Shown piece by piece: positions 1 through 64,000 of a stretch of DNA of 64,000 bases (within the stretch, counting starts at the first letter, position 1; the number at the start of each line of letters is the position of its first letter). Made by a program: the position numbers and the translations under genes. The notes under the pieces are model-generated. The model saw only the letters and a program-made list of their open reading frames with translations, was not told where the DNA came from and made no database searches. Where the stretch lies: contig WGNI01000001.1 in the NCBI GenBank assembly GCA_016124655.1, positions 434,001 through 498,000 on the forward strand, given 5' to 3'. Source of the DNA: Alphaproteobacteria bacterium. Its GTDB lineage: Bacteria; Pseudomonadota; Alphaproteobacteria; Caulobacterales; Aquidulcibacteraceae.

Positions 1-2
1 TG

Positions 3-3000
3 TCGCAACGCCTGCAAACGGTGGAGGGTCGCGCCAGCGACGCGGCGCATCGCGCCCAGAGTGCGTTGGCGGAGGATTTGACGCGGGCGCAAAGGGCGCT
101 GGAAGCGCGCATCAGCGAGATCGAAAGCGATGCGCGTGCGGCGCAAGACTCCACTTTGGAGGAATTGCGGCGGACCGCGGATGCGTTATCGCGTCGGATC
201 GACGAGGCCAGCGCGCGGCCGACCAGTTCGGGCTCATCGCTTGCGTTGGATTCAGAGCTTGAGAGTGTGCGCGACGCGCAGCGCGCTCTGGCCAATCGCG
301 TCGAGAAGGTCGAACACGCGTCGCGTGACGCGACTGCGGGTCTGAGACAGGCCGCGGGCGCGGCGATCGCAGATTTACGCAATGCGCAGCTCGCGTTTGC
401 TGGCCGCCTCAAGCGACTTGAGGAAGGCGCAGGCGTCGACCTCAAGCCGCAACAGGATGCTCTGCTCGCGCGACTTGAAAAGCTCGAAACCGCTTCGCTG
501 CAGGCCCAGACGCTGCGCACGCATGAGATTGGCGAACGGCTGGAAGACTTTGCACGCAGGCTGGTCGAAGCGGAGGATTTGAGCGCCAAGGCGGCGGCGG
601 CGGTCCCGCTCGATCTGGACTCGCGGCTGGAGGAAATCTCCCAACGCCTGCGTGAGGGTGAAGACCGCGCCGCCGAGGACCGCCAAGGAATCGAACAGGC
701 GCGTCAGCGCGCCAGCGCAGATGCCGCCGCGGCCATGGAGACCGCGAAGTCTCTGGATGAAGCTGTGCAGCGCCTCACGCAAAGGCTGGAGGCGGCCGAA
801 GGCGGCGCCAATGCGGCGCTGCGCGCGATTGAAGAGAAGATCGACGCGGCGGGCGAGGCCGCCGCGGAGCACGCGACTGAAAGTTTACGCACCCTTCTTG
901 AGCAGCGCCTGGAAGCGGTCATTTCCACGATCGACGATACGCGTGCGCAAGTGTTCGATGAAGTCCAGTCCGCGCTGCAGGGCCTGCGCGGCGACGAACT
1001 CCACGAAGCGCTCGCGGACGTGAACCGGCGGCTCGCCGCAGCTGAAGCGCGCCAAGCCCAGACCATCGAAGCCATCAGCGTTGAAATCAAGCGCATGTCT
1101 GAGGCGATGGAACGGCGCATGCGCGCGGTTGAAGACAACGCCACGCGCGATCAGTCCCGGCATGAATGGCGCGACGAGATCGAACGCGTCAGCCGTTCGC
1201 TCGAAGCGCGGTTCGACGATATCGAAAAGCGCGAAGCCGCTGCGTTTGATCGCATCGGCCTCGAAATCGGGCGGTTGTCGGACCGCATGGAGGATCGCGC
1301 TGCGCGCACCGAAAGCAAGAGCGCGCACGCCATCGAACAAGTCGGCGAACAAGTCGCGCGGATGGCCGAGCGCTTGAACCAACGCCAAGAACAAATGTTG
1401 CGCGATGTGCATGCGCGGCTGGGCGAAACAGAGGATCGCGGCGCGGTACGCCTGCAGGAGGCGATGGCGTCGATCACTCAGCGTCTGCATGAGGTGGAGC
1501 AGTCGTCGGGAGAATCGCTCGCGCCTTTGCAGAACGCCATGTCGAAGCTCGCCGCCCGGCTCGACGCCGTAGACCAGGGCCCGCAGGCGCAGCCGGCGGA
1601 TGGCGAAGAGCCTGCTCCGCAGGACCACGACATCGAAGCGATCGACACCGCAGCCTACGCGTTCGACGACGACATCGCCTACATTGACGAAAGCGATGCA
1701 GCGCAGCGGGTGGATGTGCAAGACGGCGTCGCGCTTGAACCTGCGTCGTTCGCCTCGGACGCGGTGGACGCCGCAACGATCGATCCGCCGCCGGTCGATG
1801 ACGACTTGAGCCCGCTCGATCTCGACGCGCTTGATGACGACAATCCGTTCAAGCCGGATGCGCCGGCGGACTGGCGGCGTCTGCAGCCGGACGCGATGCT
1901 CAACGGCGTACACCTGGAAGAGCTTCCGCCGCCGCCGCCGGAGGATTCCGACTTCTGGGAAACCGAGGAAACGCGTCCTGTGTCGGGGATTGCGCCGCCG
2001 GAAGTCGCGCTGAGCGAGGTTCTCGTCACTGAGCCCGAGGCTCAGCAAAGTTACTTGGCGATGGCGCGCAAGGCCGCACTGGCGAGCATGCAGCCGAAAA
2101 AGGCGCCGAAGGAGAAGAAGCCGAAGGCGGCGCGCCCGCAGCCGATCGCGCAGGACCCGGCGCTGCGCGGACGCAGTCGCGTGGTGCTTTGGGGAACCGC
2201 CGCCACGCTTGCGGTCGCCGCGGCCGGAGGCGCCTTCTATTATCGAACGCTTTCCGCCGGCCCCGCGGGCGATGCGGAGCCGCGCACGGCGACCCCGAGC
2301 CTGGGGCCCAGCGCTGCGCGTGCGGCGCCTGTCGTGCCGCATATCGAGGGACCCATGGGCGGCGCGTCGGACGTCCCGCTGGACGAGCCGGCATCCGCGC
2401 CCCTGGCTGATGGCGATGTGCCGCTTGGCGCGTCCGGCGCTGGCTCGGCGCCCGGCGCGCAGCAGACGGCGTCGGCGGAGCGCATCGTCGCCGGTCCGGC
2501 GCCGCTGCAAGCGCAGACGCTCGAAGACGCCGCTGCAGCCGGCAATCCCGTGGCGCAGTACGAACTGGCGCTGCAGCGCATCCAATCGCGGCAGGCGGCG
2601 CAAGCCGCGCCTCTTCTGCGCCAGGCGGCGGAGCGCGGTCTGGCCATGGCCCAGTATCGGCTCGCCAAGCTCTATGAGCGCGGCGAAGGGTTGCCATCGG
2701 ACATCCAGCAAGCGCGTTTGTGGACCGAGCGCGCCGCCAGCGGCGGCAATCGGCGCGCGATGCACGATCTCGGCGTGTTCTATGCCCGCGGCGAAGGCGT
2801 GCCGCTGGACGAGCAGGCGGCGTTCCGCTGGTTCCGGCAGGCGGCCGAGCTGGGCGTGACCGACAGCCAGTTCAATCTGGGCGTCCTCTATCAACAAGGC
2901 CGGGGCGTGACGGCGAGCCCAACGGAAGCTCTGTTCTGGTTCCGCGTGGCCGCGCGCAACGGCGACGCAGACGCCGCGGCCCGCGCCACGGCGATCGAAA

Positions 3001-3140
3001 ACACGCTGACGCAAACGCAGGTCGAACAGGCGCGTGCGCGTTCGGAGGCGTTCCGGCCGCGCGCGGCGGCGGCGGCGGCGAACGGCGAGTTCGGCGCGAG
3101 GCCGTGGCAGGCGCGCGCAACCGCCGCTTCCGGCGCCTAA
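3..3140 (+). CDS. podJ: PodJ-like polar localization factor (5' partial)
   Basis: The frame is open at the left edge, so the N terminus is missing; the GTG at 21 is probably internal because the coiled-coil pattern already runs before it. The visible order is a very long Arg/Glu/Ala-rich coiled coil (about the first 520 residues), an acidic Pro-rich linker, a Lys/Pro-rich stretch, one transmembrane helix (around codons 720-740, VVLWGTAATLAVAAAGG), a Pro/Ala periplasmic linker, and three to four Sel1-type repeats (AQYRLAKLYERGEG, AMHDLGVFYARGEG, SQFNLGVLYQQGRG). This cytoplasmic coiled coil, single TM and periplasmic Sel1 layout is that of PodJ, which organises the flagellar/pilus pole in Caulobacter. 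A C-terminal peptidoglycan-binding domain, present in Caulobacter PodJ, is not seen: the protein ends about 50 residues after the last repeat. Family call firm; function by analogy. Confidence 0.85.
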   Translation, partial: SQRLQTVEGRASDAAHRAQSALAEDLTRAQRALEARISEIESDARAAQDSTLEELRRTADALSRRIDEASARPTSSGSSLALDSELESVRDAQRALANRVEKVEHASRDATAGLRQAAGAAIADLRNAQLAFAGRLKRLEEGAGVDLKPQQDALLARLEKLETASLQAQTLRTHEIGERLEDFARRLVEAEDLSAKAAAAVPLDLDSRLEEISQRLREGEDRAAEDRQGIEQARQRASADAAAAMETAKSLDEAVQRLTQRLEAAEGGANAALRAIEEKIDAAGEAAAEHATESLRTLLEQRLEAVISTIDDTRAQVFDEVQSALQGLRGDELHEALADVNRRLAAAEARQAQTIEAISVEIKRMSEAMERRMRAVEDNATRDQSRHEWRDEIERVSRSLEARFDDIEKREAAAFDRIGLEIGRLSDRMEDRAARTESKSAHAIEQVGEQVARMAERLNQRQEQMLRDVHARLGETEDRGAVRLQEAMASITQRLHEVEQSSGESLAPLQNAMSKLAARLDAVDQGPQAQPADGEEPAPQDHDIEAIDTAAYAFDDDIAYIDESDAAQRVDVQDGVALEPASFASDAVDAATIDPPPVDDDLSPLDLDALDDDNPFKPDAPADWRRLQPDAMLNGVHLEELPPPPPEDSDFWETEETRPVSGIAPPEVALSEVLVTEPEAQQSYLAMARKAALASMQPKKAPKEKKPKAARPQPIAQDPALRGRSRVVLWGTAATLAVAAAGGAFYYRTLSAGPAGDAEPRTATPSLGPSAARAAPVVPHIEGPMGGASDVPLDEPASAPLADGDVPLGASGAGSAPGAQQTASAERIVAGPAPLQAQTLEDAAAAGNPVAQYELALQRIQSRQAAQAAPLLRQAAERGLAMAQYRLAKLYERGEGLPSDIQQARLWTERAASGGNRRAMHDLGVFYARGEGVPLDEQAAFRWFRQAAELGVTDSQFNLGVLYQQGRGVTASPTEALFWFRVAARNGDADAAARATAIENTLTQTQVEQARARSEAFRPRAAAAAANGEFGARPWQARATAASGA

Positions 3141-3230
3141 ACGCCTGGGCCTATTGGCGCATTGCCCTTCGCGCCGGGGCCTGGAATAACCGTTCGGCTC
3201 ATCCCGCAACGCGCCGCCTGACAGCCGCCC

Positions 3231-4139
3231 ATGTCGATCTATCTGCCGATCGCCGAGATGCCGGTGAATTGGCTGCTCATCTTTGTTTTGAGCGGCGGCG
3301 TCGGCTTTCTGTCCGGGCTGACCGGCGTCGGCGGCGGCTTCATCTTGACGCCCCTGTTGATCTTCATCGGCATTCCAGCGCCCGTCGCCGTGGCGACGCA
3401 GGCGAGCCAGATTGCGGCGACTTCGGCGTCAGGGCTCTGGGCTCAGGCGCGGCGCAACAGCGTGGACTGGCGCATGGGCCTGTTGCTGACGTGCGGCGGC
3501 GTGATCGGCGGGGCGTTCGGCGTCACGCTGTTTCAGCAGGCGATGCGGCTTGGCCAGATCGATATCGTTATTTCGTTGTTCTACGTCGTGTTTCTCGGCG
3601 CCATCGGCGCGATGATGCTGATGGAAAGCGCCAGCGCGCTCCGGCGCGACAAGGGCGCGCCCGTCCGCATGCCGCTCAACCGTCCGGCGCGCACCATTGC
3701 GCACCGCTTGCCGCTGCAACTGCGCTTTCCCCGGTCGGGACTTTATATCAGCATCATTCCGCCGCTGGTGCTGGGCGCAGCGGTCGGCGCACTTGCGGCC
3801 ATCATGGGCGTGGGCGGCGCCTTCCTGCTCATTCCCGCCATGATCTATTTGTTGCGCATGCCCACCAGCATCGTGGTCGGCACGTCGATGTTTCAAATCC
3901 TGTGCGTCATGGCGCTCGTCACGATGTTGCAGGCAATGCTGACGCAGCGTGTCGATCTCGTGCTTTCCGCCATTCTGATCACGGGAGGCGTTCTCGGCGC
4001 GCAATTCGGCGCGCGGCTGGGCGCGCGATTGCCAGCCGAACAGGTGCGCATTCTGCTCGCCGCATTGATCCTGCTCTCCGCCATCAAATTGTTCTGGGAC
4101 CTCGTGCGTCCGCCAGACGAATTGTACGTGCTGAGCTGA
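3231..4139 (+). CDS. TauE/SafE family sulfite/anion exporter
   Basis: A 302-residue polytopic inner-membrane protein with about eight hydrophobic segments in two similar halves. Each half carries the Gly-rich family signature (LSGLTGVGGGFILTP near residue 30 and AAIMGVGGAFLLIPA near 190). TauE/SafE proteins export sulfite, sulfoacetate or related organosulfur anions, but the substrate cannot be read here. The TGA stop overlaps the ATG of the next gene (ATGA at 4139), so the two are translationally coupled. Pairing of this exporter with a TIGR02186 protein is common in alphaproteobacteria. The start codon has a weak ribosome site; the next in-frame ATG at 3258 is an alternative. Confidence 0.9.
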   Translation: MSIYLPIAEMPVNWLLIFVLSGGVGFLSGLTGVGGGFILTPLLIFIGIPAPVAVATQASQIAATSASGLWAQARRNSVDWRMGLLLTCGGVIGGAFGVTLFQQAMRLGQIDIVISLFYVVFLGAIGAMMLMESASALRRDKGAPVRMPLNRPARTIAHRLPLQLRFPRSGLYISIIPPLVLGAAVGALAAIMGVGGAFLLIPAMIYLLRMPTSIVVGTSMFQILCVMALVTMLQAMLTQRVDLVLSAILITGGVLGAQFGARLGARLPAEQVRILLAALILLSAIKLFWDLVRPPDELYVLS

Positions 4140-4894
4140 TGCGGGCCGCAGCCTATCTTCTGCTTGCGTGGCTGTGCGCGGCGAACGCGTTTGCGCAGGC
4201 GCCAGCGCCGCCAGATCTGCCTGCGGCGGTCACGGATGAAGCGATCTCGGTGACATCGGATTATCGCGGATCGCGGATGACGGTGTTCGGCGTCAATCCG
4301 GATCGGCGCGGCCGCGGCGACATCGTCGTCGTTGTGCGCGGTCCCAACCTGCCGGCGACGATCCGGCGGAAGCGGCGCGTGTTCGGCCTTTGGGTGAACG
4401 GCGAGCCTGTGCGGTTCGCCGAGGCGCCGTCGTTCTTCACCGTCATCAGCGCACGGCCTCTGCGCGAGATCGCACGGCCGCAGGCGATTTCCTCGCTCGG
4501 CCTCGACCCGGCCGCGGTCGCACGCCTGGAGAGCGCTACGCCGCCGGACGCCAGCGCGGCGGATTATCGGCGCGCGCTTTCGCGGCTGCGGCGCGCGGCT
4601 GGGCTCTACTCAGAAATACCCGACGGACTGCAGCTGCGCGGGCGGGGATTGTTTTCAACCCAGGTCACCATTCCCGCGAACGCGCCGATTGGCGCGTACT
4701 TCGCCGATGTCTATCTGTTCCGAGACGGCCGTCTCGTCTCGTCGCAGCGCAGCACGGTCACCATCGCCCGCATCGGCGCGGAAAGACTTGTGCACATGGC
4801 CGCCACGCGGACGCCATTTTTGTACGGGCTGTTCGTCGTGATCGTGGCTTTGGGCGCAGGCTGGGGCGCAGCCCTCGCGTTGAGGAGAAGTTGA
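4139..4894 (+). CDS. TIGR02186 family membrane-anchored protein
   Basis: This 251-residue protein starts at an ATG overlapping the upstream stop. It has a cleavable signal peptide (hydrophobic LLLAWLCAANAFA, likely cut before QAPAP), a periplasmic beta-rich region of about 200 residues containing a typical VFGVNPDRRGRGDIVVVVRGP segment, and a C-terminal transmembrane helix (residues about 227-246) ending in RRS. The architecture and its position after a TauE/SafE exporter match TIGR02186. The biochemical role is unknown; it may be a periplasmic accessory of the exporter (inference). It is coupled by ATGA to the DUF3429 gene. Confidence 0.85.
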   Translation: MRAAAYLLLAWLCAANAFAQAPAPPDLPAAVTDEAISVTSDYRGSRMTVFGVNPDRRGRGDIVVVVRGPNLPATIRRKRRVFGLWVNGEPVRFAEAPSFFTVISARPLREIARPQAISSLGLDPAAVARLESATPPDASAADYRRALSRLRRAAGLYSEIPDGLQLRGRGLFSTQVTIPANAPIGAYFADVYLFRDGRLVSSQRSTVTIARIGAERLVHMAATRTPFLYGLFVVIVALGAGWGAALALRRS

Positions 4895-5367
4895 TGCCGC
4901 GCAGAATACCGGCGATTGCGCTGCAACTGGGACTATTGGGCCTTTTGCCCTTCTTTGGGGCTGCGCTGATGTCCTTGATGGAGGATGACGGGCTCTCGCG
5001 GCTGGGCTTTACCGCGTTCTCGATCTACGCGGCCGCGATCCTCTCGTTTCTTGGCGGCGTGCGCTGGGGCATTGAAATCATGCGGGCGCCGCAAGAGCCC
5101 AACAGCTCTCGGCTTGTTTTTTCCGTTCTGCCGGCGATCGCGGCGTGGGCGCTCGCGCTTTATGCCCTCACGGGCCCACATGCGTTGGGCGTTTCAGCGG
5201 CGTTCGCTGGATTGTTCGCGCTTCAGTATGTTTGGGATTTGCGCGCGGCGCGTGATGCGGCGGCGCCGGCCTGGTACCCGTTGCTGCGTCAAATTCTCAC
5301 CGGGGGCGTGATGCTGGCGTGTCTGGTTCTGCCTGTGGCGGACATTCTGCACACGTCCGCGTCTTAG
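4894..5367 (+). CDS. DUF3429 domain-containing membrane protein
   Basis: A 157-residue protein made of about five hydrophobic helices with the family-typical segments FSIYAAAILSFLGGVRWG and LQYVWDLRA. The start is the ATG at 4894 overlapping the previous TGA, preceded by a good Shine-Dalgarno (GAGGAGAAG at 4882-4890). It is the third gene of a coupled unit with the TauE exporter and TIGR02186 protein. The family has no assigned function. The 3' end overlaps the end of the convergent pdeM gene by 4 bp. Confidence 0.8.
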   Translation: MPRRIPAIALQLGLLGLLPFFGAALMSLMEDDGLSRLGFTAFSIYAAAILSFLGGVRWGIEIMRAPQEPNSSRLVFSVLPAIAAWALALYALTGPHALGVSAAFAGLFALQYVWDLRAARDAAAPAWYPLLRQILTGGVMLACLVLPVADILHTSAS

Positions 5368-6038
5368 CCGTCGGGCAAAAGCCGTTCCGCTGCTGCGGGC
5401 CAGACCCGGCCCTGCGCCGCGATGAGCGCGACTGCCCCTTGGGGGAAGATTTCAGCGAACGCGCTGTCGCGCAGATTCAGCCCGCCCGTGTATGCGCCGA
5501 ACGCGGGCATGACCATGCGGCGTCCGTCCGTGGCGAAACAGCGCGCGCGGACGGAACGACCGCGCGACGCAACCTTTGCGCATGGATGCAAGTGCCCCGC
5601 CACTTCGCCTTCGCATGCGCCGGCCAGAGGTTCATGACGAAACGTCAGCGCGCCGAGCGTGAGGTCTGCATGCATGGCGCCGCCAAGCGCCCGCGGGATT
5701 TCCGGATCATGGTTGCCTTCGATCCAAATCCAATCGACCCGCGCGGTGAGCCCACACAGACGCTCGCGATCGTCCGCCGCCATGCGCGCAGGGCCGCCGA
5801 CGTCGTGGAAGCTGTCGCCGAGCGAGATGACGCAATCGGGACGCAGGCGCGCGATGACCGCTTCAAGAGCCGAGAGGGTGGCGCGGGTGTCATAGGGTGG
5901 AATGAGCTGGCCACGGACCGCGAAGGACGAGCCCTTCTCCAGATGCAGGTCCGACACGACGAGGCAGCGCTCGGCGGCGAGCCAGAGCGCGCCTTCAGGC
6001 TCGGCGCGCACGCGGACGCCGCAAAGCTCGGTCTCCAC
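5364..6038 (-). CDS. pdeM: Ligase-associated DNA damage response endonuclease PdeM
   Basis: A calcineurin-type metallophosphoesterase of 224 residues. Metal-site motifs are in order: VVSDLHLEKGS (D-x-H), SLGDSFHD (GD), IEGNHDPE (GNHD) and a late GHLHP. PdeM is part of a widespread bacterial repair set (ATP-dependent ligase, exonuclease, Lhr helicase, PdeM); lhr lies just upstream on the same strand, with one gene between. I chose the GTG at 6038 because homologues place the first motif about 30 residues from the start. A longer frame opens at a GTG at 6149, adding 37 Arg/Pro-rich residues without a good ribosome site. No ligase or exonuclease gene is in the window. Confidence 0.88.
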   Translation of the reverse strand: METELCGVRVRAEPEGALWLAAERCLVVSDLHLEKGSSFAVRGQLIPPYDTRATLSALEAVIARLRPDCVISLGDSFHDVGGPARMAADDRERLCGLTARVDWIWIEGNHDPEIPRALGGAMHADLTLGALTFRHEPLAGACEGEVAGHLHPCAKVASRGRSVRARCFATDGRRMVMPAFGAYTGGLNLRDSAFAEIFPQGAVALIAAQGRVWPAAAERLLPDG

Positions 6039-6171
6039 GCCCTTCTCTGCCGCGACCGCGAGCGGCGGTTGCGGAAGGCGTCGCGCGCGGGGCGCACGCG
6101 GTTTCCGAGATGGTCCAGAAAGCGTCGTCACGCTGGCTCTATAGACCACGGTTCCGAGTCGGCGAAACGCG

Positions 6172-8088
6172 CTACGGCGTCACGATGGGGAAATCGCCGC
6201 GCGGCGGGGGGAACAATGTGCGGAAGCGCGCCCATGCCGCGGCATCGCCCTGAACCGGCAGCGGCGGCGCCTGGTCGGTGAACATCGACGCCAGAAACAG
6301 CGCCCGCGGGAGCACAAGCGAGGCGTCGGCATTGTCCAGCGTCACGCCGCGTTCGTGAACGAGCACGCCGTTCTGAACCGTGACCGCGAAGGTTTCATCT
6401 CGATCGGGAAAGCGCAGATTGAGCCGCAGCGGCGTTTCGCCGGCGCGTTCGGGATCGAGCCGAACGGCCAAGAGATCGAGCAGCATTTCGGTCGGCGAAG
6501 CGGCGACAAAGTCCAGGCTCTGTGCAACCGGCGCCGCGGGCGGCGGGCCCTGTCGCAATTCGCGCGCGGCGGCGAGATACATGGCGCGCCAGATCGCGCT
6601 CTCGGATTGAAAGCCGAGCTGGGTTTCGGCTTCGGCCAAGAGCGTTCGCGCGGCATCGTTGGCTGGATCGGCAAAGACCGCGAGATCCAAGAGTTCAGCG
6701 GCCCAGCGGTAATCGCCCTGCCCCATTGCTTGGCGCGCGCGTGCAATCACGCGCCGTGCGCCGCCCATCGCTTCGATGTAGCGCGAGGCGGATTGTTCAT
6801 GCGGAAGCGTGTTCAGATGCGCGGGATTGCCGTCATACCAGCCCATATAGCGCTGATACACGGCGCGCGAATTGTGCCGCATGGTGCCGTAATAGCCGCG
6901 ATTGAACCAGCGCTGGTTCAGGCTTTCGGGCAGCGCGATGCGTTCAGCGATCTCTTCGCCGGTATAGCCTTCATTCATCAGCCGGACGGACTGGTCATGG
7001 AGATATTTGTAGGCGTCGCGATGGCTGGCGATGAAGTCGCGCACGCGGTCGCCGCCAAAGCGCGGCCAGGCATGGGAGGTGAACATCACGTCGCTGTCGG
7101 CGCCATAGAGCCGCAAGGATTCCGTCAAGTAGTCCGCCCAGACCTTGGCGTCGCGCACCAAGGCGCCTCTGGGCGTCAGCACATTGTGCATCGTGGCGTT
7201 GGCGTTCTCCGCCAGGCACAACGCGCGCAATTGCGGCAGGAAGACATTCATCTCCGCAGGCGCTTCCGTGCCGGGCGTCAATTGGAAGACGACTTGCACG
7301 CCATCGATGTCGAGCGTTTGGCCGGTGCGGGTGATGATTTCGGTCGGCGCCAGCAAAGAGCGTGTTCCCGCTGAAACGCCTGGGCCGATGCCGACACCCA
7401 TGACGCCTTCCGGCCCCGGGATGACAGCGGCGCCGAACTGCAGTTGCGCCCGCCGGCTCATGGCGTTGCCGGCGATGACGTTTTCGCTCACCGCATGTTC
7501 GAGAAACCCTTCCGGGGCGATGATGCGGGTTCCGCCTGCGCGCAGGCGCGCGGTGTCGACGACGCCGCGAACGCCGGCGAAATGATCGGCATGGCTGTGC
7601 GTGTAGATGACGGCGACGACGGGTTTGTCGCCCAAATGCGCGCGCGTCAGCGCCAGCGCCGCTTCCGCCGTCTCCACGCTCGTCAAGGGATCGATCAGGA
7701 TCAGGCCAGTGTCGCCAACGATGATCGACATGTTGGCGGCATCGAAACCGCGCACCTGATAGATTCGGTCGCTGACCTGAAACAGCCCATGGCGCGCCAG
7801 CAAGCCCATATGGCGCCAGAGGCTGGGATGCACCGTGGACGGCGCGGGCCCTTGCACGAAATCATAGGCGGAGAAGTCCCACACGGTCTGCCCGCTTGCG
7901 GTGCGGATGCGCGGTTCGCTCGCTGTCGCGATGAACCCGCGCGCGGCGAAGTCTTCATCCTCGGCGTCGGCGGGGAGATTTGCGCGCGCCTGAGCGTTCG
8001 CCGCCAGGGTTGCGTCGCTGGCCTGTGCGAACGCCAAGCCTTGCGCCAACAGCGCCGTCGCCGCCGCGGTGATCAAGACGTGCTTCAT
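6172..8088 (-). CDS. Secreted alkyl-sulfatase-type metallo-beta-lactamase-fold hydrolase
   Basis: 638 residues. A signal peptide (LITAAATALLAQGLAFA) is followed by an MBL-fold domain with THSHADHFAG as the zinc motif, a middle helical dimerisation region (RGYYGTMRHNSRAVYQRYMGW), and a C-terminal SCP2-like domain. This three-domain order is that of the SdsA1/BDS1 class, which hydrolyses alkyl sulfates such as SDS. Here it would act in the periplasm or outside. The ATG at 8088 has a purine-rich ribosome site (GGGGGAGAGG). It sits between lhr and pdeM, which is unusual, and the lhr reading frame overlaps its first 134 nt. Substrate is inferred from family only. Confidence 0.87.
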   Translation of the reverse strand: MKHVLITAAATALLAQGLAFAQASDATLAANAQARANLPADAEDEDFAARGFIATASEPRIRTASGQTVWDFSAYDFVQGPAPSTVHPSLWRHMGLLARHGLFQVSDRIYQVRGFDAANMSIIVGDTGLILIDPLTSVETAEAALALTRAHLGDKPVVAVIYTHSHADHFAGVRGVVDTARLRAGGTRIIAPEGFLEHAVSENVIAGNAMSRRAQLQFGAAVIPGPEGVMGVGIGPGVSAGTRSLLAPTEIITRTGQTLDIDGVQVVFQLTPGTEAPAEMNVFLPQLRALCLAENANATMHNVLTPRGALVRDAKVWADYLTESLRLYGADSDVMFTSHAWPRFGGDRVRDFIASHRDAYKYLHDQSVRLMNEGYTGEEIAERIALPESLNQRWFNRGYYGTMRHNSRAVYQRYMGWYDGNPAHLNTLPHEQSASRYIEAMGGARRVIARARQAMGQGDYRWAAELLDLAVFADPANDAARTLLAEAETQLGFQSESAIWRAMYLAAARELRQGPPPAAPVAQSLDFVAASPTEMLLDLLAVRLDPERAGETPLRLNLRFPDRDETFAVTVQNGVLVHERGVTLDNADASLVLPRALFLASMFTDQAPPLPVQGDAAAWARFRTLFPPPRGDFPIVTP

Positions 8089-10606
8089 CCTCTCCCCCTT
8101 GTTGTTTTGGTCGAACGGGTTGGCCCATCAAATCGCCCATGGCGTCGGCGATCAAGTCGCCGGCGACGTCGCTCAGCACGGCTTCCACCGCGCCGACGCC
8201 GGGCGCGGTCTCGCGACCGATCTCCAACATCACCGGCACGGCGAAGGGCGACACGCGCGGCAGATCGATGTGCGTGAGTTTTCCGCGCGCGCGTTTCAGA
8301 AGCGCGCCGACGCGGCTGATGTCGAGGAAGCCTTCGCTGGCGTCGGCGAAGGCGGCCTTGAGCAAAACATGATCCGGCTCGTGCGCGCGCAACACGTCGT
8401 AGATGAGGTCCGCGGAGAATGTGACCTGCCGGCCGGTCTTTTCCTGACCAGGATAGCGCCGCTCGATCATGCCGGCGATGATGGCGCAGTTGCGGAATGT
8501 GCGCTTCATCAGCGCGCTTTCGGCGAGCCACGCATCGAGATCATCGCCCAGCATGTCCTCATCGAAGAGCGCGGCGAAATCGACATCGCCCATCGGTTCG
8601 AATCCCCAGACGGAGAGCGCGTATTCGCTGGCGACAAAGCCAAGCGGTTGCTTTCTCAGCCGTTCCAAGCGGCGCGTCAGAAGCATGCCCAGCGTCTGGT
8701 GCGCCAGGCGACCGTCGAAGGGGTAGCACACCATGTAGTGCTTGTTGGCGCGCGGAAAGGTTTCGATCAGCAGGTGATCGGGTTCAGGGATGACGGAGCG
8801 CAGCGCCTGGATTGTCAGCCATTCCTGGACTTGATCCGGCAGGCGCTTCCAGGCGTCGCGATCATGCAGCATGGCGCGCACGCGCGCGGCGAGAAACGTC
8901 GAGAGCGGAAACTTGCCGCCGGCGTAGGATGGAATCCGCGGTTCGGTCTCGCCCTTCGCGCGCACCGTGAGGACATCGGTTTCGCGCAAGCCGATGAAGC
9001 GCAGAATTTCTCCCGCGAACAGAAATGTGTCTCCGGGCGTAAGGCCCTCGATGAACCATTCCTCGATCTGACCGAGGCGCCGGCCGGCATAGGCTGGCGT
9101 TTCGGCGCCGCCCTTGGCGCGCCCCGGCGCCAGGCGCACGTCCAGCATTTCCGCTTCAATGATGGCGCCGACATTCATGCGATGCTGACGCGCGGCGTCC
9201 TTGGTGCGGGCGCGCCAGAGTTTCGTCTTTGGGTCTTCGATGATGCGGCGATAGCGATCATAGGTCGACAGCGCGTAGCCGCCGGTCGCGACCATGTTCA
9301 GCGTCTGATCAAACTGCGCGCGGGAGAGATCGGCATAGGGCGCGGTGGAGACCGCTTCTTCATAAAGCGCATCGGCGCTGAACGGCTCGCCGCAGGCTGC
9401 GCCCATGATGTGCTGGGCCATACAATCTAGGCCGCCAAGGCGCGAACCAGCGCCATCGAGCGCGCCTTCGGACACCGCATCGCGGGCGGCGCGACACTCC
9501 AGCACTTCAAACCGATTGGTGGGCGCTAAAAGCGCACGCGACGGCTCATCGAGACGGTGGTTGGCGCGGCCGATGCGTTGCACCAGACGGCTTGCGCCTT
9601 TGGGTGCGCCCATTTGCACCACGAGATCGACATCGCCCCAATCGATGCCGAGATCGAGCGTGGACGTGCACACCACCGCGCGTAGGTCCCCGCGCGCCAT
9701 CGCATTCTCGACCTTCTTGCGCTGGGCCACATCCAATGAGCCATGATGCAGCGCGATGGCGAGATTGTCGTCGTTGACGCGCCACAATTCCTGGAACGTC
9801 ATTTCCGCCTGTGCGCGCGTGTTGACGAAGACGAGCGCCAGGCGCGCGCGCTTGATGGCGGCATACACATCGCCCATGACGTGTCGGCCGGTGTGGCCGG
9901 ACCAGGGGATGCGCGCGTCGGTGTCCAGTACATCGACCACCGGCGCTGCGCCCGCGGCGCCGCGCACGATCACGGCATCCGGCGCAAGCCACCTGGCCAG
10001 CGCCAAAGGCTCCGCCACCGTGGCGGACAAACCGATGCGCACGTGCTCTTCTGACCAGCGCGCTATGCGGGCCAGCGCCAGCGCGAGCAAATCGCCGCGC
10101 TTCGTCGGCGCGAGCGCATGAATCTCATCGATGATGATGATTCGCACATCCTGAAAGAAAGCGCGGGGATGCTCCGATGCGATCAGCAGGCACAATTGCT
10201 CCGGCGTCGTCAGCAGGATGTCCGGCGGAAATGCGCGCTGGCGCTGGCGTTTCGACGGCGGCGTGTCGCCGGTGCGGGTTTCGATGCGCAGCGAGAGCCC
10301 CATCTCGCGGACGGGCGTCTCCAGGTTGCGGGCGACGTCGGCGGTCAGCGCCTTCAGCGGGGAGATATAGAGCGTGTGCAGCGCATGCGGCCGGTTCACC
10401 GCGGGCGGCCTGGCGGAGAGGTCCACGAGGCTCGGCAGGAAACCCGCCAGCGTCTTGCCGCCGCCAGTGGGCGCGATCAGCAGCGCTGAAGCCCCGGAGC
10501 GGACCCGCTCAAAGAGCGCACGCTGATGGGGACGCACGGACCAGCCGCGGCCGGCGAACCAGGCCTCGAACGCTTCCGGCAGCGTGGCGGGGGCGCGTTT
10601 GTCCAT
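7955..10606 (-). CDS. lhr: Ligase-associated DNA damage response DEXH-box helicase Lhr
   Basis: A superfamily-2 helicase of 883 codons as read. Walker A is APTGGGKTLAG near residue 45, the DEIH box is IIIDEIHALAP near 157, followed by SAT (GLSATVAEP), the helicase motifs VFVNTRAQAE, TSTLDLGIDWGDVD and QRIGRANHR, and the Lhr-type winged-helix/core C-terminal region. It is a 3'-5' DNA helicase of the ligase-associated repair set. Family members end shortly after the segment LIADAMGDLM, whereas this frame runs on for about 55 low-complexity residues into the sulfatase gene. One extra G in the GGGGG run at 8094-8098 would end it at 8085 with an ATGA overlap (see findings). Confidence 0.9.
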   Translation of the reverse strand: MDKRAPATLPEAFEAWFAGRGWSVRPHQRALFERVRSGASALLIAPTGGGKTLAGFLPSLVDLSARPPAVNRPHALHTLYISPLKALTADVARNLETPVREMGLSLRIETRTGDTPPSKRQRQRAFPPDILLTTPEQLCLLIASEHPRAFFQDVRIIIIDEIHALAPTKRGDLLALALARIARWSEEHVRIGLSATVAEPLALARWLAPDAVIVRGAAGAAPVVDVLDTDARIPWSGHTGRHVMGDVYAAIKRARLALVFVNTRAQAEMTFQELWRVNDDNLAIALHHGSLDVAQRKKVENAMARGDLRAVVCTSTLDLGIDWGDVDLVVQMGAPKGASRLVQRIGRANHRLDEPSRALLAPTNRFEVLECRAARDAVSEGALDGAGSRLGGLDCMAQHIMGAACGEPFSADALYEEAVSTAPYADLSRAQFDQTLNMVATGGYALSTYDRYRRIIEDPKTKLWRARTKDAARQHRMNVGAIIEAEMLDVRLAPGRAKGGAETPAYAGRRLGQIEEWFIEGLTPGDTFLFAGEILRFIGLRETDVLTVRAKGETEPRIPSYAGGKFPLSTFLAARVRAMLHDRDAWKRLPDQVQEWLTIQALRSVIPEPDHLLIETFPRANKHYMVCYPFDGRLAHQTLGMLLTRRLERLRKQPLGFVASEYALSVWGFEPMGDVDFAALFDEDMLGDDLDAWLAESALMKRTFRNCAIIAGMIERRYPGQEKTGRQVTFSADLIYDVLRAHEPDHVLLKAAFADASEGFLDISRVGALLKRARGKLTHIDLPRVSPFAVPVMLEIGRETAPGVGAVEAVLSDVAGDLIADAMGDLMGQPVRPKQQGGEDEARLDHRGGDGAVGARLGVRTGQRRNPGGERSGARKSPRRRRG

Positions 10607-10655
10607 CGCTTCAGGCTTATGCTACCGGCTCCCTCTCGCCAATCGCGGACCGCAA

Positions 10656-11363
10656 ATGCCCTATCGTACGCTGGACGCATCGAAGGTCGTGGATACGCTG
10701 ACGCGGCTGCAGGCCCGCATCGGCGACCGGTTTCCAGAGTCCGGGCTGTCCAAGGTCTGCGATGATGTGCGGACGCTGGCGCTGGCTACAGCAGGCCGCG
10801 TGCAGGCGCTGTCGCGGCCGCGCCTGTTTCTGCGCGTGGGCGTATGGTCGCTCACGGTTGCGGGGGTCGCAGCGCAGCTTGCGATGTTCGCGGCGATGCA
10901 TCCCGAACGCCTCAGCTTGGACGCAGAATCGTTTCTTCCGGTGCTTGAGCCGGCGGTCAATCTTCTGATCCTGTTTGGCGGCGCGGTGTGGTTTCTCGTC
11001 ACGTTGGAGGAGCGCTTGAAACGCAACGACGCGCTGGCGGCGCTGCATGAATTACGATCGCTCGCGCACGTGATCGACATGCATCAACTGACCAAGGATC
11101 CCACCCTCGTCCTGCGGGGCCATAACCGCACGGCCGCATCGCCGGAGCGGGCGATGTCGCAGTTCGAGCTGACGCGCTATCTCGACTATTGCGCGGAAAT
11201 GCTGGCGCTGATCGGCAAGCTTGCCGCGTTGTACGCTGAACGCATGCGCGACCCCATCGTCATTGAAGCTGTGAATGAATTGGAGGCGCTGACGACCAGC
11301 CTTGGGCGGAAAATCTGGCAGAAGATCATGATCATCGGGGATCTGAGCGAGCGGCCGGCTTAG
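10656..11363 (+). CDS. Conserved hypothetical two-TM membrane protein
   Basis: 235 residues from the ATG at 10656 (MPYRTLDAS). Two transmembrane helices are visible: VGVWSLTVAGVAAQLAMFAAM (about residues 65-87) and a second near FLPVLEPAVNLLILFGGAVWFLV (about 98-120), followed by a soluble helical domain of about 110 residues containing HVIDMHQLTKDPT. I do not recognise a named family. The gene is divergent from lhr (start at 10606) with a 49-bp gap, so the two likely share a promoter region. The reading frame is open upstream to 10584 but that part overlaps lhr. Confidence 0.65.
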   Translation: MPYRTLDASKVVDTLTRLQARIGDRFPESGLSKVCDDVRTLALATAGRVQALSRPRLFLRVGVWSLTVAGVAAQLAMFAAMHPERLSLDAESFLPVLEPAVNLLILFGGAVWFLVTLEERLKRNDALAALHELRSLAHVIDMHQLTKDPTLVLRGHNRTAASPERAMSQFELTRYLDYCAEMLALIGKLAALYAERMRDPIVIEAVNELEALTTSLGRKIWQKIMIIGDLSERPA

Positions 11364-11462
11364 CGCTGTTTCGCAGGCGGAACGTCACGGCGTTAACGTA
11401 TCCGCAATGCGCCCTTCCGTGTCATGGTCAGGTTGGAGATTCGCGGGAAAGGCCTGCCGTCC

Positions 11463-12758
11463 ATGCCGCTCGTCACGCACGCGCTTTTGTACGCGGGCTA
11501 CGCGCTCGTGTCGCTGACGATCGGCCTCGCGTTGAGCCAGATCGGCGGCGCCGGCGCGGCGGAATCTTTTCTCGGCGGGATCGCCCTCTTCTCAGCCTTC
11601 GCCATCACCCATGCGGGACTGACCGCTGCGGCGGCCGCAGGGGCGATCGGGCGGTCGGAAAAGCGCATGCGCGGAGAAATCGAAAAGCTGCGGGACGCTG
11701 ACCGCAGCTTCAACACTGACCTCGACGATATGGCGGCGCGGATCGAGGGTCTGGAGCGCTCTGTGCAAGAGATCGCCGAGCGTCCCGCGCCTGCCCCGCA
11801 ACTCGAAGCGCCGCGCGCCGCAACGCCGGATTTGAAACTGATCGACCATCTGGTCGACCGGCTTGAGCGCGCGGTGGAAAGCCGGCTGGATGATATGTCC
11901 CGGATGCCCGGCGGGTCCGCGACGCGGGCCGCGCGCGGCCCCATCGATCTTATCCGGGAAGCGCTGAACGAGAGCCGGGTGGAGCTGCATCTGCAGCCGA
12001 TCGTTGCGCTGCCGCAAAGAAAAACCGCGTTCTACGAGGGCTACACGCGGCTGAAAGACGCCACCGGCCGAATGGTGCTGCCGCAGGAATTCATCCCCGT
12101 CGCCGAAGAGGCGGGGCTGATGACCATGATCGATTACGCGCTCCTGTTTCGGTGCGTGCAGATCGTGCGGCGGTTGCAAAAGCAGGATCGGCGCATCGGG
12201 ATCTTCTGCAATCTTTCGCCGCGCGCGCTCTCGGACGAGCAGTCGTTCCCGCAATTCCTCGATTTCATGCGCGAGAACCGCGACCTCGCGGGCGCCGTCA
12301 TTTTCGAGATTCCCCAGCGCGCCTTCGACGCGCGCACCAGCGTCGAAGCCCGCGCGATCGCCAAGCTGGTCGATCTCGGCTTCCGCTTCTCCATCGATCA
12401 GGTCAGCGCGCTGGATTTCGACTTGGCCGACATCGAGCGCGCCGGCGTGCGCTACGTGAAGGCGCCCGCGCGCGAGTTGATCGCCCAATGGGCCAAGGGC
12501 GGCGTGCGCCCGCGCTCCGCGATCACACGGGAGATCGACGCCGCCGACATCACGGCGGTGATGCAGCGTTATGGCGTGGAGCTGATCGCCGAGCGCATGG
12601 AAAGCGAAGACGAGGTCCTGGAAATCCTCGACATCAATTGCGGTTATGGCCAGGGCCATTTGTTCGGGCCGGCCCGGGCGATCAAGGAAAGCCTGATGGA
12701 GGAAACCGCGCCGCCGCCGGGCTTCTTCGATCAGGCCGGACGCGTCATGCGGGCGTGA
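11463..12758 (+). CDS. tipF: TipF-like degenerate EAL domain protein
   Basis: About 431 residues: two N-terminal transmembrane helices (HALLYAGYALVSLTIGLAL and ESFLGGIALFSAFAI), a coiled coil (RGEIEKLRDADRSF to AERP), then an EAL-fold domain. The catalytic signature is degraded: the EALLR block reads YEGYTRL, and the DDFGTG loop reads SIDQVSALDF. Structural motifs such as CNLSPRAL, ELIAERME and GYGQGHLFGPA remain. Two TMs, a coiled coil and an inactive EAL are the layout of Caulobacter TipF, a c-di-GMP receptor needed for flagellum assembly at the new pole. A longer start at 11424 is possible; the ATG at 11463 has the better upstream GGGAAAGG. No flagellar genes lie in the window. Confidence 0.72.
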   Translation: MPLVTHALLYAGYALVSLTIGLALSQIGGAGAAESFLGGIALFSAFAITHAGLTAAAAAGAIGRSEKRMRGEIEKLRDADRSFNTDLDDMAARIEGLERSVQEIAERPAPAPQLEAPRAATPDLKLIDHLVDRLERAVESRLDDMSRMPGGSATRAARGPIDLIREALNESRVELHLQPIVALPQRKTAFYEGYTRLKDATGRMVLPQEFIPVAEEAGLMTMIDYALLFRCVQIVRRLQKQDRRIGIFCNLSPRALSDEQSFPQFLDFMRENRDLAGAVIFEIPQRAFDARTSVEARAIAKLVDLGFRFSIDQVSALDFDLADIERAGVRYVKAPARELIAQWAKGGVRPRSAITREIDAADITAVMQRYGVELIAERMESEDEVLEILDINCGYGQGHLFGPARAIKESLMEETAPPPGFFDQAGRVMRA

Positions 12759-12798
12759 GTTGCTTGCGGAGAAGCGCACGGCAGGGCATTGCAGCGCC

Positions 12799-13440
12799 AT
12801 GGCCGGCGCGCGCATCATCGCCATCACGGGCGGATCGGGATCGGGGAAGAGCGAAATCGCCGTGCGGCTGCGCGATCTCCTGGCGCCGCGCGCGACGGCG
12901 CTGATCGCGGAAGACGATTACTATTTCTGCGCTTCGACAATCGATCGGTTTGATCCAGCCACGTTCAATTTCGATGCGCCCGCCGCTAAGGATCACGCCC
13001 TGCTCGCGGCGCACTTGAAGGCGGCGCGCGCGGGTCTTGCGTTTGACAAGCCGCTTTATGCGCACGCCACCCACCGCCGTTTGCCGGAGCGCGAAACCAT
13101 CCCTGCGGTCGATGCGCTGGTTCTCGACGGCCATCTGGCGCTTTGCGATCCCGCCATCCGCGTCCATGTCGACCTCGCGGTCTTTATTGACGCCGAAGAG
13201 GCGACGCGGCTTGCGCGGCGGTTGGCGCGCGACACTGCGCTGCGCGCGCGCACGCCGGAGAGCGTGCATCAGCAATTCCGCAGCGTCGTCGCGCCCATGC
13301 ATGCGCTCTATGTGGAGCCGCAGCGCGCGTTATCGCAGCTTGTGCTGCGCAATGCCGGCGACGATCCTGCTGCGCTGACGGCGCTGGCGCAGGAGATCGC
13401 GTTGCGCGCCTATCCTTCCGAGCCGACAGGACGAGCCTGA
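12799..13440 (+). CDS. Uridine kinase-like P-loop kinase
   Basis: 213 residues from the ATG at 12799 (MAGARIIAITGG). A P-loop GGSGSGKSEI lies at the N terminus, followed by EDDYYFCAST and later DALVLDGHLALCDP, then an Arg-rich lid region (RLARRLARDTALRARTPE). This is the uridine kinase/phosphoribulokinase family pattern, so phosphorylation of a nucleoside or similar alcohol by ATP is likely; the substrate is not certain. A TTG at 12760 preceded by GCGGAGAAG-like bases would add 13 residues. Its end overlaps the convergent VOC gene by 31 bp. Confidence 0.75.
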   Translation: MAGARIIAITGGSGSGKSEIAVRLRDLLAPRATALIAEDDYYFCASTIDRFDPATFNFDAPAAKDHALLAAHLKAARAGLAFDKPLYAHATHRRLPERETIPAVDALVLDGHLALCDPAIRVHVDLAVFIDAEEATRLARRLARDTALRARTPESVHQQFRSVVAPMHALYVEPQRALSQLVLRNAGDDPAALTALAQEIALRAYPSEPTGRA

Positions 13441-13859
13441 CCGTCCTTGTTCAAGAGCCCCGTGCCCGGGATGTGATTGATCTCCAGCCGAACGCCGTCG
13501 GGATCTTCGAACAGGACGGAGTAATAGCCGGGCGCGAAGGCGTCCTGCTGGGGGCCGTGTACGATCGTTGTCCCGATGGATTGCAGGAAGGCGTGGGCTT
13601 CATCGACGTCCTCGCGCGCGCGGGCGCGAAAACAGATGTGATGCAGGCCCACGCGCTTCTGGACGAAGCGTTCGCCGGCATATTCAGGGTTCGGCGGTTC
13701 GATGCCGAAGCCTGTCCGTCCGCCGACGCAATAATAGGCGAAGTCATTGTCCATAACGGGTTTCAGGCCAAGAAACGGCAGCAGCTGGCGATAGAAAATG
13801 CGCGCGGCTTCGAAATCGCCGGCGGTGATGAAGATGTGCGCGACGCCATTGATCTCCAT
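13410..13859 (-). CDS. VOC (glyoxalase/dioxygenase) family protein
   Basis: 149 residues with the vicinal-oxygen-chelate fold pattern: starts GVAHIFITAGDFEAARIFYRQLL, has VGLHHICFRARAREDVDE in the middle, and ends YYSVLFEDPDGVRLEINH, giving the paired His and terminal Glu metal ligands. The ATG at 13859 has a perfect AGGAGG ribosome site. Members act as glyoxalases, dioxygenases or isomerases, so the exact reaction is open. It is divergent from the HAD hydrolase gene with about 90 bp between. Confidence 0.8.
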   Translation of the reverse strand: MEINGVAHIFITAGDFEAARIFYRQLLPFLGLKPVMDNDFAYYCVGGRTGFGIEPPNPEYAGERFVQKRVGLHHICFRARAREDVDEAHAFLQSIGTTIVHGPQQDAFAPGYYSVLFEDPDGVRLEINHIPGTGLLNKDGQARPVGSEG

Positions 13860-13952
13860 GACGGCCTCCTTGCGCACGCCAGGATGACAGTTGCCGTTAC
13901 GGCGCGGCAAGCCTTGCGCGCGCCGGTGGCGCGTGGCACGCGCTCGCGGAGC

Positions 13953-14804
13953 ATGCAGATTCTTTCCTCCCTCGACGACGTGGCCGACCGGTACGACGCC
14001 GTGCTGTGCGATGTGTGGGGCGTGTTGCACAATGGCCGCGCAGTCTACGCACCGGCGTGCGCGGCGCTGGCGCGGTTTCGCGCGCGCGGCGGCGCGGTCA
14101 TCCTTCTGACCAATGTGCCCAAGCCCAACGATCCGATCCCTGGACAACTCGATCGCCTCGGCGCGCCGCGCGCCGCCTGGGACGCCATCGTGACCTCTGG
14201 CGACGCGATCCGCATTGAACTCGCCAAGCGGACGCCGGGGCCGATGCACAAGATCGGGCCGGCTCATGACGGCGATTTATGGGCGGGCCTTGGCCTTGGG
14301 TTCGCCTCGCTCGATGCGGCGGCGTTCATCGGCATTTCCGGCTTGAACCATGACGACCGGGAAACTCCGGAAGATTATCATCCCCTGCTCGACGCCGCTC
14401 GCGCCCGCGACCTTGAGCTCATCTGCGCCAATCCCGACATCGTTGTGCGCGTTGGCGATCGGCTGGTGTGGTGCGCGGGCGCGATCGCGCGCGACTACAC
14501 CGCACGCGGCGGACGCGTGATCATGGCCGGCAAGCCGCACGCGCCGATCTACGAGCTGGCCTACGCAAAACTTGCTGAAATCCGCAACCAGCCGGTCGAT
14601 CGCGCACGCATCCTGTGCATCGGCGACGGCATCGGCACGGATGTGCGCGGGGCGAACGAACAAGGGCTCGACATACTTTTCATTGCGTCCGGCATGCATG
14701 GCGAGGCGCTTCTGACAGACGGCGCGCTCGATCCAGACAAAGCCCGCACTGCGCTCGACGCTGAGCGCGCGCGGGCGCAATTCGTCATGGCGGATTTGCG
14801 TTAG
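13953..14804 (+). CDS. TIGR01459 family class IIA HAD hydrolase
   Basis: 283 residues. The HAD nucleophile motif reads LCDVWGVLHNG near residue 18, motif II is LLTNVPKPN, and motif IV is CIGDGIGTDVRGANEQGLD near 225; the class IIA cap sits between them. GKPHAPIY, typical of the NagD/TIGR01459 branch, is present. The reaction is probably dephosphorylation of a sugar phosphate or nucleotide. I chose the ATG at 13953, preceded by CGGAG; an ATG at 13884 would add 23 basic residues with no homology-like content. Confidence 0.85.
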   Translation: MQILSSLDDVADRYDAVLCDVWGVLHNGRAVYAPACAALARFRARGGAVILLTNVPKPNDPIPGQLDRLGAPRAAWDAIVTSGDAIRIELAKRTPGPMHKIGPAHDGDLWAGLGLGFASLDAAAFIGISGLNHDDRETPEDYHPLLDAARARDLELICANPDIVVRVGDRLVWCAGAIARDYTARGGRVIMAGKPHAPIYELAYAKLAEIRNQPVDRARILCIGDGIGTDVRGANEQGLDILFIASGMHGEALLTDGALDPDKARTALDAERARAQFVMADLR

Positions 14805-14822
14805 TCCTGGTTCAGGCGATGC

Positions 14823-15614
14823 TCAGGGTTGGTTGAACAATCCCGAGGTCGCCATCACATCACGCGCCTGTTCTGGATTGGATGTTTGCATCTGATCGAA
14901 ATCAAACAGTTCCGCGGGCACATACCAATGGATTTTGTCCGTGTGGTAGGCGCCCCAGCACGCCTCGGCGACAGCGCGCGGGGGCATCAGCCGCCACATC
15001 CCCTCTTTCGGCGCCGTGGTCTTGGCGTCATCCGGAAGGATTGGCGTATCGATCAAGCCCGGCAGCGTATCGGCCGCACGTACGCCATGCGCTTTGAACT
15101 CAACGGCGAGCGCTTCGGTAAGCCCTTTCACTGCGTGCTTGGTGGCGGAATAGACCGCGATGCCGGCCATGCCGTACATCGCCGATGACGATGACGTTGA
15201 GAAGCACAGCGCATTCGGCGTCGCTTTCAGCAGCGGAAACGCCAGATGGATGCCGTTCAGAACACCCACGAAATTGACGTTCACGACGTCCATCACGTCC
15301 TGCCAGGGCTGCTCCACAAAGGGTCCGCCGCGGCCGATCCCGGCATTGTTGAAGAGCACGTCCATCGTGCCGCCCGTGGCGGCGGAGAACGCGTCGAGCG
15401 CTGCCTGGTAGGCCGCACGGTCGGTGACGTCGAGGCATTGGATCAGGCAGTTTTCGGCCCCGATCTCCGCTTTCAGGCTCTCCAGGCCGGGCTCATTGAC
15501 GTCGCAGGCGCCGACGAACCAGCCCTTCTCCGCAAATAGGAGCGCCGTCGCCCGGCCGATGCCCGACCCCGCGCCCGTGATGAAGATGGACTTGCGCCCG
15601 CCCGCTGCGGCCAT
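14823..15614 (-). CDS. SDR family oxidoreductase
   Basis: 263 residues. The Rossmann motif is TGAGSGIGRA, NNAG is intact at NNAGIGRGG, and the catalytic Tyr-Lys pair reads YSATKHA. D37-like CDVNEPGL after strand 2 suggests an NAD(H) preference (inference). The ATG at 15614 has a strong GGGAGGA ribosome site. It is convergent with the HAD gene (18 bp between ends) and divergent from the next SDR. The substrate is not evident. Confidence 0.88.
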   Translation of the reverse strand: MAAAGGRKSIFITGAGSGIGRATALLFAEKGWFVGACDVNEPGLESLKAEIGAENCLIQCLDVTDRAAYQAALDAFSAATGGTMDVLFNNAGIGRGGPFVEQPWQDVMDVVNVNFVGVLNGIHLAFPLLKATPNALCFSTSSSSAMYGMAGIAVYSATKHAVKGLTEALAVEFKAHGVRAADTLPGLIDTPILPDDAKTTAPKEGMWRLMPPRAVAEACWGAYHTDKIHWYVPAELFDFDQMQTSNPEQARDVMATSGLFNQP

Positions 15615-15699
15615 GGCTATCCTCCCGTCATGCCTTGAGCGCGCCCGCGCCGTGGGCCTAAAGAAGGGCGACCATAAACGCCGCCGTAGAGGAAACGCC

Positions 15700-16470
15700 A
15701 TGCCCAGCCTGTTCGATCTGACCGGCAAAACCGCCATCGTCACGGGATCCTCGCGCGGCATCGGCAAGGCCATCGCCCATCGCCTTGCGGAGCATGGGGC
15801 CAACGTCGTTGTGTCGTCGCGCAAGGCGGATGCGTGCGAGGCGGCGGTCGCGGAGATCAATGCGGCCGTCGGCCGGCCGGCGGCCCGCGCGATCGCGGCC
15901 AATATCGCGTCGAAGGACGCACTTCAGCATCTGGTGGATGAAACCCATTCCGCGTTCGGCCAGATCGACGTCCTGGTCTGCAACGCCGCGAGCAATCCCT
16001 ATTTCGGGCCGATGGCTGGGATTTCCGACGAGCAGTTCGAGAAAGTTCTGCAGAACAACATCATCTCCAACCATTGGCTGATTTCGATGGTCGCGCCGCA
16101 GATGATCGAGCGCAAGGACGGCGCGATCATCATCATCTCTTCGATCGGAGGCTTGCGCGCCTCGCCGGTCATCGGGGCGTACAACATCTCCAAGGCCGCC
16201 GACATGCAGCTCGCGCGCAATCTGGCGTCGGAATATGGCCCCTCCAATGTTCGCGTGAACACCATCGCGCCGGGCCTCATCAAGACGGATTTCGCCAAGG
16301 CGCTGTGGGACAATCCCGAGATTTTGAAGCGCTCGACGGCGACAACGCCGCTGCGGCGCATCGGCGAGCCGGATGAGATCGCGGGCATGGCCGTGCTGCT
16401 CGCCAGCAAAGCGGGGTCGTTTGTGACCGGCCAGACGTTCGTCGTCGACGGCGGCGCGACCGCGGTCTGA
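15700..16470 (+). CDS. SDR family oxidoreductase
   Basis: 256 residues with TGSSRGIGKA at the N terminus, SSRKADAC after strand 2 (Arg suggests NADPH, inference), CNAASNPYFGP in place of the usual NNAG, IIIISSIGGL before the active site, and YNISKAA as the Tyr-Lys pair; it ends TFVVDGGATAV as usual for FabG-like dehydrogenases. Divergent from the preceding SDR with an 85-bp gap that should hold both promoters. Substrate unknown. Confidence 0.88.
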   Translation: MPSLFDLTGKTAIVTGSSRGIGKAIAHRLAEHGANVVVSSRKADACEAAVAEINAAVGRPAARAIAANIASKDALQHLVDETHSAFGQIDVLVCNAASNPYFGPMAGISDEQFEKVLQNNIISNHWLISMVAPQMIERKDGAIIIISSIGGLRASPVIGAYNISKAADMQLARNLASEYGPSNVRVNTIAPGLIKTDFAKALWDNPEILKRSTATTPLRRIGEPDEIAGMAVLLASKAGSFVTGQTFVVDGGATAV

Positions 16471-16523
16471 TCTGCATTGCGGTTTCGGGACCGCTCACCT
16501 GTTTCGCATCCTCAAAAACAAAA

Positions 16524-16546
16524 GGCGGGCCCTTAAGGGGCCCGCC
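16524..16546 (-). terminator. Rho-independent terminator of the autotransporter gene
   Basis: A 9-bp perfect GC stem (GGCGGGCCC / GGGCCCGCC) with a 5-nt loop. Read on the minus strand it is followed by TTTTGTTTTTG, so it terminates the autotransporter that ends at 16569. Confidence 0.85.
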
Positions 16547-16568
16547 GCTGAGTTTGGGGAGAAGCTTC

Positions 16569-19500
16569 TTAGAAGCGCCAGTTGAAGCCAGCGCGCAGCG
16601 ACGTCGTGGACAGGTCGTCCCGGCCCATGTCGGACGCGGCTTCCAAGTGCGCGGAGGCGGTGTCGCTGAGCTGGTAGGAAATGCCCGTCGCCGCGGACAC
16701 CCAGCTGCGATCCAGACGCCGCTCGATGTCGAACGTGACGTCCGGCGCGGCCAGGAAGCCGGCGCGGATCAGCTCCACGCCATCGCCCAGCTCCTGCACC
16801 ATGCCGACGCGGCCATAGGCTGCGAACGGCGAGGCGCGGCCGTTGTCGAACGGCTGGTAGGCGACCTGGAACGCGGTCTCGACCGTGATCGATTGCAGAT
16901 CGCGCGAGGCGACGCCCAGCGCGAGATCGCCGGTCCCGGCTTCCTCGTACGCGTTGAAGCGCAGACGCGAGTAGTTGAGGCCAACGGTCGGGCCGAAGCT
17001 CAGGCCCTCGATCGGGCTGAACGAATAGCCGCCGCGGACGCCCATCATGGACTGCACCGCGCCCTGATCGGCGTCCAACGCATCGCCGAAGCCAAAGCCC
17101 GGCGTGCGCTGCATCGCGAAGTCGTGCTTGGCCACGCCGGCGTAGCCGTCGAGGTTCCAGGCGCCGTCCCAGGCCGAGGCGTACACCATCGCGCCGTAAC
17201 CGGTGTGATCCACCGGCACGCCGCTGGCGCGTTCATCACGGGCCAGATAGCGCTGCAGCGTGGAAGCCACGCCGACCGCGAAGTGCTCGTTGACGCGATA
17301 GTCCGCGCCGACCGTGAGGTCCGCCGAGCTCATGGCGGTCAAGTGCGCCGGGTTGAAGCGATCGCCTTCATAGGCTTCGTCGCCCAAGGCGGTGACGTTG
17401 CCGTATCCGGACACGAACACGCCGAAGCGATCGCCCATCGACGGCGCGCCGCCAGCATGCTCGCTCAAGCCCGTCCGCTCTTCCGGCGTCGTTCCGGCCT
17501 GCGCGATACGCATGCCGTTCAGCACGCTGCGCTGACTCATGCCGCGCACGCCGGCGCGCAGTTCGGAGGACCGCGCGTCGAGGCTCTGCATGATGTCCTG
17601 GGTGTAGCCCACCGCCAGCGGGGTCGCCTGTAACGCGTTGGTCGGCGCAATGCGGCCCAGCGCGATGTCCAAGGTTTCCGTCGGCAGATAATCGATGGCG
17701 TCGAAGACGCCGCCCAGGGCGAGGTACCGGCCGTTGCCGCGGGCGTAGTCCAGCGCCGTGGCCAGCGAGCCCCACGCGCTGCCGCCGCTCAGCTGGCCCG
17801 CGATCTTCTTGGCGTCGATGATGAGATCGACGGAGTCGGCATCTGCCTGCGTGCGCCCGAAGAGCAGCGTGCCGGAACCCAGCGTGCGCTCGAAATTACC
17901 TTCAACGCTGCCGGCCTGGATCACGACGAAGCGTTCGCCGAAGCGGAGGCGGCGCTGCGTCTGCACCAGAAGGTTGCCGGAGACATCGGCGTGGCCGGAT
18001 ACGACAAGGCGGTCTGAACCGGTATTGCCGATCTGATAGAAGACCGTGCCGTAGCCAGTCTGGGTGTAGTCGCCGTTGATGTACATCGGGCCGACATTCA
18101 TGTCGGACGGCGACACCACGCCGAAATAGTTCATCACGCCGCCGGGAGCGTTGATCGTGCCGCCGCCGGAGAGCACGCCGAAGCCGATGTCCAACGCCGC
18201 AGTGTTGAACGTTCCGTTGACGTTGATGCGGCCGACATCGAGGTAGGAGCTCAGGTTCGAGGTCAGCGAAGCGCGCTCGCGCACCGTGACGCCTGCGCCG
18301 ATGCCACGGACATTGAGGCGATCGATCTCGATGTCCGCATTGCTGACGAAGACCATGCCGGCATTGCGCAGATTCACTTCAAAGAAGCGCGTCGAGTTTT
18401 GCAGGCCAGGCGTGCCGTTGGTGTTGTCGGCCACGAAGCCTGTCGAGCCCGGGCCGGTGAGCGGGCCGGAGTTCAGCTGCAGAAGCACGCCGTCGCTCCA
18501 CAGGGCCGTGCCCGTCGAGGTGCTCGCGGGCGTGCTGGGCGCGGCCAGCGCGACCGTGCCGGGCATGCCTGCCGAAACCGGCTGGGGCGCAGCGCCGCCG
18601 CCCGTCGCTGGGCACGTGCCGAAGAACGCGCATTCCGCGATTGGCGCGGGGTTGGGATTGATCGTGCCCAGGTTTGGCGCGGCGTCGGTGGAGCCGAGCG
18701 CTGGATCATCCGGCAGCGCGTTGATCAGACGGCCCTCTTCCGGCCCGATCAGCGTGTAGTAGAGCGGATCGAGTTCCTGGATCCAGGTTTCGCCATCGGT
18801 CCATTCGCGATTGCCGGCGCGGGCGCGCACGTACTTGTAGGGATTGTTGATGACGATCTGGTCCCAGAACAGGAACAGCGGATTGTAGCCCGCGGCGGTT
18901 CCGAAATCCGAGAAGGCGGGGAAGAAGACGAAGTTGTCGTCTTCCAAGCCAACCACGTCGTGGAAGAAGCGCGAGCCCTGGCTCAGCACGCCGAGCGACA
19001 CTTCGCGGCCATACGCGTCCGTGATGAGCGGCGAGCCGGAATCGCCGGCGGCCGTGATCGCTTCGTTCGCAGTCGGTTCGTCGGGGAAGACGTTGAAGTC
19101 GAACGTCGTGGTGACGCCTGGATTGGCGTTGATGGTCGCGTCGAACGGGCGGTTCTGGGGATCGTCGAAATCCATCCAGTACAGGTCCTGATAATTCAGG
19201 CCCGGCGGATTGAAGAGCGCAGCGATGTTGGCCGGCTCGGTGCCGCCATAGAGGTCCTGCTCGCTGCCGAGGAAACCCAGCATGTTGGTCGCCAGGCGAC
19301 GGAAGAAGGTGTCTTCCGTCCCGGCCAGGCGCGTGCCCGTCAGGCCGTTGCCGGCCTGGCCGTAGCCGCCGATGGTCACGGGAACGAGGCCGCGGACGCG
19401 CGAGAACAAAAGGCCGATGCCGTCTTGAGCGTCGCGCCCGAGCAGGTCGGTCGGCGTGTCGAATCCGGCGATGGCGATGTCGGCGGGCAGGAACGTGCCG

Positions 19501-19982
19501 CCATTGGGATCAGCGAGCGGGCCGAAGCGCGAGCGGGGGTCGTACCAGACCATGACGGAGTCGGTCATGGTGCGGCCGTCGCCGGGCGGCACCGCGAAAT
19601 CCTGGCCGAACAGCCAATTGCGCAAATTGGTGCGCCCGAAGGTCGGGTCGGTCGTGTAGCCGACTTGGGCGCGGTCGCCCGGGGCGTTGTTGTCGTAGGC
19701 GTCGGGGTCCAGTCCATCGACGCAGTGGGCAGCGAACAGCACGGTGCGCGGATTGATCAGAAGGCCGCTGCAGGTGCCGCCCGAATTGCCGGCCTCCGCC
19801 CGAATGCCGAGCCCGACCAGGTAAGGCCGATCATTCTGGGTATCGACCACATCCGACGGGGGCACGTCGTCCGGCGTGACGATGGCTTCCGCCTTCTGGG
19901 TTGCGCCTAAGCCGAAACTCAGCGCCAGCGCCGAGGCCGCAAACATCCACCCGCGCGCAAGCGCGTTTGACTTTTTCGCCAT
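16569..19982 (-). CDS. Autotransporter with trypsin-like (S1) protease passenger
   Basis: 1137 residues from the ATG at 19982 (MAKKSNALARG). A signal peptide ends at about residue 33 (ATQKAEA). The S1 protease domain follows, with the triad visible as AAHC (His about 86), ADIAIAGFD (Asp about 168) and GDSGSP (Ser about 315). A Pro/Ala/Thr linker and a beta-helix-like passenger with SVEGNFERTLGSGTL lead to a C-terminal beta-barrel of about 270 residues ending in the outer-membrane signature NWRF. It is a self-exporting (type Va) surface or secreted protease. The longer frame to 20054 lacks a good start. Its own terminator lies 23 nt downstream. Confidence 0.9.
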   Translation of the reverse strand: MAKKSNALARGWMFAASALALSFGLGATQKAEAIVTPDDVPPSDVVDTQNDRPYLVGLGIRAEAGNSGGTCSGLLINPRTVLFAAHCVDGLDPDAYDNNAPGDRAQVGYTTDPTFGRTNLRNWLFGQDFAVPPGDGRTMTDSVMVWYDPRSRFGPLADPNGGTFLPADIAIAGFDTPTDLLGRDAQDGIGLLFSRVRGLVPVTIGGYGQAGNGLTGTRLAGTEDTFFRRLATNMLGFLGSEQDLYGGTEPANIAALFNPPGLNYQDLYWMDFDDPQNRPFDATINANPGVTTTFDFNVFPDEPTANEAITAAGDSGSPLITDAYGREVSLGVLSQGSRFFHDVVGLEDDNFVFFPAFSDFGTAAGYNPLFLFWDQIVINNPYKYVRARAGNREWTDGETWIQELDPLYYTLIGPEEGRLINALPDDPALGSTDAAPNLGTINPNPAPIAECAFFGTCPATGGGAAPQPVSAGMPGTVALAAPSTPASTSTGTALWSDGVLLQLNSGPLTGPGSTGFVADNTNGTPGLQNSTRFFEVNLRNAGMVFVSNADIEIDRLNVRGIGAGVTVRERASLTSNLSSYLDVGRINVNGTFNTAALDIGFGVLSGGGTINAPGGVMNYFGVVSPSDMNVGPMYINGDYTQTGYGTVFYQIGNTGSDRLVVSGHADVSGNLLVQTQRRLRFGERFVVIQAGSVEGNFERTLGSGTLLFGRTQADADSVDLIIDAKKIAGQLSGGSAWGSLATALDYARGNGRYLALGGVFDAIDYLPTETLDIALGRIAPTNALQATPLAVGYTQDIMQSLDARSSELRAGVRGMSQRSVLNGMRIAQAGTTPEERTGLSEHAGGAPSMGDRFGVFVSGYGNVTALGDEAYEGDRFNPAHLTAMSSADLTVGADYRVNEHFAVGVASTLQRYLARDERASGVPVDHTGYGAMVYASAWDGAWNLDGYAGVAKHDFAMQRTPGFGFGDALDADQGAVQSMMGVRGGYSFSPIEGLSFGPTVGLNYSRLRFNAYEEAGTGDLALGVASRDLQSITVETAFQVAYQPFDNGRASPFAAYGRVGMVQELGDGVELIRAGFLAAPDVTFDIERRLDRSWVSAATGISYQLSDTASAHLEAASDMGRDDLSTTSLRAGFNWRF

Positions 19983-20324
19983 TGGGTCACCCTCACCATG
20001 CCCGATCGCGATCGCCACAATGGCGTCGCAATTTGACCATGATGGGGCCGCCAAAGCCGACAGACGTCAAGTCAGCGCGCTCAAGTAACACGAAATTCAG
20101 ACGATTGGCCGGACCAGTCTCCTGCTGAAGGCGCTTTTGCGGCGAATTGGGGCAAAGGATTCCAATTTTCGAGTTCCATTGCTGCACCTGCGAATACTTG
20201 AATGTGTTCAACGAGCATCGTTCAACTGTGCTTGGACCTTCGCGCGGCGGGCCTTGCCTTTGACCGGCAACGGCCGGGCGCCTATGCACGTCGGGTTCAA
20301 CATTGGATGTCCCGGAGAGCAGGC
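19983..20324 (+). other. Divergent intergenic region (protease autotransporter / M28 peptidase)
   Basis: No credible gene. It holds the promoters of both flanking genes. The only structure I see is a direct repeat GTTCAAC at 20206-20212 and 20220-20226 (14-nt period), upstream of the M28 gene, which could be an operator. Confidence 0.4.
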
Positions 20325-22061
20325 ATGCGTTTGACGTTGGCGTTCGCTGCGGCGGCGGTCGTGCTGGCGGGATGCGGCGCAATGCGCGCCGTCCTTCCGG
20401 GCGATGCGAACACAGGCCGCGCGCCGGCGCGCACCGCCGTAGAGGCCGCGCCAAGCCTTGCGGCGCTTTCATATCCGCCGCTGTCGCCAAATGCCCTGAT
20501 GGAGCATGTGCGGGTTCTGTCGTCGGACGAATTCGAGGGACGCCTGGCCGGCGCGCGCGGCGAAGCGATGACGCTGGACTATATTGAGCGCGCCTTCTCC
20601 GCGATCGGCGTGCAGCCGGGCGTGGTGTCTTCCAGCGGCATGGTCGGCTGGCGCCAGCCGGTGCCGCTGGTGACGTCACGGGTGACGAATGCGCCCACGC
20701 TTGACATCGCCGGGGCGGACGGCGTGCGCGCCTACACGTTCGGCGCTCAGCACGTCATTTGGACCAAACACATGGAGGCAAGCGTCAATGTCGCCGATGC
20801 TGAGATGGTGTTTGTGGGCTTTGGCGTCGTCGCGCCGGAATTGAACTGGAACGACTATCAAGGCGTCGACATGCGCGGACGCGTCGCCGTCATTCTGATC
20901 AACGATCCTGATTTCGGAACCGGACAGGATCGCGGTTTCGGCGGTCGCGCCATGACCTATTACGGGCGCTGGTCCTACAAGTTCGAAGAAGCGGCGCGCC
21001 AGGGGGCTGCGGGCGCGATCATCATCCACGAGACGGAGCCGGCGGCCTATCCGTGGGCCGTGGTGGAAAACTCCAACAGCGTCGCCAAGCAGGACATCTT
21101 GCGGCCCGATCGCGGCATGAGCCGCATTCCGATCGAAGGGTGGGTGAACAACGCGGTGGGCATGGACTTGTTCGCGCGCGCGGGCCTGGATTTCGCCGCG
21201 CTCAAGGCGCGCGCGCAAACACCCGGCTTCCGGCCCGTGCCTATGAATCTGCGCATGTCCGTGTCGCTGCAGAACGAACTCAGCGAGGCGGTTTCCTACA
21301 ATGTCATCGGCGTGCTGCCCGGCAGGTCACGCGCGGGCGAAACCATTCTCTACAGCGCGCACTGGGATCATTTGGGGCGTTGCCCGCCCGACCCGGACGG
21401 CGACGACATCTGCAATGGCGCGCTCGACAATGCGACCGGCGTGGCGGGACTCATCGAACTCGCGCGCCGCTTCGCCAATGACGGGCGCCAAGAGCGCTCG
21501 GTCGCGTTCGTGGCGTTCACGGCTGAAGAACAAGGGCTTCTGGGCTCCGAGTATTACGCAGCCCATCCGGTTTTTCCCGCAGCCCGCACCGTCGGCGCCA
21601 TCAATATGGACGGGCTGAACATCTATGGACCCGCGCGCAACATCGTCGTCGTCGGCTACGGCAAGAACACGATGCAGGATCTGTTGGCGACGGCCGCCCA
21701 GACGCAAGGGCGGGTGATCGCGCAGGAGCCCTTCCCGGAACGCGGTTCGTATTACCGCTCCGACCATTTCAACTTCGCGCGGATCGGCATCCCTTCGCTC
21801 TATGCCGGCGGCGGGATCGATCTCGTCAATGGCGGCGAAGAACGCGGGCGGGCGCTGCAGAACGCCTACGTATCCGAGCGCTATCACAAGCCCAATGATG
21901 AGATCACCGAGGATTGGGACATCACGGGCGGGGCGCAGGATCTGCAGCTCTTTTATGAAGTCGGACGGGTGCTGGCGTCATCGGATCAATGGCCGGTCTG
22001 GAACGCCGGTGCGGAATTCGCCGCCGCGCGCGAGGCTTCCATGCGTTCGGCGCCGCAATGA
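20325..22061 (+). CDS. M28 family lipoprotein metallopeptidase with PA domain
   Basis: 578 residues from the ATG at 20325 (MRLTLAFAAAAVV). A lipobox LAGC at residues 15-18 makes it a lipoprotein. A PA-type insert (residues about 100-270, with GVDMRGRVAVILINDPDFG) precedes the M28 catalytic core: SAHWDHLG, DNATGVAGLIELAR, FTAEEQGLLGS, INMDGLN and RSDHFNF supply the zinc ligands and general base. It is likely an outer-membrane or periplasmic aminopeptidase. A 20307 ATG (MSRRAGMRL) is possible. It is coupled by ATGA to the next lipoprotein gene. Confidence 0.9.
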   Translation: MRLTLAFAAAAVVLAGCGAMRAVLPGDANTGRAPARTAVEAAPSLAALSYPPLSPNALMEHVRVLSSDEFEGRLAGARGEAMTLDYIERAFSAIGVQPGVVSSSGMVGWRQPVPLVTSRVTNAPTLDIAGADGVRAYTFGAQHVIWTKHMEASVNVADAEMVFVGFGVVAPELNWNDYQGVDMRGRVAVILINDPDFGTGQDRGFGGRAMTYYGRWSYKFEEAARQGAAGAIIIHETEPAAYPWAVVENSNSVAKQDILRPDRGMSRIPIEGWVNNAVGMDLFARAGLDFAALKARAQTPGFRPVPMNLRMSVSLQNELSEAVSYNVIGVLPGRSRAGETILYSAHWDHLGRCPPDPDGDDICNGALDNATGVAGLIELARRFANDGRQERSVAFVAFTAEEQGLLGSEYYAAHPVFPAARTVGAINMDGLNIYGPARNIVVVGYGKNTMQDLLATAAQTQGRVIAQEPFPERGSYYRSDHFNFARIGIPSLYAGGGIDLVNGGEERGRALQNAYVSERYHKPNDEITEDWDITGGAQDLQLFYEVGRVLASSDQWPVWNAGAEFAAAREASMRSAPQ

Positions 22062-22618
22062 GGGGCGCGTTCCTTCTCGGCGTTGCGGCGGCGCTGGCGC
22101 TGGCGGCATGTCAGCCCGCCGCGCAAAGCGCGGCGACCGGGGACGTCGCTGCGTTGACGGCCCGTATCCAGAACTTGGAGGACGAGCGCGCGATCCGCGA
22201 GGCCGCCGCCGCGATCGATCACGCTGTTGACGCCAAGGATTGGAGTGCGGCGCGCGCGGCGTTCACCGATCAGGTGGCGGTTGATTTCTCATCGCTCGGC
22301 GGCGGCGCGCCCGGAGATGTCTCCGCGGACGCGCTTGTTGCGGGGTGGCGGCAGAACCTGCATCGCAATAAGCCCAGCTGGCATGTGCGGGGTCTCGACA
22401 TCGTCACGCTCGATGGCGATCAGGCGACGCTGGTCTCCCACGGCTACGCCTGGAACGCGCTGCCGCAGCGCACTGAGAACGATCTGTGGGAGGTCTGGGG
22501 GCGCTACGAGCATCATTTCGTGCGCACCGGCGCGGGTTGGAAGGTCGACCGGTTTTCTTTCACGGCGACGCATGAACGCGGGGATTCCGGCATTCGGACC
22601 GACGTCGCGTCCGAATAA
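22058..22618 (+). CDS. NTF2/SnoaL-like lipoprotein
   Basis: 186 residues. A lipoprotein signal ends LALAACQ (Cys about 18), then a short coiled region (ARIQNLEDERAIREAAAAIDHAV) leads into a SnoaL-like/NTF2-like fold with WHVRGLDIVTLDGDQATL and WKVDRFSFTATH. Start is the ATG overlapping the M28 stop codon, so the two are co-translated. The SnoaL-like family contains many proteins without assigned enzymatic role. Confidence 0.78.
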   Translation: MRGAFLLGVAAALALAACQPAAQSAATGDVAALTARIQNLEDERAIREAAAAIDHAVDAKDWSAARAAFTDQVAVDFSSLGGGAPGDVSADALVAGWRQNLHRNKPSWHVRGLDIVTLDGDQATLVSHGYAWNALPQRTENDLWEVWGRYEHHFVRTGAGWKVDRFSFTATHERGDSGIRTDVASE

Positions 22619-22624
22619 GGCCCG

Positions 22625-22918
22625 TCACAGTCGCTCCAGCGCATCCTGCAAGGCGCGCTTCAGCGCTGCGATGTCGCCGGCGCCCGCGGCGATGACGACT
22701 GCGCCGCGCGCGCGGGCAGCGCCCTCGACGTCCGGCGCCGCAGCGCCGCCGGTGACGACCGCGCGATAGCGTTTGCGGCGCAGCTTTTCGATCGCGGCGC
22801 GCCCCGAAGACGCCTCATCCACCGACGCCACGCCCAATTGCGCCAGCACGCCGCGGGCGATGCGCACCGCGGTGTCTGTCCCATTGACCACCAAGATCGG
22901 CTCGGCTGCGCCGCGCAT
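22625..22918 (-). CDS. Small receiver-like (CheY-fold) protein lacking phospho-acceptor
   Basis: 97 residues. The N terminus EPILVVNGTDTAVRIARGVL and following GVASVDEASSGRAAIEKL look like the first half of a response regulator, but the acidic pair after strand 1 is replaced by NGTD, and the strand-3 position where the phosphorylated Asp sits reads AVVTGGAAAPD. The domain is also shorter than usual (about 120). It is probably a pseudo-receiver or degenerate domain. Convergent with the NTF2-like gene, divergent from the MaoC gene. Confidence 0.55.
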   Translation of the reverse strand: MRGAAEPILVVNGTDTAVRIARGVLAQLGVASVDEASSGRAAIEKLRRKRYRAVVTGGAAAPDVEGAARARGAVVIAAGAGDIAALKRALQDALERL

Positions 22919-23014
22919 GGCTACTCGTCCCGCTTAACCCTACCCATTGGTTGCGGATCAATAGCGGCTAGCCCATAACGAATCGTGAAACTCACCGGCG
23001 CAAGAGGATGCGGG

Positions 23015-23437
23015 ATGAAGTCGGTATTTTTTGAGGACCTCACGCTCGGCATGGCGGCGGAATCTTCACGCCAGGTCACCGAGGCCGACGTCATGGCGTT
23101 CGCGCAAGTCTCGGGCGACCACAATCCCGTGCATCTGGACGCCGATTACGCCGCGGGCACGATCTTCAAGGAACGGATCGCCCACGGCATGTTGTCAGCG
23201 AGCTTCATCTCGGCGTTGATCGCCGGCGAATTGCCCGGCGAAGGCAGCATTTATTTGTCGCAAACGCTAATGTTTCGCAGGCCGGTGAAGCTTGGCGCAA
23301 CGGTGGTGACGCGCGTGAGCGTCGCCGCGCTCGATGCCGAAAAAGGCCGCGTGACGCTCGCGTGCGCCAGCAGCGTCGACGGAAAACCCGTGATCGAGGG
23401 CGAAGCGGTGATCCTCGCACCGCGAAAATCGAGCTGA
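23015..23437 (+). CDS. MaoC family (R)-hydratase-like protein
   Basis: 140 residues, a single hot-dog domain. The hydratase-2 motif is seen at VSGDHNPVHLDADYA (Asp and His catalytic pair) and RIAHGMLSASFIS. Acts on enoyl-CoA thioesters in this family. The ATG at 23015 is preceded by AGAGGATGCGGG; an upstream ATG at 22985 adds ten residues. It is followed by ribF after 7 nt, so the two are likely in one transcript although functionally unrelated. Confidence 0.85.
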   Translation: MKSVFFEDLTLGMAAESSRQVTEADVMAFAQVSGDHNPVHLDADYAAGTIFKERIAHGMLSASFISALIAGELPGEGSIYLSQTLMFRRPVKLGATVVTRVSVAALDAEKGRVTLACASSVDGKPVIEGEAVILAPRKSS

Positions 23438-23444
23438 GGCTGGG

Positions 23445-24371
23445 TTGCGCATCGTTTCGATTTCCGCGGATACGCAGCCGCTCAACGCCGGGGCGTCGCT
23501 GGCAGTCGGCAATTTCGACGGCGTCCATATCGGGCATCAGGCCGTCGTTCAGGCCGCGCGCGCCGCCGGCGCCGCATTGGGGGCGCCCGTCGCTGCAGCG
23601 GTGTTCTCGCCGCATCCGAAATCATTCTTTCAACCGGGCGCGGCGCCGTTCCGGCTGCAGAGCGATGCTCAGCGCGCCAAAGCGCTCGCCGCGTGCGGCG
23701 TGGAGACGGTCTACGTCATCCAATTCGACGAATCGCTGGCGAAACTCACGGACGTTTCGTTCATTCAACAGGTGCTGTTGCAGGCGATCGGCGTCCAGCA
23801 TGTGAGCGTCGGGTTCGACTATCATTACGGCCGCGGACGCATGGCCGACGCCTCCACCTTGACGGTGCATGGCGCAGCGTTCGGCTTCGGCGTCAGCGTG
23901 GTGGACGCTGTTCTGCAAGACGGCGAGAAGGTGTCGTCTTCGGGCGTGCGGACGGCCCTCTCCGTGGGCGACCTTGCGCGCGCGGGCGCGTGGATGACGC
24001 GCCCGTTTGCGATCGAGGGCGTTGTCGCGCAGGGATTTCAGCGCGGCCGGACGATTGGCGTCCCCACGGCGAATGTTGCGCTCAACGACTACACCCGCCC
24101 GCGCTTTGGCGTGTACGCCGCGCGCGTGAATGTCGGCGATGGCGTGTGGCGGCCGGCTGTCGCCAATTGCGGCGTGAAGCCCACGATTGCCGGTGAACAC
24201 GCGCCGCTTTTGGAAACGCACATTTTCGAGTTCGATCAGGATATCTATGATCGGATCCTCGAGACGCAGCTCCTCTCCTTCATTCGCGACGAACGCAAAT
24301 TCGAGTCCTTCGACGCGCTTCGCGCGCAAATCGCGCTGGACATGGAGGCGGCGCGCGCCGCACTTGCCTAG
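23445..24371 (+). CDS. ribF: Bifunctional riboflavin kinase / FAD synthetase
   Basis: 308 residues beginning with a TTG start (ribosome site GAGGCTGGG just upstream). The N-terminal FMN adenylyltransferase domain shows AVGNFDGVHIGHQ (HxGH-type nucleotide site) and GFDYHYGRGRMAD. The C-terminal flavokinase domain shows GRTIGVPTANV, FGVYAARV and ANCGVKPTI, ending in the Phe/Glu-rich LLSFIRDERKFESFDAL. It makes FMN and FAD from riboflavin in the cytoplasm. Confidence 0.95.
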   Translation: MRIVSISADTQPLNAGASLAVGNFDGVHIGHQAVVQAARAAGAALGAPVAAAVFSPHPKSFFQPGAAPFRLQSDAQRAKALAACGVETVYVIQFDESLAKLTDVSFIQQVLLQAIGVQHVSVGFDYHYGRGRMADASTLTVHGAAFGFGVSVVDAVLQDGEKVSSSGVRTALSVGDLARAGAWMTRPFAIEGVVAQGFQRGRTIGVPTANVALNDYTRPRFGVYAARVNVGDGVWRPAVANCGVKPTIAGEHAPLLETHIFEFDQDIYDRILETQLLSFIRDERKFESFDALRAQIALDMEAARAALA

Positions 24372-24389
24372 ACGCAAAGGGAGGCGGCC

Positions 24390-25340
24390 ATGCTTCGCAT
24401 CGGACTCCTGGGCGCGGCCCGGATCACGCCGCGCTCGGTCATCGCGCCGGCGCGCGCAAGCGGGGCGGCGGAGATCGTCGCGGTTGCGTCACGCGACATC
24501 GATCGCGCCAGGACTTATGCGGCGGAGCATGCGATCGCGCACGCGTTGGGATCGTACGAATCGTTGATCGCGCGAGAAGATCTGGACCTGATCTACAATG
24601 CGTTGCCGCCGTCGGGACACGCGCCCTGGTCTATCGCTGCATTGCGCGCGGGCAAGCATGTGCTGTGCGAAAAGCCCCTGTGCCTCAATGCACGCGAGGC
24701 TGAAGCCATGCGCGATGCCGCGCGCGCATCCGGGAAACGGCTGATTTCTGGGTACCACTATCGCCATCACGCGATGATGAAGCGCCTGGCCAACCTCATC
24801 GACAACGGCGCCATCGGCGCGGTTCGCGCGGTGGGCGGCGTCTTCAAGGTTCCGGTGCGCAGGACGCCGGATGAATTGCGCATGCGCGCGGAGCTTGGCG
24901 GCGGCGCCATGATGGATCTCGGCTCATATGTTCTGGACGCGATGCGCCTGCTGTTGAAGTCTGAACCCCAGATCGTGTCAGCGCAGGCGCAGATGTATGG
25001 CGATGTGGATGTGCTGATGTGCGCGCATCTGCGCTTCGGCAAGGTAGAGGCGCGCATCAAAACGGCGATGCGCGCCGGGCCGCCGGTGGCGTTTCTGCAT
25101 GTTCGCGGCGAGACCGGAAGCGTGCGCGCGCGCAACTTCATTGCGCCTCAACTCGGTAACGCGGTCGCGTGGCGGGGCCGTGGCGACTGGATCGTTGAGC
25201 ACATGGACGGACCGACAACGTTCGACGCGCAAATGGCGCATGTGCTGGATGTCGTTGCAGGCCGCGCCGATCCAAATCCTTCTCTGGACGACAATGTTCT
25301 CCAGATGCGCGCGTGCGACGCCATCTATGCCGCAGCCTGA
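24390..25340 (+). CDS. Gfo/Idh/MocA family oxidoreductase
   Basis: 316 residues. The N-terminal Rossmann domain starts MLRIGLLGAARI and has the EKPLCLNA motif (EKP, catalytic Lys) near residue 94; the C-terminal alpha/beta domain includes GGGAMMDLGSYVLD. The family oxidises or reduces sugars and similar polyols with NAD(P). A ribosome site (AAGGGAGGCGG) precedes the ATG. It follows ribF by 18 nt. Confidence 0.88.
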   Translation: MLRIGLLGAARITPRSVIAPARASGAAEIVAVASRDIDRARTYAAEHAIAHALGSYESLIAREDLDLIYNALPPSGHAPWSIAALRAGKHVLCEKPLCLNAREAEAMRDAARASGKRLISGYHYRHHAMMKRLANLIDNGAIGAVRAVGGVFKVPVRRTPDELRMRAELGGGAMMDLGSYVLDAMRLLLKSEPQIVSAQAQMYGDVDVLMCAHLRFGKVEARIKTAMRAGPPVAFLHVRGETGSVRARNFIAPQLGNAVAWRGRGDWIVEHMDGPTTFDAQMAHVLDVVAGRADPNPSLDDNVLQMRACDAIYAAA

Positions 25341-25383
25341 CTGCCTCGCGGCTAACTCTGGACTGGGGCTGCGGAGGTAGCCG

Positions 25384-25980
25384 TTACGCCGCTTCAGCGA
25401 AGGCGGCCATGTCCGGCGCGTGTGCAGGCGCATCGCCAAATCGTGCGCGGTAGTCGGCCAGCGTATTGTATCGCCCGCTCCAGGCTGCGCCTTGCAGGCG
25501 CGGCAGCGCAGAATCAAACGCCACGGAAAACTTCACGATAAAGCGAAACAGATCCAGGCCGCTGGTGAAACCCGTGTTTCCATAATCGACGCGCTGCGCC
25601 GATCTCGGCATGCGCACTTCCGTGGTGGCGACGATTGGCCCGCCATCCACGGCGGCGGTCAATTCATGCGCGGTGGCGCCGTATCGCCGCGCGCGGGCGG
25701 CCTGCGCGAACGCGTCGGGATGCACGCCGGGAAATTGCGGCGATCCGGGGTGGATATTGTAGGGCTGGATGTTGAGCCGGTCGATGATGTCGGCGGGAAC
25801 GATGGTGTTGGAGCAGAATGCGATCAGCCGCGTGGCCGGCGGACATTCCGCCATTACCGCGCGGAGGCTGCGCTTGCAGGTTGCGGTGCGAACCATTCGC
25901 CCATCGGCGCGGTCGGTGACATAAAGCGCCAAGTGCGGCGCGGCGAAAGCTTCACTGAGAATCACAAAGGCATCGGCCAT
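25384..25980 (-). CDS. Formyltransferase-fold protein (methionyl-tRNA formyltransferase-like)
   Basis: 198 residues. The core motif of folate-dependent formyltransferases is present: YNIHPGSPQFPGVHPD (Asn-His pair) and GATAHELTAAVDGGPIVATTEV (the catalytic Asp). Unlike Fmt (about 310 residues) it has no C-terminal tRNA-binding domain, and the N-terminal strand set is short. It may act on a small metabolite such as a sugar amine, or be an unassigned formyltransferase homologue. It is downstream of tadA on the same strand with a 54-bp gap. Confidence 0.7.
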   Translation of the reverse strand: MADAFVILSEAFAAPHLALYVTDRADGRMVRTATCKRSLRAVMAECPPATRLIAFCSNTIVPADIIDRLNIQPYNIHPGSPQFPGVHPDAFAQAARARRYGATAHELTAAVDGGPIVATTEVRMPRSAQRVDYGNTGFTSGLDLFRFIVKFSVAFDSALPRLQGAAWSGRYNTLADYRARFGDAPAHAPDMAAFAEAA

Positions 25981-26034
25981 GCGTGGAGCTTGCCTCGATT
26001 CGGCCGGCGCGCCGCGATGCAGATATTTCCCCTT

Positions 26035-26490
26035 TCAGCGCCGGGCCCGGAAAAAATTGCGCAGCAAGGCCGCGCTCTCCGGTGCGAGGACGCCGCCCTC
26101 AACATGTGGACGCCAGTGACAGATGGGCTGTTCAAAAAAGCGTGCGCCCGAAACGACCGCGCCGCCCTTTTCGTCGGTTGCGCCAAACACAAGTCTGGAC
26201 ACGCGCGCCTGCGCGATGGCGCCGGCGCACATGGCGCATGGCTCCAGCGTGACAAACAATGTCGTTCCGGCGGGTAATCGATAATTGCCCAATTGGGCGC
26301 ATGCCGCGCGCAGGGCGAGCACTTCCGCATGGGCAGTGGGATCCGACAACGCGATTGGCGCGTTTGCGGCCGCGCCGATGATCTCGCCCTGCGCACTCGT
26401 CAGGACCGCGCCGACCGGGGTTTCGCCCTCGCGCGCCGCGGTCTCAGCCAACGCCAATGCGCGGCGCATCCACACCGCGTCGTTATCCAT
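26035..26490 (-). CDS. tadA: tRNA adenosine(34) deaminase TadA
   Basis: 151 residues. The CDA-fold zinc motifs are DPTAHAEVLALR and LEPCAMCAGAIAQARV, and the conserved VFGATDEKGGAV and LNN-like C-terminal LLRNFFRARR fit TadA. It converts A34 of tRNA-Arg(ACG) to inosine; that tRNA is encoded at 29759. The first 8 bp overlap the tail of a short truncated ORF. Confidence 0.9.
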   Translation of the reverse strand: MDNDAVWMRRALALAETAAREGETPVGAVLTSAQGEIIGAAANAPIALSDPTAHAEVLALRAACAQLGNYRLPAGTTLFVTLEPCAMCAGAIAQARVSRLVFGATDEKGGAVVSGARFFEQPICHWRPHVEGGVLAPESAALLRNFFRARR

Positions 26491-26602
26491 GCGGCGGCGG
26501 ATTGGCGATCTGGGGAAAGGCGCGCACGCCGGCGCGCCGCGCGTCGGTCAATTGCGCCGCCTTGCCGGGTTTCACGCGCCAGCGATACATGGCTGCGAAC
26601 AT
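26483..26602 (-). pseudogene. Truncated antibiotic-biosynthesis-monooxygenase-like fragment
   Basis: A 39-codon ORF with a strong ribosome site (GGAAGGAAAC before the ATG at 26602). It starts MFAAMYRWRVKPGKAAQL, which looks like the first strand and helix of an ABM-domain (dimeric alpha/beta barrel) monooxygenase of about 100 residues, then turns to Arg/Pro-rich sequence and stops inside the tadA start. I read it as the 5' remnant of such a gene, or a leader coupled to tadA. Recognition rests on about 18 residues. Confidence 0.45.
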
Positions 26603-26639
26603 CGCGGTTTCCTTCCGCAGCGGATGATAAGACAGCCTA

Positions 26640-27395
26640 ATGCAAAAGTCCGCCTTTCCCGCAGACGGCGAACGCATCGCCAAGGCGCTCGCGCGGGCGG
26701 GCGTGTGCTCGCGCCGCGATGCTGAGCGTCTGATCGCAGAGGGGCGCGTTTCGGTGAACGGCGCGCGGCTCGACACGCCGGCCTTCAAGGTGACGCCCGG
26801 CGACGATATTCGCGTTGATGGCCGAAAGATCGGCGCGGCCGAGCCGACGCGCCTATGGCGCTACCACAAGCCGCCCGGTCTGGTGACGACCCATCGCGAC
26901 CCGCAGGGCCGGCCGACCGTGTTCGACAACCTCCCTGGTGCGCTTGGGCGGGTGATCTCGGTCGGGCGGCTTGATCTGAACTCCGAGGGGTTGCTGCTTT
27001 TGACCAATGACGGCGCGCTGGCGCGGCGCCTGGAGCTGCCGGCCAATGGCTGGATTCGCCGCTACCGCGCGCGCGCGTTCGGCGCGGTGTCGCAGGCGGA
27101 GTTGGACGCGCTGAAAAACGGCATCACCGTTGACGGCGTTCGCTATGGCGGGATCGAAGCCACGCTGGACAGCGGCAAGGGCGCCAATGTCTGGCTCACC
27201 GTCGCCATCACGGAGGGCAAGAACCGCGAGGTGCGGCGCGTGTTGGAGGCGATCGGACTGAAGGTGAACCGGCTGATCCGCATCGCGTACGGCCCGTTCC
27301 AGCTGGGCCAGTTGCCGGCAGGCGAAACGGATGAAATCCCCGCCAAGGTCGTGCGTGAGCAATTGGGCGACAAACGGCCGCGCAAGCGATCGTGA
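26640..27395 (+). CDS. rluB: 23S rRNA pseudouridine synthase (RluB/RsuA family)
   Basis: 251 residues. An N-terminal S4 RNA-binding domain (RIAKALARAGVCSRRDAERLIAEG) is followed by the RsuA-type catalytic domain with GRLDLNSEGLLLLTNDG, whose Asp is the nucleophile, and KNREVRRVLEAIGLKVNRLIRI. It isomerises uridine in rRNA; among RluB, RluE and RluF types the S4 domain and basic C-terminal tail (DKRPRKRS) favour RluB. The gene is divergent from the ABM fragment and tadA. Confidence 0.88.
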   Translation: MQKSAFPADGERIAKALARAGVCSRRDAERLIAEGRVSVNGARLDTPAFKVTPGDDIRVDGRKIGAAEPTRLWRYHKPPGLVTTHRDPQGRPTVFDNLPGALGRVISVGRLDLNSEGLLLLTNDGALARRLELPANGWIRRYRARAFGAVSQAELDALKNGITVDGVRYGGIEATLDSGKGANVWLTVAITEGKNREVRRVLEAIGLKVNRLIRIAYGPFQLGQLPAGETDEIPAKVVREQLGDKRPRKRS

Positions 27396-27456
27396 ACAGC
27401 GCGCGGTTTGTCGCGCCCACGCTTGGCAATTCCGTAATCGGCGGCGACCATGCGGC

Positions 27457-28164
27457 ATGCGCTTGCTCTCACTGCTCTTGATTTTGTTTGTTTCCGCATC
27501 GCCGTGCGCGGCGCAAAGCCCACCGCCCGAAGACGCCTGCGCCATGGCCGAGCACCGGGCGTTCGATTTCTGGCTCGGGGAATGGGACGCGTATGTCACC
27601 GGCACGGACACGCTGGCGGGGCGATCGTCCATCTTGGCGCTGGATCATGGTTGCGTGATTGCAGAACAATGGCGCAGCGCGCGCAGCACCTATTCGGGGC
27701 GCAGTCTCAATCTCTATGACCGCAACGCGGGGCATTGGCGTCAATTCTGGGTCGACAGCACAGGCGATGTCACCCGTTTCGACGGCGGGCCGATCGATGA
27801 CGGCATGCAGCTCGTCGCCGAAGATGATTTCGATCCAAACGCCGAAGCCATCGTGTTCAATCGTATGACGTTCACGCGCAATGGCGATGGATCCGTGCGC
27901 CAGCATGGCGAACAATCCCGCGATCGCGGGCTCACCTGGATCACGCGGTACGATTTCACCTATCGGCGACGTCCACACGAATCGCGCAGACCCAGGCCAG
28001 ATCGTCTCGCTTCATGGTTCGGCATGAAGACCTTCAGCGCAAGGCCGCCGCCGGATCGCACGCCTATTCGGCGTGTCCGCCGAGCCAAGACGGCATCGCA
28101 GGAACGATTACGGGAAACCACGCGTGCAGGTCTTCCCACATCATACGGAAGGCAGCGAAGATGA
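27457..28164 (+). CDS. Secreted protein with FDFWLGEWD motif (DUF1579-like)
   Basis: 235 codons. A signal peptide (LLSLLLILFVSASPCAA) precedes the FDFWLGEWDAYV motif and repeated strand segments (WRQFWVDSTGDVTRFDGG), a pattern of secreted DUF1579-like beta proteins of unknown role. The recognisable fold ends at about YDFTYRRR (codon 170). The frame then continues for about 65 Arg/Pro-rich codons and overlaps the end of the convergent TerC gene by 101 bp, so the original stop seems to be lost. Confidence 0.6.
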   Translation: MRLLSLLLILFVSASPCAAQSPPPEDACAMAEHRAFDFWLGEWDAYVTGTDTLAGRSSILALDHGCVIAEQWRSARSTYSGRSLNLYDRNAGHWRQFWVDSTGDVTRFDGGPIDDGMQLVAEDDFDPNAEAIVFNRMTFTRNGDGSVRQHGEQSRDRGLTWITRYDFTYRRRPHESRRPRPDRLASWFGMKTFSARPPPDRTPIRRVRRAKTASQERLRETTRAGLPTSYGRQRR

Positions 28165-28729
28165 TGACGACAATCCCTAGAACCGCAATCCAGCGATAGC
28201 GTTCGATCACACGTGCGATCACCGACGCTGCGACACCCATCAGCACAACCGACAGCACCAGTCCGAACGCCATGATCGCCGGCGCGTGGCGCGACACGCC
28301 CGCGACCGCCAGCACGTTGTCGAGCGACATGGACACGTCGGCTACGACGATCGTCATGAGCGCGCGCATGAAACTGTTCGGCGCGGCTTGTGCTGCGCCC
28401 TCCGCAACCGCCGCGCCCGCGGCCGGTTCGCCGACCGTCACCGCGCGGTGGGCCTTCAGGTCCTCCCACATGCGCCAGGCGACCCACAACAGCAGCAGGC
28501 CGCCGGCGAACAAGATGCCCTTGATGGCCAGGAGCTGAATGGTGATCAGCGCAAAGCCGATGCGCATCACCAGCGCAAGCACGATGCCGATGAAGATCGC
28601 GCGCCGGCGCTGCGCGTCGGGCAGAGCGGACGCGGCAAGGCCGACCGCGACGGCGTTGTCGCCAGCCAGCGCCAAATCGATGAGAATGACCTGCGCGAGC
28701 GCCGCGAGATCGGAAAAGAGGGCGTCCAT
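28064..28729 (-). CDS. TerC family (YjbE-type) integral membrane protein
   Basis: 221 residues from the ATG at 28729 (MDALFSDLAALAQV). Seven or so hydrophobic helices carry the TerC signature acidic motifs: IDLALAGDNAVAV in helix 1 and VVADVSMSLDNVLAV in the second half. The family is linked to metal ion efflux or metal loading of exported proteins, and to tellurium resistance by name. A GTG-type upstream frame to 28780 is less likely. Overlaps the 3' end of the convergent gene. Confidence 0.85.
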   Translation of the reverse strand: MDALFSDLAALAQVILIDLALAGDNAVAVGLAASALPDAQRRRAIFIGIVLALVMRIGFALITIQLLAIKGILFAGGLLLLWVAWRMWEDLKAHRAVTVGEPAAGAAVAEGAAQAAPNSFMRALMTIVVADVSMSLDNVLAVAGVSRHAPAIMAFGLVLSVVLMGVAASVIARVIERYRWIAVLGIVVIIFAAFRMMWEDLHAWFPVIVPAMPSWLGGHAE

Positions 28730-28934
28730 CCGCGCAAATGCTTTCCAGTGACGGGAGACCGGCCTTTGACCAGCAGGCATGGGCGGACGTCAAGCCGCAG
28801 CCGGGAATTGGCCGGCGCGGCCGGTTTGGGCCTTGCTTGGCCGGAACGCGGGGCCATGTGGAGCGTTGGGTTGATGAAACGCAATGCGCCGCGCGGCCGG
28901 CGCGGCTTGTCTGGCTCGAGATCGGAGGCGACCA

Positions 28935-29204
28935 ATGTCTGACGCTCATGACGATGTGAAAGATCGCGCAAAAGACCTGCAGGCGGACTTCAAGGCGCTT
29001 GCGAAAGACGTGCGCAAGCTGGCGGTTGCGGTCGGCGGAGAGGCGCGTCAGGAATTCGATGACTTCGCGCATCTGGCGCAGGCGCGCGGGGAAGACGCCT
29101 ATCGCAGCGTCTCCCAGACGGTGAAGGAGCGTCCCGGACTGGCGCTGGGCGTCGCCGCGGGCGTTGGCGTCCTGGTGGGTCTGCTCCTGTCGTCCCGCCG
29201 CTAA
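28935..29204 (+). CDS. DUF883 (ElaB/YqjD-like) membrane-anchored protein
   Basis: 89 residues: an amphipathic helical N terminus (DLQADFKALAKDVRKL, then EARQEFDDFAHLAQ) and a C-terminal anchor with the diagnostic ERPGLALGVAAGVGVLVGLLLSSRR stretch. ElaB/YqjD proteins bind ribosomes to the inner membrane in stationary phase in E. coli. The ATG has GGAGGCGACCA upstream. It precedes a membrane protein gene by 5 nt, as in the yqjD-yqjE arrangement. Confidence 0.85.
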   Translation: MSDAHDDVKDRAKDLQADFKALAKDVRKLAVAVGGEARQEFDDFAHLAQARGEDAYRSVSQTVKERPGLALGVAAGVGVLVGLLLSSRR

Positions 29205-29209
29205 GCCGC

Positions 29210-29644
29210 ATGTGGGGAAGCATTGCGGCGCAGTTGCGCGAGGCGCGATCGGCGATCGTCGGCTGGAGCCTGGCGGTCGCGACCGCGATTGTCGGCGTCG
29301 TGTGGCTCAGCGTGGCGGCGGCGCGCGCCCTTGAACCGCATCTGCCGCCCGGCGCAGCCGCCACCGTGGTCGGTCTTGCGCTTCTGGCGCCGTTGTTGTG
29401 TGCGCTGGTCGCGGCACAATTTGGGAATAAGCGCCATGATCCCCCTGCTCTCCAGGGTCTGGCCGGGGGCGCCCAGGAGCCACAGCTCGCCGCCATCTCC
29501 CGCGCAGCGGAGCGGCTTGTGGAAAAATCGCCGCTCACGGCGCTGGCTATCGCGGCGCTGGCCGGGCTGCTGGCGGTGCGGTTTCCCGCGGCGCTGACGC
29601 TGCTGATCCAGATTTTGCAGCGCGACGGGGTCGACGAGGCATAG
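29210..29644 (+). CDS. Small integral membrane protein (YqjE-position)
   Basis: 144 residues. Two strong helices near the N terminus (VGWSLAVATAIVGVVWLSVAA and AAATVVGLALLAPLLCALVAA), then a soluble loop and a final helix (LTALAIAALAGLLAVRFPAAL). It directly follows DUF883, in the place of DUF1469/YqjE in other genomes, but I cannot confirm that family from the sequence. Confidence 0.65.
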   Translation: MWGSIAAQLREARSAIVGWSLAVATAIVGVVWLSVAAARALEPHLPPGAAATVVGLALLAPLLCALVAAQFGNKRHDPPALQGLAGGAQEPQLAAISRAAERLVEKSPLTALAIAALAGLLAVRFPAALTLLIQILQRDGVDEA

Positions 29645-29758
29645 GCCTGACAGTCCGCTGCATGGCGGCGCTCGCGGCTTTGGCGGCGGCGCAGGCGACC
29701 CTGACCTGCCGCCTTGAAACCCAATCCGGCGCAGAGTATGTCACGCCCTCCCTAAGCG

Positions 29759-29835
29759 GCGCCCGTAGCTCAGCTGGATAGAGCACCAGACTACGAATCT
29801 GGGGGTCAGGAGTTCGAATCTCTTCGGGCGCGCCA
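29759..29835 (+). tRNA. tRNA-Arg(ACG)
   Basis: A 77-nt cloverleaf including an encoded CCA. The acceptor stem GCGCCCG pairs with CGGGCGC; D arm AGCTCAGCTGGATAGAGC; anticodon stem CCAGA/TCTGG with anticodon ACG at 29793-29795; T arm with GTTCGAATC. The A34 is the substrate of the TadA encoded in this window. Confidence 0.97.
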
Positions 29836-30068
29836 TTTCCATTGCTTGCTCAGGACACTTCGCTCCCGGCAGGTCGAACACTGCGCGGTCCGTTCGTCCG
29901 CAGCTGAATCCAGATAAACGCCCGCCCTGACGCATGTGCCGGCTGACGGCGCATGACGCGCGACACCGGGCTACGACATTGTGAGCGCTGCAGTCCCCGC
30001 GCTGGCGCCGTGCGCGCTTGCGGCGACGCACCCTCAGCGCAACACTGCCCGAATCGTAGGGGGAAGAC

Positions 30069-32360
30069 GTGCGTAGACTGATCGCGGCGCGCATCACGCT
30101 GAGCGCCCTGATAGGCGGCGCTCTTTTGAGCGCGTGCGCGGGCGGCGGAGGCGGCGCCGCGCCGGGGCCTATGATCAGCCCACCGCCGCCGCCGGTTCTG
30201 CCGCCGCCGCCCCCTCCTCCGCTTCCCCCGCCGACGACGCCGCCATCGCCGTTTCCGTCTGCGGGCTCGGCCGAATTCCTCGCCAATTGGGGGCCGGATT
30301 TCATCAATGCCGAGGCGGCGTGGGCTGCGGGCTATACCGGCGCCGGCGTCACCGTCGGCGTGATCGATGACGGCATCGATCCGACGCATCCGGAATTGCA
30401 GGGACGGGTTTCGCCGGATTCCGTCGACATCGTGGCGGGCCGCAATGCGCTGACGACGTCACTCTCGCATGGCAGCGAATTGGCTTCGCTGATTGCGGGC
30501 AATTTCAACTCCGCGCAAACGGTGGGCGTTGCGTATGGCGCAACGATCCTGGCCGTGCGCGCCGACAACGGCAATGAATCCTTCAACGACAACACGCTTG
30601 CGGACGCGCTGAACTATGCCGTCGCGCATGGCGTCGACATCGTGAATTTCTCGCTGGGCAAATCCAGCCCCGTCAGCGCGAGTTTTCAGACCGCCATCGA
30701 CAACGCCACCGCCAACGGCGTGATCATCGTGATGTCGGCGGGCAATGACGGGGGAAGCGGCGCGACGCAGGTCAATTATCCCGCATTCCTCGCCACCAAT
30801 CCCGCGATCAGCCGCGGGCTGCTTTTGGTTGCCGGGGGCTTGAACGAAAACGGATCGATCAACACGATCTCCAATCCGCCGGGTTCGGCGATCAATTGGT
30901 ATTTGTCGGCGCCGGGCTGGCAGGTGGTTGTGCCAGACCATGGTCCGCCGGGCGCAGTGCCGGGATTCCAGACATGCGGCGCGGCCGCGGGGCTTCCCTC
31001 GAATTTGTGTGAGATCCAAGGCACGTCCTACGCTTCGCCGCAGGTCGCGGGCGCGCTGGCGTTGCTGCGGGAAGCGTTTCCGGGCCTGACGCCGGCGCAA
31101 CTCGTCGATCTTGCGCTGACCAGCGCACGCGACGCCGGCGCGCCGGGCGTGGACCCGCTCTACGGACGCGGGATCATCGACGTCGCCCGCGCAATGGCGC
31201 CCGCTGGCAGCTTGAGCATGCCGACCGCGGCCGGCGGCAGCGTCAATCTCCTGGCGCCGGTGGGCGTTGCCGGGCCTGCATTCGGCGACGCGTTCGCCAA
31301 TGCGGACGCGTGGCGCGCCGCGGCGTTCGACGCGTATGGCCGGCGATACGATGTTTCGCTCGCGACGCGCTGGCTGCAAGAAGCACCCCGGCTTGCGTCT
31401 GAGGTGCCGCCGCTGTGGCGAGAAGCCAACGCGCAAGCCTTCAAAGCGTCGTTCGCAGCAATGGACGATGGCGCGCCCGACAGTCTTGCTGCGCGCATGC
31501 CGAATAACGGGCGCGACGCATTGCGCATCCATGCGCCGCTTGGAGCGGGGTTTGCGCTGGACTGGTCCGCCAATGCGCCGCCCTCGTCCACATCGGCCTG
31601 GACAAGCGCGCCGGCTTATCTGGGCATGGCGCCGGCGGAAAGCGCGCTCACGCTCACGCGCGCATTTGGCGAGCACGTTCAGCTGGCGCTGCTGACGCAA
31701 TCCGGCTCTGCGGATCTCGGCGCGTTCGGCGCCTCGCAGCGCGATGCGACGAGCCTCGGTTTGCAATGGCGCGGCGATGCGACTGCATTGTCCCTCGCGG
31801 TTGGATCGCTGCGTGAACAAGGGTCCGCGCTGGGGCTGGCGTGGGATCCGGTGTGGGGCGCGCAGAGCGATGCCGAGACGCGCTTTGCCGGACTCAGCGG
31901 GCAATGGCGTCTCGGCGCAGAATGGAGCCTCAGCGCAAATGCCGCCTTCGGGGCCACGCGTTTGGCGGCGAACCGCTGGGTGAGCGCGGACGGCGCGCTG
32001 GTCTCCACTTCGGCGGAAGCCGCGTTGCGCTGGGCGCTTGTGCCCGCTGCCTGGCGCGACCGGGGCGTTGATGGCGCATTGGAGCTATCCCTATCGCAGC
32101 CGCTGCGTATCGAGCGCGGCGCCATGATCGCGACCTTGCCGGCCGCCGATGATTATGGGATCGCGCATTTGCGCTTCGAACCGCGCACGATCTCGGCTGT
32201 CCCCAGCGGGCGCGAAATCGACCTGCGCGCGGCGTATCTCTTGTGGTCGACAGGGGCGCTGAGCGCGCGGGTGGAGGCTACGCGGCGATTTTCGCCTGGC
32301 CATCGCGCGGACGCTGCGCCAGCGGACGAACTCTCCATCGGCCTGCGCCACCGCTACTGA
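30069..32360 (+). CDS. S8 (subtilisin-like) lipoprotein peptidase with barrel-like C terminus
   Basis: 763 residues from a GTG start with AGGGGGAAGA upstream. A lipobox LSAC (Cys about 23) precedes a Gly and Pro-rich tether (residues about 24-63). The subtilase triad is visible as VIDDGID (Asp about 100), SHGSELAS (His about 134) and GTSYASP (Ser about 320), with oxyanion Asn in SAGNDGG. The last 250 residues are strand-like and end GLRHRY, resembling an autotransporter or barrel-like tail. Lipidation together with a C-terminal barrel is odd; it may be surface-exposed or tethered to the outer membrane. Confidence 0.83.
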   Translation: MRRLIAARITLSALIGGALLSACAGGGGGAAPGPMISPPPPPVLPPPPPPPLPPPTTPPSPFPSAGSAEFLANWGPDFINAEAAWAAGYTGAGVTVGVIDDGIDPTHPELQGRVSPDSVDIVAGRNALTTSLSHGSELASLIAGNFNSAQTVGVAYGATILAVRADNGNESFNDNTLADALNYAVAHGVDIVNFSLGKSSPVSASFQTAIDNATANGVIIVMSAGNDGGSGATQVNYPAFLATNPAISRGLLLVAGGLNENGSINTISNPPGSAINWYLSAPGWQVVVPDHGPPGAVPGFQTCGAAAGLPSNLCEIQGTSYASPQVAGALALLREAFPGLTPAQLVDLALTSARDAGAPGVDPLYGRGIIDVARAMAPAGSLSMPTAAGGSVNLLAPVGVAGPAFGDAFANADAWRAAAFDAYGRRYDVSLATRWLQEAPRLASEVPPLWREANAQAFKASFAAMDDGAPDSLAARMPNNGRDALRIHAPLGAGFALDWSANAPPSSTSAWTSAPAYLGMAPAESALTLTRAFGEHVQLALLTQSGSADLGAFGASQRDATSLGLQWRGDATALSLAVGSLREQGSALGLAWDPVWGAQSDAETRFAGLSGQWRLGAEWSLSANAAFGATRLAANRWVSADGALVSTSAEAALRWALVPAAWRDRGVDGALELSLSQPLRIERGAMIATLPAADDYGIAHLRFEPRTISAVPSGREIDLRAAYLLWSTGALSARVEATRRFSPGHRADAAPADELSIGLRHRY

Positions 32361-32430
32361 CCCAGCGCGAGCTTGCGCCCGTCGCCAAGCTCTGCCTTGT
32401 TGAGCGCCGCAATACGGACGGAGGCGCGCG

Positions 32431-33243
32431 ATGGCGGCGGGATATGAAACGCTGATCGTGGAAGAACGCGGCGCGGTGGATTGGGTGACGCTCAATCGGC
32501 CTGAAGCGCTGAATGCGCTCAACGGCGCGATGGTTTCGGATCTGCGCAGTTATTTCCGCGCGCTGGCGGACCGTCCAGAGCGGCGCATCGTGGTGCTGAA
32601 GGGCGCGGGCCGCGCGTTCTGTGCAGGGCTGGATTTGAAACAGACGCCGCCGCCGGATCGCGCGGCGAACAAGCGCACGGTGCATGACGGGCTGCGCCTG
32701 CAGCGCGGCATTGCGGAAATCTATCTCGCCATGCGGCGCTGCCCGCAACCGATCATCGCGCTGGTGCACGGGCCTGCGTGCGGCGGCGGATTCTCTCTGG
32801 CGATGGCGTCCGACCTCCGCATCGCAGGCAAGAGTGCGCGGATGAATTGCGCCTATATCCGCATTGGGCTCGGCGGATGCGACATGGGCTCGTCGTATTT
32901 TCTGCCGCGGCTGGTCGGCGCCGCGCTTGCGGCCGAACTGACCCTCACGGGGAAATTCATCAATGCGGAGCGCGCGCTGCGCTGCGGGCTGGTGTCGGAT
33001 GTGGTGGAAGACGACGCGCTCGATGCACGTGCGCAGGAAGACATCGAGTACATGCTGACCAACTCCCCGCTTGGCCTGCGGCTTTCGAAGGAAGCGCTGA
33101 ACATGAATATCGACGCGGGCGGATTGGAAGCCGCGATCGCGCTTGAAGATCGCAACCAAATCCTGTGCGCGATGACCGACGACGCGACCGAAGCGCGCGA
33201 CGCGTTCCTGCAGAAACGCACGCCGCAGTATAAGGACGCCTGA
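32431..33243 (+). CDS. Enoyl-CoA hydratase/isomerase family protein
   Basis: 270 residues, crotonase fold. VTLNRPEALNALN and FCAGLDLKQ (oxyanion strand) and PACGGGFSLAMASDLRIA are intact. The usual PE-x-x-x-G catalytic region is changed to AYIRIGLGGCDMG, so the hydratase Glu is absent and an Asp lies further on; this branch is common in isomerase-like or actinobacterial EchA-type members. The ATG at 32431 has a GGAGG ribosome site. It is convergent with the feruloyl-CoA synthase gene (5 bp between ends). Reaction not certain. Confidence 0.85.
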   Translation: MAAGYETLIVEERGAVDWVTLNRPEALNALNGAMVSDLRSYFRALADRPERRIVVLKGAGRAFCAGLDLKQTPPPDRAANKRTVHDGLRLQRGIAEIYLAMRRCPQPIIALVHGPACGGGFSLAMASDLRIAGKSARMNCAYIRIGLGGCDMGSSYFLPRLVGAALAAELTLTGKFINAERALRCGLVSDVVEDDALDARAQEDIEYMLTNSPLGLRLSKEALNMNIDAGGLEAAIALEDRNQILCAMTDDATEARDAFLQKRTPQYKDA

Positions 33244-33248
33244 AGTCG

Positions 33249-35105
33249 TCAGCCCAGTGTGATCACCTCCGGGCCGGGCTCCTTGGCATAGAGCGCCTCG
33301 ACCAGCTTTGCGCGGTTCTCCAGGGTCGCGCGCTGGTTGACATAGCCCTTGTCGGTGATTTCGCCGGCGTCGATCGAGGGCGGTTCGGTCATGATGATGA
33401 AGCGGCCGATGCGGCGGGACGATCCGCCGGCGGACGCGTTGAACGCGTGCAGCGCATCTTTCACCTTCGCGGCAAGTTTCTCCAGCGGCGCGCCAGGCTG
33501 GCCATCCGCGGCCAGAGCGGCGACGCCAGCAGGCGTCGGCCACATCAGCGCGCCGGCAAAGGGCTTGTCCTGCCCCGTGATCACCGCGTCGAAGATGTAG
33601 GGCGTGCAGGCCGCGACGATGTCGGGCCGCAACGTGCCGACTGAAACCCAGGTGCCGCTGTCCAGCTTGAAATCCTCGGTGACGCGGCCATCGAAGATGA
33701 GGCCTTTGATCGGATCATCGGGATCGACGAAGCGCGCAGCGTCGCCGAGCTTGTAGAAGCCCTCTTCGTCAAACGCGGCCGCGGTTTTCTCCGGATCGTT
33801 GTGGTAGCCGGTCGTGACCGTGCCGCCCTTCACGCGCACTTCGTATTTGTTTCCGTTGGGCACAAGTTTCAGCGTGATGCCCGGAATGGGGAGACCGATC
33901 AGGCCGACGCGCTCGGTGATCCAGTGGACGACCGTCACGCCCTGCGTCTCTGTTGCGCCGTACATCGTGGTGACGGGAATGCGCAGGCCGCGCTCAGCGA
34001 TCGAAAGCGCCTGGATGCGATCGTAAACGTCGTTGGAGAGCGTCGCGCCGCCATAGCCGACGGCCTGCAGATTCTTGAAGAAGGATGCGCGCAGCTTGGG
34101 ATCGCGCTCCATGGCGCCGGCGAGCATGCCGAGCGCAATCGGCGCCGTTCCGAACACGTTGGGCGAGATTTCGTAGAGGTTCTTGATGGTGGTTTCGAAC
34201 TGTCCCGGCAGCGGCTTGCCTTCGTCGAGAAACAGCGTGCCGCCGGCCCAGAGAATGCCGTTGAAGCCAATATTGCCGGCCGAAATGTGGCTCCATGGCA
34301 TCCAATCGAGCGCCTGCGGCGGCTCCGGCGTTTCTTCCGGGGGGATGCGCAAGCCGTTGGTGCCGGCAATGACGGACGCCATCATGCCGTGGGTTTGCGG
34401 CACGCCCTTGGGCATGCCGGTTGAGCCGGAGGTGAAGAGGTATTTCGCGACGCTGGCGTGGGTGATCGCATCGCGCGCGCGCGCCACGGCAGCAGTCGGC
34501 GTCGTCGCCATCACATCGTGCAGCGGCGTCGATCCTTCCGCGCCGTCGACGGTGACGAACGCAAGGTCCGGATTGAGCGCGCGCAAGGTATCGAACGCAC
34601 GCGCGAACGGCTCGCCGCTTTGCGCGAACACCACCTTCGGCCGCACCGTCGCGAAACAATGCTTCAGCTTGGCGTGATCGGTAGAGATCAGACTGTAGGC
34701 GGGGCTGATCGGCGCGATCGGCACGCCCGCGGCGTAGCAGCCGTGCATGACAAGCCCGTGCTCAACCGAATTCGCCGAAAGGACCATCACGCTGTCTTGC
34801 GCGGTCAGGCCACGATCGAGCAGCCATTGCGCGATGCCTTCGGCGGCGCGCAGCGCTTGAGCATAGGTCACGCCGCGCCAGGGGCCATGGCCTGGTTCGC
34901 GCTGCATGATGTAGGGTCGGTCGGGGTTTTCGCCCGTACGCTCGACGAGAAGATGGGCGATCGTACGCGGGCCGTCCCCCAGCGGATGATTGGAGCGCAG
35001 AAGCACCACGCCGTCGGGGCGGCGCTCAACCGAGATATCCGGCGCGCGCTGGGGCAGCGCGCTGAACGGCGGCAGTTCGGGTTTGGTTTGGCCGTCGGCG
35101 CCCAC
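33249..35105 (-). CDS. fcs: Feruloyl-CoA synthase (AMP-forming)
   Basis: 618 residues from a GTG start with AAGGGAGAA upstream. Adenylate-forming motifs: YLFTSGSTGMPKGVPQTH (P-loop), TTMYGATETQG and YKLGDAARF, with the C-terminal lysine segment ITDKGYVNQRATLENR. Length and sequence character fit the feruloyl-CoA synthase branch, which activates ferulate, caffeate or coumarate with CoA. A neighbouring epoxide hydrolase is upstream in the same direction (72-bp gap). No hydroxycinnamoyl-CoA hydratase-lyase of the classical type is evident. Confidence 0.82.
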   Translation of the reverse strand: MGADGQTKPELPPFSALPQRAPDISVERRPDGVVLLRSNHPLGDGPRTIAHLLVERTGENPDRPYIMQREPGHGPWRGVTYAQALRAAEGIAQWLLDRGLTAQDSVMVLSANSVEHGLVMHGCYAAGVPIAPISPAYSLISTDHAKLKHCFATVRPKVVFAQSGEPFARAFDTLRALNPDLAFVTVDGAEGSTPLHDVMATTPTAAVARARDAITHASVAKYLFTSGSTGMPKGVPQTHGMMASVIAGTNGLRIPPEETPEPPQALDWMPWSHISAGNIGFNGILWAGGTLFLDEGKPLPGQFETTIKNLYEISPNVFGTAPIALGMLAGAMERDPKLRASFFKNLQAVGYGGATLSNDVYDRIQALSIAERGLRIPVTTMYGATETQGVTVVHWITERVGLIGLPIPGITLKLVPNGNKYEVRVKGGTVTTGYHNDPEKTAAAFDEEGFYKLGDAARFVDPDDPIKGLIFDGRVTEDFKLDSGTWVSVGTLRPDIVAACTPYIFDAVITGQDKPFAGALMWPTPAGVAALAADGQPGAPLEKLAAKVKDALHAFNASAGGSSRRIGRFIIMTEPPSIDAGEITDKGYVNQRATLENRAKLVEALYAKEPGPEVITLG

Positions 35106-35177
35106 GCGCGTTCTCCCTTGGTTTTTTGGTTTGTCCCTCAGATATACCCCGCAGGCCGCACGCGGCCAGACCTTCCG

Positions 35178-36161
35178 CTACGCGACGCGGCCCTTCAGGT
35201 TTTGCAGCCAGGGCACGAGCGCTGCGTTGACCTCCTTGGGCCGCTCCTGCTGGGTCCAGTGCCCGCAGCCTTTCAGAACAACCGCGCCCTCCAGATTGGG
35301 CGCGTGGGGGCGCATGGCGGCGACGGGATCGTCCAACATGCCGAAGAAATTGAAGGCCGGATCGCGGTCGCCAGCGATGAAGAAGGCCGGCTGTTCGATG
35401 CGCTTGTGTTTGTGGGGCTGGAGAAAGCGCCAGTCGCGGGTGTGATTGCGATAGCGGCTGAGCGGGCCGAAAAAGCCGGAGCCTGCGAATTCCTGCACGT
35501 AATAGTCGAGATCGGCCGGGCTCATCCATGCGGGAAAAGGGTCGGGATCGACCATGCCGTCGAGCAGCGCGTCCTGCGAGGTCTTGTGGAGCGGCCAGGT
35601 TCCGTCCGGCGCGTCGCCGCAGATTCCGTAGTAGAACTTGCGCAGGAAATCCCGCGGATCGGCTTCGAACGCCGCCTCGGCGCGGCCGACATCGCGGAAA
35701 TAGGATTGATAGAAGAAAATATTCCGGTCGTCGAAAACTTCTTTGATCGTATCGTCGAACGATTTCTCCCGCACGCCCGCATGAATGACCGACAGCGCCG
35801 CGACCGCAGCGATCCGTTCGGGATGCAGCATGGCGGTGGTCCACACCATCGGCGCCCCCCAATCATGACCGACGATGATGAATTTGCGATCCGGCGACAG
35901 CGCCTGGCCGACGCTGAGAATGTCGGCGACCATATGCTCCATCGCGTAATCGGCGACTTCGGGAAATTTCTGCGAACCGCCATAGCCGCGCACGTCGATG
36001 GCGCAGGCGGTGAATCCGGCCGCCGCAATCGGATCGATCTGATGGCGCCAGGAATACCAGCTCTCCGGAAAGCCATGCACCATGATGACGAGCGGGCCTT
36101 GGCCCTTCACGGCCGCGCGCAAGCGCGCGCGTCCAGCGTCAATCGTGCGAAACTCCGCCAT
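35178..36161 (-). CDS. Alpha/beta hydrolase, epoxide hydrolase-like
   Basis: 327 residues from the ATG at 36161 (AAAGGAGAGG upstream). Core motifs: VHGFPESWYSWRHQ (HGxP), GHDWGAP (nucleophile Asp at the nucleophile elbow, epoxide hydrolase type rather than Ser), GDRDPAF and GCGHWTQQERP (general-base His). These are soluble epoxide hydrolase signatures; haloalkane dehalogenases share the nucleophile but have a different cap. Probably co-transcribed with fcs. Confidence 0.87.
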   Translation of the reverse strand: MAEFRTIDAGRARLRAAVKGQGPLVIMVHGFPESWYSWRHQIDPIAAAGFTACAIDVRGYGGSQKFPEVADYAMEHMVADILSVGQALSPDRKFIIVGHDWGAPMVWTTAMLHPERIAAVAALSVIHAGVREKSFDDTIKEVFDDRNIFFYQSYFRDVGRAEAAFEADPRDFLRKFYYGICGDAPDGTWPLHKTSQDALLDGMVDPDPFPAWMSPADLDYYVQEFAGSGFFGPLSRYRNHTRDWRFLQPHKHKRIEQPAFFIAGDRDPAFNFFGMLDDPVAAMRPHAPNLEGAVVLKGCGHWTQQERPKEVNAALVPWLQNLKGRVA

Positions 36162-36323
36162 GACCGGGCCTCTCCTTTGCCGGTCCGCACTGTGGCGCGC
36201 GCGGCGGGAAGCGCAATCGCGCCGCAACGGAAACCGTCCTTGACGGGCGGCCCCCGCCAGCGATAGGTGACGCCCCCGCCCGGCTCAGCGCGCATCTGCG
36301 CCCAGGACCCAGGCAGCGGGCGC

Positions 36324-36397
36324 GGCCTCGTGGCGGAGTGGTGACGCAGCGGACTGCAAATCCGTGTACCCCGGTTCGATTCCGGGCGAGGCCTCCA
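36324..36397 (+). tRNA. tRNA-Cys(GCA)
   Basis: A 74-nt cloverleaf with encoded CCA. Acceptor stem GGCCTCG pairs with CGAGGCC; anticodon GCA at 36356-36358 in the loop CTGCAAA; T arm with GTTCGATTCC. Confidence 0.97.
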
Positions 36398-36536
36398 ACC
36401 TTTTCCGAAACCATCATCTGATCGGCGGCGCGGCGGCGGCGTCTCCACAGACGGCTGACCGCATCGCATTCACCAAACACAACCTATAGTTTATTAACGT
36501 CCGACGCACAGACTTGCCGCGCGACGGACGAGATCC

Positions 36537-37028
36537 ATGTTGAAATTCAAACGTTTCCGGCGGCAGGCGTTGCGTCGAGGTGACCTCAGCGTCGCCGCCG
36601 CGGGGTTTCTGCTCTTGATGGCGGTTGGGCTTCCGGCGCTTGGCGAGGCGCCCAGCCCAGATCTTGGCGCGCAGGCTGGGATCGCTGTCCGCGTCATCGA
36701 TGGCGACACGGTCGAGGTCCGCGGCACGGGGGAGCGCGTCCGTCTCGCCAATATCGACGCGCCTGAGGCCGGCGACGGCGCGCGCTGCTCGGCTGAGCGG
36801 GCCGCCGCAGCGCGGGCGACAGCGGCGTTGGAAGCGTTCACGGCGCGGGGCGAGGTCACGATTCGGCCGACCGGCAGAATCGACCGCTACGGGCGAGTCG
36901 TCGGGTATCTCATGGTTGACGGCGCGGACGCCGGCCAAGCGCTCATGGCGCAGCGCTTGGCGCGTCCATGGCGCGGACGGCGCGCGCCCTGGTGCGGCGC
37001 CGACGGGACGCTTCTTGGCATTGAATAG
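36537..37028 (+). CDS. Secreted staphylococcal nuclease-like (SNase) protein
   Basis: 163 residues. An N-terminal signal or anchor helix (AAAGFLLLMAVGLPAL) is followed by an SNase/thermonuclease domain: RVIDGDTVEVRG, RLANIDAPEAG, and RIDRYGRVVGYL, which contain the OB-fold metal site and catalytic Arg/Asp/Glu positions; it ends RPWRGRRAPWC. Likely periplasmic or secreted nuclease, or a smaller SNase-like protein without activity. Confidence 0.83.
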   Translation: MLKFKRFRRQALRRGDLSVAAAGFLLLMAVGLPALGEAPSPDLGAQAGIAVRVIDGDTVEVRGTGERVRLANIDAPEAGDGARCSAERAAAARATAALEAFTARGEVTIRPTGRIDRYGRVVGYLMVDGADAGQALMAQRLARPWRGRRAPWCGADGTLLGIE

Positions 37029-37206
37029 TCTGCGTGAGGAGCTTCTTTAGCTCTGAAATTGCTGGCTTTATTGACTTCAAAGCGTCTTGGCGGCGCGACC
37101 AAACGCCGACGCGCGCATGCCGCCAATCGGCGTCAGCTGCCCTTGCCAACGGCCATCCCGGCTGCATTCACGACCCGCACATTTTTCCCAACAACCCATT
37201 TACCCG

Positions 37207-37222
37207 TTAACCCGGCGTTTAC
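37207..37222 (+). promoter_or_regulatory. CtrA-like box
   Basis: TTAA, a 7-nt spacer, then TTTAC. The CtrA consensus is TTAA-N7-TTAAC, so there is one mismatch. It lies about 63 nt upstream of the terminator stem. CtrA control is plausible in a Caulobacter relative but is not proven by one site. Confidence 0.45.
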
Positions 37223-37224
37223 AG

Positions 37225-37314
37225 GTTATCGGCATATTCACTCCTGTCTTCCCTTGGAGACACCCCACCATACCCAACGCCTTCGAGGGGACCGAAAGGT
37301 CCCCTCCTTTCTTT
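37225..37314 (+). ncRNA. Candidate small RNA between CtrA-like box and terminator
   Basis: A transcript started after the CtrA-like box would be about 70-90 nt and end at the perfect terminator. No ORF in it has an AUG. Its 3' end contains CCTCCTTTCT (37303-37312), identical to the anti-Shine-Dalgarno tail of alphaproteobacterial 16S rRNA. Existence of the RNA is inferred, the 5' end unknown. Confidence 0.35.
37285..37314 (+). terminator. Rho-independent terminator
   Basis: A perfect 9-bp stem (GAGGGGACC / GGTCCCCTC), a GAAA tetraloop and the tail CTTTCTTT. No protein gene ends close upstream on the + strand except the nuclease 257 nt before, so it may end a small RNA or a long 3' UTR. Confidence 0.85.
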
Positions 37315-37399
37315 GTGCGCGGCGTTGAAGCGGCGCGCGGATAGGGTCTTCCGCCGGCGCGGTGAAGTTGGTAGGACAAGCGCCCGCCGATGGCGGCGT

Positions 37400-37474
37400 T
37401 CCTCGGTAGCTCAGCGGTAGAGCAACCGGCTGTTAACCGGTTGGTCGTAGGTTCGAATCCTACCCGGGGAGCCA
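37400..37474 (+). tRNA. tRNA-Asn(GTT)
   Basis: A 75-nt cloverleaf with encoded CCA. Acceptor stem TCCTCGG pairs with CCGGGGA (one G-T); anticodon GTT at 37432-37434 in the loop CTGTTAA; T arm GTTCGAATCC. Confidence 0.97.
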
Positions 37475-37480
37475 GCGGCT

Positions 37481-37714
37481 TCAGCGCCCTTCCGTATCGG
37501 GCTCTTGCGAAAAATCAGTCAGCGCGGCGCGCCAAGCGTTGGCGGCGGCGGCGTCCGCCTGGGCCCCCTGCTCTGCCGGCGCGGTCACGATCTGCTGGAG
37601 ATGCCAATCGCCGCGCTGCGCCATGGCGACGCGAAGGAAGCGCGGCGCGCCGTCCAGGTCGACACGAAACCGCGCGATGCGAAACCCCGGCAGGTCTTGC
37701 GCCGGCGCGAGGCG
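37481..37714 (-). pseudogene. Detached C-terminal part of the lipoprotein at 37715
   Basis: Directly after the TAA at 37715-37717, the same frame continues without a stop for 77 codons to a TGA at 37481. The reading is protein-like, with GC-rich third positions (PGFRIARFRVDLDG, RFLRVAMAQRGDWHLQQI, ANAWRAALTDF). It has no start codon near its beginning, so I read it as the tail of the lipoprotein cut off by a nonsense codon. Confidence 0.65.
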
Positions 37715-38128
37715 TTAATCCGCGGGCTCGCCCGGCCAAGGCTCATACGACGCCTGGCCGATCACCGAGCCGACGGCTTCGCGCATCATTTGATCGAGCG
37801 GCGCGTCGGCGCCATAGCGCACCGCCACCAGCATGGTGGCGACATCGCCGATCACAATCGAGCAGGCCGCGCCTGGATTGCGGGCCGACGGCGGAAACGG
37901 CTCAACGTGAAAGGCCCCGGTGCTCGGCAGGGCACACACCAAACCGCTTTGGTCATGACGCAGTCGCGCGGCCTCGCGAGTGCTGGCGTCAGAGAACGCC
38001 GCGGCGCCTGGCGTGCGCTCCAGCACTGCAGCGACCTGCGCGGTGTGCGCGAGGGGCGGACTACGCTCTTCGGGCGCGCACGCTGCAAGCGCAAGCGCTG
38101 CGCACCACAAAACGCTGCTTCTCTTCAT
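37715..38128 (-). CDS. Putative lipoprotein, truncated by in-frame stop
   Basis: 137 residues. A lipoprotein signal with ALALAACAP (Cys about 17) is followed by a hydrophilic region with a Cys pair (VCALPSTGAF and ACSIVIGDVATML). I do not recognise the family. It begins 6 nt after the SCO-cytochrome gene and belongs to the multicopper oxidase operon. The protein would be 215 residues if the stop at codon 138 were sense, and the same-frame tail remains coding-like, so this is likely a recent nonsense mutation or a sequence error. Confidence 0.65.
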   Translation of the reverse strand: MKRSSVLWCAALALAACAPEERSPPLAHTAQVAAVLERTPGAAAFSDASTREAARLRHDQSGLVCALPSTGAFHVEPFPPSARNPGAACSIVIGDVATMLVAVRYGADAPLDQMMREAVGSVIGQASYEPWPGEPAD

Positions 38129-38134
38129 GTGCGT

Positions 38135-39091
38135 TCACCGACCGCCCGGCGCTGAGGCCGCTTGCGTGCGCGCGACATCCTGGCGACGCATGTAATCGAT
38201 GATGTGGTTTGCGTCCGATTCTGTCAGCCCAAGATTGGGCATCGGGACGTTGCGGTAGCGGCGCATGAGCGCCAGCGCGGTCGGGTCGCGTTCGGCGATC
38301 ATGCGATCGGGCTCGCGCAGCCAGCGATTGAGCCAAGCGTGCGGGCGCGCATCGGCGACGCCGCGCAGGTCCGGTCCCAAGCGGTCGCCGCCGCCAATGG
38401 TGTGACAGGAGCTGCAGCGCGTGCGGAAGAGATAGGCGCCTCTTGAGTTGTCGGCCGCAGGCGTGACCTGGGTATAGGATTGGCGGCGGTTCGAGGGGCT
38501 TGCAGCGTGATTGTTCAGGTTCTCGGCAAGAATGTTGGCGAGCAATTGGGGGTCTTCGTAGGAGGAGCGGCGGATCCATTGCCCGGTGCGCTCATTGCCC
38601 ATGATGAAGCGCGTGTCGTGTTCGCGGAGATTGCGCGGGTCCGGCGGGCGAATGCCGAGCCGGCGCTGCAGGAGCTCCACATCCGCGCGTGAGCCGGTGA
38701 GAAAGGTCCATCCCGGGCCGACATCAAAGAGACGCATGAAGCGGCGCAGCGTCACCGGCGTGTCATTCTCGGAATCCACCGATATCGAATAGAAAAAGAT
38801 ATCGCGCCCCACCCGGTCGCCCAGCGCCTCATGCACGCGGCGCAATTGCGCGGTGTCCAGCGGGCAGAGATCCGTGCAGGTGGTGTACACGAAATTGATC
38901 GCAACGACCTTGCCGCGGATCATGTGGTCGTAAAAGCGAACCGTGCGGCCATTGTGGTCGGTCAGCGCCACATTGGGAAAATAATCCGCCCGCCAGCGCA
39001 GCTGCTGCGCCTGCGCGCGGTCGCTCAAGGAGACTTGAGCCAACACAAGCAGCAGCGCGGCGACGCCGATTGCGAACACTGCACGCAGCAT
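38135..39091 (-). CDS. SCO1/SenC-like protein fused to a c-type cytochrome domain
   Basis: 318 residues. Signal or anchor helix (LLLVLAQVSL), then a SCO thioredoxin-like domain with the copper motif CTDLC (Cys about 72 and 76) and the partner His in REHDTRF (about 158). A linker follows, then a cytochrome c domain with CSSCH (about 226-230) and the axial Met in NVPMPNLG (about 284). SCO proteins handle copper for oxidases; the fused heme domain would give it electron transfer. It starts 12 nt after the multicopper oxidase gene, implying a maturation or redox-partner role for that enzyme. Located in the periplasm. Confidence 0.9.
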   Translation of the reverse strand: MLRAVFAIGVAALLLVLAQVSLSDRAQAQQLRWRADYFPNVALTDHNGRTVRFYDHMIRGKVVAINFVYTTCTDLCPLDTAQLRRVHEALGDRVGRDIFFYSISVDSENDTPVTLRRFMRLFDVGPGWTFLTGSRADVELLQRRLGIRPPDPRNLREHDTRFIMGNERTGQWIRRSSYEDPQLLANILAENLNNHAASPSNRRQSYTQVTPAADNSRGAYLFRTRCSSCHTIGGGDRLGPDLRGVADARPHAWLNRWLREPDRMIAERDPTALALMRRYRNVPMPNLGLTESDANHIIDYMRRQDVARTQAASAPGGR

Positions 39092-39103
39092 CGCTTGGGT
39101 CCG

Positions 39104-41377
<2,274 letters not shown>

Positions 41378-41466
41378 GAGCCAGGCCCCCGCCTTCTGCG
41401 TGTTCCGGTCCGAGAAACATTTCTAAAGATTTATTCACTACATCATCATCGTCCGCGGTTTCGAAC

Positions 41467-41492
41467 AAATTTCCCCGTTTCGGGGAAAATTT
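41467..41492 (-). terminator. Bidirectional-looking terminator after gspD
   Basis: A stem AAATTTCCCCG / CGGGGAAAATTT around a TTT loop. A/T-rich arms occur on both flanks, so it could end transcription of the gspD operon before the multicopper oxidase gene. Confidence 0.7.
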
Positions 41493-41511
41493 CTTTCGTT
41501 CTGGGAGCCGA

Positions 41512-43860
41512 TCACGGAGACTCGCCCGGCGTGAGCGCCATGGGCTCGGGCGGCACGGGCGGCTGGATCGGATCGGGTTGCGCATCCGGCGCCGCTTGTT
41601 CCGGCTGACTATCGCTTTCCGCACCCTCATTGAGCGCTCCTGGCGCTGCGCCGGCATCGCCTTCGGCGGCATTGGCGGCGCGCGCGAGCCAGCCACGCGG
41701 CCGCGCAAAAGGCGAGCGCCAGGGATAGAGGGTGTAGGTCTGCGGTCCCCGCGTGCGCAGCGTTGTGTTGACCGTTGCGGCCATGTCTTGCGCGAACGCG
41801 GTCATGTCTGCGCTTTCACGCACGATGTAGGGCGTGATGAGGATCAGAAGCTCCACCTTGTCGCCGCTGACCTGGTCGCTGCGAAACGCGCCGCCGACAA
41901 CGGGAATATCTTTCAAGAGCGGCACGCCGCGTTGGTCGCGGCTGTAATTGTCCTGGATGATTCCGCCGATCACCGCGGTCATGCCTTCCTGCAACGCAAT
42001 CTGCGTGGTGACGCTGCGATTGAGAATAAGCGGGCTTGAGATCGCCGCGGTGGTGTTGGGCTGTTGGCTGGAGACTTCCTGATAGAGCTCGATATCAATG
42101 CGGTCTTCGCCGTACACGACAGGGCGCACATTCAAGATCACGCCGGTCTGACGATATTGCACGGTTTGCAAAATATCGGTGTCGCCGGATGTCTGGCTGT
42201 CGGAGGCGCGCTGCGAGGTGATGATGGGCACGTCCGTGCCGATCAGAATTTCGGCTTCGCCGCCGGAGCGCGTGACAAGGCGCGGCGTAGAGAGAATGTT
42301 GAGGTTGCGGTTTGACGCAAACGCATTCAACGCCGCCTGCACACGGCTTGAGGAAAACACGCGCGCCGCGGTGACGCCAAGACCGCCGGCCTGCCGCGTC
42401 GATCCGCCCAGGGTCGAACCGGTGATCGACCCGTCGGCGAGGATGTCTTCAAAGAACCATTCCACGCCGAAGCGCGTTTCATCGCTGAGCGTCACTTCCG
42501 CGATCGTCATCTCCACCAGAACCTGCCGCGGCGGCGTATCCAATTGCTCCAGAAGCGCGCGCAGGCGCGCGAACTCGCGCGCAGGTCCGCGGAACAGGAT
42601 GCGGTTTCCGGCCCGGTCCACCGTGAGCGCGCCATAGCTGGTTGCGCCGGGCGCGGCGCGGGCGCGGTCGCTGGCGCGGACGCCGTCAATGCGGCGAACG
42701 CCCTCTTCCGGCGGCAGCGGTCCGCCGCCGGCCTGTCCTGCGCCGCCGAAGCCCGCTGCGAGCGCGCCAAGTTCCTCAGCGCGCGTGTGGCGCGCCTCAT
42801 AGACGAAGACGCCGTCGCCTTCGCTCAAGGCTGCGGGGTCGTCGAGTTGGCCCGCCCAATAGACGGCGCGATCAAAGCCTGCAGCGTCGAGCGAAAAAAC
42901 CAGCACCTGATTGGAGAATTGCGGCGCGAAGACCGAAATTGCGCGATCGCGCCCTTCGGCGAGATTTGAAATCTGATAGCCCTCAGCCGTCAGTGTCTGC
43001 GTCAAGGCGTGCGCCAATTGCTCGGCGGACATGAACACGGGATCGATGCGGGCGATGCGCGCATTGGCGAAGCGCGGTTGATCGATTTCCGCGGCGATGG
43101 CGGAAGCCGCGGCGACTTCTCGTCCAGGCCCGGTGAAGATCACCATGTTGGATTGCGCATCCGCGCGCATGCTCACGCCGCCCGCGGCGGAATAAACGCC
43201 CTGCAGAACGTCGACGAGCGCTTGCGCATCCAGCGTGGATGCGGCGAAAAAGTGCGTCAATCGGCGGCCGGAGGGCGCATCTTCGATCGCGCGGCCGCGC
43301 GAAAAGGATGGCGCCTGACCGGAGGCCACGGCGTCCTGCATGATGCGCACGCCGCCGCGTTCGGCGATCACGACGAGGCCGTATTGGCGCAGCGCCATCT
43401 CGGCCATGACATAGAGGCGGCGCGCGCTGGTTTGTCCGGCGCCCCGCAGCGAAACGATATCCGATCGCTGCGCGACACCCGGGCCGGTGAAGTATGGAAT
43501 GCCGAGCGCCTGGCCGAACACGGTGTCGATGAATTGCGGCAAAGGTTGCGGGGGAAAGGAAACATCAACAAGGCGATCCTCGGGAATGAGATCGATCTCG
43601 GCGTTGGAGAGCGCGTCCTGCCGCTGCGTCGCCGGACGGACGGGCGCGGGCGGCGGATCAAGGCGAACCACAGTTCCGCGCCGCGCCTGGGTCTGGGTCT
43701 CGCCGTCCTCGGCGGCGGGCGATCCAGTCTGCGGCTCCGCGCGCATCCGCGGAAACGACGTGCAGTTCGTCAGCGCCGCGGCGGCGAGAAAGACCGCGGC
43801 CAAGCGCACGCCTGGGGAGGCGCGGCGCTCCGGCATTTCGTTGTTGTTATGGTTAATCAT
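41512..43860 (-). CDS. gspD: Type II secretion system secretin GspD
   Basis: 782 residues from the ATG at 43860 (an upstream in-frame TTG at 43875 is possible). Lipobox LTNC near residue 32, then N0/N1-N3 domains (VDVSFPPQPLPQFIDTVF, with NMVIFTGPGREV), and the secretin C-domain: RQVLVEMTIAEVTL, GVILNVRPVVYG and VIGGIIQDNYSRDQRGVPLLKDIPVVG are the family signature. It forms the outer-membrane channel. It is the last gene of the gspG-J-K-L-M-C-D operon. Confidence 0.94.
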   Translation of the reverse strand: MINHNNNEMPERRASPGVRLAAVFLAAAALTNCTSFPRMRAEPQTGSPAAEDGETQTQARRGTVVRLDPPPAPVRPATQRQDALSNAEIDLIPEDRLVDVSFPPQPLPQFIDTVFGQALGIPYFTGPGVAQRSDIVSLRGAGQTSARRLYVMAEMALRQYGLVVIAERGGVRIMQDAVASGQAPSFSRGRAIEDAPSGRRLTHFFAASTLDAQALVDVLQGVYSAAGGVSMRADAQSNMVIFTGPGREVAAASAIAAEIDQPRFANARIARIDPVFMSAEQLAHALTQTLTAEGYQISNLAEGRDRAISVFAPQFSNQVLVFSLDAAGFDRAVYWAGQLDDPAALSEGDGVFVYEARHTRAEELGALAAGFGGAGQAGGGPLPPEEGVRRIDGVRASDRARAAPGATSYGALTVDRAGNRILFRGPAREFARLRALLEQLDTPPRQVLVEMTIAEVTLSDETRFGVEWFFEDILADGSITGSTLGGSTRQAGGLGVTAARVFSSSRVQAALNAFASNRNLNILSTPRLVTRSGGEAEILIGTDVPIITSQRASDSQTSGDTDILQTVQYRQTGVILNVRPVVYGEDRIDIELYQEVSSQQPNTTAAISSPLILNRSVTTQIALQEGMTAVIGGIIQDNYSRDQRGVPLLKDIPVVGGAFRSDQVSGDKVELLILITPYIVRESADMTAFAQDMAATVNTTLRTRGPQTYTLYPWRSPFARPRGWLARAANAAEGDAGAAPGALNEGAESDSQPEQAAPDAQPDPIQPPVPPEPMALTPGESP

Positions 43861-43912
43861 GTGTCGATCCCGCAATCTCGTGCGGCTGGGGCGCGCGGCT
43901 CATTCCTGCACA

Positions 43913-44428
43913 TCAATCCTGCAAAACCTGCGCCTGAACCGGCGGCGGGGCGTTGGAGGGATAGGTCGCTGGATCATAGAGGTTAATCGAACGCTCCTCG
44001 CGGCCTTTGCGCAGCAGCACCGATTGCGCGCCGATGCGTCGTACGCGCCAGCCGTCTCTGTAGGCGTCGCCTTCGCGCAAGGCGCGGCGACCGGTGTCGC
44101 TGGCGGGATCGCTGATCCACGCCTCGGCGCCCCGCGCGGTCCAGCTAATGGCGGAAACATCGCGGCGAAACTGCGTACTGATGTCGGGCGGCGGCGGCGC
44201 GTCCTGCGCCAGCGCGATCTCGGTTTCGGCGTTACCATCGGCGCTGCTTTGGCCCAGAACGCGGGCAAGGCGCGGCGCGGCGAGGCGCAAGTCCTCGCCT
44301 GCGCGGGCTAGCGGGGTCAGGCCCGGCTCCGTCGCGGCCGCCAGCCGCGGCGCCGGCATCGGCGCAAACCAGCCGGCCGCGCCTGCGACTGCGATCGCGC
44401 CAATGGCGATGAAGAGTTTGCGGTTCAT
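43913..44428 (-). CDS. gspC: Type II secretion protein GspC-like (HR domain)
   Basis: 171 residues. One N-terminal transmembrane anchor (FIAIGAIAVAGAAGWFAP), a flexible Pro-rich linker, and an HR-like beta domain (VSAISWTARGAEAWISDP, then REGDAYRDGWRVRRIGAQSVLLRKG). This links the inner-membrane platform to GspD, next to which it lies (52 bp upstream). It lacks a C-terminal PDZ domain. GspC versus a PilP-like protein rests on context. Confidence 0.75.
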   Translation of the reverse strand: MNRKLFIAIGAIAVAGAAGWFAPMPAPRLAAATEPGLTPLARAGEDLRLAAPRLARVLGQSSADGNAETEIALAQDAPPPPDISTQFRRDVSAISWTARGAEAWISDPASDTGRRALREGDAYRDGWRVRRIGAQSVLLRKGREERSINLYDPATYPSNAPPPVQAQVLQD

Positions 44429-45015
44429 GACGGCGCATCCGCGTCGCGCAGCGCAACGGCGCGCAACTCCACGCGCGTCATCGCATCATTCACCGTATCG
44501 GGCGCGCGCCCCTCCAAACCCGTTACCGCAAAGTCCACGTCTTCGCGCGCAAGCGCGGCGAGAAACGCGGCAAGCGCGCGCGGATCATAGTCAGCCTGCA
44601 CATCCAATCGGATGGCGGTTGCGATTGTTGTCCCAGCCTGATCATCGCGCGGTCGAAGGGTCACGGATGCGTTGGTTAACCCGGACAGCTCCGCGATATC
44701 CTCTACAATGGCCGCGGCCTGCAGTTCCGCCGCATCCGGCGTCTCCGCCGCGATGCTCCATTGTCGAACCTGCGCGGCGCGGCGCTCGATCAACGCGCGC
44801 ACGCGGTCGTCTTCAAGCTGAAGGCGCACAGCCTGCTCCTGGGTCAGCGCAAGCGCTGCTTCTCCAACGCGGGCGCGGCTGTCCTGATAGCCTTCAAAGG
44901 CCTGCACGGCGGCTATCAGCGCAGCGCAGAGTGCGACCACTGCAAGGCCAATCCGCTCACGCGGGGAAAGCGCGTCACGCCAGCGCGTGAAGCTGGAGAT
45001 CAACTCCGACATCAT
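44425..45015 (-). CDS. gspM: Type II secretion protein GspM
   Basis: 196 residues: cytoplasmic N terminus (RWRDALSPRERIGL), one transmembrane helix, then a coiled region and a ferredoxin-like periplasmic domain. Overlaps gspL and gspC by 4 bp each. The call is by this fold pattern and operon position. Confidence 0.8.
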   Translation of the reverse strand: MMSELISSFTRWRDALSPRERIGLAVVALCAALIAAVQAFEGYQDSRARVGEAALALTQEQAVRLQLEDDRVRALIERRAAQVRQWSIAAETPDAAELQAAAIVEDIAELSGLTNASVTLRPRDDQAGTTIATAIRLDVQADYDPRALAAFLAALAREDVDFAVTGLEGRAPDTVNDAMTRVELRAVALRDADAPS

Positions 45016-46073
45016 AGCCGCGTCGCCCGCGCAGCCGCCGCGCAGGCGTCGGCTTCATCTGTGCCCTGCACAAAGGCGCGTATGGTCAACAGGCCGTCAT
45101 GGGGCGACAGATCCGGTGCAGCCCCGCACAAGGCGGGGGAAGCGTTCAACGCGCTCAAGAGCTCCTGCAACTCGATCTCGCTGCCCTGGATCGTTAACTG
45201 TGCGGTGAAGGTTTCCTCGGTGATGCGCCAGCTCTCGGGCGGCGGCGCGAACCGGTCCAGCGTCTCCAGCGCGTCGGCAAGCGCTGCGGGCGCACGGCTT
45301 GGCGGCGCGGCGAGCGCAAAGGCGCGCGCGGCCTGCTCGACGCCGCGCCGGGCGCGAAAAGCGCTGTCCTGCGCGTCTTGCTGCGTCATGGCGGCGAGCG
45401 CGCTCTCGGCGCGCTGCGCCGTCGATGATTGCCTTGCCGCGGCAGCGGCGAAGAACACGGCCACGACGAGGCCCGCCAACGCCAATGTGTGTAACGCCGT
45501 TTCCGCACTACGCCAGGTCCATGGACGCGCAATCAAGCCCTTGCGCCACGACTTCGTGCGGGAAAACGGAAGCTCGATCGGTTCGGGGGGCGCTGCAGGC
45601 GCGGTCGCCGCGTCATCATCGACGCTGAGCACGAAAGACGCCCAGGCCGCTTCGGTGAACGGCGCGCGCCGCCAGCTGGCCGCGCGCAACGCGCCGTCGC
45701 GCCAAAATTGCGCGTCGTATCCATCGATGCAGCGCGCCACGACCCATCCGTCCGCGGCCTCGCGCAGCAGCGCTTCCGGGACCGCCATGCGCATCTGCGC
45801 GGGCGTGAGGTCGGGCGTTTTCTCGCGTTCGATGCGCCACGCCGCTGCGCCGTACGCGGTGTGGACCAACACTGTCTCCGGGCCGGCGAGATCGGGATCG
45901 GAGTCGGCGAACACGCGCGCCGCACGGCGAACATCGCCGTCCGACAAACCCGGCGGCGCGAAAAACGGCTTGAAGCGGCACAGCGCACGGCTCACCGCGA
46001 TCGGGCCCGCGGCGTGCGCGCCCGTTTCGCCGTCCGCGCGCGTCAGCCCACTTTTTTCATCCAGGAGAAACAT
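45012..46073 (-). CDS. gspL: Type II secretion protein GspL
   Basis: 353 residues from the ATG at 46073 (GGGGAG upstream; a GTG at 46079 is too close to it). Cytoplasmic actin-like N-terminal region (about 180 residues), one transmembrane helix (TLALAGLVVAVFFAAAAA) and a periplasmic domain that would pair with GspM. Anchors the GspE ATPase to the inner membrane platform. Confidence 0.82.
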   Translation of the reverse strand: MFLLDEKSGLTRADGETGAHAAGPIAVSRALCRFKPFFAPPGLSDGDVRRAARVFADSDPDLAGPETVLVHTAYGAAAWRIEREKTPDLTPAQMRMAVPEALLREAADGWVVARCIDGYDAQFWRDGALRAASWRRAPFTEAAWASFVLSVDDDAATAPAAPPEPIELPFSRTKSWRKGLIARPWTWRSAETALHTLALAGLVVAVFFAAAAARQSSTAQRAESALAAMTQQDAQDSAFRARRGVEQAARAFALAAPPSRAPAALADALETLDRFAPPPESWRITEETFTAQLTIQGSEIELQELLSALNASPALCGAAPDLSPHDGLLTIRAFVQGTDEADACAAAARATRL

Positions 46074-47082
46074 CGTCACTCCCCGTGGATCGAAACGACA
46101 CGCCTGCGCTTGGTTCGATCAAAGTCTGCGCCACGGACGTGAACGGCGTTGCGTAAAGCGGACGCACATCGCCGATGCGTCCCAGCGTCAGGTGCGTCTC
46201 CAGCCACGGCGTTTGCGCATCGCTTTGGCGAATGGTCACGCGAAAGGCGCCGCCGGGGTGAAAGCCCACGCCCTGAACGGGCGCCGCGGCGGACAATTGC
46301 GCGCCAAGCGCGCTGTCGGCGCCAATGGGTTCAGCGGCGCGCTGCGCCAGGATATCGCGCGCCCTGCGCGCATCGCCCAACATGGCGGCCAGAACCGCCG
46401 GCGGCGCCGTGTTGATGTTGATCGGAGCGGACGCATTGAGCGCGGCGAGCCGCCGCAGCGCCCTGTCCTGCAGCGCCGGCGTCATGCTCTGGCGCCAGCC
46501 TTGTGCATCGAGCGCCTCAATGACGGAAACCAAGGGCGCGTTTTTCGCGTCAATGCTTTCGCGGCCTGAGCGTGCGCCCCGCCCGCGGGCGATATTGTCT
46601 TCGTCCACAAAGTCGCACAACGCATTGGCGAGTCTGTCCGGGCGTGGAGCGTCTTCGTTGCGCAGTGCGGATTCAATGAGCGCGGCGTCGCACGCATTGA
46701 CGTCAATCAGCCCCGCTTCGTCCTGAATTGAAACCACGAAGTCGCCGTCCATGAGGTGGCGTGCGCCATCCAGGCTGACGGCAATGGACCGGCCGCCCGC
46801 GGCGGAGCGCTGCGCCGACGCCTCAGCCATGCGCGCGCCTTCGGCGCCGCCGATCAGCAGCGCGCGATCGCCGATCGGCTCGGTCAACAACAGGAAACCG
46901 ATGCGCGCGGCCGCGCTGACCGCGTGCGCCTCGCGCTGCGCGCGCTCGCGCTCGTCGCCAACCAAGAGGGCCGCATTGTTCTGCGACTGCGCCGCGGCCA
47001 ACCATAGGATGGAGAGGACAGCGATCGCGCCGACCGCGGCCATCAACGCCCATCCGCGTTGCGTATCGATGGGCGCGGTCAT
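46057..47082 (-). CDS. gspK: Type II secretion minor pseudopilin GspK
   Basis: 341 residues from the ATG at 47082, overlapping gspJ by 4 bp. An N-terminal prepilin-like segment (QRGWALMAAVGAIAVLSILWL) precedes the large GspK domain (DVNACDAALIESALR, NINTAPPAVLAAML). The usual F or M after the cleaved Gly is W here, in TQRG-WALM. It caps the pseudopilus tip. Confidence 0.87.
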   Translation of the reverse strand: MTAPIDTQRGWALMAAVGAIAVLSILWLAAAQSQNNAALLVGDERERAQREAHAVSAAARIGFLLLTEPIGDRALLIGGAEGARMAEASAQRSAAGGRSIAVSLDGARHLMDGDFVVSIQDEAGLIDVNACDAALIESALRNEDAPRPDRLANALCDFVDEDNIARGRGARSGRESIDAKNAPLVSVIEALDAQGWRQSMTPALQDRALRRLAALNASAPININTAPPAVLAAMLGDARRARDILAQRAAEPIGADSALGAQLSAAAPVQGVGFHPGGAFRVTIRQSDAQTPWLETHLTLGRIGDVRPLYATPFTSVAQTLIEPSAGVSFRSTGSDDVSPG

Positions 47083-47672
47083 GGCGCAATGCTCGGGTCG
47101 CGCGACTGGGGCGCGACACGTCCTAGGGCCGCGACCCACACCACGCGCGGCGCGTCTGGGGGTGTCAGAACAAATCGGATCAAGCCGCCGGCTTCGTTGG
47201 CGGGCGCGGAATTGGCGCGCCAGACGGGCTCAGACGTGCGCGCGTAGGACAGCGCCGCTTCGCCCGCAGGCCATTGCGCGAGCGTGTGCGCGGCGCGGCC
47301 GTCCCCGGCGCAGACCAAGGCGCCCGCCTCGCCCGCGCGCTCGATGCGCAGGCTGACTGAGGCGTCGGCGCCGCGCGGCGCGCAAGGTCCGTCCTGTAAT
47401 GCGATTGCGGCGAACGCCGCTTGAGACGGGTTTCCGCGCAGCGCGGCGTCAGGGCGTGCAGACGACGCGATCTGGCGAAAAGCGCGTTCGCCCGCGGCCC
47501 ATTCGACGGACGCCGCCAAAGCTGCCGATCTCTGTGCGGCGTGACGCGCGGAGGCAGTCGTCAATGGATACACAAGCGCGGCGATCAGCGCGGTTAAGGT
47601 TACGACGATCAGCGCTTCGAGCATGGTCATGCCGCGCTGCGCGCGCGCGTTTCTATGGCGCTGCATCGCCAT
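47079..47672 (-). CDS. gspJ: Type II secretion minor pseudopilin GspJ
   Basis: 197 residues with the prepilin cleavage segment AQRG-MTMLEALIVVTL. The rest is a large beta-rich pseudopilin head. It is called J by size and position between gspG and gspK. Start overlaps the end of gspG by 20 bp. Confidence 0.82.
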   Translation of the reverse strand: MAMQRHRNARAQRGMTMLEALIVVTLTALIAALVYPLTTASARHAAQRSAALAASVEWAAGERAFRQIASSARPDAALRGNPSQAAFAAIALQDGPCAPRGADASVSLRIERAGEAGALVCAGDGRAAHTLAQWPAGEAALSYARTSEPVWRANSAPANEAGGLIRFVLTPPDAPRVVWVAALGRVAPQSRDPSIAP

Positions 47673-48129
47673 AGCGGATGTCTTCGCTCAGCCCGCGTCC
47701 GCCGGCGCGGCCGTCAGCGCCGTAGCTGAGAATGACAGGGCGGGCCTCGAGCGTTTGCGGCGGCGCATAGGTGTAGGGGCGGCCCCATGGATCGTCGGGA
47801 ATGTCGCCGTCGAGATATGGGCCCTGCCAGTAGGCGCCGGCGTCGCGATCTGAAGCCGGCGCTGCGACGAGCGCGCTCAAACCCTCCGTGTCGGTGGGGT
47901 ATCGGCCGACATCCATGCGGAACGCGTCGAGCGCGGATCCGAATGCGCGCAATTGAACGCGCGCGGCCGTCACCTTGGAGCGATCCAACTGAGTCAACAA
48001 TCGAGGGCCGATCAGCGCTGCCGCCATGGCGATAATCGTCAATACGATCAGCACTTCGAGAAGCGTATAACCGCTTTCGTTGCGGCGCCGCGCGCGCAGC
48101 TCGGCGTGTGCAGGCTTGGCCAATTTCAA
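47653..48129 (-). CDS. gspG: Type II secretion major pseudopilin GspG
   Basis: 158 residues. The prepilin motif NESG-YTLLEVLIVLTII and the GspG C-terminal motifs GRYPTDTEGLSAL, GPYLDGDIPDDPWGRPYTY and SYGADGRAGG are diagnostic. The start is a TTG (48129), with a second TTG at 48123 better spaced from AAGGGG. It is the main pilin of the pseudopilus and heads the minus-strand operon. Confidence 0.93.
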   Translation of the reverse strand: MKLAKPAHAELRARRRNESGYTLLEVLIVLTIIAMAAALIGPRLLTQLDRSKVTAARVQLRAFGSALDAFRMDVGRYPTDTEGLSALVAAPASDRDAGAYWQGPYLDGDIPDDPWGRPYTYAPPQTLEARPVILSYGADGRAGGRGLSEDIRYGDAAP

Positions 48130-48284
48130 TGCCCCTTGCGCTTTGTGGTAGCGGAAATCCTGTCACGTCCGCAGCGCAGTCGCCACCCTGGAGAAGCAGC
48201 GTCCTGCGCTCGCCTGAACGATGAAAGCGCTCCGCTTGACGGCAACCCACGGCAGGGTCCTTGCTTGTCTGATCTTTCAACTGC
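48130..48284 (+). promoter_or_regulatory. Divergent promoter region of the two gsp operons
   Basis: 155 bp between the TTG of gspG and the ATG of gspE; it must carry both operon promoters. I see no clear operator. Confidence 0.5.
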
Positions 48285-49895
48285 ATGCGGGTGAATATCG
48301 TGCCGGCACTGGCGCAATGGCTAAGCGATGCACGCTTGATTTCGCCCGCGGACGCGGATCGCGCGCGAACGCTGTCGGCGATGACGGGCGAACCGCTCGG
48401 CCAGGCGCTGGTGCGCTCCGGCGCGATTGTGGAATCCGATCTTTTGCGCGCCATCGCCGCGCGCACCGGATTGCCCTTCCTGACGGCCGCGGCGGCGCCG
48501 AGCCTTGAGGCGGTGCGCTCAGCGATAGCCGCGTTCAAGGGCGCGGAGGCCTGGTTCGCGGAGCGCCTCATCATCGCGTGGCGCAACGACGCGGCGGCGG
48601 GCGGCGCGCTGTGCTTCGCCGGTCCCCGGCTTTATGAGGCGGCCATTCAGGAGGAAGCTGAAAAACGCGCGCAAGAGCCGGCGCTCTATCATCTCATCAG
48701 CTCCATGGACGTGAACGCGATCCTGTCGCGGCTGAATTTGTCGGCGGCAGGCGATGCGGGCGGCGGCGCGGACCTGCGCGATCTCGCGGAATCCACGCCG
48801 ATCATTGATCTGGTCAATTCCGTGCTGGCGGACGCGCATGCGCGGCGCGCGTCGGACGTGCATTTCGAACCGTTCGAGGATCATGTTTCAGTGCGCGTGC
48901 GGGTCGACGGCGTTTTGTCAGAAACGCGGCGCGCGCCGCGGGATACGCTGAACGCCATCGCGTCGCGGATCAAAATTCTGTCGGGCATGGACATCGCCGA
49001 GCGCCGCCTGCCCCAGGACGGGCGCCAGCAAATTCGCCTGCTGGGAGCCGACATCGACGTGCGCGTCTCGACGCTGCCGACGGCATGGGGTGAGTCGATC
49101 GTGGTGCGCCTCCTCGGGAATGTGGACGTCATTCCCGAGCTCGACGGACTTGGCCTCACCGCCGATCAGACCGCGGCCTTGCAGGGCGCGCTGAACCGGC
49201 CCGACGGCATGATCCTCGTCACGGGGCCGACCGGTTCGGGCAAGACCACAACCGTGTATCGGCTGCTGCGCGAGCTCAACAATGGCGTGCGCAAGATCAT
49301 CACGATTGAAGATCCGGTCGAATTCAACCTGCCCGGCGTGCTGCAAATGGCGGCGCGGCCGGACATCGAGCTTGGCTTTGCGCAGGGCCTGCGCTCGATC
49401 CTGCGCCAGGACCCCGATGTCATCTTCATCGGCGAAATTCGCGACGCCGAGACGGCGCGCACTGCGGTGCAGGCGGCGATGACGGGGCATCTGGTGATTT
49501 CGACGCTGCACACGAACAGCGCATTCGGCGCCATCCTGCGGCTGTGGGATCTGGGCGTTGAGCCCTTCCTGCTCGCCGACACGCTGCGGTGCCTGGTCGG
49601 GCAGCGCCTGCTGCGACGCACCTGCGCGCAGTGCTGCGGCGACCCGGAGCGCATGCGCACCTGCGCGGCGTGCGGGCAGAGCGGACGCCAAGGACGCATT
49701 GGCGTGTTCGAGGTCGCCGCGATCACGCGCGACTTGCAGGACGCGATCCGGCGCAGGGAAAGCGAAGCCGGTTTGACCGCGATCGCTGCACACGCTGGCT
49801 TCATCGATCTGCGCGCGCGCGCCGCCGAGATCGTCAGCGCGGGCGTCTCCGCGCCGGAAGAGGCTGCGCGCGTGTTCGGCGCCGCCTCGCCATGA
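48285..49895 (+). CDS. gspE: Type II secretion ATPase GspE
   Basis: 536 residues. N-terminal GspE/PilB domain (SDARLISPADADRARTL), then the ATPase: Walker A GPTGSGKTTT (about 314-323), IEDPVEF, Walker B VIFIGEIRD (about 379) and TLHTNSA. A tetracysteine zinc module (CAQCC ... CAAC) sits near 449-467. It powers the pseudopilus and heads the plus-strand operon gspE-F-O-I. Stop overlaps gspF by ATGA. Confidence 0.95.
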   Translation: MRVNIVPALAQWLSDARLISPADADRARTLSAMTGEPLGQALVRSGAIVESDLLRAIAARTGLPFLTAAAAPSLEAVRSAIAAFKGAEAWFAERLIIAWRNDAAAGGALCFAGPRLYEAAIQEEAEKRAQEPALYHLISSMDVNAILSRLNLSAAGDAGGGADLRDLAESTPIIDLVNSVLADAHARRASDVHFEPFEDHVSVRVRVDGVLSETRRAPRDTLNAIASRIKILSGMDIAERRLPQDGRQQIRLLGADIDVRVSTLPTAWGESIVVRLLGNVDVIPELDGLGLTADQTAALQGALNRPDGMILVTGPTGSGKTTTVYRLLRELNNGVRKIITIEDPVEFNLPGVLQMAARPDIELGFAQGLRSILRQDPDVIFIGEIRDAETARTAVQAAMTGHLVISTLHTNSAFGAILRLWDLGVEPFLLADTLRCLVGQRLLRRTCAQCCGDPERMRTCAACGQSGRQGRIGVFEVAAITRDLQDAIRRRESEAGLTAIAAHAGFIDLRARAAEIVSAGVSAPEEAARVFGAASP

Positions 49896-51103
49896 TAGAG
49901 CGCCGGTTCAGCTATCGGGCCCGGACCGCGTCAGGGCGGCCGATCACCGGCGTGACGCGCGCGGCCACGCGCGCGGAGGCTCTGCGCCACTTGAACGCGC
50001 AGGCGCTGGCGCCAACGGATCTGCGCGAGACCGCGGAACCGGGTTTGCGTGCCGGCAGCGGGGGCAATGCGCGCGCGGACGCGGCGATCGTTCTGCAGCA
50101 ACTCGCCGCGCTGATCGGCGCCGGCGTAGAATTGCTCGAAGCGTTGGAGACGATCGCGCAATCGCTGGACGCCCGGCCAATTGCGGCGCCGCTGCGCGCG
50201 ATTGCCGGCGCACTGCGCGCGGGCGACGATTTCTCCAATGCGCTTGCGACCTACGCCCCGTTCTATCCAGGCTATGTGCATGCGCTGGTGCGCGCCGCAG
50301 AACGCAGCGGGGCGCTTGCGCAAACGTTGCGGGAGTGCGCCGATCAAATCACGACCGACGACGCCATTCGCCGCGACATCCGCAACGCCCTGATCTATCC
50401 GCTGTTCCTGCTGGCGTCCGGCGGCGCAGCGGTGCTGTTTCTTCTGACCGCGATCGTTCCACGCTTTGCGGACATGTTGACGGCGATGCGCGCAACGGCG
50501 ACAGGCCTCGGCGCGGTTGTGCTCGGCGCCAGCGCCTCAATCAACGACCATCCCCTGCTGGCGTTTGGCGGGCTGGCGGGATTAATCGCGGGCGCAACGC
50601 TTCTGCTGCAATCGCGCCAGGTTCAGGACGCGCTGCGGGACAGTTTCGCCACGACGCCGGGAGTACGCACGCTTTATCTGTCGCGCGTGCGCCATGCCTG
50701 GGCGCGGATCATGGCGCTTTCGCTTTCGGCCGGCGTCGGCATTCTGGAGGCCAATGACATCGCGTCAGGCGCGATCTCCTCGCCGGCGCTGCGCGCGAAA
50801 GTGCGGGGCGCCAATGCGTCGCTGCGAGCCGGAGGCATGATCGACGAGAGCTTCGCGCACGCTTCCGCCGTGTCCGTCGTGGACGCAAGCCTTCTGCGCG
50901 CGGGGCAACGCTCCGGCGCGCTGGCGCACATGTTCGCCATCGTCTCACAGCGCAATGGCGATGTCTTTCGCACCGCGCTCAAGCGCTTCACCGCCATCAT
51001 CGAACCGGTCGCCACCGCAATGGTGGCTGCGGGCATCGGCGTGATTGTGCTGGGTCTCGTGTCTGCGCTGGTGAGCGTCTATGAGGGCGTGGGGCAGCCA
51101 TGA
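49892..51103 (+). CDS. gspF: Type II secretion inner-membrane platform GspF
   Basis: 403 residues from the ATG at 49892. Two T2SSF domains (AALIGAGVELLEALETIA and LSAGVGILEANDIAS) each followed by hydrophobic helices. The family's central TMs are present (LIYPLFLLASGGAAVLFLLTAIVPRF). Confidence 0.93.
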   Translation: MIERRFSYRARTASGRPITGVTRAATRAEALRHLNAQALAPTDLRETAEPGLRAGSGGNARADAAIVLQQLAALIGAGVELLEALETIAQSLDARPIAAPLRAIAGALRAGDDFSNALATYAPFYPGYVHALVRAAERSGALAQTLRECADQITTDDAIRRDIRNALIYPLFLLASGGAAVLFLLTAIVPRFADMLTAMRATATGLGAVVLGASASINDHPLLAFGGLAGLIAGATLLLQSRQVQDALRDSFATTPGVRTLYLSRVRHAWARIMALSLSAGVGILEANDIASGAISSPALRAKVRGANASLRAGGMIDESFAHASAVSVVDASLLRAGQRSGALAHMFAIVSQRNGDVFRTALKRFTAIIEPVATAMVAAGIGVIVLGLVSALVSVYEGVGQP

Positions 51104-51702
51104 CGCTTGACGCAGGCCTCACGTTTGCGGCGCTGGCGCTGACGATCCTCGCCTTTCTGGACTGGCGCGGCTGGTCCCTCGTGCGCGCGGTCTGCATCGT
51201 CATTGGCATTTATGGCGCGGGGCTGGCGATGCTGAGCGCGCTGGGCGTCCCGGCGGCCGCCGCGGCTGCATTCGCAGGTCTGCTTGTGGTGTGCGTTGCG
51301 GTGTTCGACATCGACCGCGCGCATCATGTCATTCCCGATACGCTCGTGCTGGCGATGATCGCACTGGCGTTTACGCCGATCGGCGCGGCTGCGCCGCTTG
51401 AGGCAATTGCATCCGCGCTGGCGCTGTCGGGACTGTTTTTCGGCGTGCGCCAAGCCTTGAAGCGCGGGCCGGAAGACGATCCGCTGGGATTGGGCGACGT
51501 CAAGCTTGCCGGCGGCATGGGCGCCCTGCTCGGTCTTCAGCCCGCGCTCTTGGCCGTCGCCATCGCGGGCGCTGCCACATTGCTGGCGCTAACTGCGCTG
51601 CGCGTGCGTCCGGCGGGTGGATCGTTGTCGGGCGCGCCGTTCGGCGTGGCACTGGCGCCGGCGTGCGCGTTCATGGCGGCGCTGCAGCTGGCGCCCGCAT
51701 GA
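51100..51702 (+). CDS. gspO: Prepilin peptidase (A24, GspO-type), no methylase domain
   Basis: 200 residues, all membrane helices. The two catalytic aspartates are in FDIDRAHHVIPD and GLGDVKLAGG. The N-terminal Cys-rich methyltransferase domain of PulO/XcpA (normal length 270-290) is absent, as in short CpaA-like peptidases. It processes the pseudopilins of this system. Overlaps gspF and gspI by ATGA. Confidence 0.88.
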   Translation: MTLDAGLTFAALALTILAFLDWRGWSLVRAVCIVIGIYGAGLAMLSALGVPAAAAAAFAGLLVVCVAVFDIDRAHHVIPDTLVLAMIALAFTPIGAAAPLEAIASALALSGLFFGVRQALKRGPEDDPLGLGDVKLAGGMGALLGLQPALLAVAIAGAATLLALTALRVRPAGGSLSGAPFGVALAPACAFMAALQLAPA

Positions 51703-52127
51703 GGCCATCGGCGCGAATTTCCGGGTTCACGCTGATGGAGGCGTTGCTGGCGCTGATGTTGCTGGCTTTGTGTCTGACGCCGCTTTTGGCGCTGCAGGAT
51801 AGCTTCAATCGGCGCACCGCGCAGACGCTGGAGGCCGCAGCGGACGCAAGCCTGATGCGCAGCGCGCTCGCCGTGTTGGACGAAGTTAACCCGACCGACA
51901 CGCCGCGCGGCGAAATCGCACTGGCGCCGGATCTGAGCGTGCGCTGGACGGCGGTTGCGCGCACGCCGTTCAAAGAGACGCTCAACGCTGAGTCCGAAAC
52001 CGGGCGGTATGAAGTCGCGCTCTATTCCGTTCGCGTCGATATCATCGCCGCGCGTGCGCAAACCCGAAGGTTCGAGATCGACAAGATCGGATGGCGCATG
52101 GCCGCGCGCGCAGACGCGACGCGCTAA
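51699..52127 (+). CDS. gspI: Type II secretion minor pseudopilin GspI
   Basis: 142 residues. Prepilin motif ISG-FTLMEALLALMLLALC and a short head; the small size fits GspI. It is separated from gspG/J/K, which are on the opposite strand. It begins with an ATG that overlaps the prepilin peptidase stop. Confidence 0.78.
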   Translation: MRPSARISGFTLMEALLALMLLALCLTPLLALQDSFNRRTAQTLEAAADASLMRSALAVLDEVNPTDTPRGEIALAPDLSVRWTAVARTPFKETLNAESETGRYEVALYSVRVDIIAARAQTRRFEIDKIGWRMAARADATR

Positions 52128-52146
52128 TCAGCTCCACACGCACACT

Positions 52147-53502
52147 TCACCAGCGGCCAATGCGCGCCAAGATTCCGTTGTCTCGGCCCTCGCGGCCGTT
52201 CAAGCGCGGCCCGAGTTTGCCAATGCTGGAGAGCAGCGCGCGCTCGGCGACCATGGCGTCGCGATCGGCTTCGTGGGTGGCGATCCGCGCATTGATCAAT
52301 TCCTGCTCCTGGTTGAGCACGTCGATCATGCTGCGTTCGCCGAGTTGCTGTTCGCGTTGAAACCCGGCGCTGGCGCGTTGCGCCGCTTCCAGCCGCGCGA
52401 TGGATTCGTTCTGGCGCTGACGCGCCTCCGACAGCGTAAACCAGGATACCGTCACGCGCTCATGCACGCGGCGCTGGGTTTCAGCCAGTTCGAAGCGCGA
52501 GGCGTTGCGCAGGTGCCGCTGTTGGCGGGTGCGGGCGCGCACCGAACCGCCGGAAAAGAACGGCACCGTGACGCGCACGCCGACGGAGTTTTCGTGCTGT
52601 TCGGTAAAGTCGGAAGGACCGACCACATCGAACCGGCTGTTGCCGGTCTCCAGCGTGATGCGCAAGCGGCCTTCGCTGGCCGCGTTGTCGACGGAGGCTT
52701 CGCTGAACACGACATTGGCGATCGCGGCGCGGATGGCGGGGTGCTCTGACTGCGCTACGTCGATGGCCTCATCCAATGTCGCGGGCAAATTCTCCAGCGG
52801 CGCGGGCTCTGGAAGATCGCCGGGCGGAAAGCCAACGATGCGTTGATAGGTTTGGCTCGCCTCCACGAGCGCCAGCCGGGCGCGTGTGCGGTCCGCGCGG
52901 GCGAGCGCCAGACGGGATTCAGCTTGCGCCACATCGGTGCGCGTCAAAAACCCCTCGCGCTGGTTGGCGGAGGCGAACGCGACCTGGTCGCGCAGATTGT
53001 CGATCAGGTCTTCCTGGGCTTCGACGACTTGGCGCGCAAACCGCGTCTGGCCGTAGGCGCGGGCGAGATCGAGCAAGACGACCTGCGCCTGATCCTGATA
53101 GGTGGCGATCCCGGAAGCGACCTGCGCACGCGCCTGGCGTGTTGCGGTCCATACACGCCCGGAGCCGAACAGCAGGGTCGACGTGTTGACCGAGGCGATC
53201 CAGTATTCGGGCTGATCGCGGATATCGAACGCAAGACGCTGTTCGCTGCGATCGATGTCCAGCATCTGCGCATCGAACGAGATTTGCGGCAGCGCTTCAG
53301 ACCACGCCAGCGGCGAGAGTTCGCGCACGGCCTCCAATTGCTCCCGCGCCGCGGCGAGGCTGGGGCTTTCGGCGAGCACGATCGCTTCGGCTTCTTCGAG
53401 CGTTTCCGCGTCGGCCTCTTCGCGGGCGCCCCACAATATGAATGCTGTCGCCAGCAGCAGCAGGCGCGCAAATCGTTTCGATGATCTCGAATTAACTTTC
53501 AC
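52147..53502 (-). CDS. tolC: TolC family outer membrane channel
   Basis: About 451 residues. Signal peptide (FARLLLLATAFILWGAREEADA), then the two TolC repeats: long alternating helices with DLARAYGQTRFARQVVEAQ and AEHNS-like VERVTVSW. I chose the GTG at 53502 (an upstream TTG at 53529 is possible), overlapping hlyD by 11 bp. It forms the outer-membrane conduit of the adjacent type I exporter. Confidence 0.87.
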   Translation of the reverse strand: MKVNSRSSKRFARLLLLATAFILWGAREEADAETLEEAEAIVLAESPSLAAAREQLEAVRELSPLAWSEALPQISFDAQMLDIDRSEQRLAFDIRDQPEYWIASVNTSTLLFGSGRVWTATRQARAQVASGIATYQDQAQVVLLDLARAYGQTRFARQVVEAQEDLIDNLRDQVAFASANQREGFLTRTDVAQAESRLALARADRTRARLALVEASQTYQRIVGFPPGDLPEPAPLENLPATLDEAIDVAQSEHPAIRAAIANVVFSEASVDNAASEGRLRITLETGNSRFDVVGPSDFTEQHENSVGVRVTVPFFSGGSVRARTRQQRHLRNASRFELAETQRRVHERVTVSWFTLSEARQRQNESIARLEAAQRASAGFQREQQLGERSMIDVLNQEQELINARIATHEADRDAMVAERALLSSIGKLGPRLNGREGRDNGILARIGRW

Positions 53503-54835
53503 GGAACGAAACCCAGACCGACTGTTCAAGCGGCTCGATGAGATATTGCAGCGCCGTGCGCTTGCGCAGCGGGATCACCGCTTCGGCGGGCAGCCCTGGC
53601 GAGAGATCAAGATCGGTGCGGCCCGAGCGTGCAGCGATGCGTTGAATTTCGGCGCGCGGCACGCGAATCACGGCTTCGAAATAGGGTTGGCCCGTGCGCT
53701 CGTCCTCCAGCCTGTCGGCGGAGATGCGCTCCACGGCGCCGCGGACGGTCTGCATGTTGCGGCCTTCGAACGCTGCGAGGCGAACATTGGCGATCTGGCC
53801 TTCGCGCACATTGTCGGCGTCCATCGGGCGCACGCGCACCGAAAGGATCAGGTCCCGCTCGGCCGGCACGATGTCGAGAATGCGCTCGCCGGGCTGCACG
53901 ACGGCGCCTTCGTTAAACACGCTCAGGCCGACAACGCGCCCGCCAACGGAGGCGCGCACGCGGGATCGCTCCAATTGCTCGCGCACCGATTGGAGACGCG
54001 GCGCCACTTCGGCAAGCTGGGTGTCCACCACACGCAATTCCTGGGCGATCTGCTGGGAGCGTTCTTCGGTAATGACCACCGATTGCAGCCGCGCTTCGCC
54101 CACGCCTTCGCGCGCCTGCTCGATCAGGCCGCGCAATTCCGCGCGGCGGCCGACGAGTTCTGCAGCGGTCCGCTCTGCGGCGCGCACGCGCGATTCCGCA
54201 GCGTAGCCTTCCGCGGCCAAGGTGCGCAGGCCGTCCAGCTCGCGTTGCACCAGCGCCGATTGAGAATCCAGCGAGGCGATCTGTTCGTGATAGCCGGTAA
54301 TGCGGGCATCGAGCTGCAATTGGCGCTGCGATTGCACCGCAGTCTGCGCGTAGACGGCGGAGCGACGCGCCCGCAATTCCCGCGACTGGCGCGTGAGCAC
54401 GGCGTCGGCGATTTCGCGATATTCCGGCGCCAAAGTCGCCCAAGCGGCGGGACGCGCTATCGAAGAGCGCCCTGCGCTTTCGGCGATCAGCCGTGCGCGG
54501 GATGCCTCCAATTCGATCGATTGAACCGCCAGCGCGCGTTCCTGCGCGGCGAGCTCCACCGCTGCGAGCTCGACTAGGATCTGTCCTTCGACGACATCAT
54601 CGCCTTCACGTACAAAGTGGCTGGAGATCACGCCGCCGTCTCGATGCTGCACAACCACGCGGCTGCCCGCGAGTTTCACTTCGCCGGCGGCGACAACGCC
54701 AGCGTCCAGCGGCGCGGTGGCCGCCCAGGCGCCCAGTCCGCCGAAGAATGCAACGATCGCAATCAGCGCCGCGCGGCCTTCGCGCCAGGGATTGTCGTCG
54801 ATGGCGTCCTTTAAGGCCATGCGTGAACCGCTCAT
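53492..54835 (-). CDS. HlyD/PrtE family membrane fusion protein
   Basis: 447 residues. One N-terminal TM (ALIAIVAFFGGLGAWAA), a lipoyl half-motif (VVQHRDGGVISSHFVREGDDV), a long coiled-coil hairpin (about 100-290), a second half-motif (VRASVGGRVVGLSVFNEGAVVQPG) and a C-terminal beta-barrel/AP domain. It starts at an ATG overlapping the ABC gene stop by 4 bp. It connects the ABC transporter to TolC. Confidence 0.92.
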   Translation of the reverse strand: MSGSRMALKDAIDDNPWREGRAALIAIVAFFGGLGAWAATAPLDAGVVAAGEVKLAGSRVVVQHRDGGVISSHFVREGDDVVEGQILVELAAVELAAQERALAVQSIELEASRARLIAESAGRSSIARPAAWATLAPEYREIADAVLTRQSRELRARRSAVYAQTAVQSQRQLQLDARITGYHEQIASLDSQSALVQRELDGLRTLAAEGYAAESRVRAAERTAAELVGRRAELRGLIEQAREGVGEARLQSVVITEERSQQIAQELRVVDTQLAEVAPRLQSVREQLERSRVRASVGGRVVGLSVFNEGAVVQPGERILDIVPAERDLILSVRVRPMDADNVREGQIANVRLAAFEGRNMQTVRGAVERISADRLEDERTGQPYFEAVIRVPRAEIQRIAARSGRTDLDLSPGLPAEAVIPLRKRTALQYLIEPLEQSVWVSFRES

Positions 54836-56724
54836 GACGCACCTCCCTGGAGCGCAGCGAGCGGGGTCGTCGCATTGCGGTGCGCGTTCAGCTTCTGCAG
54901 GACTGCGTCGCGCTCGCCGAACTCCACCAATCTTCCATCGCGAATGACCGCGATCTTGTCGCAGGCATTGATGACGCCGGCGCGGTGCGCCACCACGAAC
55001 ACGAGCGCGTTGCGGCGTTTGGCGCGCTGCATGGCCGCAAGCAGCGCCTCTTCGCCTTCCGCATCGAGGTGCGTGTTCGGCTCATCGAGCACCAAGACGG
55101 CTGGATCGTTGTAGAGCGCGCGCGCAAGGGCGATGCGCTGGCTTTGTCCGTGCGACAAGCCCGATCCGCTGTCGCCAAGCTTGGTTTCATACGCCTTGGG
55201 CAAACGCAGGATCATCTGGTGCGCGCCCGCGGCCTGGGCCGCGGCCACGACCTTTGGACCAACATCTTCTTCTGAGTCCGCGGCGTGCTGGCTCAAGCGC
55301 GCAATATTCTCCGCGATGGTTCCGTCGAACAAATCAACGCCCTGAGGAAGATAGCCTATATGGGCGGAAAGGGTTTCCGCGTTCCAGTCCGCATAGCGCC
55401 CGCCATCGATGCGCACAGCGCCTGAGCGCGGGGACGCTGCGTTCGCCAGAATGCGCGCGAGCGTGGATTTTCCGGCGCCGCTGGGGCCAATCACGGCGAC
55501 GATCTCGCCGGGCTGCGCGGAGAACGAAACGTTTTGCAGCACCAGAGCGGATCCGTCCGGCGTGGTCGCTGAAACGTTCTCCACCGCTACGCGCGGCGCA
55601 GGCGCGGGCAATGGGGTGCGGTCGTCCTTGGCCGTTTCGCTGTTCACCAATCTGGAAAGATTGCGATAGCCGGCAAACGCCAATCCAAGCTGGCGCCAGC
55701 CGCCGACCACCTGCTCCACCGGCGCGAAGGCGCGCGCGGTCAAGATGGTCGCGGCGATGATGGCGCCGGGCGAAATCTCGTGCATGACGGCCAGGATCGC
55801 GCCCAGACCGAGCGCCGCGGATTGCAGCACGAGCCGGGCGGCTTTGGTGATGGCGGAGAGATCGCCGCCGCGAAACGCCGCTTCGGATTGCGCCGCGTTG
55901 AGCGCGTTGCGCGCTTCCGCGCGGCGACGCAGCATCGCGGATTCCGCGCCGAGCGCCTGGATCGTGCCGGCAATGCGCAAATCCGCTTCGTGGGACACAT
56001 AGAATTGCGCGGTCTTGGCGTTCAAATCCAGGAGCGCGTTGCGCGTCACGCGTTCATTCACCAGAGCGAGGGCGAAAATGATGATCGCCCCTGAGAGCGC
56101 CAGAACGCCGATCCAAAAGTGAATGATGAAGCACACCGCAATGAAGAGGGGCGTCCAGGGTGAATCCAGCAGGCCGCTCGCGGCGGGGCTTGTCACGCCC
56201 TGGCGGAGCGCGTCGAGATCACGGATGCTGGCCATCGGTTGAACGGCGCTGCGACGCGCATTCATCGCGTGCCGGATCACAAGCGGCGTGTAGACGCGCT
56301 CGATGCGCAGCGCCGTGCGCGTCATGATGCGCGTGCGCAAAGCGTCCAAGAGGGCCATGACGCCAAGGCTCAAGAGCAGCACAACGCTTAAGAATGCGAG
56401 CGTCAGCACGCCGCTCGTTGGGATCACGCGGTCATACACCTGCAGCATGAACAGCGACGGCGCGAGGTAAAGAAGGTTAATGGCGGCGCTGAGCGCGCCG
56501 ACGAAGGCGACGTGAACGCGGACGTTCGGCCACAGCGCCATGTATTCCCGGCCGATCTCGGCTTCAGGGCTCTCTTCCCGGGTCTCGTCTGCGTCCTTCG
56601 CCGCGTCCGCGTCCACATTTGAGGGGGCGTCCGACTCAAGCTCAGGCTCGGCGCGCCCCCTGCCCCAAGAGGCGGAAAGCATGCGCAGCTGCTTGGTTAA
56701 CGGCGCCGCAAACGATCGAGCCAT
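54832..56724 (-). CDS. Type I secretion ABC transporter (permease/ATPase, PrtD family)
   Basis: 630 residues. An acidic N-terminal extension (about 60 residues), six TMs and an ATPase domain with Walker A GPSGAGKSTL, the signature LSHGQSQRIALARAL, and Walker B VLVLDEPNTHLD. It lies 173 bp downstream of the RTX peroxidase gene on the same strand, which is the expected substrate. Confidence 0.93.
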   Translation of the reverse strand: MARSFAAPLTKQLRMLSASWGRGRAEPELESDAPSNVDADAAKDADETREESPEAEIGREYMALWPNVRVHVAFVGALSAAINLLYLAPSLFMLQVYDRVIPTSGVLTLAFLSVVLLLSLGVMALLDALRTRIMTRTALRIERVYTPLVIRHAMNARRSAVQPMASIRDLDALRQGVTSPAASGLLDSPWTPLFIAVCFIIHFWIGVLALSGAIIIFALALVNERVTRNALLDLNAKTAQFYVSHEADLRIAGTIQALGAESAMLRRRAEARNALNAAQSEAAFRGGDLSAITKAARLVLQSAALGLGAILAVMHEISPGAIIAATILTARAFAPVEQVVGGWRQLGLAFAGYRNLSRLVNSETAKDDRTPLPAPAPRVAVENVSATTPDGSALVLQNVSFSAQPGEIVAVIGPSGAGKSTLARILANAASPRSGAVRIDGGRYADWNAETLSAHIGYLPQGVDLFDGTIAENIARLSQHAADSEEDVGPKVVAAAQAAGAHQMILRLPKAYETKLGDSGSGLSHGQSQRIALARALYNDPAVLVLDEPNTHLDAEGEEALLAAMQRAKRRNALVFVVAHRAGVINACDKIAVIRDGRLVEFGERDAVLQKLNAHRNATTPLAALQGGAS

Positions 56725-56897
56725 GCGCTTTCAGTACGCTCCTCGTCATGAGCCTCTGCAAGAAACGTGCAGTGAAAGGAACGCCGCCCGACGCAACCGC
56801 TTTGGAGGCTTAGCCTTGAGGATCGCTCAGGATCCCCCCACGCGGCCGACGCCGAAACGGATGCGCCGAACGGCGCCGTTCACCGTTAATGACCGGG

Positions 56898-59800
56898 TCA
56901 GGCGAGGATGAAGTCCTGGCTGGTGACCGTATTCGACGCGACCCCGTTCAGCAGGATGGTTTCGCCGCTGATCGTAATCAACGTGTTCGCTCCCTGGGCC
57001 GCGATCGCCACGTTGGCGGCGAATGTGCCGGCCGTGATGCCCAAGGACGAGATGTCGAGCAGGTCCTGTCCGCCATTGGGATTGGCGTCAAAACCGTTAA
57101 TGACATCATCGCCGAAGCCGGGCGCGAAGATAAACCGATCGTTGCCGGCGCCCCCGTTCATCGTGTCGTTGCCGTCGCCGCCGGTGATCTGGTCGGCGCC
57201 CGCGGCCCCGTTGATCGTGTTGTCGCCGCTGTCGCCGATGAGGAAGTCGTCGCCGGCGCCGCCGGTGATGTTTTCCACATTGGCCAAGGATGCGACGCCC
57301 GAGGCGATGCCTTGCGCCAGATCGACAGTCACTGGGCTGATCGCAGTCGTGCCCGCATAGCTGATGGTGTCGGTTCCATCGAGCAGGTCGACATTGATCG
57401 CCTCGATGTTGGCGATGGCTGTGCCGTTGAAGCTCGACACCGCGCCGCCGGAATAGATCAGGACGAGCGAATTGTTTCCGACGGTGCCGTTGATGGCGAG
57501 GGAGTCGACGCCGGGACCACCGTCCAGCAGCAGGTCGGTGCCGTCGCCGAACGTGTACATGATGGTGTCGTTGCCGTCGCCGCCGATGACGATGTCGGAG
57601 CCGGGACCGCCGCTCAAGATGTCATCGCCCGCGCCGCCCATGATCACGTCCGCGCCGCGGCCGCCGTCAATGACGTTCGCTTTGGCGTCGCCGGTGATCT
57701 GGTCGTCGAAGATCGTGCCGATCACGCTTTCGATGTTGTTCAGCGTATCGAGGCCGGTTTGCGCGCTTTGCGACGTGCCGGCGCCGAGATCGACCGTGGC
57801 GGCGGCGGTGGTGCCCGACAGATCGTAAATGTCGAAGCCCAGGCCGCCATCGATGTCGTCATTGCCGTCCGACAGCGAAGCGACAATCACATCATCGCCG
57901 GCCAGACCTTCGAGGAAGTCGTTGCCGCGGCCGCCATCGATACGGTTAGCGCCGCTGTTGCCGGCGATGTCATCGTCGCCGGAGCCGCCGATGACATTCT
58001 CCACGCCCAGAACGGAGCCGAAGCCCGAGGCTGTGCCAATGCTCAAATTCACCGCGACGCCGACAGCGGCGACGGTCGCGGCGAAGCTGAGCGTGTCGCG
58101 GCCGGCGAGCAGGTTGGCGTTCACGCGCTCGATGTTGACCAGAGAGCCGCCTTCCAGAACCGAGATCGCGGTTCCATCAAAGACGACATCCAAGACGTCA
58201 TCGCCGGTCGTGCCGGTGACGTTTACCGTGTCATTGCCGGCGCCGCCGTCCATGGCGTCCGAGCCATCGCCGAAATTGTAGACGAAGGAATCGTTGCCGT
58301 CGCCGCCGTTGAGGCTGTCGCCGCCGGCGCCGCCGTTGAGCGTGTCATTGCCGGCGTCGCCGAACAACAAGTCACCGCCGCCGCCGCCGAGCAAGGTGTC
58401 GTTGCCGTCGCCGCCGAAGACCGTGTCGGCGCCGTTGCCGCCATCGATCGTGTCGTCGCCGCCGAGACCCGCAAGCGTGTCGGCGCCGCCGAGACCCATG
58501 ATGTTGTCGTCAAAGGCGGTGCCGGAAATGACGTTGGCCTGGTTGTTGCCGACCAGCAGCGAGCCGACGGGGAAGGTCGGCGCGGAAACCAGATTCGGGT
58601 TTGTCGCAGGCGATTCCAGCGTGCCGCCGTCATCGGTGTACGAAACCGAAACACGGAGCATTTGTCCGCGCTGCGCCGCCGCCGGCTGGAACAGTTCCGT
58701 GGTCGCGCCGGCAATGTTGGTCCAGGTCAGGCCATCGACAGAGGATTGCCACTGGTAGGTGAACACCGCGCCGGCGATGCCGTCGGCGTCGGAGAAGTTC
58801 CGCTGCGCCGAAAGCAGTTGGCCTTCGGTCGGCGTCAAATCGCTGATCGTGACATTGCCGATCGGCGCATCGTTGACATTGATGACCGGTGCGGTCGGCA
58901 GCGACGCCACGGTTTCAATCACGCCCGTCGCGTCGATGTAGGACATCAGCACGCGCACGCGCAGACCGACCTCGGCGTCGTCGGGCACGAAGGTGCTGCC
59001 CTGCACGCGCACTTCGTTGTCGGCGACGATGCGCAGGATATCGGTGAAGGTGTTCGAGCCGGCGACCAGCTCGACCTGCCACGTATATCCGATGATGCCG
59101 GTAATCACGCCATCGGGGTTGTCCGGATCGGTGACGCCGAGGCTGGACGCGGTCAGAACGCCATCCTCGATCGGCACGCCGGCGATCGTCGGCCGGCCGA
59201 CCGGACCGGCATTGTTGCCGGCGATGACAACGGTCTGATCCGCGAACTGCAAGCGCTCGATGTTCTTGACCCTGTCGACGCCATCGGCGCCGGCGCCCAC
59301 AACGCCTGCGGCGTCAATGTGCGAGATCGAAATGAAGCCATCGCCATCGACATCGAGGCCGTCGCCTTCGATGATGTAATTGTCGCGCACGTCGCTGAAC
59401 GCGGCCGTGTCGGTGTCATCGAAGCCGTCGGCCATCAGAACTTCACGGACGATCTGCAGCTGCGCGACCTTGATGGCGCCGGAGATCATCTGATCCTGAA
59501 TTTGCGACATCGTTTGGACTGAGAACAGTTCAAACGACGGATCGAGAATGTCGCGCACACTGATGCGCACGTTCAGCCAGCGGTCGCCGTCGATCAGGTC
59601 ATTGCCGCCGCGGCCTTCAATGATGTCGCTGCCGTCGCCACCGAAGATGATGTTGCCGCCGTCGAAAAATGTCGATCCGGCCGGCAGGAAGGCGCGCAGT
59701 CCATCGATCAAGTCGATGTTGAACAGGATGTCGGAGCCCGCGACGCCCTCGGCTTCGCCGCCGCCGCCGCCCAGGAATGCGTCGTCGCCGCGCAGAATGT

Positions 59801-62800
59801 CGCTGTGATGCGTGCCGGAGAGGCCTTCGGTGGTCGAATAGCGATCAAGAATAGCGCCAGGCGACCCCGCCACGGGCGGCGGGTCGAACAGGCGAACATT
59901 CATGTCCGCGACGATGCCGAGCGGATCCTGGAAGTGCGTCGCCCAGTCAAAGCCTTGCGCGCCGAAGAACCGGTCGGTGCCGAACACCGCGCCGACCATG
60001 ATGTCGTCGCCGGCCTCGGCGTCGTGGTCGGTGTTGCCGCTGGCGCCGAAGGTGCCGCCGTAAAGAACGTCGTCGCCGCCAAGCGGATTGCCGACGCCGA
60101 TCTTGATCGGCAGGCCCTGCACCAGATCGCCGTTATCGCCCAGAAGCGTGCCGTTGCCGGAATTCTGCTCGATCCAGTCGGAGCCTTCGCCGCCGATCAG
60201 GAAGTCCGAGCCGTCGCCGCCGGAGAGGAAGTCGTCGTCCTGGCCGGCGAGGATTTCGTCATCGTCCATGCCGCCCATGACGAAGTCGCGGCCGGTATCG
60301 GTGATGAGCAGGTCAAGGCCCTGCCCGCCATGCACGACGTCATCGCCGGCGCCGGAGCGGATTTCGTCGTCGAAGTGCGCGTCGGTGATGATGTCATTGC
60401 CGTCGCCGCCGAAGATCAGGTCGAAGCCGCCGCCGCCTTCGAGGCGGTCGTCGCCGTCGTCGCCCCAGATCGTATCATCGCCGTCGCCGCCAATGATGGT
60501 GTCGTTCTGGTCGGTGCCGCCAAGAACGACGTGCTCACCGCCGGTGAATTGCAGGAAGTTGTTGGGACCGCGAATGACCAGCGGGAAGAAGATGTTGCCG
60601 CCGAGCGGGTCGGCGTTGCCGCCCTCGCTGGCGTTGAACTGGCGCGACTGATCGACTTCGAGGAAGAAATCAGGCGTGGAGAACACGTCGCCAGGCAAGT
60701 GGATGGCGTCGGTGTTGCGATGAATGATTTCGGAGAACTTGTTGTTCTCCAGCTGCGCGGCGAAGTTCATGTTCGCCGTGCGCGACAGATAGTAGAAGCG
60801 GTCGCCGTTCTGCAGCGATTCAAGCTGCACTTCGAAGACGAAGTTGAACGTCGAGCCGAGCATGCCGCCGAACGGCATCTTCCGCTCGGCGAGGCCGCCG
60901 ATCCAGAAATCGATATCGTCGACGCCCGAGATCGTCACGCCATTGGCCTGGTTGGCCCAGGCGCCGGTGGAGTTGAGGAAGTCGAGACGGTCGGTCGGCG
61001 CGCTGATGGTGCGATCGTCGGCCGTGGTGGACGGATCGCCGAACACCTGTTGGTCCGCGCCGGTCACGATCGCCATCGCGGCGGCGCGCTTGCCTTCCAG
61101 GGTCGTCTCGGCCGTGACGAGCGAATGCGTGCCGTAAGCGGCGATGAAGTTGATCACCGAAGTGGGATTCTTCGCGCTCAGCGCAAAATCCACCCAGCTT
61201 GTGTAGGGCTTCAACAGCGTGTCGCCCGTCGCGGTGAAGAATTCGCGACGTGCTGCGTTCAGGCTGGGCACGCCTTCGCTGCGGCCGCGCGCGATGTTTA
61301 CGGCTGCGAGGTCGAGCGGCAGGCCGACGAGGTTGTTGCGCAGCGCTTCGGTGATGAATTCGTCGATCTCGTTGCCGACCTGGCGGGTCATGCCGCGCAC
61401 GATCGCGCCGGCCGCCTGATCGGCCGGGCCGCCATTGGCGAACTCAACGGGATTGAGGAACGCCGCGATCAGACCGATCTGCTGATCGCCGGGCGTGCCA
61501 GGCTGCGCGTCGATCACATTCCAGTTCGGATCGTACCGATCGATCGTCTCGGTGAGCATCGAGTGCCCGAAGCGATAGACGGTGTGCGCGAATTCCGCGA
61601 CGATCGCGGGATCGAGGGAGGAATCATAGTCGACGAACACGTCGACCAAGGGCTGAACCTTGCGCGCGAACTCTTCGAACACGAGGTGCTGATACTGCAT
61701 CTCGGTGGTGAACTTCGCGGTTTGGAACAGACGCTCGCCATTCCATTCGTCATCCTGCACGCCATCGGCGATGTTCGCGCCGGGACGGACCCATTCAGCA
61801 ATAAAGGCTGGATCATTGGACGCGAGGACGATGTCCTTGACCTGCTGGACCATGCGGTTGTGTTCGGAATGGAACACGTGGTGCACGGCGGTCAGGCCGA
61901 TGTTTTCATTCCCGCGGCCGTCGCCCGTGATGTAGTGCTTGTCGAGCAATTCGTTGTCATAGGCGACCTTGTTGCCGCGCGAATCCGTGGCGATCGCATT
62001 GCCGACGACGTTGTCCGCATCCGCGCTGACGACGATGTTCGGCGTGCCGGGATTGTTGTCATGGTCGAACGTGGTTCCCGGCGCCGCATTGTGTGCGATG
62101 TCGTCCAAGAAAGAGTGCCCGGTGCGCAGCGCAAGCGAGGCGTCGACCGGCGCGCCGGGGGTTCCTGACATCGTCACCGGCGGCGGACCGGCGTCGACGA
62201 CGATCTGCGGGAAGCCGGTGATCGGGTCAGGGATAAAATTGCCGTAGAGGTCGGTTACGAGGAGCGGCGCGTCGAGGACATCGAGATCGTCCAGTTCGAT
62301 GCCGAGCAGATCGCGCGCCTGCTGCTTCACATCCGCCCACGTGGCCAAGCCGCCTTCTGGTCCGTTCAGCAGGCGCCCGGTGGCGACGGGGTGGCCGCCG
62401 ACCATGATGTATTCGCGGTGGAAGACCTGGTGCGAGGCGTGGGACGTGTAGGTCTGGTTTTGATCGACGAAGGGCGTTGTGGTGTTGCGCGCTTCGCCGC
62501 CAAACAGCGTGGCGCGGGTGACGACCATGAAGTTGGTCGGGCTGCCGGGCACATAGAGCGGATCATCCGGCTGCAGCGGCACGACGACCATGCCGTTGCC
62601 GCCCTTCGTCACCAGGTCGAGGCCGTGATCGAAGAACTGGCCGAACAGCGTCATCCACGAGTTGAACGGCGCAGACAGGCCTTCGTCCGGCGCGCGGTTG
62701 GCGATGAAGTTCAGATTGACGTCGTCTGCGGTGCCGAAGACGCCGTCGCGGCCGGGGCTGACCTGAATTTCCGGGAAGCCGAACGCGGAGGCTGCGTCGA

Positions 62801-63167
62801 GCGCTGCGGGATTGTTGAAGGATTGGTCAACAATGAGGTTGGAGATGATGCGGGGATCGGCGTCGACAACATTGCCGGCGACCGGTCCGGTCAGGGCGTA
62901 ATTGTTGTTGGAGACGCCAAGGAACGGGGCGTCGTCGCCTTCATTGCGGAAGCTGGCGGTCAGAAGGCGTGGAAAGGTCCGGTCGGCGGCGCCAAAACCC
63001 GTTTGCCCAGGCAGGAGATTGTTAAACGATCCGTCAACTGTCCGGACGCCCCAGGGCAATTCGGCGTTCGGAATGAGGCTGGTGAGCGACTGACCCGCCG
63101 CATGCGCTTCCGAAATCTTGATCTGCGCCAGAATGAACTCAAGGTCCGACCGGATGAGCGTAACCAT
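56898..63167 (-). CDS. Giant RTX animal-type heme peroxidase (MopA-like), type I secreted
   Basis: 2089 residues from the ATG at 63167 (AGGGGGC ribosome site). Residues about 40-760 are an animal heme peroxidase domain: distal His in LFGQFFDHGLDL (about 181), FHSEHNRM (about 433-439), proximal His in VYRFGHSML (about 535), and NIARGRSEGVPS (about 624). RTX (GGxGxDxxx) Ca2+ repeats follow (about 885-1010), then two Ig-like domains (about 1290-1480) and more RTX blocks, ending in a C terminus of type I substrate character, without an N-terminal signal peptide. Family members include bacterial Mn(II)-oxidising MopA. Product needs Ca2+ and heme outside the cell; how the heme is acquired is unknown. 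Confidence 0.9.
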   Translation of the reverse strand: MVTLIRSDLEFILAQIKISEAHAAGQSLTSLIPNAELPWGVRTVDGSFNNLLPGQTGFGAADRTFPRLLTASFRNEGDDAPFLGVSNNNYALTGPVAGNVVDADPRIISNLIVDQSFNNPAALDAASAFGFPEIQVSPGRDGVFGTADDVNLNFIANRAPDEGLSAPFNSWMTLFGQFFDHGLDLVTKGGNGMVVVPLQPDDPLYVPGSPTNFMVVTRATLFGGEARNTTTPFVDQNQTYTSHASHQVFHREYIMVGGHPVATGRLLNGPEGGLATWADVKQQARDLLGIELDDLDVLDAPLLVTDLYGNFIPDPITGFPQIVVDAGPPPVTMSGTPGAPVDASLALRTGHSFLDDIAHNAAPGTTFDHDNNPGTPNIVVSADADNVVGNAIATDSRGNKVAYDNELLDKHYITGDGRGNENIGLTAVHHVFHSEHNRMVQQVKDIVLASNDPAFIAEWVRPGANIADGVQDDEWNGERLFQTAKFTTEMQYQHLVFEEFARKVQPLVDVFVDYDSSLDPAIVAEFAHTVYRFGHSMLTETIDRYDPNWNVIDAQPGTPGDQQIGLIAAFLNPVEFANGGPADQAAGAIVRGMTRQVGNEIDEFITEALRNNLVGLPLDLAAVNIARGRSEGVPSLNAARREFFTATGDTLLKPYTSWVDFALSAKNPTSVINFIAAYGTHSLVTAETTLEGKRAAAMAIVTGADQQVFGDPSTTADDRTISAPTDRLDFLNSTGAWANQANGVTISGVDDIDFWIGGLAERKMPFGGMLGSTFNFVFEVQLESLQNGDRFYYLSRTANMNFAAQLENNKFSEIIHRNTDAIHLPGDVFSTPDFFLEVDQSRQFNASEGGNADPLGGNIFFPLVIRGPNNFLQFTGGEHVVLGGTDQNDTIIGGDGDDTIWGDDGDDRLEGGGGFDLIFGGDGNDIITDAHFDDEIRSGAGDDVVHGGQGLDLLITDTGRDFVMGGMDDDEILAGQDDDFLSGGDGSDFLIGGEGSDWIEQNSGNGTLLGDNGDLVQGLPIKIGVGNPLGGDDVLYGGTFGASGNTDHDAEAGDDIMVGAVFGTDRFFGAQGFDWATHFQDPLGIVADMNVRLFDPPPVAGSPGAILDRYSTTEGLSGTHHSDILRGDDAFLGGGGGEAEGVAGSDILFNIDLIDGLRAFLPAGSTFFDGGNIIFGGDGSDIIEGRGGNDLIDGDRWLNVRISVRDILDPSFELFSVQTMSQIQDQMISGAIKVAQLQIVREVLMADGFDDTDTAAFSDVRDNYIIEGDGLDVDGDGFISISHIDAAGVVGAGADGVDRVKNIERLQFADQTVVIAGNNAGPVGRPTIAGVPIEDGVLTASSLGVTDPDNPDGVITGIIGYTWQVELVAGSNTFTDILRIVADNEVRVQGSTFVPDDAEVGLRVRVLMSYIDATGVIETVASLPTAPVINVNDAPIGNVTISDLTPTEGQLLSAQRNFSDADGIAGAVFTYQWQSSVDGLTWTNIAGATTELFQPAAAQRGQMLRVSVSYTDDGGTLESPATNPNLVSAPTFPVGSLLVGNNQANVISGTAFDDNIMGLGGADTLAGLGGDDTIDGGNGADTVFGGDGNDTLLGGGGGDLLFGDAGNDTLNGGAGGDSLNGGDGNDSFVYNFGDGSDAMDGGAGNDTVNVTGTTGDDVLDVVFDGTAISVLEGGSLVNIERVNANLLAGRDTLSFAATVAAVGVAVNLSIGTASGFGSVLGVENVIGGSGDDDIAGNSGANRIDGGRGNDFLEGLAGDDVIVASLSDGNDDIDGGLGFDIYDLSGTTAAATVDLGAGTSQSAQTGLDTLNNIESVIGTIFDDQITGDAKANVIDGGRGADVIMGGAGDDILSGGPGSDIVIGGDGNDTIMYTFGDGTDLLLDGGPGVDSLAINGTVGNNSLVLIYSGGAVSSFNGTAIANIEAINVDLLDGTDTISYAGTTAISPVTVDLAQGIASGVASLANVENITGGAGDDFLIGDSGDNTINGAAGADQITGGDGNDTMNGGAGNDRFIFAPGFGDDVINGFDANPNGGQDLLDISSLGITAGTFAANVAIAAQGANTLITISGETILLNGVASNTVTSQDFILA
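57130..58560 (-). repeat. C-terminal RTX nonapeptide blocks of the peroxidase
   Basis: Coding repeats GGxGxDxLx in three blocks (about 58230-58560, 57550-57680 and 57130-57275), separated by strand-rich linkers that include two repeats with TGNN/GLDGTDTI-type segments. At DNA level they show as repeated GCCGTCGCCGCC triplets. Confidence 0.85.
60168..60515 (-). repeat. First RTX nonapeptide block of the peroxidase
   Basis: About a dozen calcium-binding GGxGxDxxx units directly after the peroxidase domain (residues about 885-1000). Confidence 0.85.
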
Positions 63168-63335
63168 CTTAGCCCCCTGCTGAGCCCTTCGAATGGGCTG
63201 CGTGCTTATTGCGACAGGGTTTGCGGGCGCCCCGGCCCATGCGCAAACCCGAAGGGCGCACCCTGGAGGCAAACTTTACAGTCTGGCAACTAAACGCCCC
63301 CGAAAGGGAATTTGGGGCTGCCTTTATCGCTTAAT

Positions 63336-63363
63336 TTGCGAATTCCTGTTGCGCTTGCGAATT
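63336..63363 (-). promoter_or_regulatory. Direct repeat upstream of the peroxidase gene
   Basis: TTGCGAATT occurs at 63336-63344 and 63355-63363 (19-nt period, close to two helical turns) in the 237-bp region between the peroxidase start and the SCO gene stop. It is a candidate operator of the peroxidase promoter; no protein is known for it. Nothing else is seen in this gap. Confidence 0.35.
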
Positions 63364-63404
63364 AACGTTACGAGAGGCCTGACGCGCCAACCGCGCGAAA
63401 AATC

Positions 63405-64000
63405 TCAGGATTTTATGATGGCGCGCAGGCGTTCAGCCAGGGTTTCCGGCGGCGTTCCATAGGCCACCGCGTCCACCACGGCGCCGTTGCGATCGACGAG
63501 AAAGACGCTTGCCGTATGGTCAATCGTGTAGTCCCCGGTTTCAAGATCAACTTTACGCACCGTCACCTCAAAGGCTTCGGCGACGCGATCAATCTCTTCC
63601 CGCGCGCCGGTGAAGGCGCGGATGTTCGGACCGAAGGGCGTGACATAGTCATGCAGAACCTGAGGCGTATCGCGATCGGGATCGACGCTGATGAAATCAA
63701 TGGTCAGCGCGGCGCCCTGCGGCCCGAGCTTCTGCACCGCGTCAGTCAATTCATAAATGGTAACCGGGCAAATCACCGGACAATGGGTGAAGCCAAAGAA
63801 AACAGCGCGCGGCTGCCCATTGAGCCCACTCCATTCGACGCGTTCTCCTTCCGCGTTAACCAAGGTCGCGGTTTCGAGATCGCGGCCAAGATCGGCAAAC
63901 GCGATTGCGCTGGATTCGTCTGCGGGCGCTTCGGATTGGCGGTCTTGGCGCATGGCGAACAGCGCGCCCGCCGCGAGCGCGACGGCTGCTGCTCCGAACA
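63405..64000 (-). CDS. SCO1/SenC family protein (5' partial)
   Basis: The frame is open past the right edge. Before the ATG at 63953, the in-frame codons encode a hydrophobic FGAAAVALAAGALFA, which looks like a signal anchor, so the true start lies outside. The SCO domain has the copper motif CPVIC in FTHCPVICPVTIYEL and the His in TIDHTASVFLVD, with DPDRDTP conserved. It is a periplasmic copper chaperone or thiol-redox protein. It lies upstream of the peroxidase on the same strand, 237 bp apart. Confidence 0.92.
   Translation of the reverse strand, partial: FGAAAVALAAGALFAMRQDRQSEAPADESSAIAFADLGRDLETATLVNAEGERVEWSGLNGQPRAVFFGFTHCPVICPVTIYELTDAVQKLGPQGAALTIDFISVDPDRDTPQVLHDYVTPFGPNIRAFTGAREEIDRVAEAFEVTVRKVDLETGDYTIDHTASVFLVDRNGAVVDAVAYGTPPETLAERLRAIIKS

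Follow-up and report, generated by a model that had tools for sequence, protein, structure and literature searches.

A predicted small RNA gene with an upstream CtrA box, conserved across the Caulobacterales

Does the intergenic stretch at positions 37029-37399 of the window (the whole 64,000-nucleotide stretch of DNA analysed here) hold a small RNA gene controlled by CtrA, and which parts of such an RNA would matter? The source genome (G000), a draft of 2.94 Mb that is 85% complete, carries ctrA (82% identity over 201 aa) and also gcrA. The stretch lies between a SNase-family gene directly before it (36537-37028, from Pfam and the ORF list) and tRNA-Asn (GTT; 37400-37474, plus strand). The first-pass annotation had placed a small RNA gene here, in a region said to lack protein genes, with a CtrA-like box, a perfect terminator and an anti-Shine-Dalgarno 3′ end. 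The stretch between the two flanking genes is indeed free of protein genes. Comparison with relatives upheld the small RNA gene behind its CtrA box but not the anti-Shine-Dalgarno 3′ end. A further tRNA gene, tRNA-Cys (GCA; 36324-36397, plus strand), is a frequent upstream neighbour in relatives (within 400 nt in 27/71 homologues) and lies about 850 nt off here. On the far side of tRNA-Asn, Pfam finds a SCO1/SenC domain and, after it, a cytochrome c domain in a minus-strand ORF (38135-39091), and the minus-strand ORF beside it (39104-41377) resembles a multicopper oxidase by eye.

A DNA search with positions 37029-37480 in 61 genomes recovered the tRNA genes in nearly all of them, and in many a second block, query positions 217-290, corresponding to the candidate RNA. 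A covariance model built from 14 rows (R1) matched 164/200 genomes of the order (E≤0.01) and, at the same threshold, 39/385 genomes of a class-wide draw; 16 of these 39 matches reached 3e-9 or better, whereas the other 23 are weaker and for the most part resemble chance hits. A second model built from 79 rows (R2) matched 186/200 genomes sampled from the order (E≤0.001), five of them between 1e-5 and 6e-4, and gave no match at that threshold in the remaining 14; these order counts hold partly by construction, because the models share rows with the searched genomes. Outside this sample, R2 matched 18/385 genomes of the class draw (E≤1e-5), four from the same order and the other 14 spread over six further families, and 8/200 of a phylum draw (E≤0.001), five from the same order (one at only 6e-4) and three marginal matches from outside it (1.8e-4 to 9e-4). 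No known family accounts for the element: against Rfam 15 only tRNAs matched at the gathering threshold, and raising E to 5 added only matches outside the element. The predicted small RNA gene is thus conserved across Caulobacterales, and its family is absent from Rfam 15. Conservation in sister species had been set in advance as one of the points on which the proposal could fall; the element proved to be order-wide, and the box is conserved with it.

Within the genus Caulobacter the element was found in 61/75 genomes (E≤0.05). It is present in Caulobacter vibrioides DSM 9893 (contig NZ_PJRR01000022.1, 96,022 bases), where two tRNA-Asn genes follow it, and at other loci of the C. vibrioides family (f3; L109, L134, L135 and L137) tRNA-Asn is inverted and the RNA kept. 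For the source genome itself the model gives a single full-score copy, followed by a match with an E value of 0.36. Some relatives gave two model matches (G034, G088). One of these second matches (L092, G034:C22:64346-64413) is clearly a diverged copy and has no tRNA in its vicinity; another (L104, G088:C1:2499190-2499265) was not picked up by the motif script.

The 79 rows were chosen by hand, one or few per genus: 16 came from the DNA search, 15 from the class draw, and 48 from around R1 matches in the order or, for some, around tRNA-Asn hits. Near-identical relatives from the family of the source genome were left out (such as L003, L005-L007, L009, L011, L012 and L030), as were L023 (the same place as L136), L103, cut contigs or loci without an element beside the tRNA (L013, L016, L018-L020) and weak class matches without a convincing element (L075-L088). 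Also omitted were L104, L115 and L141, in which the motif script found no element, and L135, which has no model match and an element visible by eye. Promoter counts use 78 of the 79 rows (L062 lacks 60 nt upstream), fold and neighbour counts likewise 78 (L140 was dropped, its C-run not being found by the expression), and tail counts the 77 rows with a locatable tail. Since the rows are related, none of the homologue counts represents independent events.

The predicted RNA is about 70 nt long (37246-37315, plus strand) and is recognised by both covariance models, its own match spanning 37246-37311 (E 2.7e-21). Its +1, at or beside the G of GTCTTC, was inferred from the spacing of the box and the -10, and its 3′ end from the T tail. 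Across the aligned block, a hairpin of the type GTCTTC...GAAGAC or GGAGAC is followed by ACCCCACCATACCC or a sequence near it and then by a terminator that drifts. The 5′ hairpin (GUCUUC-CCUU-GGAGAC, 37246-37261) forms in 78/78 folded homologues, and 98.7% of its cells are paired over 78 distinct rows, compared with 38-66% for slid controls, in an alignment that was fitted to this hairpin and so favours it in pair counts. Both sides have changed together at 3/6 pairs (G-C to A-U in six sequences), giving 8 double-change cells against 1.3 in shuffles.

Behind the hairpin lies a C-rich stretch, ACCCCACCAUACCCAAC (37262-37278), which row conservation and folds mark as the proposed seed. The heptamer CCCACCA occurs in 79/79 rows and CCCACCAT in 77/79, and the stretch is mostly unpaired in 75/78 homologue folds. 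Its C-run is CCC rather than CCCC in 16/78 homologues. The conserved parts are, on this comparison, the 5′ hairpin and the C-rich stretch, neither of which had been singled out by the first-pass annotation.

The perfect terminator stem that had been described is present at 37285-37306, with nine pairs, a GAAA loop and a T-rich tail; stem and the following CTTTCTTTG together make up the predicted intrinsic terminator (37285-37315). Taken alone this evidence is weak, a 2-kb scan finding three such sites against 2.0 ± 1.6 in shuffles. The sequence of the stem varies freely among relatives, and a helix ends no more than 12 nt from the trimmed 3′ end in 77/78 homologue folds. The fold of 37236-37316 beats all 200 shuffles (z -3.93). 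At one locus (L017:1159-1280) a terminator-like stem recurs in tandem after the element, in about three copies, with weak model matches there. As to coding capacity, no plausible ORF was found, in line with what had been noted: the two listed frames (89 and 85 codons, TTG starts) cross the terminator and tail. A coding gene was judged unlikely, loop and C-run lengths differing by single bases among homologues and an ATG occurring within the first 45 nt in only 8/79 rows.

Upstream of the predicted RNA, the CtrA-like box that had been reported is present as TTAACCCGGCGTTTA (37207-37221, plus strand), a TTAA-N7-TTAA motif with one mismatch lying at -39 to -25 if 37246 is taken as +1. It is the sole site in the window with at most one mismatch, where 1.22 are expected. 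Such a box in a single sequence is therefore at chance level, and its significance comes from conservation: of 78 homologues, 77 carry TTAA-N7-TTAA in the 60 nt upstream with no more than one mismatch, 45 of them exact, and the remaining row (L002) has a box with two mismatches. By comparison, 200 dinucleotide shuffles averaged 5.4/78 (largest 11), and flanking 60-nt windows held the motif in 4/889 cases. The DNA query contained the box, whereas R1 and R2 begin at the hairpin and lack it. The box was nevertheless present in 51/51 usable rows found by the models, as in 15/16 rows from the DNA search and 11/11 of mixed origin.

Position points the same way. The box starts at -38, -39 or -40 in 75/78 homologues, and upstream columns more than 50% conserved comprise only TTAA-N7-TTAA with a C after each half, an A at -11 (81%) and a T at -7 (68%). 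The box position together with the conserved -11 A and -7 T is why the hairpin's first base was taken as +1. In the source genome a -10-like hexamer, CATATT (37233-37238, plus strand), can be read from the sequence, shifted upstream by one base like the box. In the excerpted account of C. crescentus promoters, the 5′ base of a full CtrA motif lies near -35 (at -39 in ctrA P2), and promoters with a full motif peak in predivisional cells (PMC4287350); the placement found here matches that of the activating boxes so described. Control of the predicted RNA by CtrA is well supported by comparison.

What would such an RNA do? A capping hairpin followed by an exposed C-rich stretch that hardly varies suggests the anatomy of a pairing small RNA, and we consider the element to be probably an antisense RNA that CtrA activates and that acts in trans, its C-rich seed pairing with G-rich sites in mRNAs. 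The RNA gene and its control by CtrA are put forward because of the comparison, and the pairing with mRNA is inferred. Phosphorylated CtrA would bind the box over the -35 region and activate an ordinary -10 promoter, a step for which position and conservation argue strongly. The short hairpin would cap the 5′ end of the RNA and leave the single-stranded C-rich stretch exposed, and the U-rich tail of the predicted intrinsic terminator would offer the usual foot for a chaperone (Hfq). The C-rich stretch would then pair in trans with G-rich sites (GGGG or GGUGGG type) that lie at ribosome-binding sites or close to them. In predivisional cells, where CtrA is active, such pairing may reduce the translation of a group of mRNAs.

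Searches for partners were made in 37 genomes. Perfect complements of a 13-nt part of the C-rich stretch numbered 21, of which 20 were the gene itself; the only perfect complement of the stretch of its own family outside the RNA gene lies at G004:C11:20808-20820. When one mismatch was allowed the sites numbered 97, compared with 86 for the control with the sequence reversed. Leaders of ctrA and gcrA were assessed separately by energy estimates, leader starts being found at 27/30 ctrA and 22/30 gcrA loci. Pairing was no better than shuffles for ctrA (mean z -0.14; 0/27 below -2) or, on average, for gcrA (mean z -0.12, on mononucleotide rather than dinucleotide shuffles), a single gcrA leader of the 22, from G050 of the genus Caulobacter, falling below -2 (z -3.57). 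Over the 27 ctrA and 22 gcrA leaders there was no consistent pairing signal to mark either gene as a target.

Four other explanations were weighed, two of them concerned with the ends and surroundings of the RNA. The idea of a decoy, in which the CCUCCUUUCU tail mimics the end of 16S rRNA to titrate Shine-Dalgarno sites, takes up the observation, confirmed here, that the 3′ tail copies that end: the exact 10-mer CCTCCTTTCT lies at 37303-37312, once in the window against 0.01 expected (and three times in the whole draft genome). Half of this 10-mer is paired within the terminator stem, much as had been cautioned, and it recurs in just 1/77 homologues, the terminator arm changing freely. CCTCC at the arm and tail is likewise found in 1/77, and even a broader window that includes the linker has it in only 8/78. 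An anti-Shine-Dalgarno tail is thereby ruled out as a conserved feature, and we find a decoy role barely credible. Alternatively, the element could be a leader or transcription-control element of tRNA-Asn, CtrA setting the synthesis of this tRNA and the RNA being a by-product, as might be suggested by a same-strand tRNA-Asn no more than 350 nt downstream in 63/78 homologues and farther downstream in 8. Yet a terminator stands between the two, the tRNA lies on the opposite strand in 3/78 and was not seen in the DNA inspected around 4/78, the gap between RNA and tRNA can be little more than 100 nt or can exceed 600 nt, and a leader would not require conservation of the C-rich stretch; we regard this as highly improbable. 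Because tRNA-Asn is flipped or missing in some homologues and a terminator intervenes, and because box, -10 and terminator are all its own, the predicted small RNA was judged to be a unit separate from tRNA-Asn.

The other two concern the partner of the C-rich stretch. If the RNA controlled ctrA and gcrA themselves, its CCCC pairing with GGGG, it would follow the example of CcnA, which in the excerpted account has a promoter with a CtrA box and an exposed CCCC like those seen here (PMC8959179), and the G050 gcrA leader does beat its shuffles. The leaders taken together do not, however, and the C-run is only CCC in the 16 homologues mentioned above, which makes this very unlikely. A protein might instead bind CCCACCA by the hairpin and be sequestered or guided, with no role for mRNA pairing. 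That CCCACCA is invariant in every row, more so than a seed with many targets requires, and that no mRNA complement stands out would both fit, but we know of no protein with this specificity, and we hold such a role to be unlikely. The stretch is moreover unpaired and C-rich like those of pairing small RNAs, namely the loops of CcnA and GsrN as the excerpted reports describe them (PMC8959179, PMC5869019). An antisense RNA acting on mRNAs through this stretch is the reading carried forward here.

CtrA is a master cell-cycle regulator of alphaproteobacteria, and its known outputs are mostly protein genes. Retention of both the CtrA box and the C-rich stretch across the order would mean that selection has acted for very long on a post-transcriptional output of CtrA. 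Whether this amounts to an RNA arm of the CtrA regulon that is both ancient and order-wide, with a near-invariant seed and a full CtrA box, repressing many mRNAs post-transcriptionally at a set time of the cell cycle across Caulobacterales and some other families, we judge to be evenly balanced. As C. vibrioides carries the element, the proposal is testable at once in a standard laboratory strain.

Part of the answer may already be in the C. crescentus catalogue, which as excerpted lists 199 ncRNAs, rRNA and tRNA included, six non-coding RNAs having a CtrA motif and a CtrA ChIP signal (PMC4287350). The predicted RNA could be one of these six, though it need not be. CCNA_R0025, described in part of another report as having one full and two half CtrA boxes (PMC5988900), would fit as the counterpart of the C. 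vibrioides copy, but so might others. No description of the predicted RNA was found in the open-licence literature searched. If it is one of the catalogued ncRNAs, its transcript is known, but its conservation and role are not described in that literature.

How does the predicted RNA compare with small RNAs already known in this class? The Cuckoo/CcsR RNAs of Rhodobacterales are small, with C-rich motifs, a conserved CCUCC-type loop and a linked DUF1127 gene. They had been named as a parallel to the present RNA. Kinship is not supported: the CCUCC-type motif is not conserved in it (CCTCC at arm and tail in 1/77 homologues), and the locus differs as far as examined. The gene upstream of the present RNA is of the SNase family. 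The characteristic 10-mer of the alphaR8 family is, as we take it, different from anything in the predicted RNA. This family (SisA-D, MmgR) comprises alphaproteobacterial small RNAs that also occur in Caulobacterales, and is described in the excerpted report as often present in several copies per genome, unlike the one full-score copy found here (PMC12559287).

EcpR1 is a conserved trans-acting RNA of Rhizobiales that acts on cell-cycle genes; it is stress-induced, has the loop motif UCCGCCGCAUCU and lies downstream of divK-pleD, according to the part of its description used here (PMC4414408). Neither this motif nor the divK-pleD locus was found in the predicted RNA, sequence and neighbours being different. 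By place, promoter or motif, as far as their partial descriptions go, none of CcnA, GsrN, EcpR1 and SisA-D is the predicted RNA.

GsrN offers a likeness in its exposed, C-rich 5′ loop, and the mRNA pairing that GsrN carries out is what we propose for the predicted RNA (PMC5869019). It is driven by SigT, usually lies near general stress genes (although not in C. crescentus), and has BLAST homologues limited to Caulobacteraceae, as the excerpts state (PMC5869019), whereas the predicted RNA has a CtrA box and a wider spread. No SigT promoter (GGAAC-N16-CGTT) appeared among the conserved upstream columns of the 78 homologues, which are those of the CtrA box, the -11 A and the -7 T. CcnA (CCNA_R0094) of C. 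crescentus is, in the excerpted account, a 182-nt RNA located in the replication origin (PMC8959179). The predicted RNA, at about 70 nt and beside tRNA-Asn, is set apart from it by that description, its neighbours being SNase and tRNA genes (tRNA-Cys and tRNA-Asn in relatives). Common to both are a CtrA box and a CCCC stretch.
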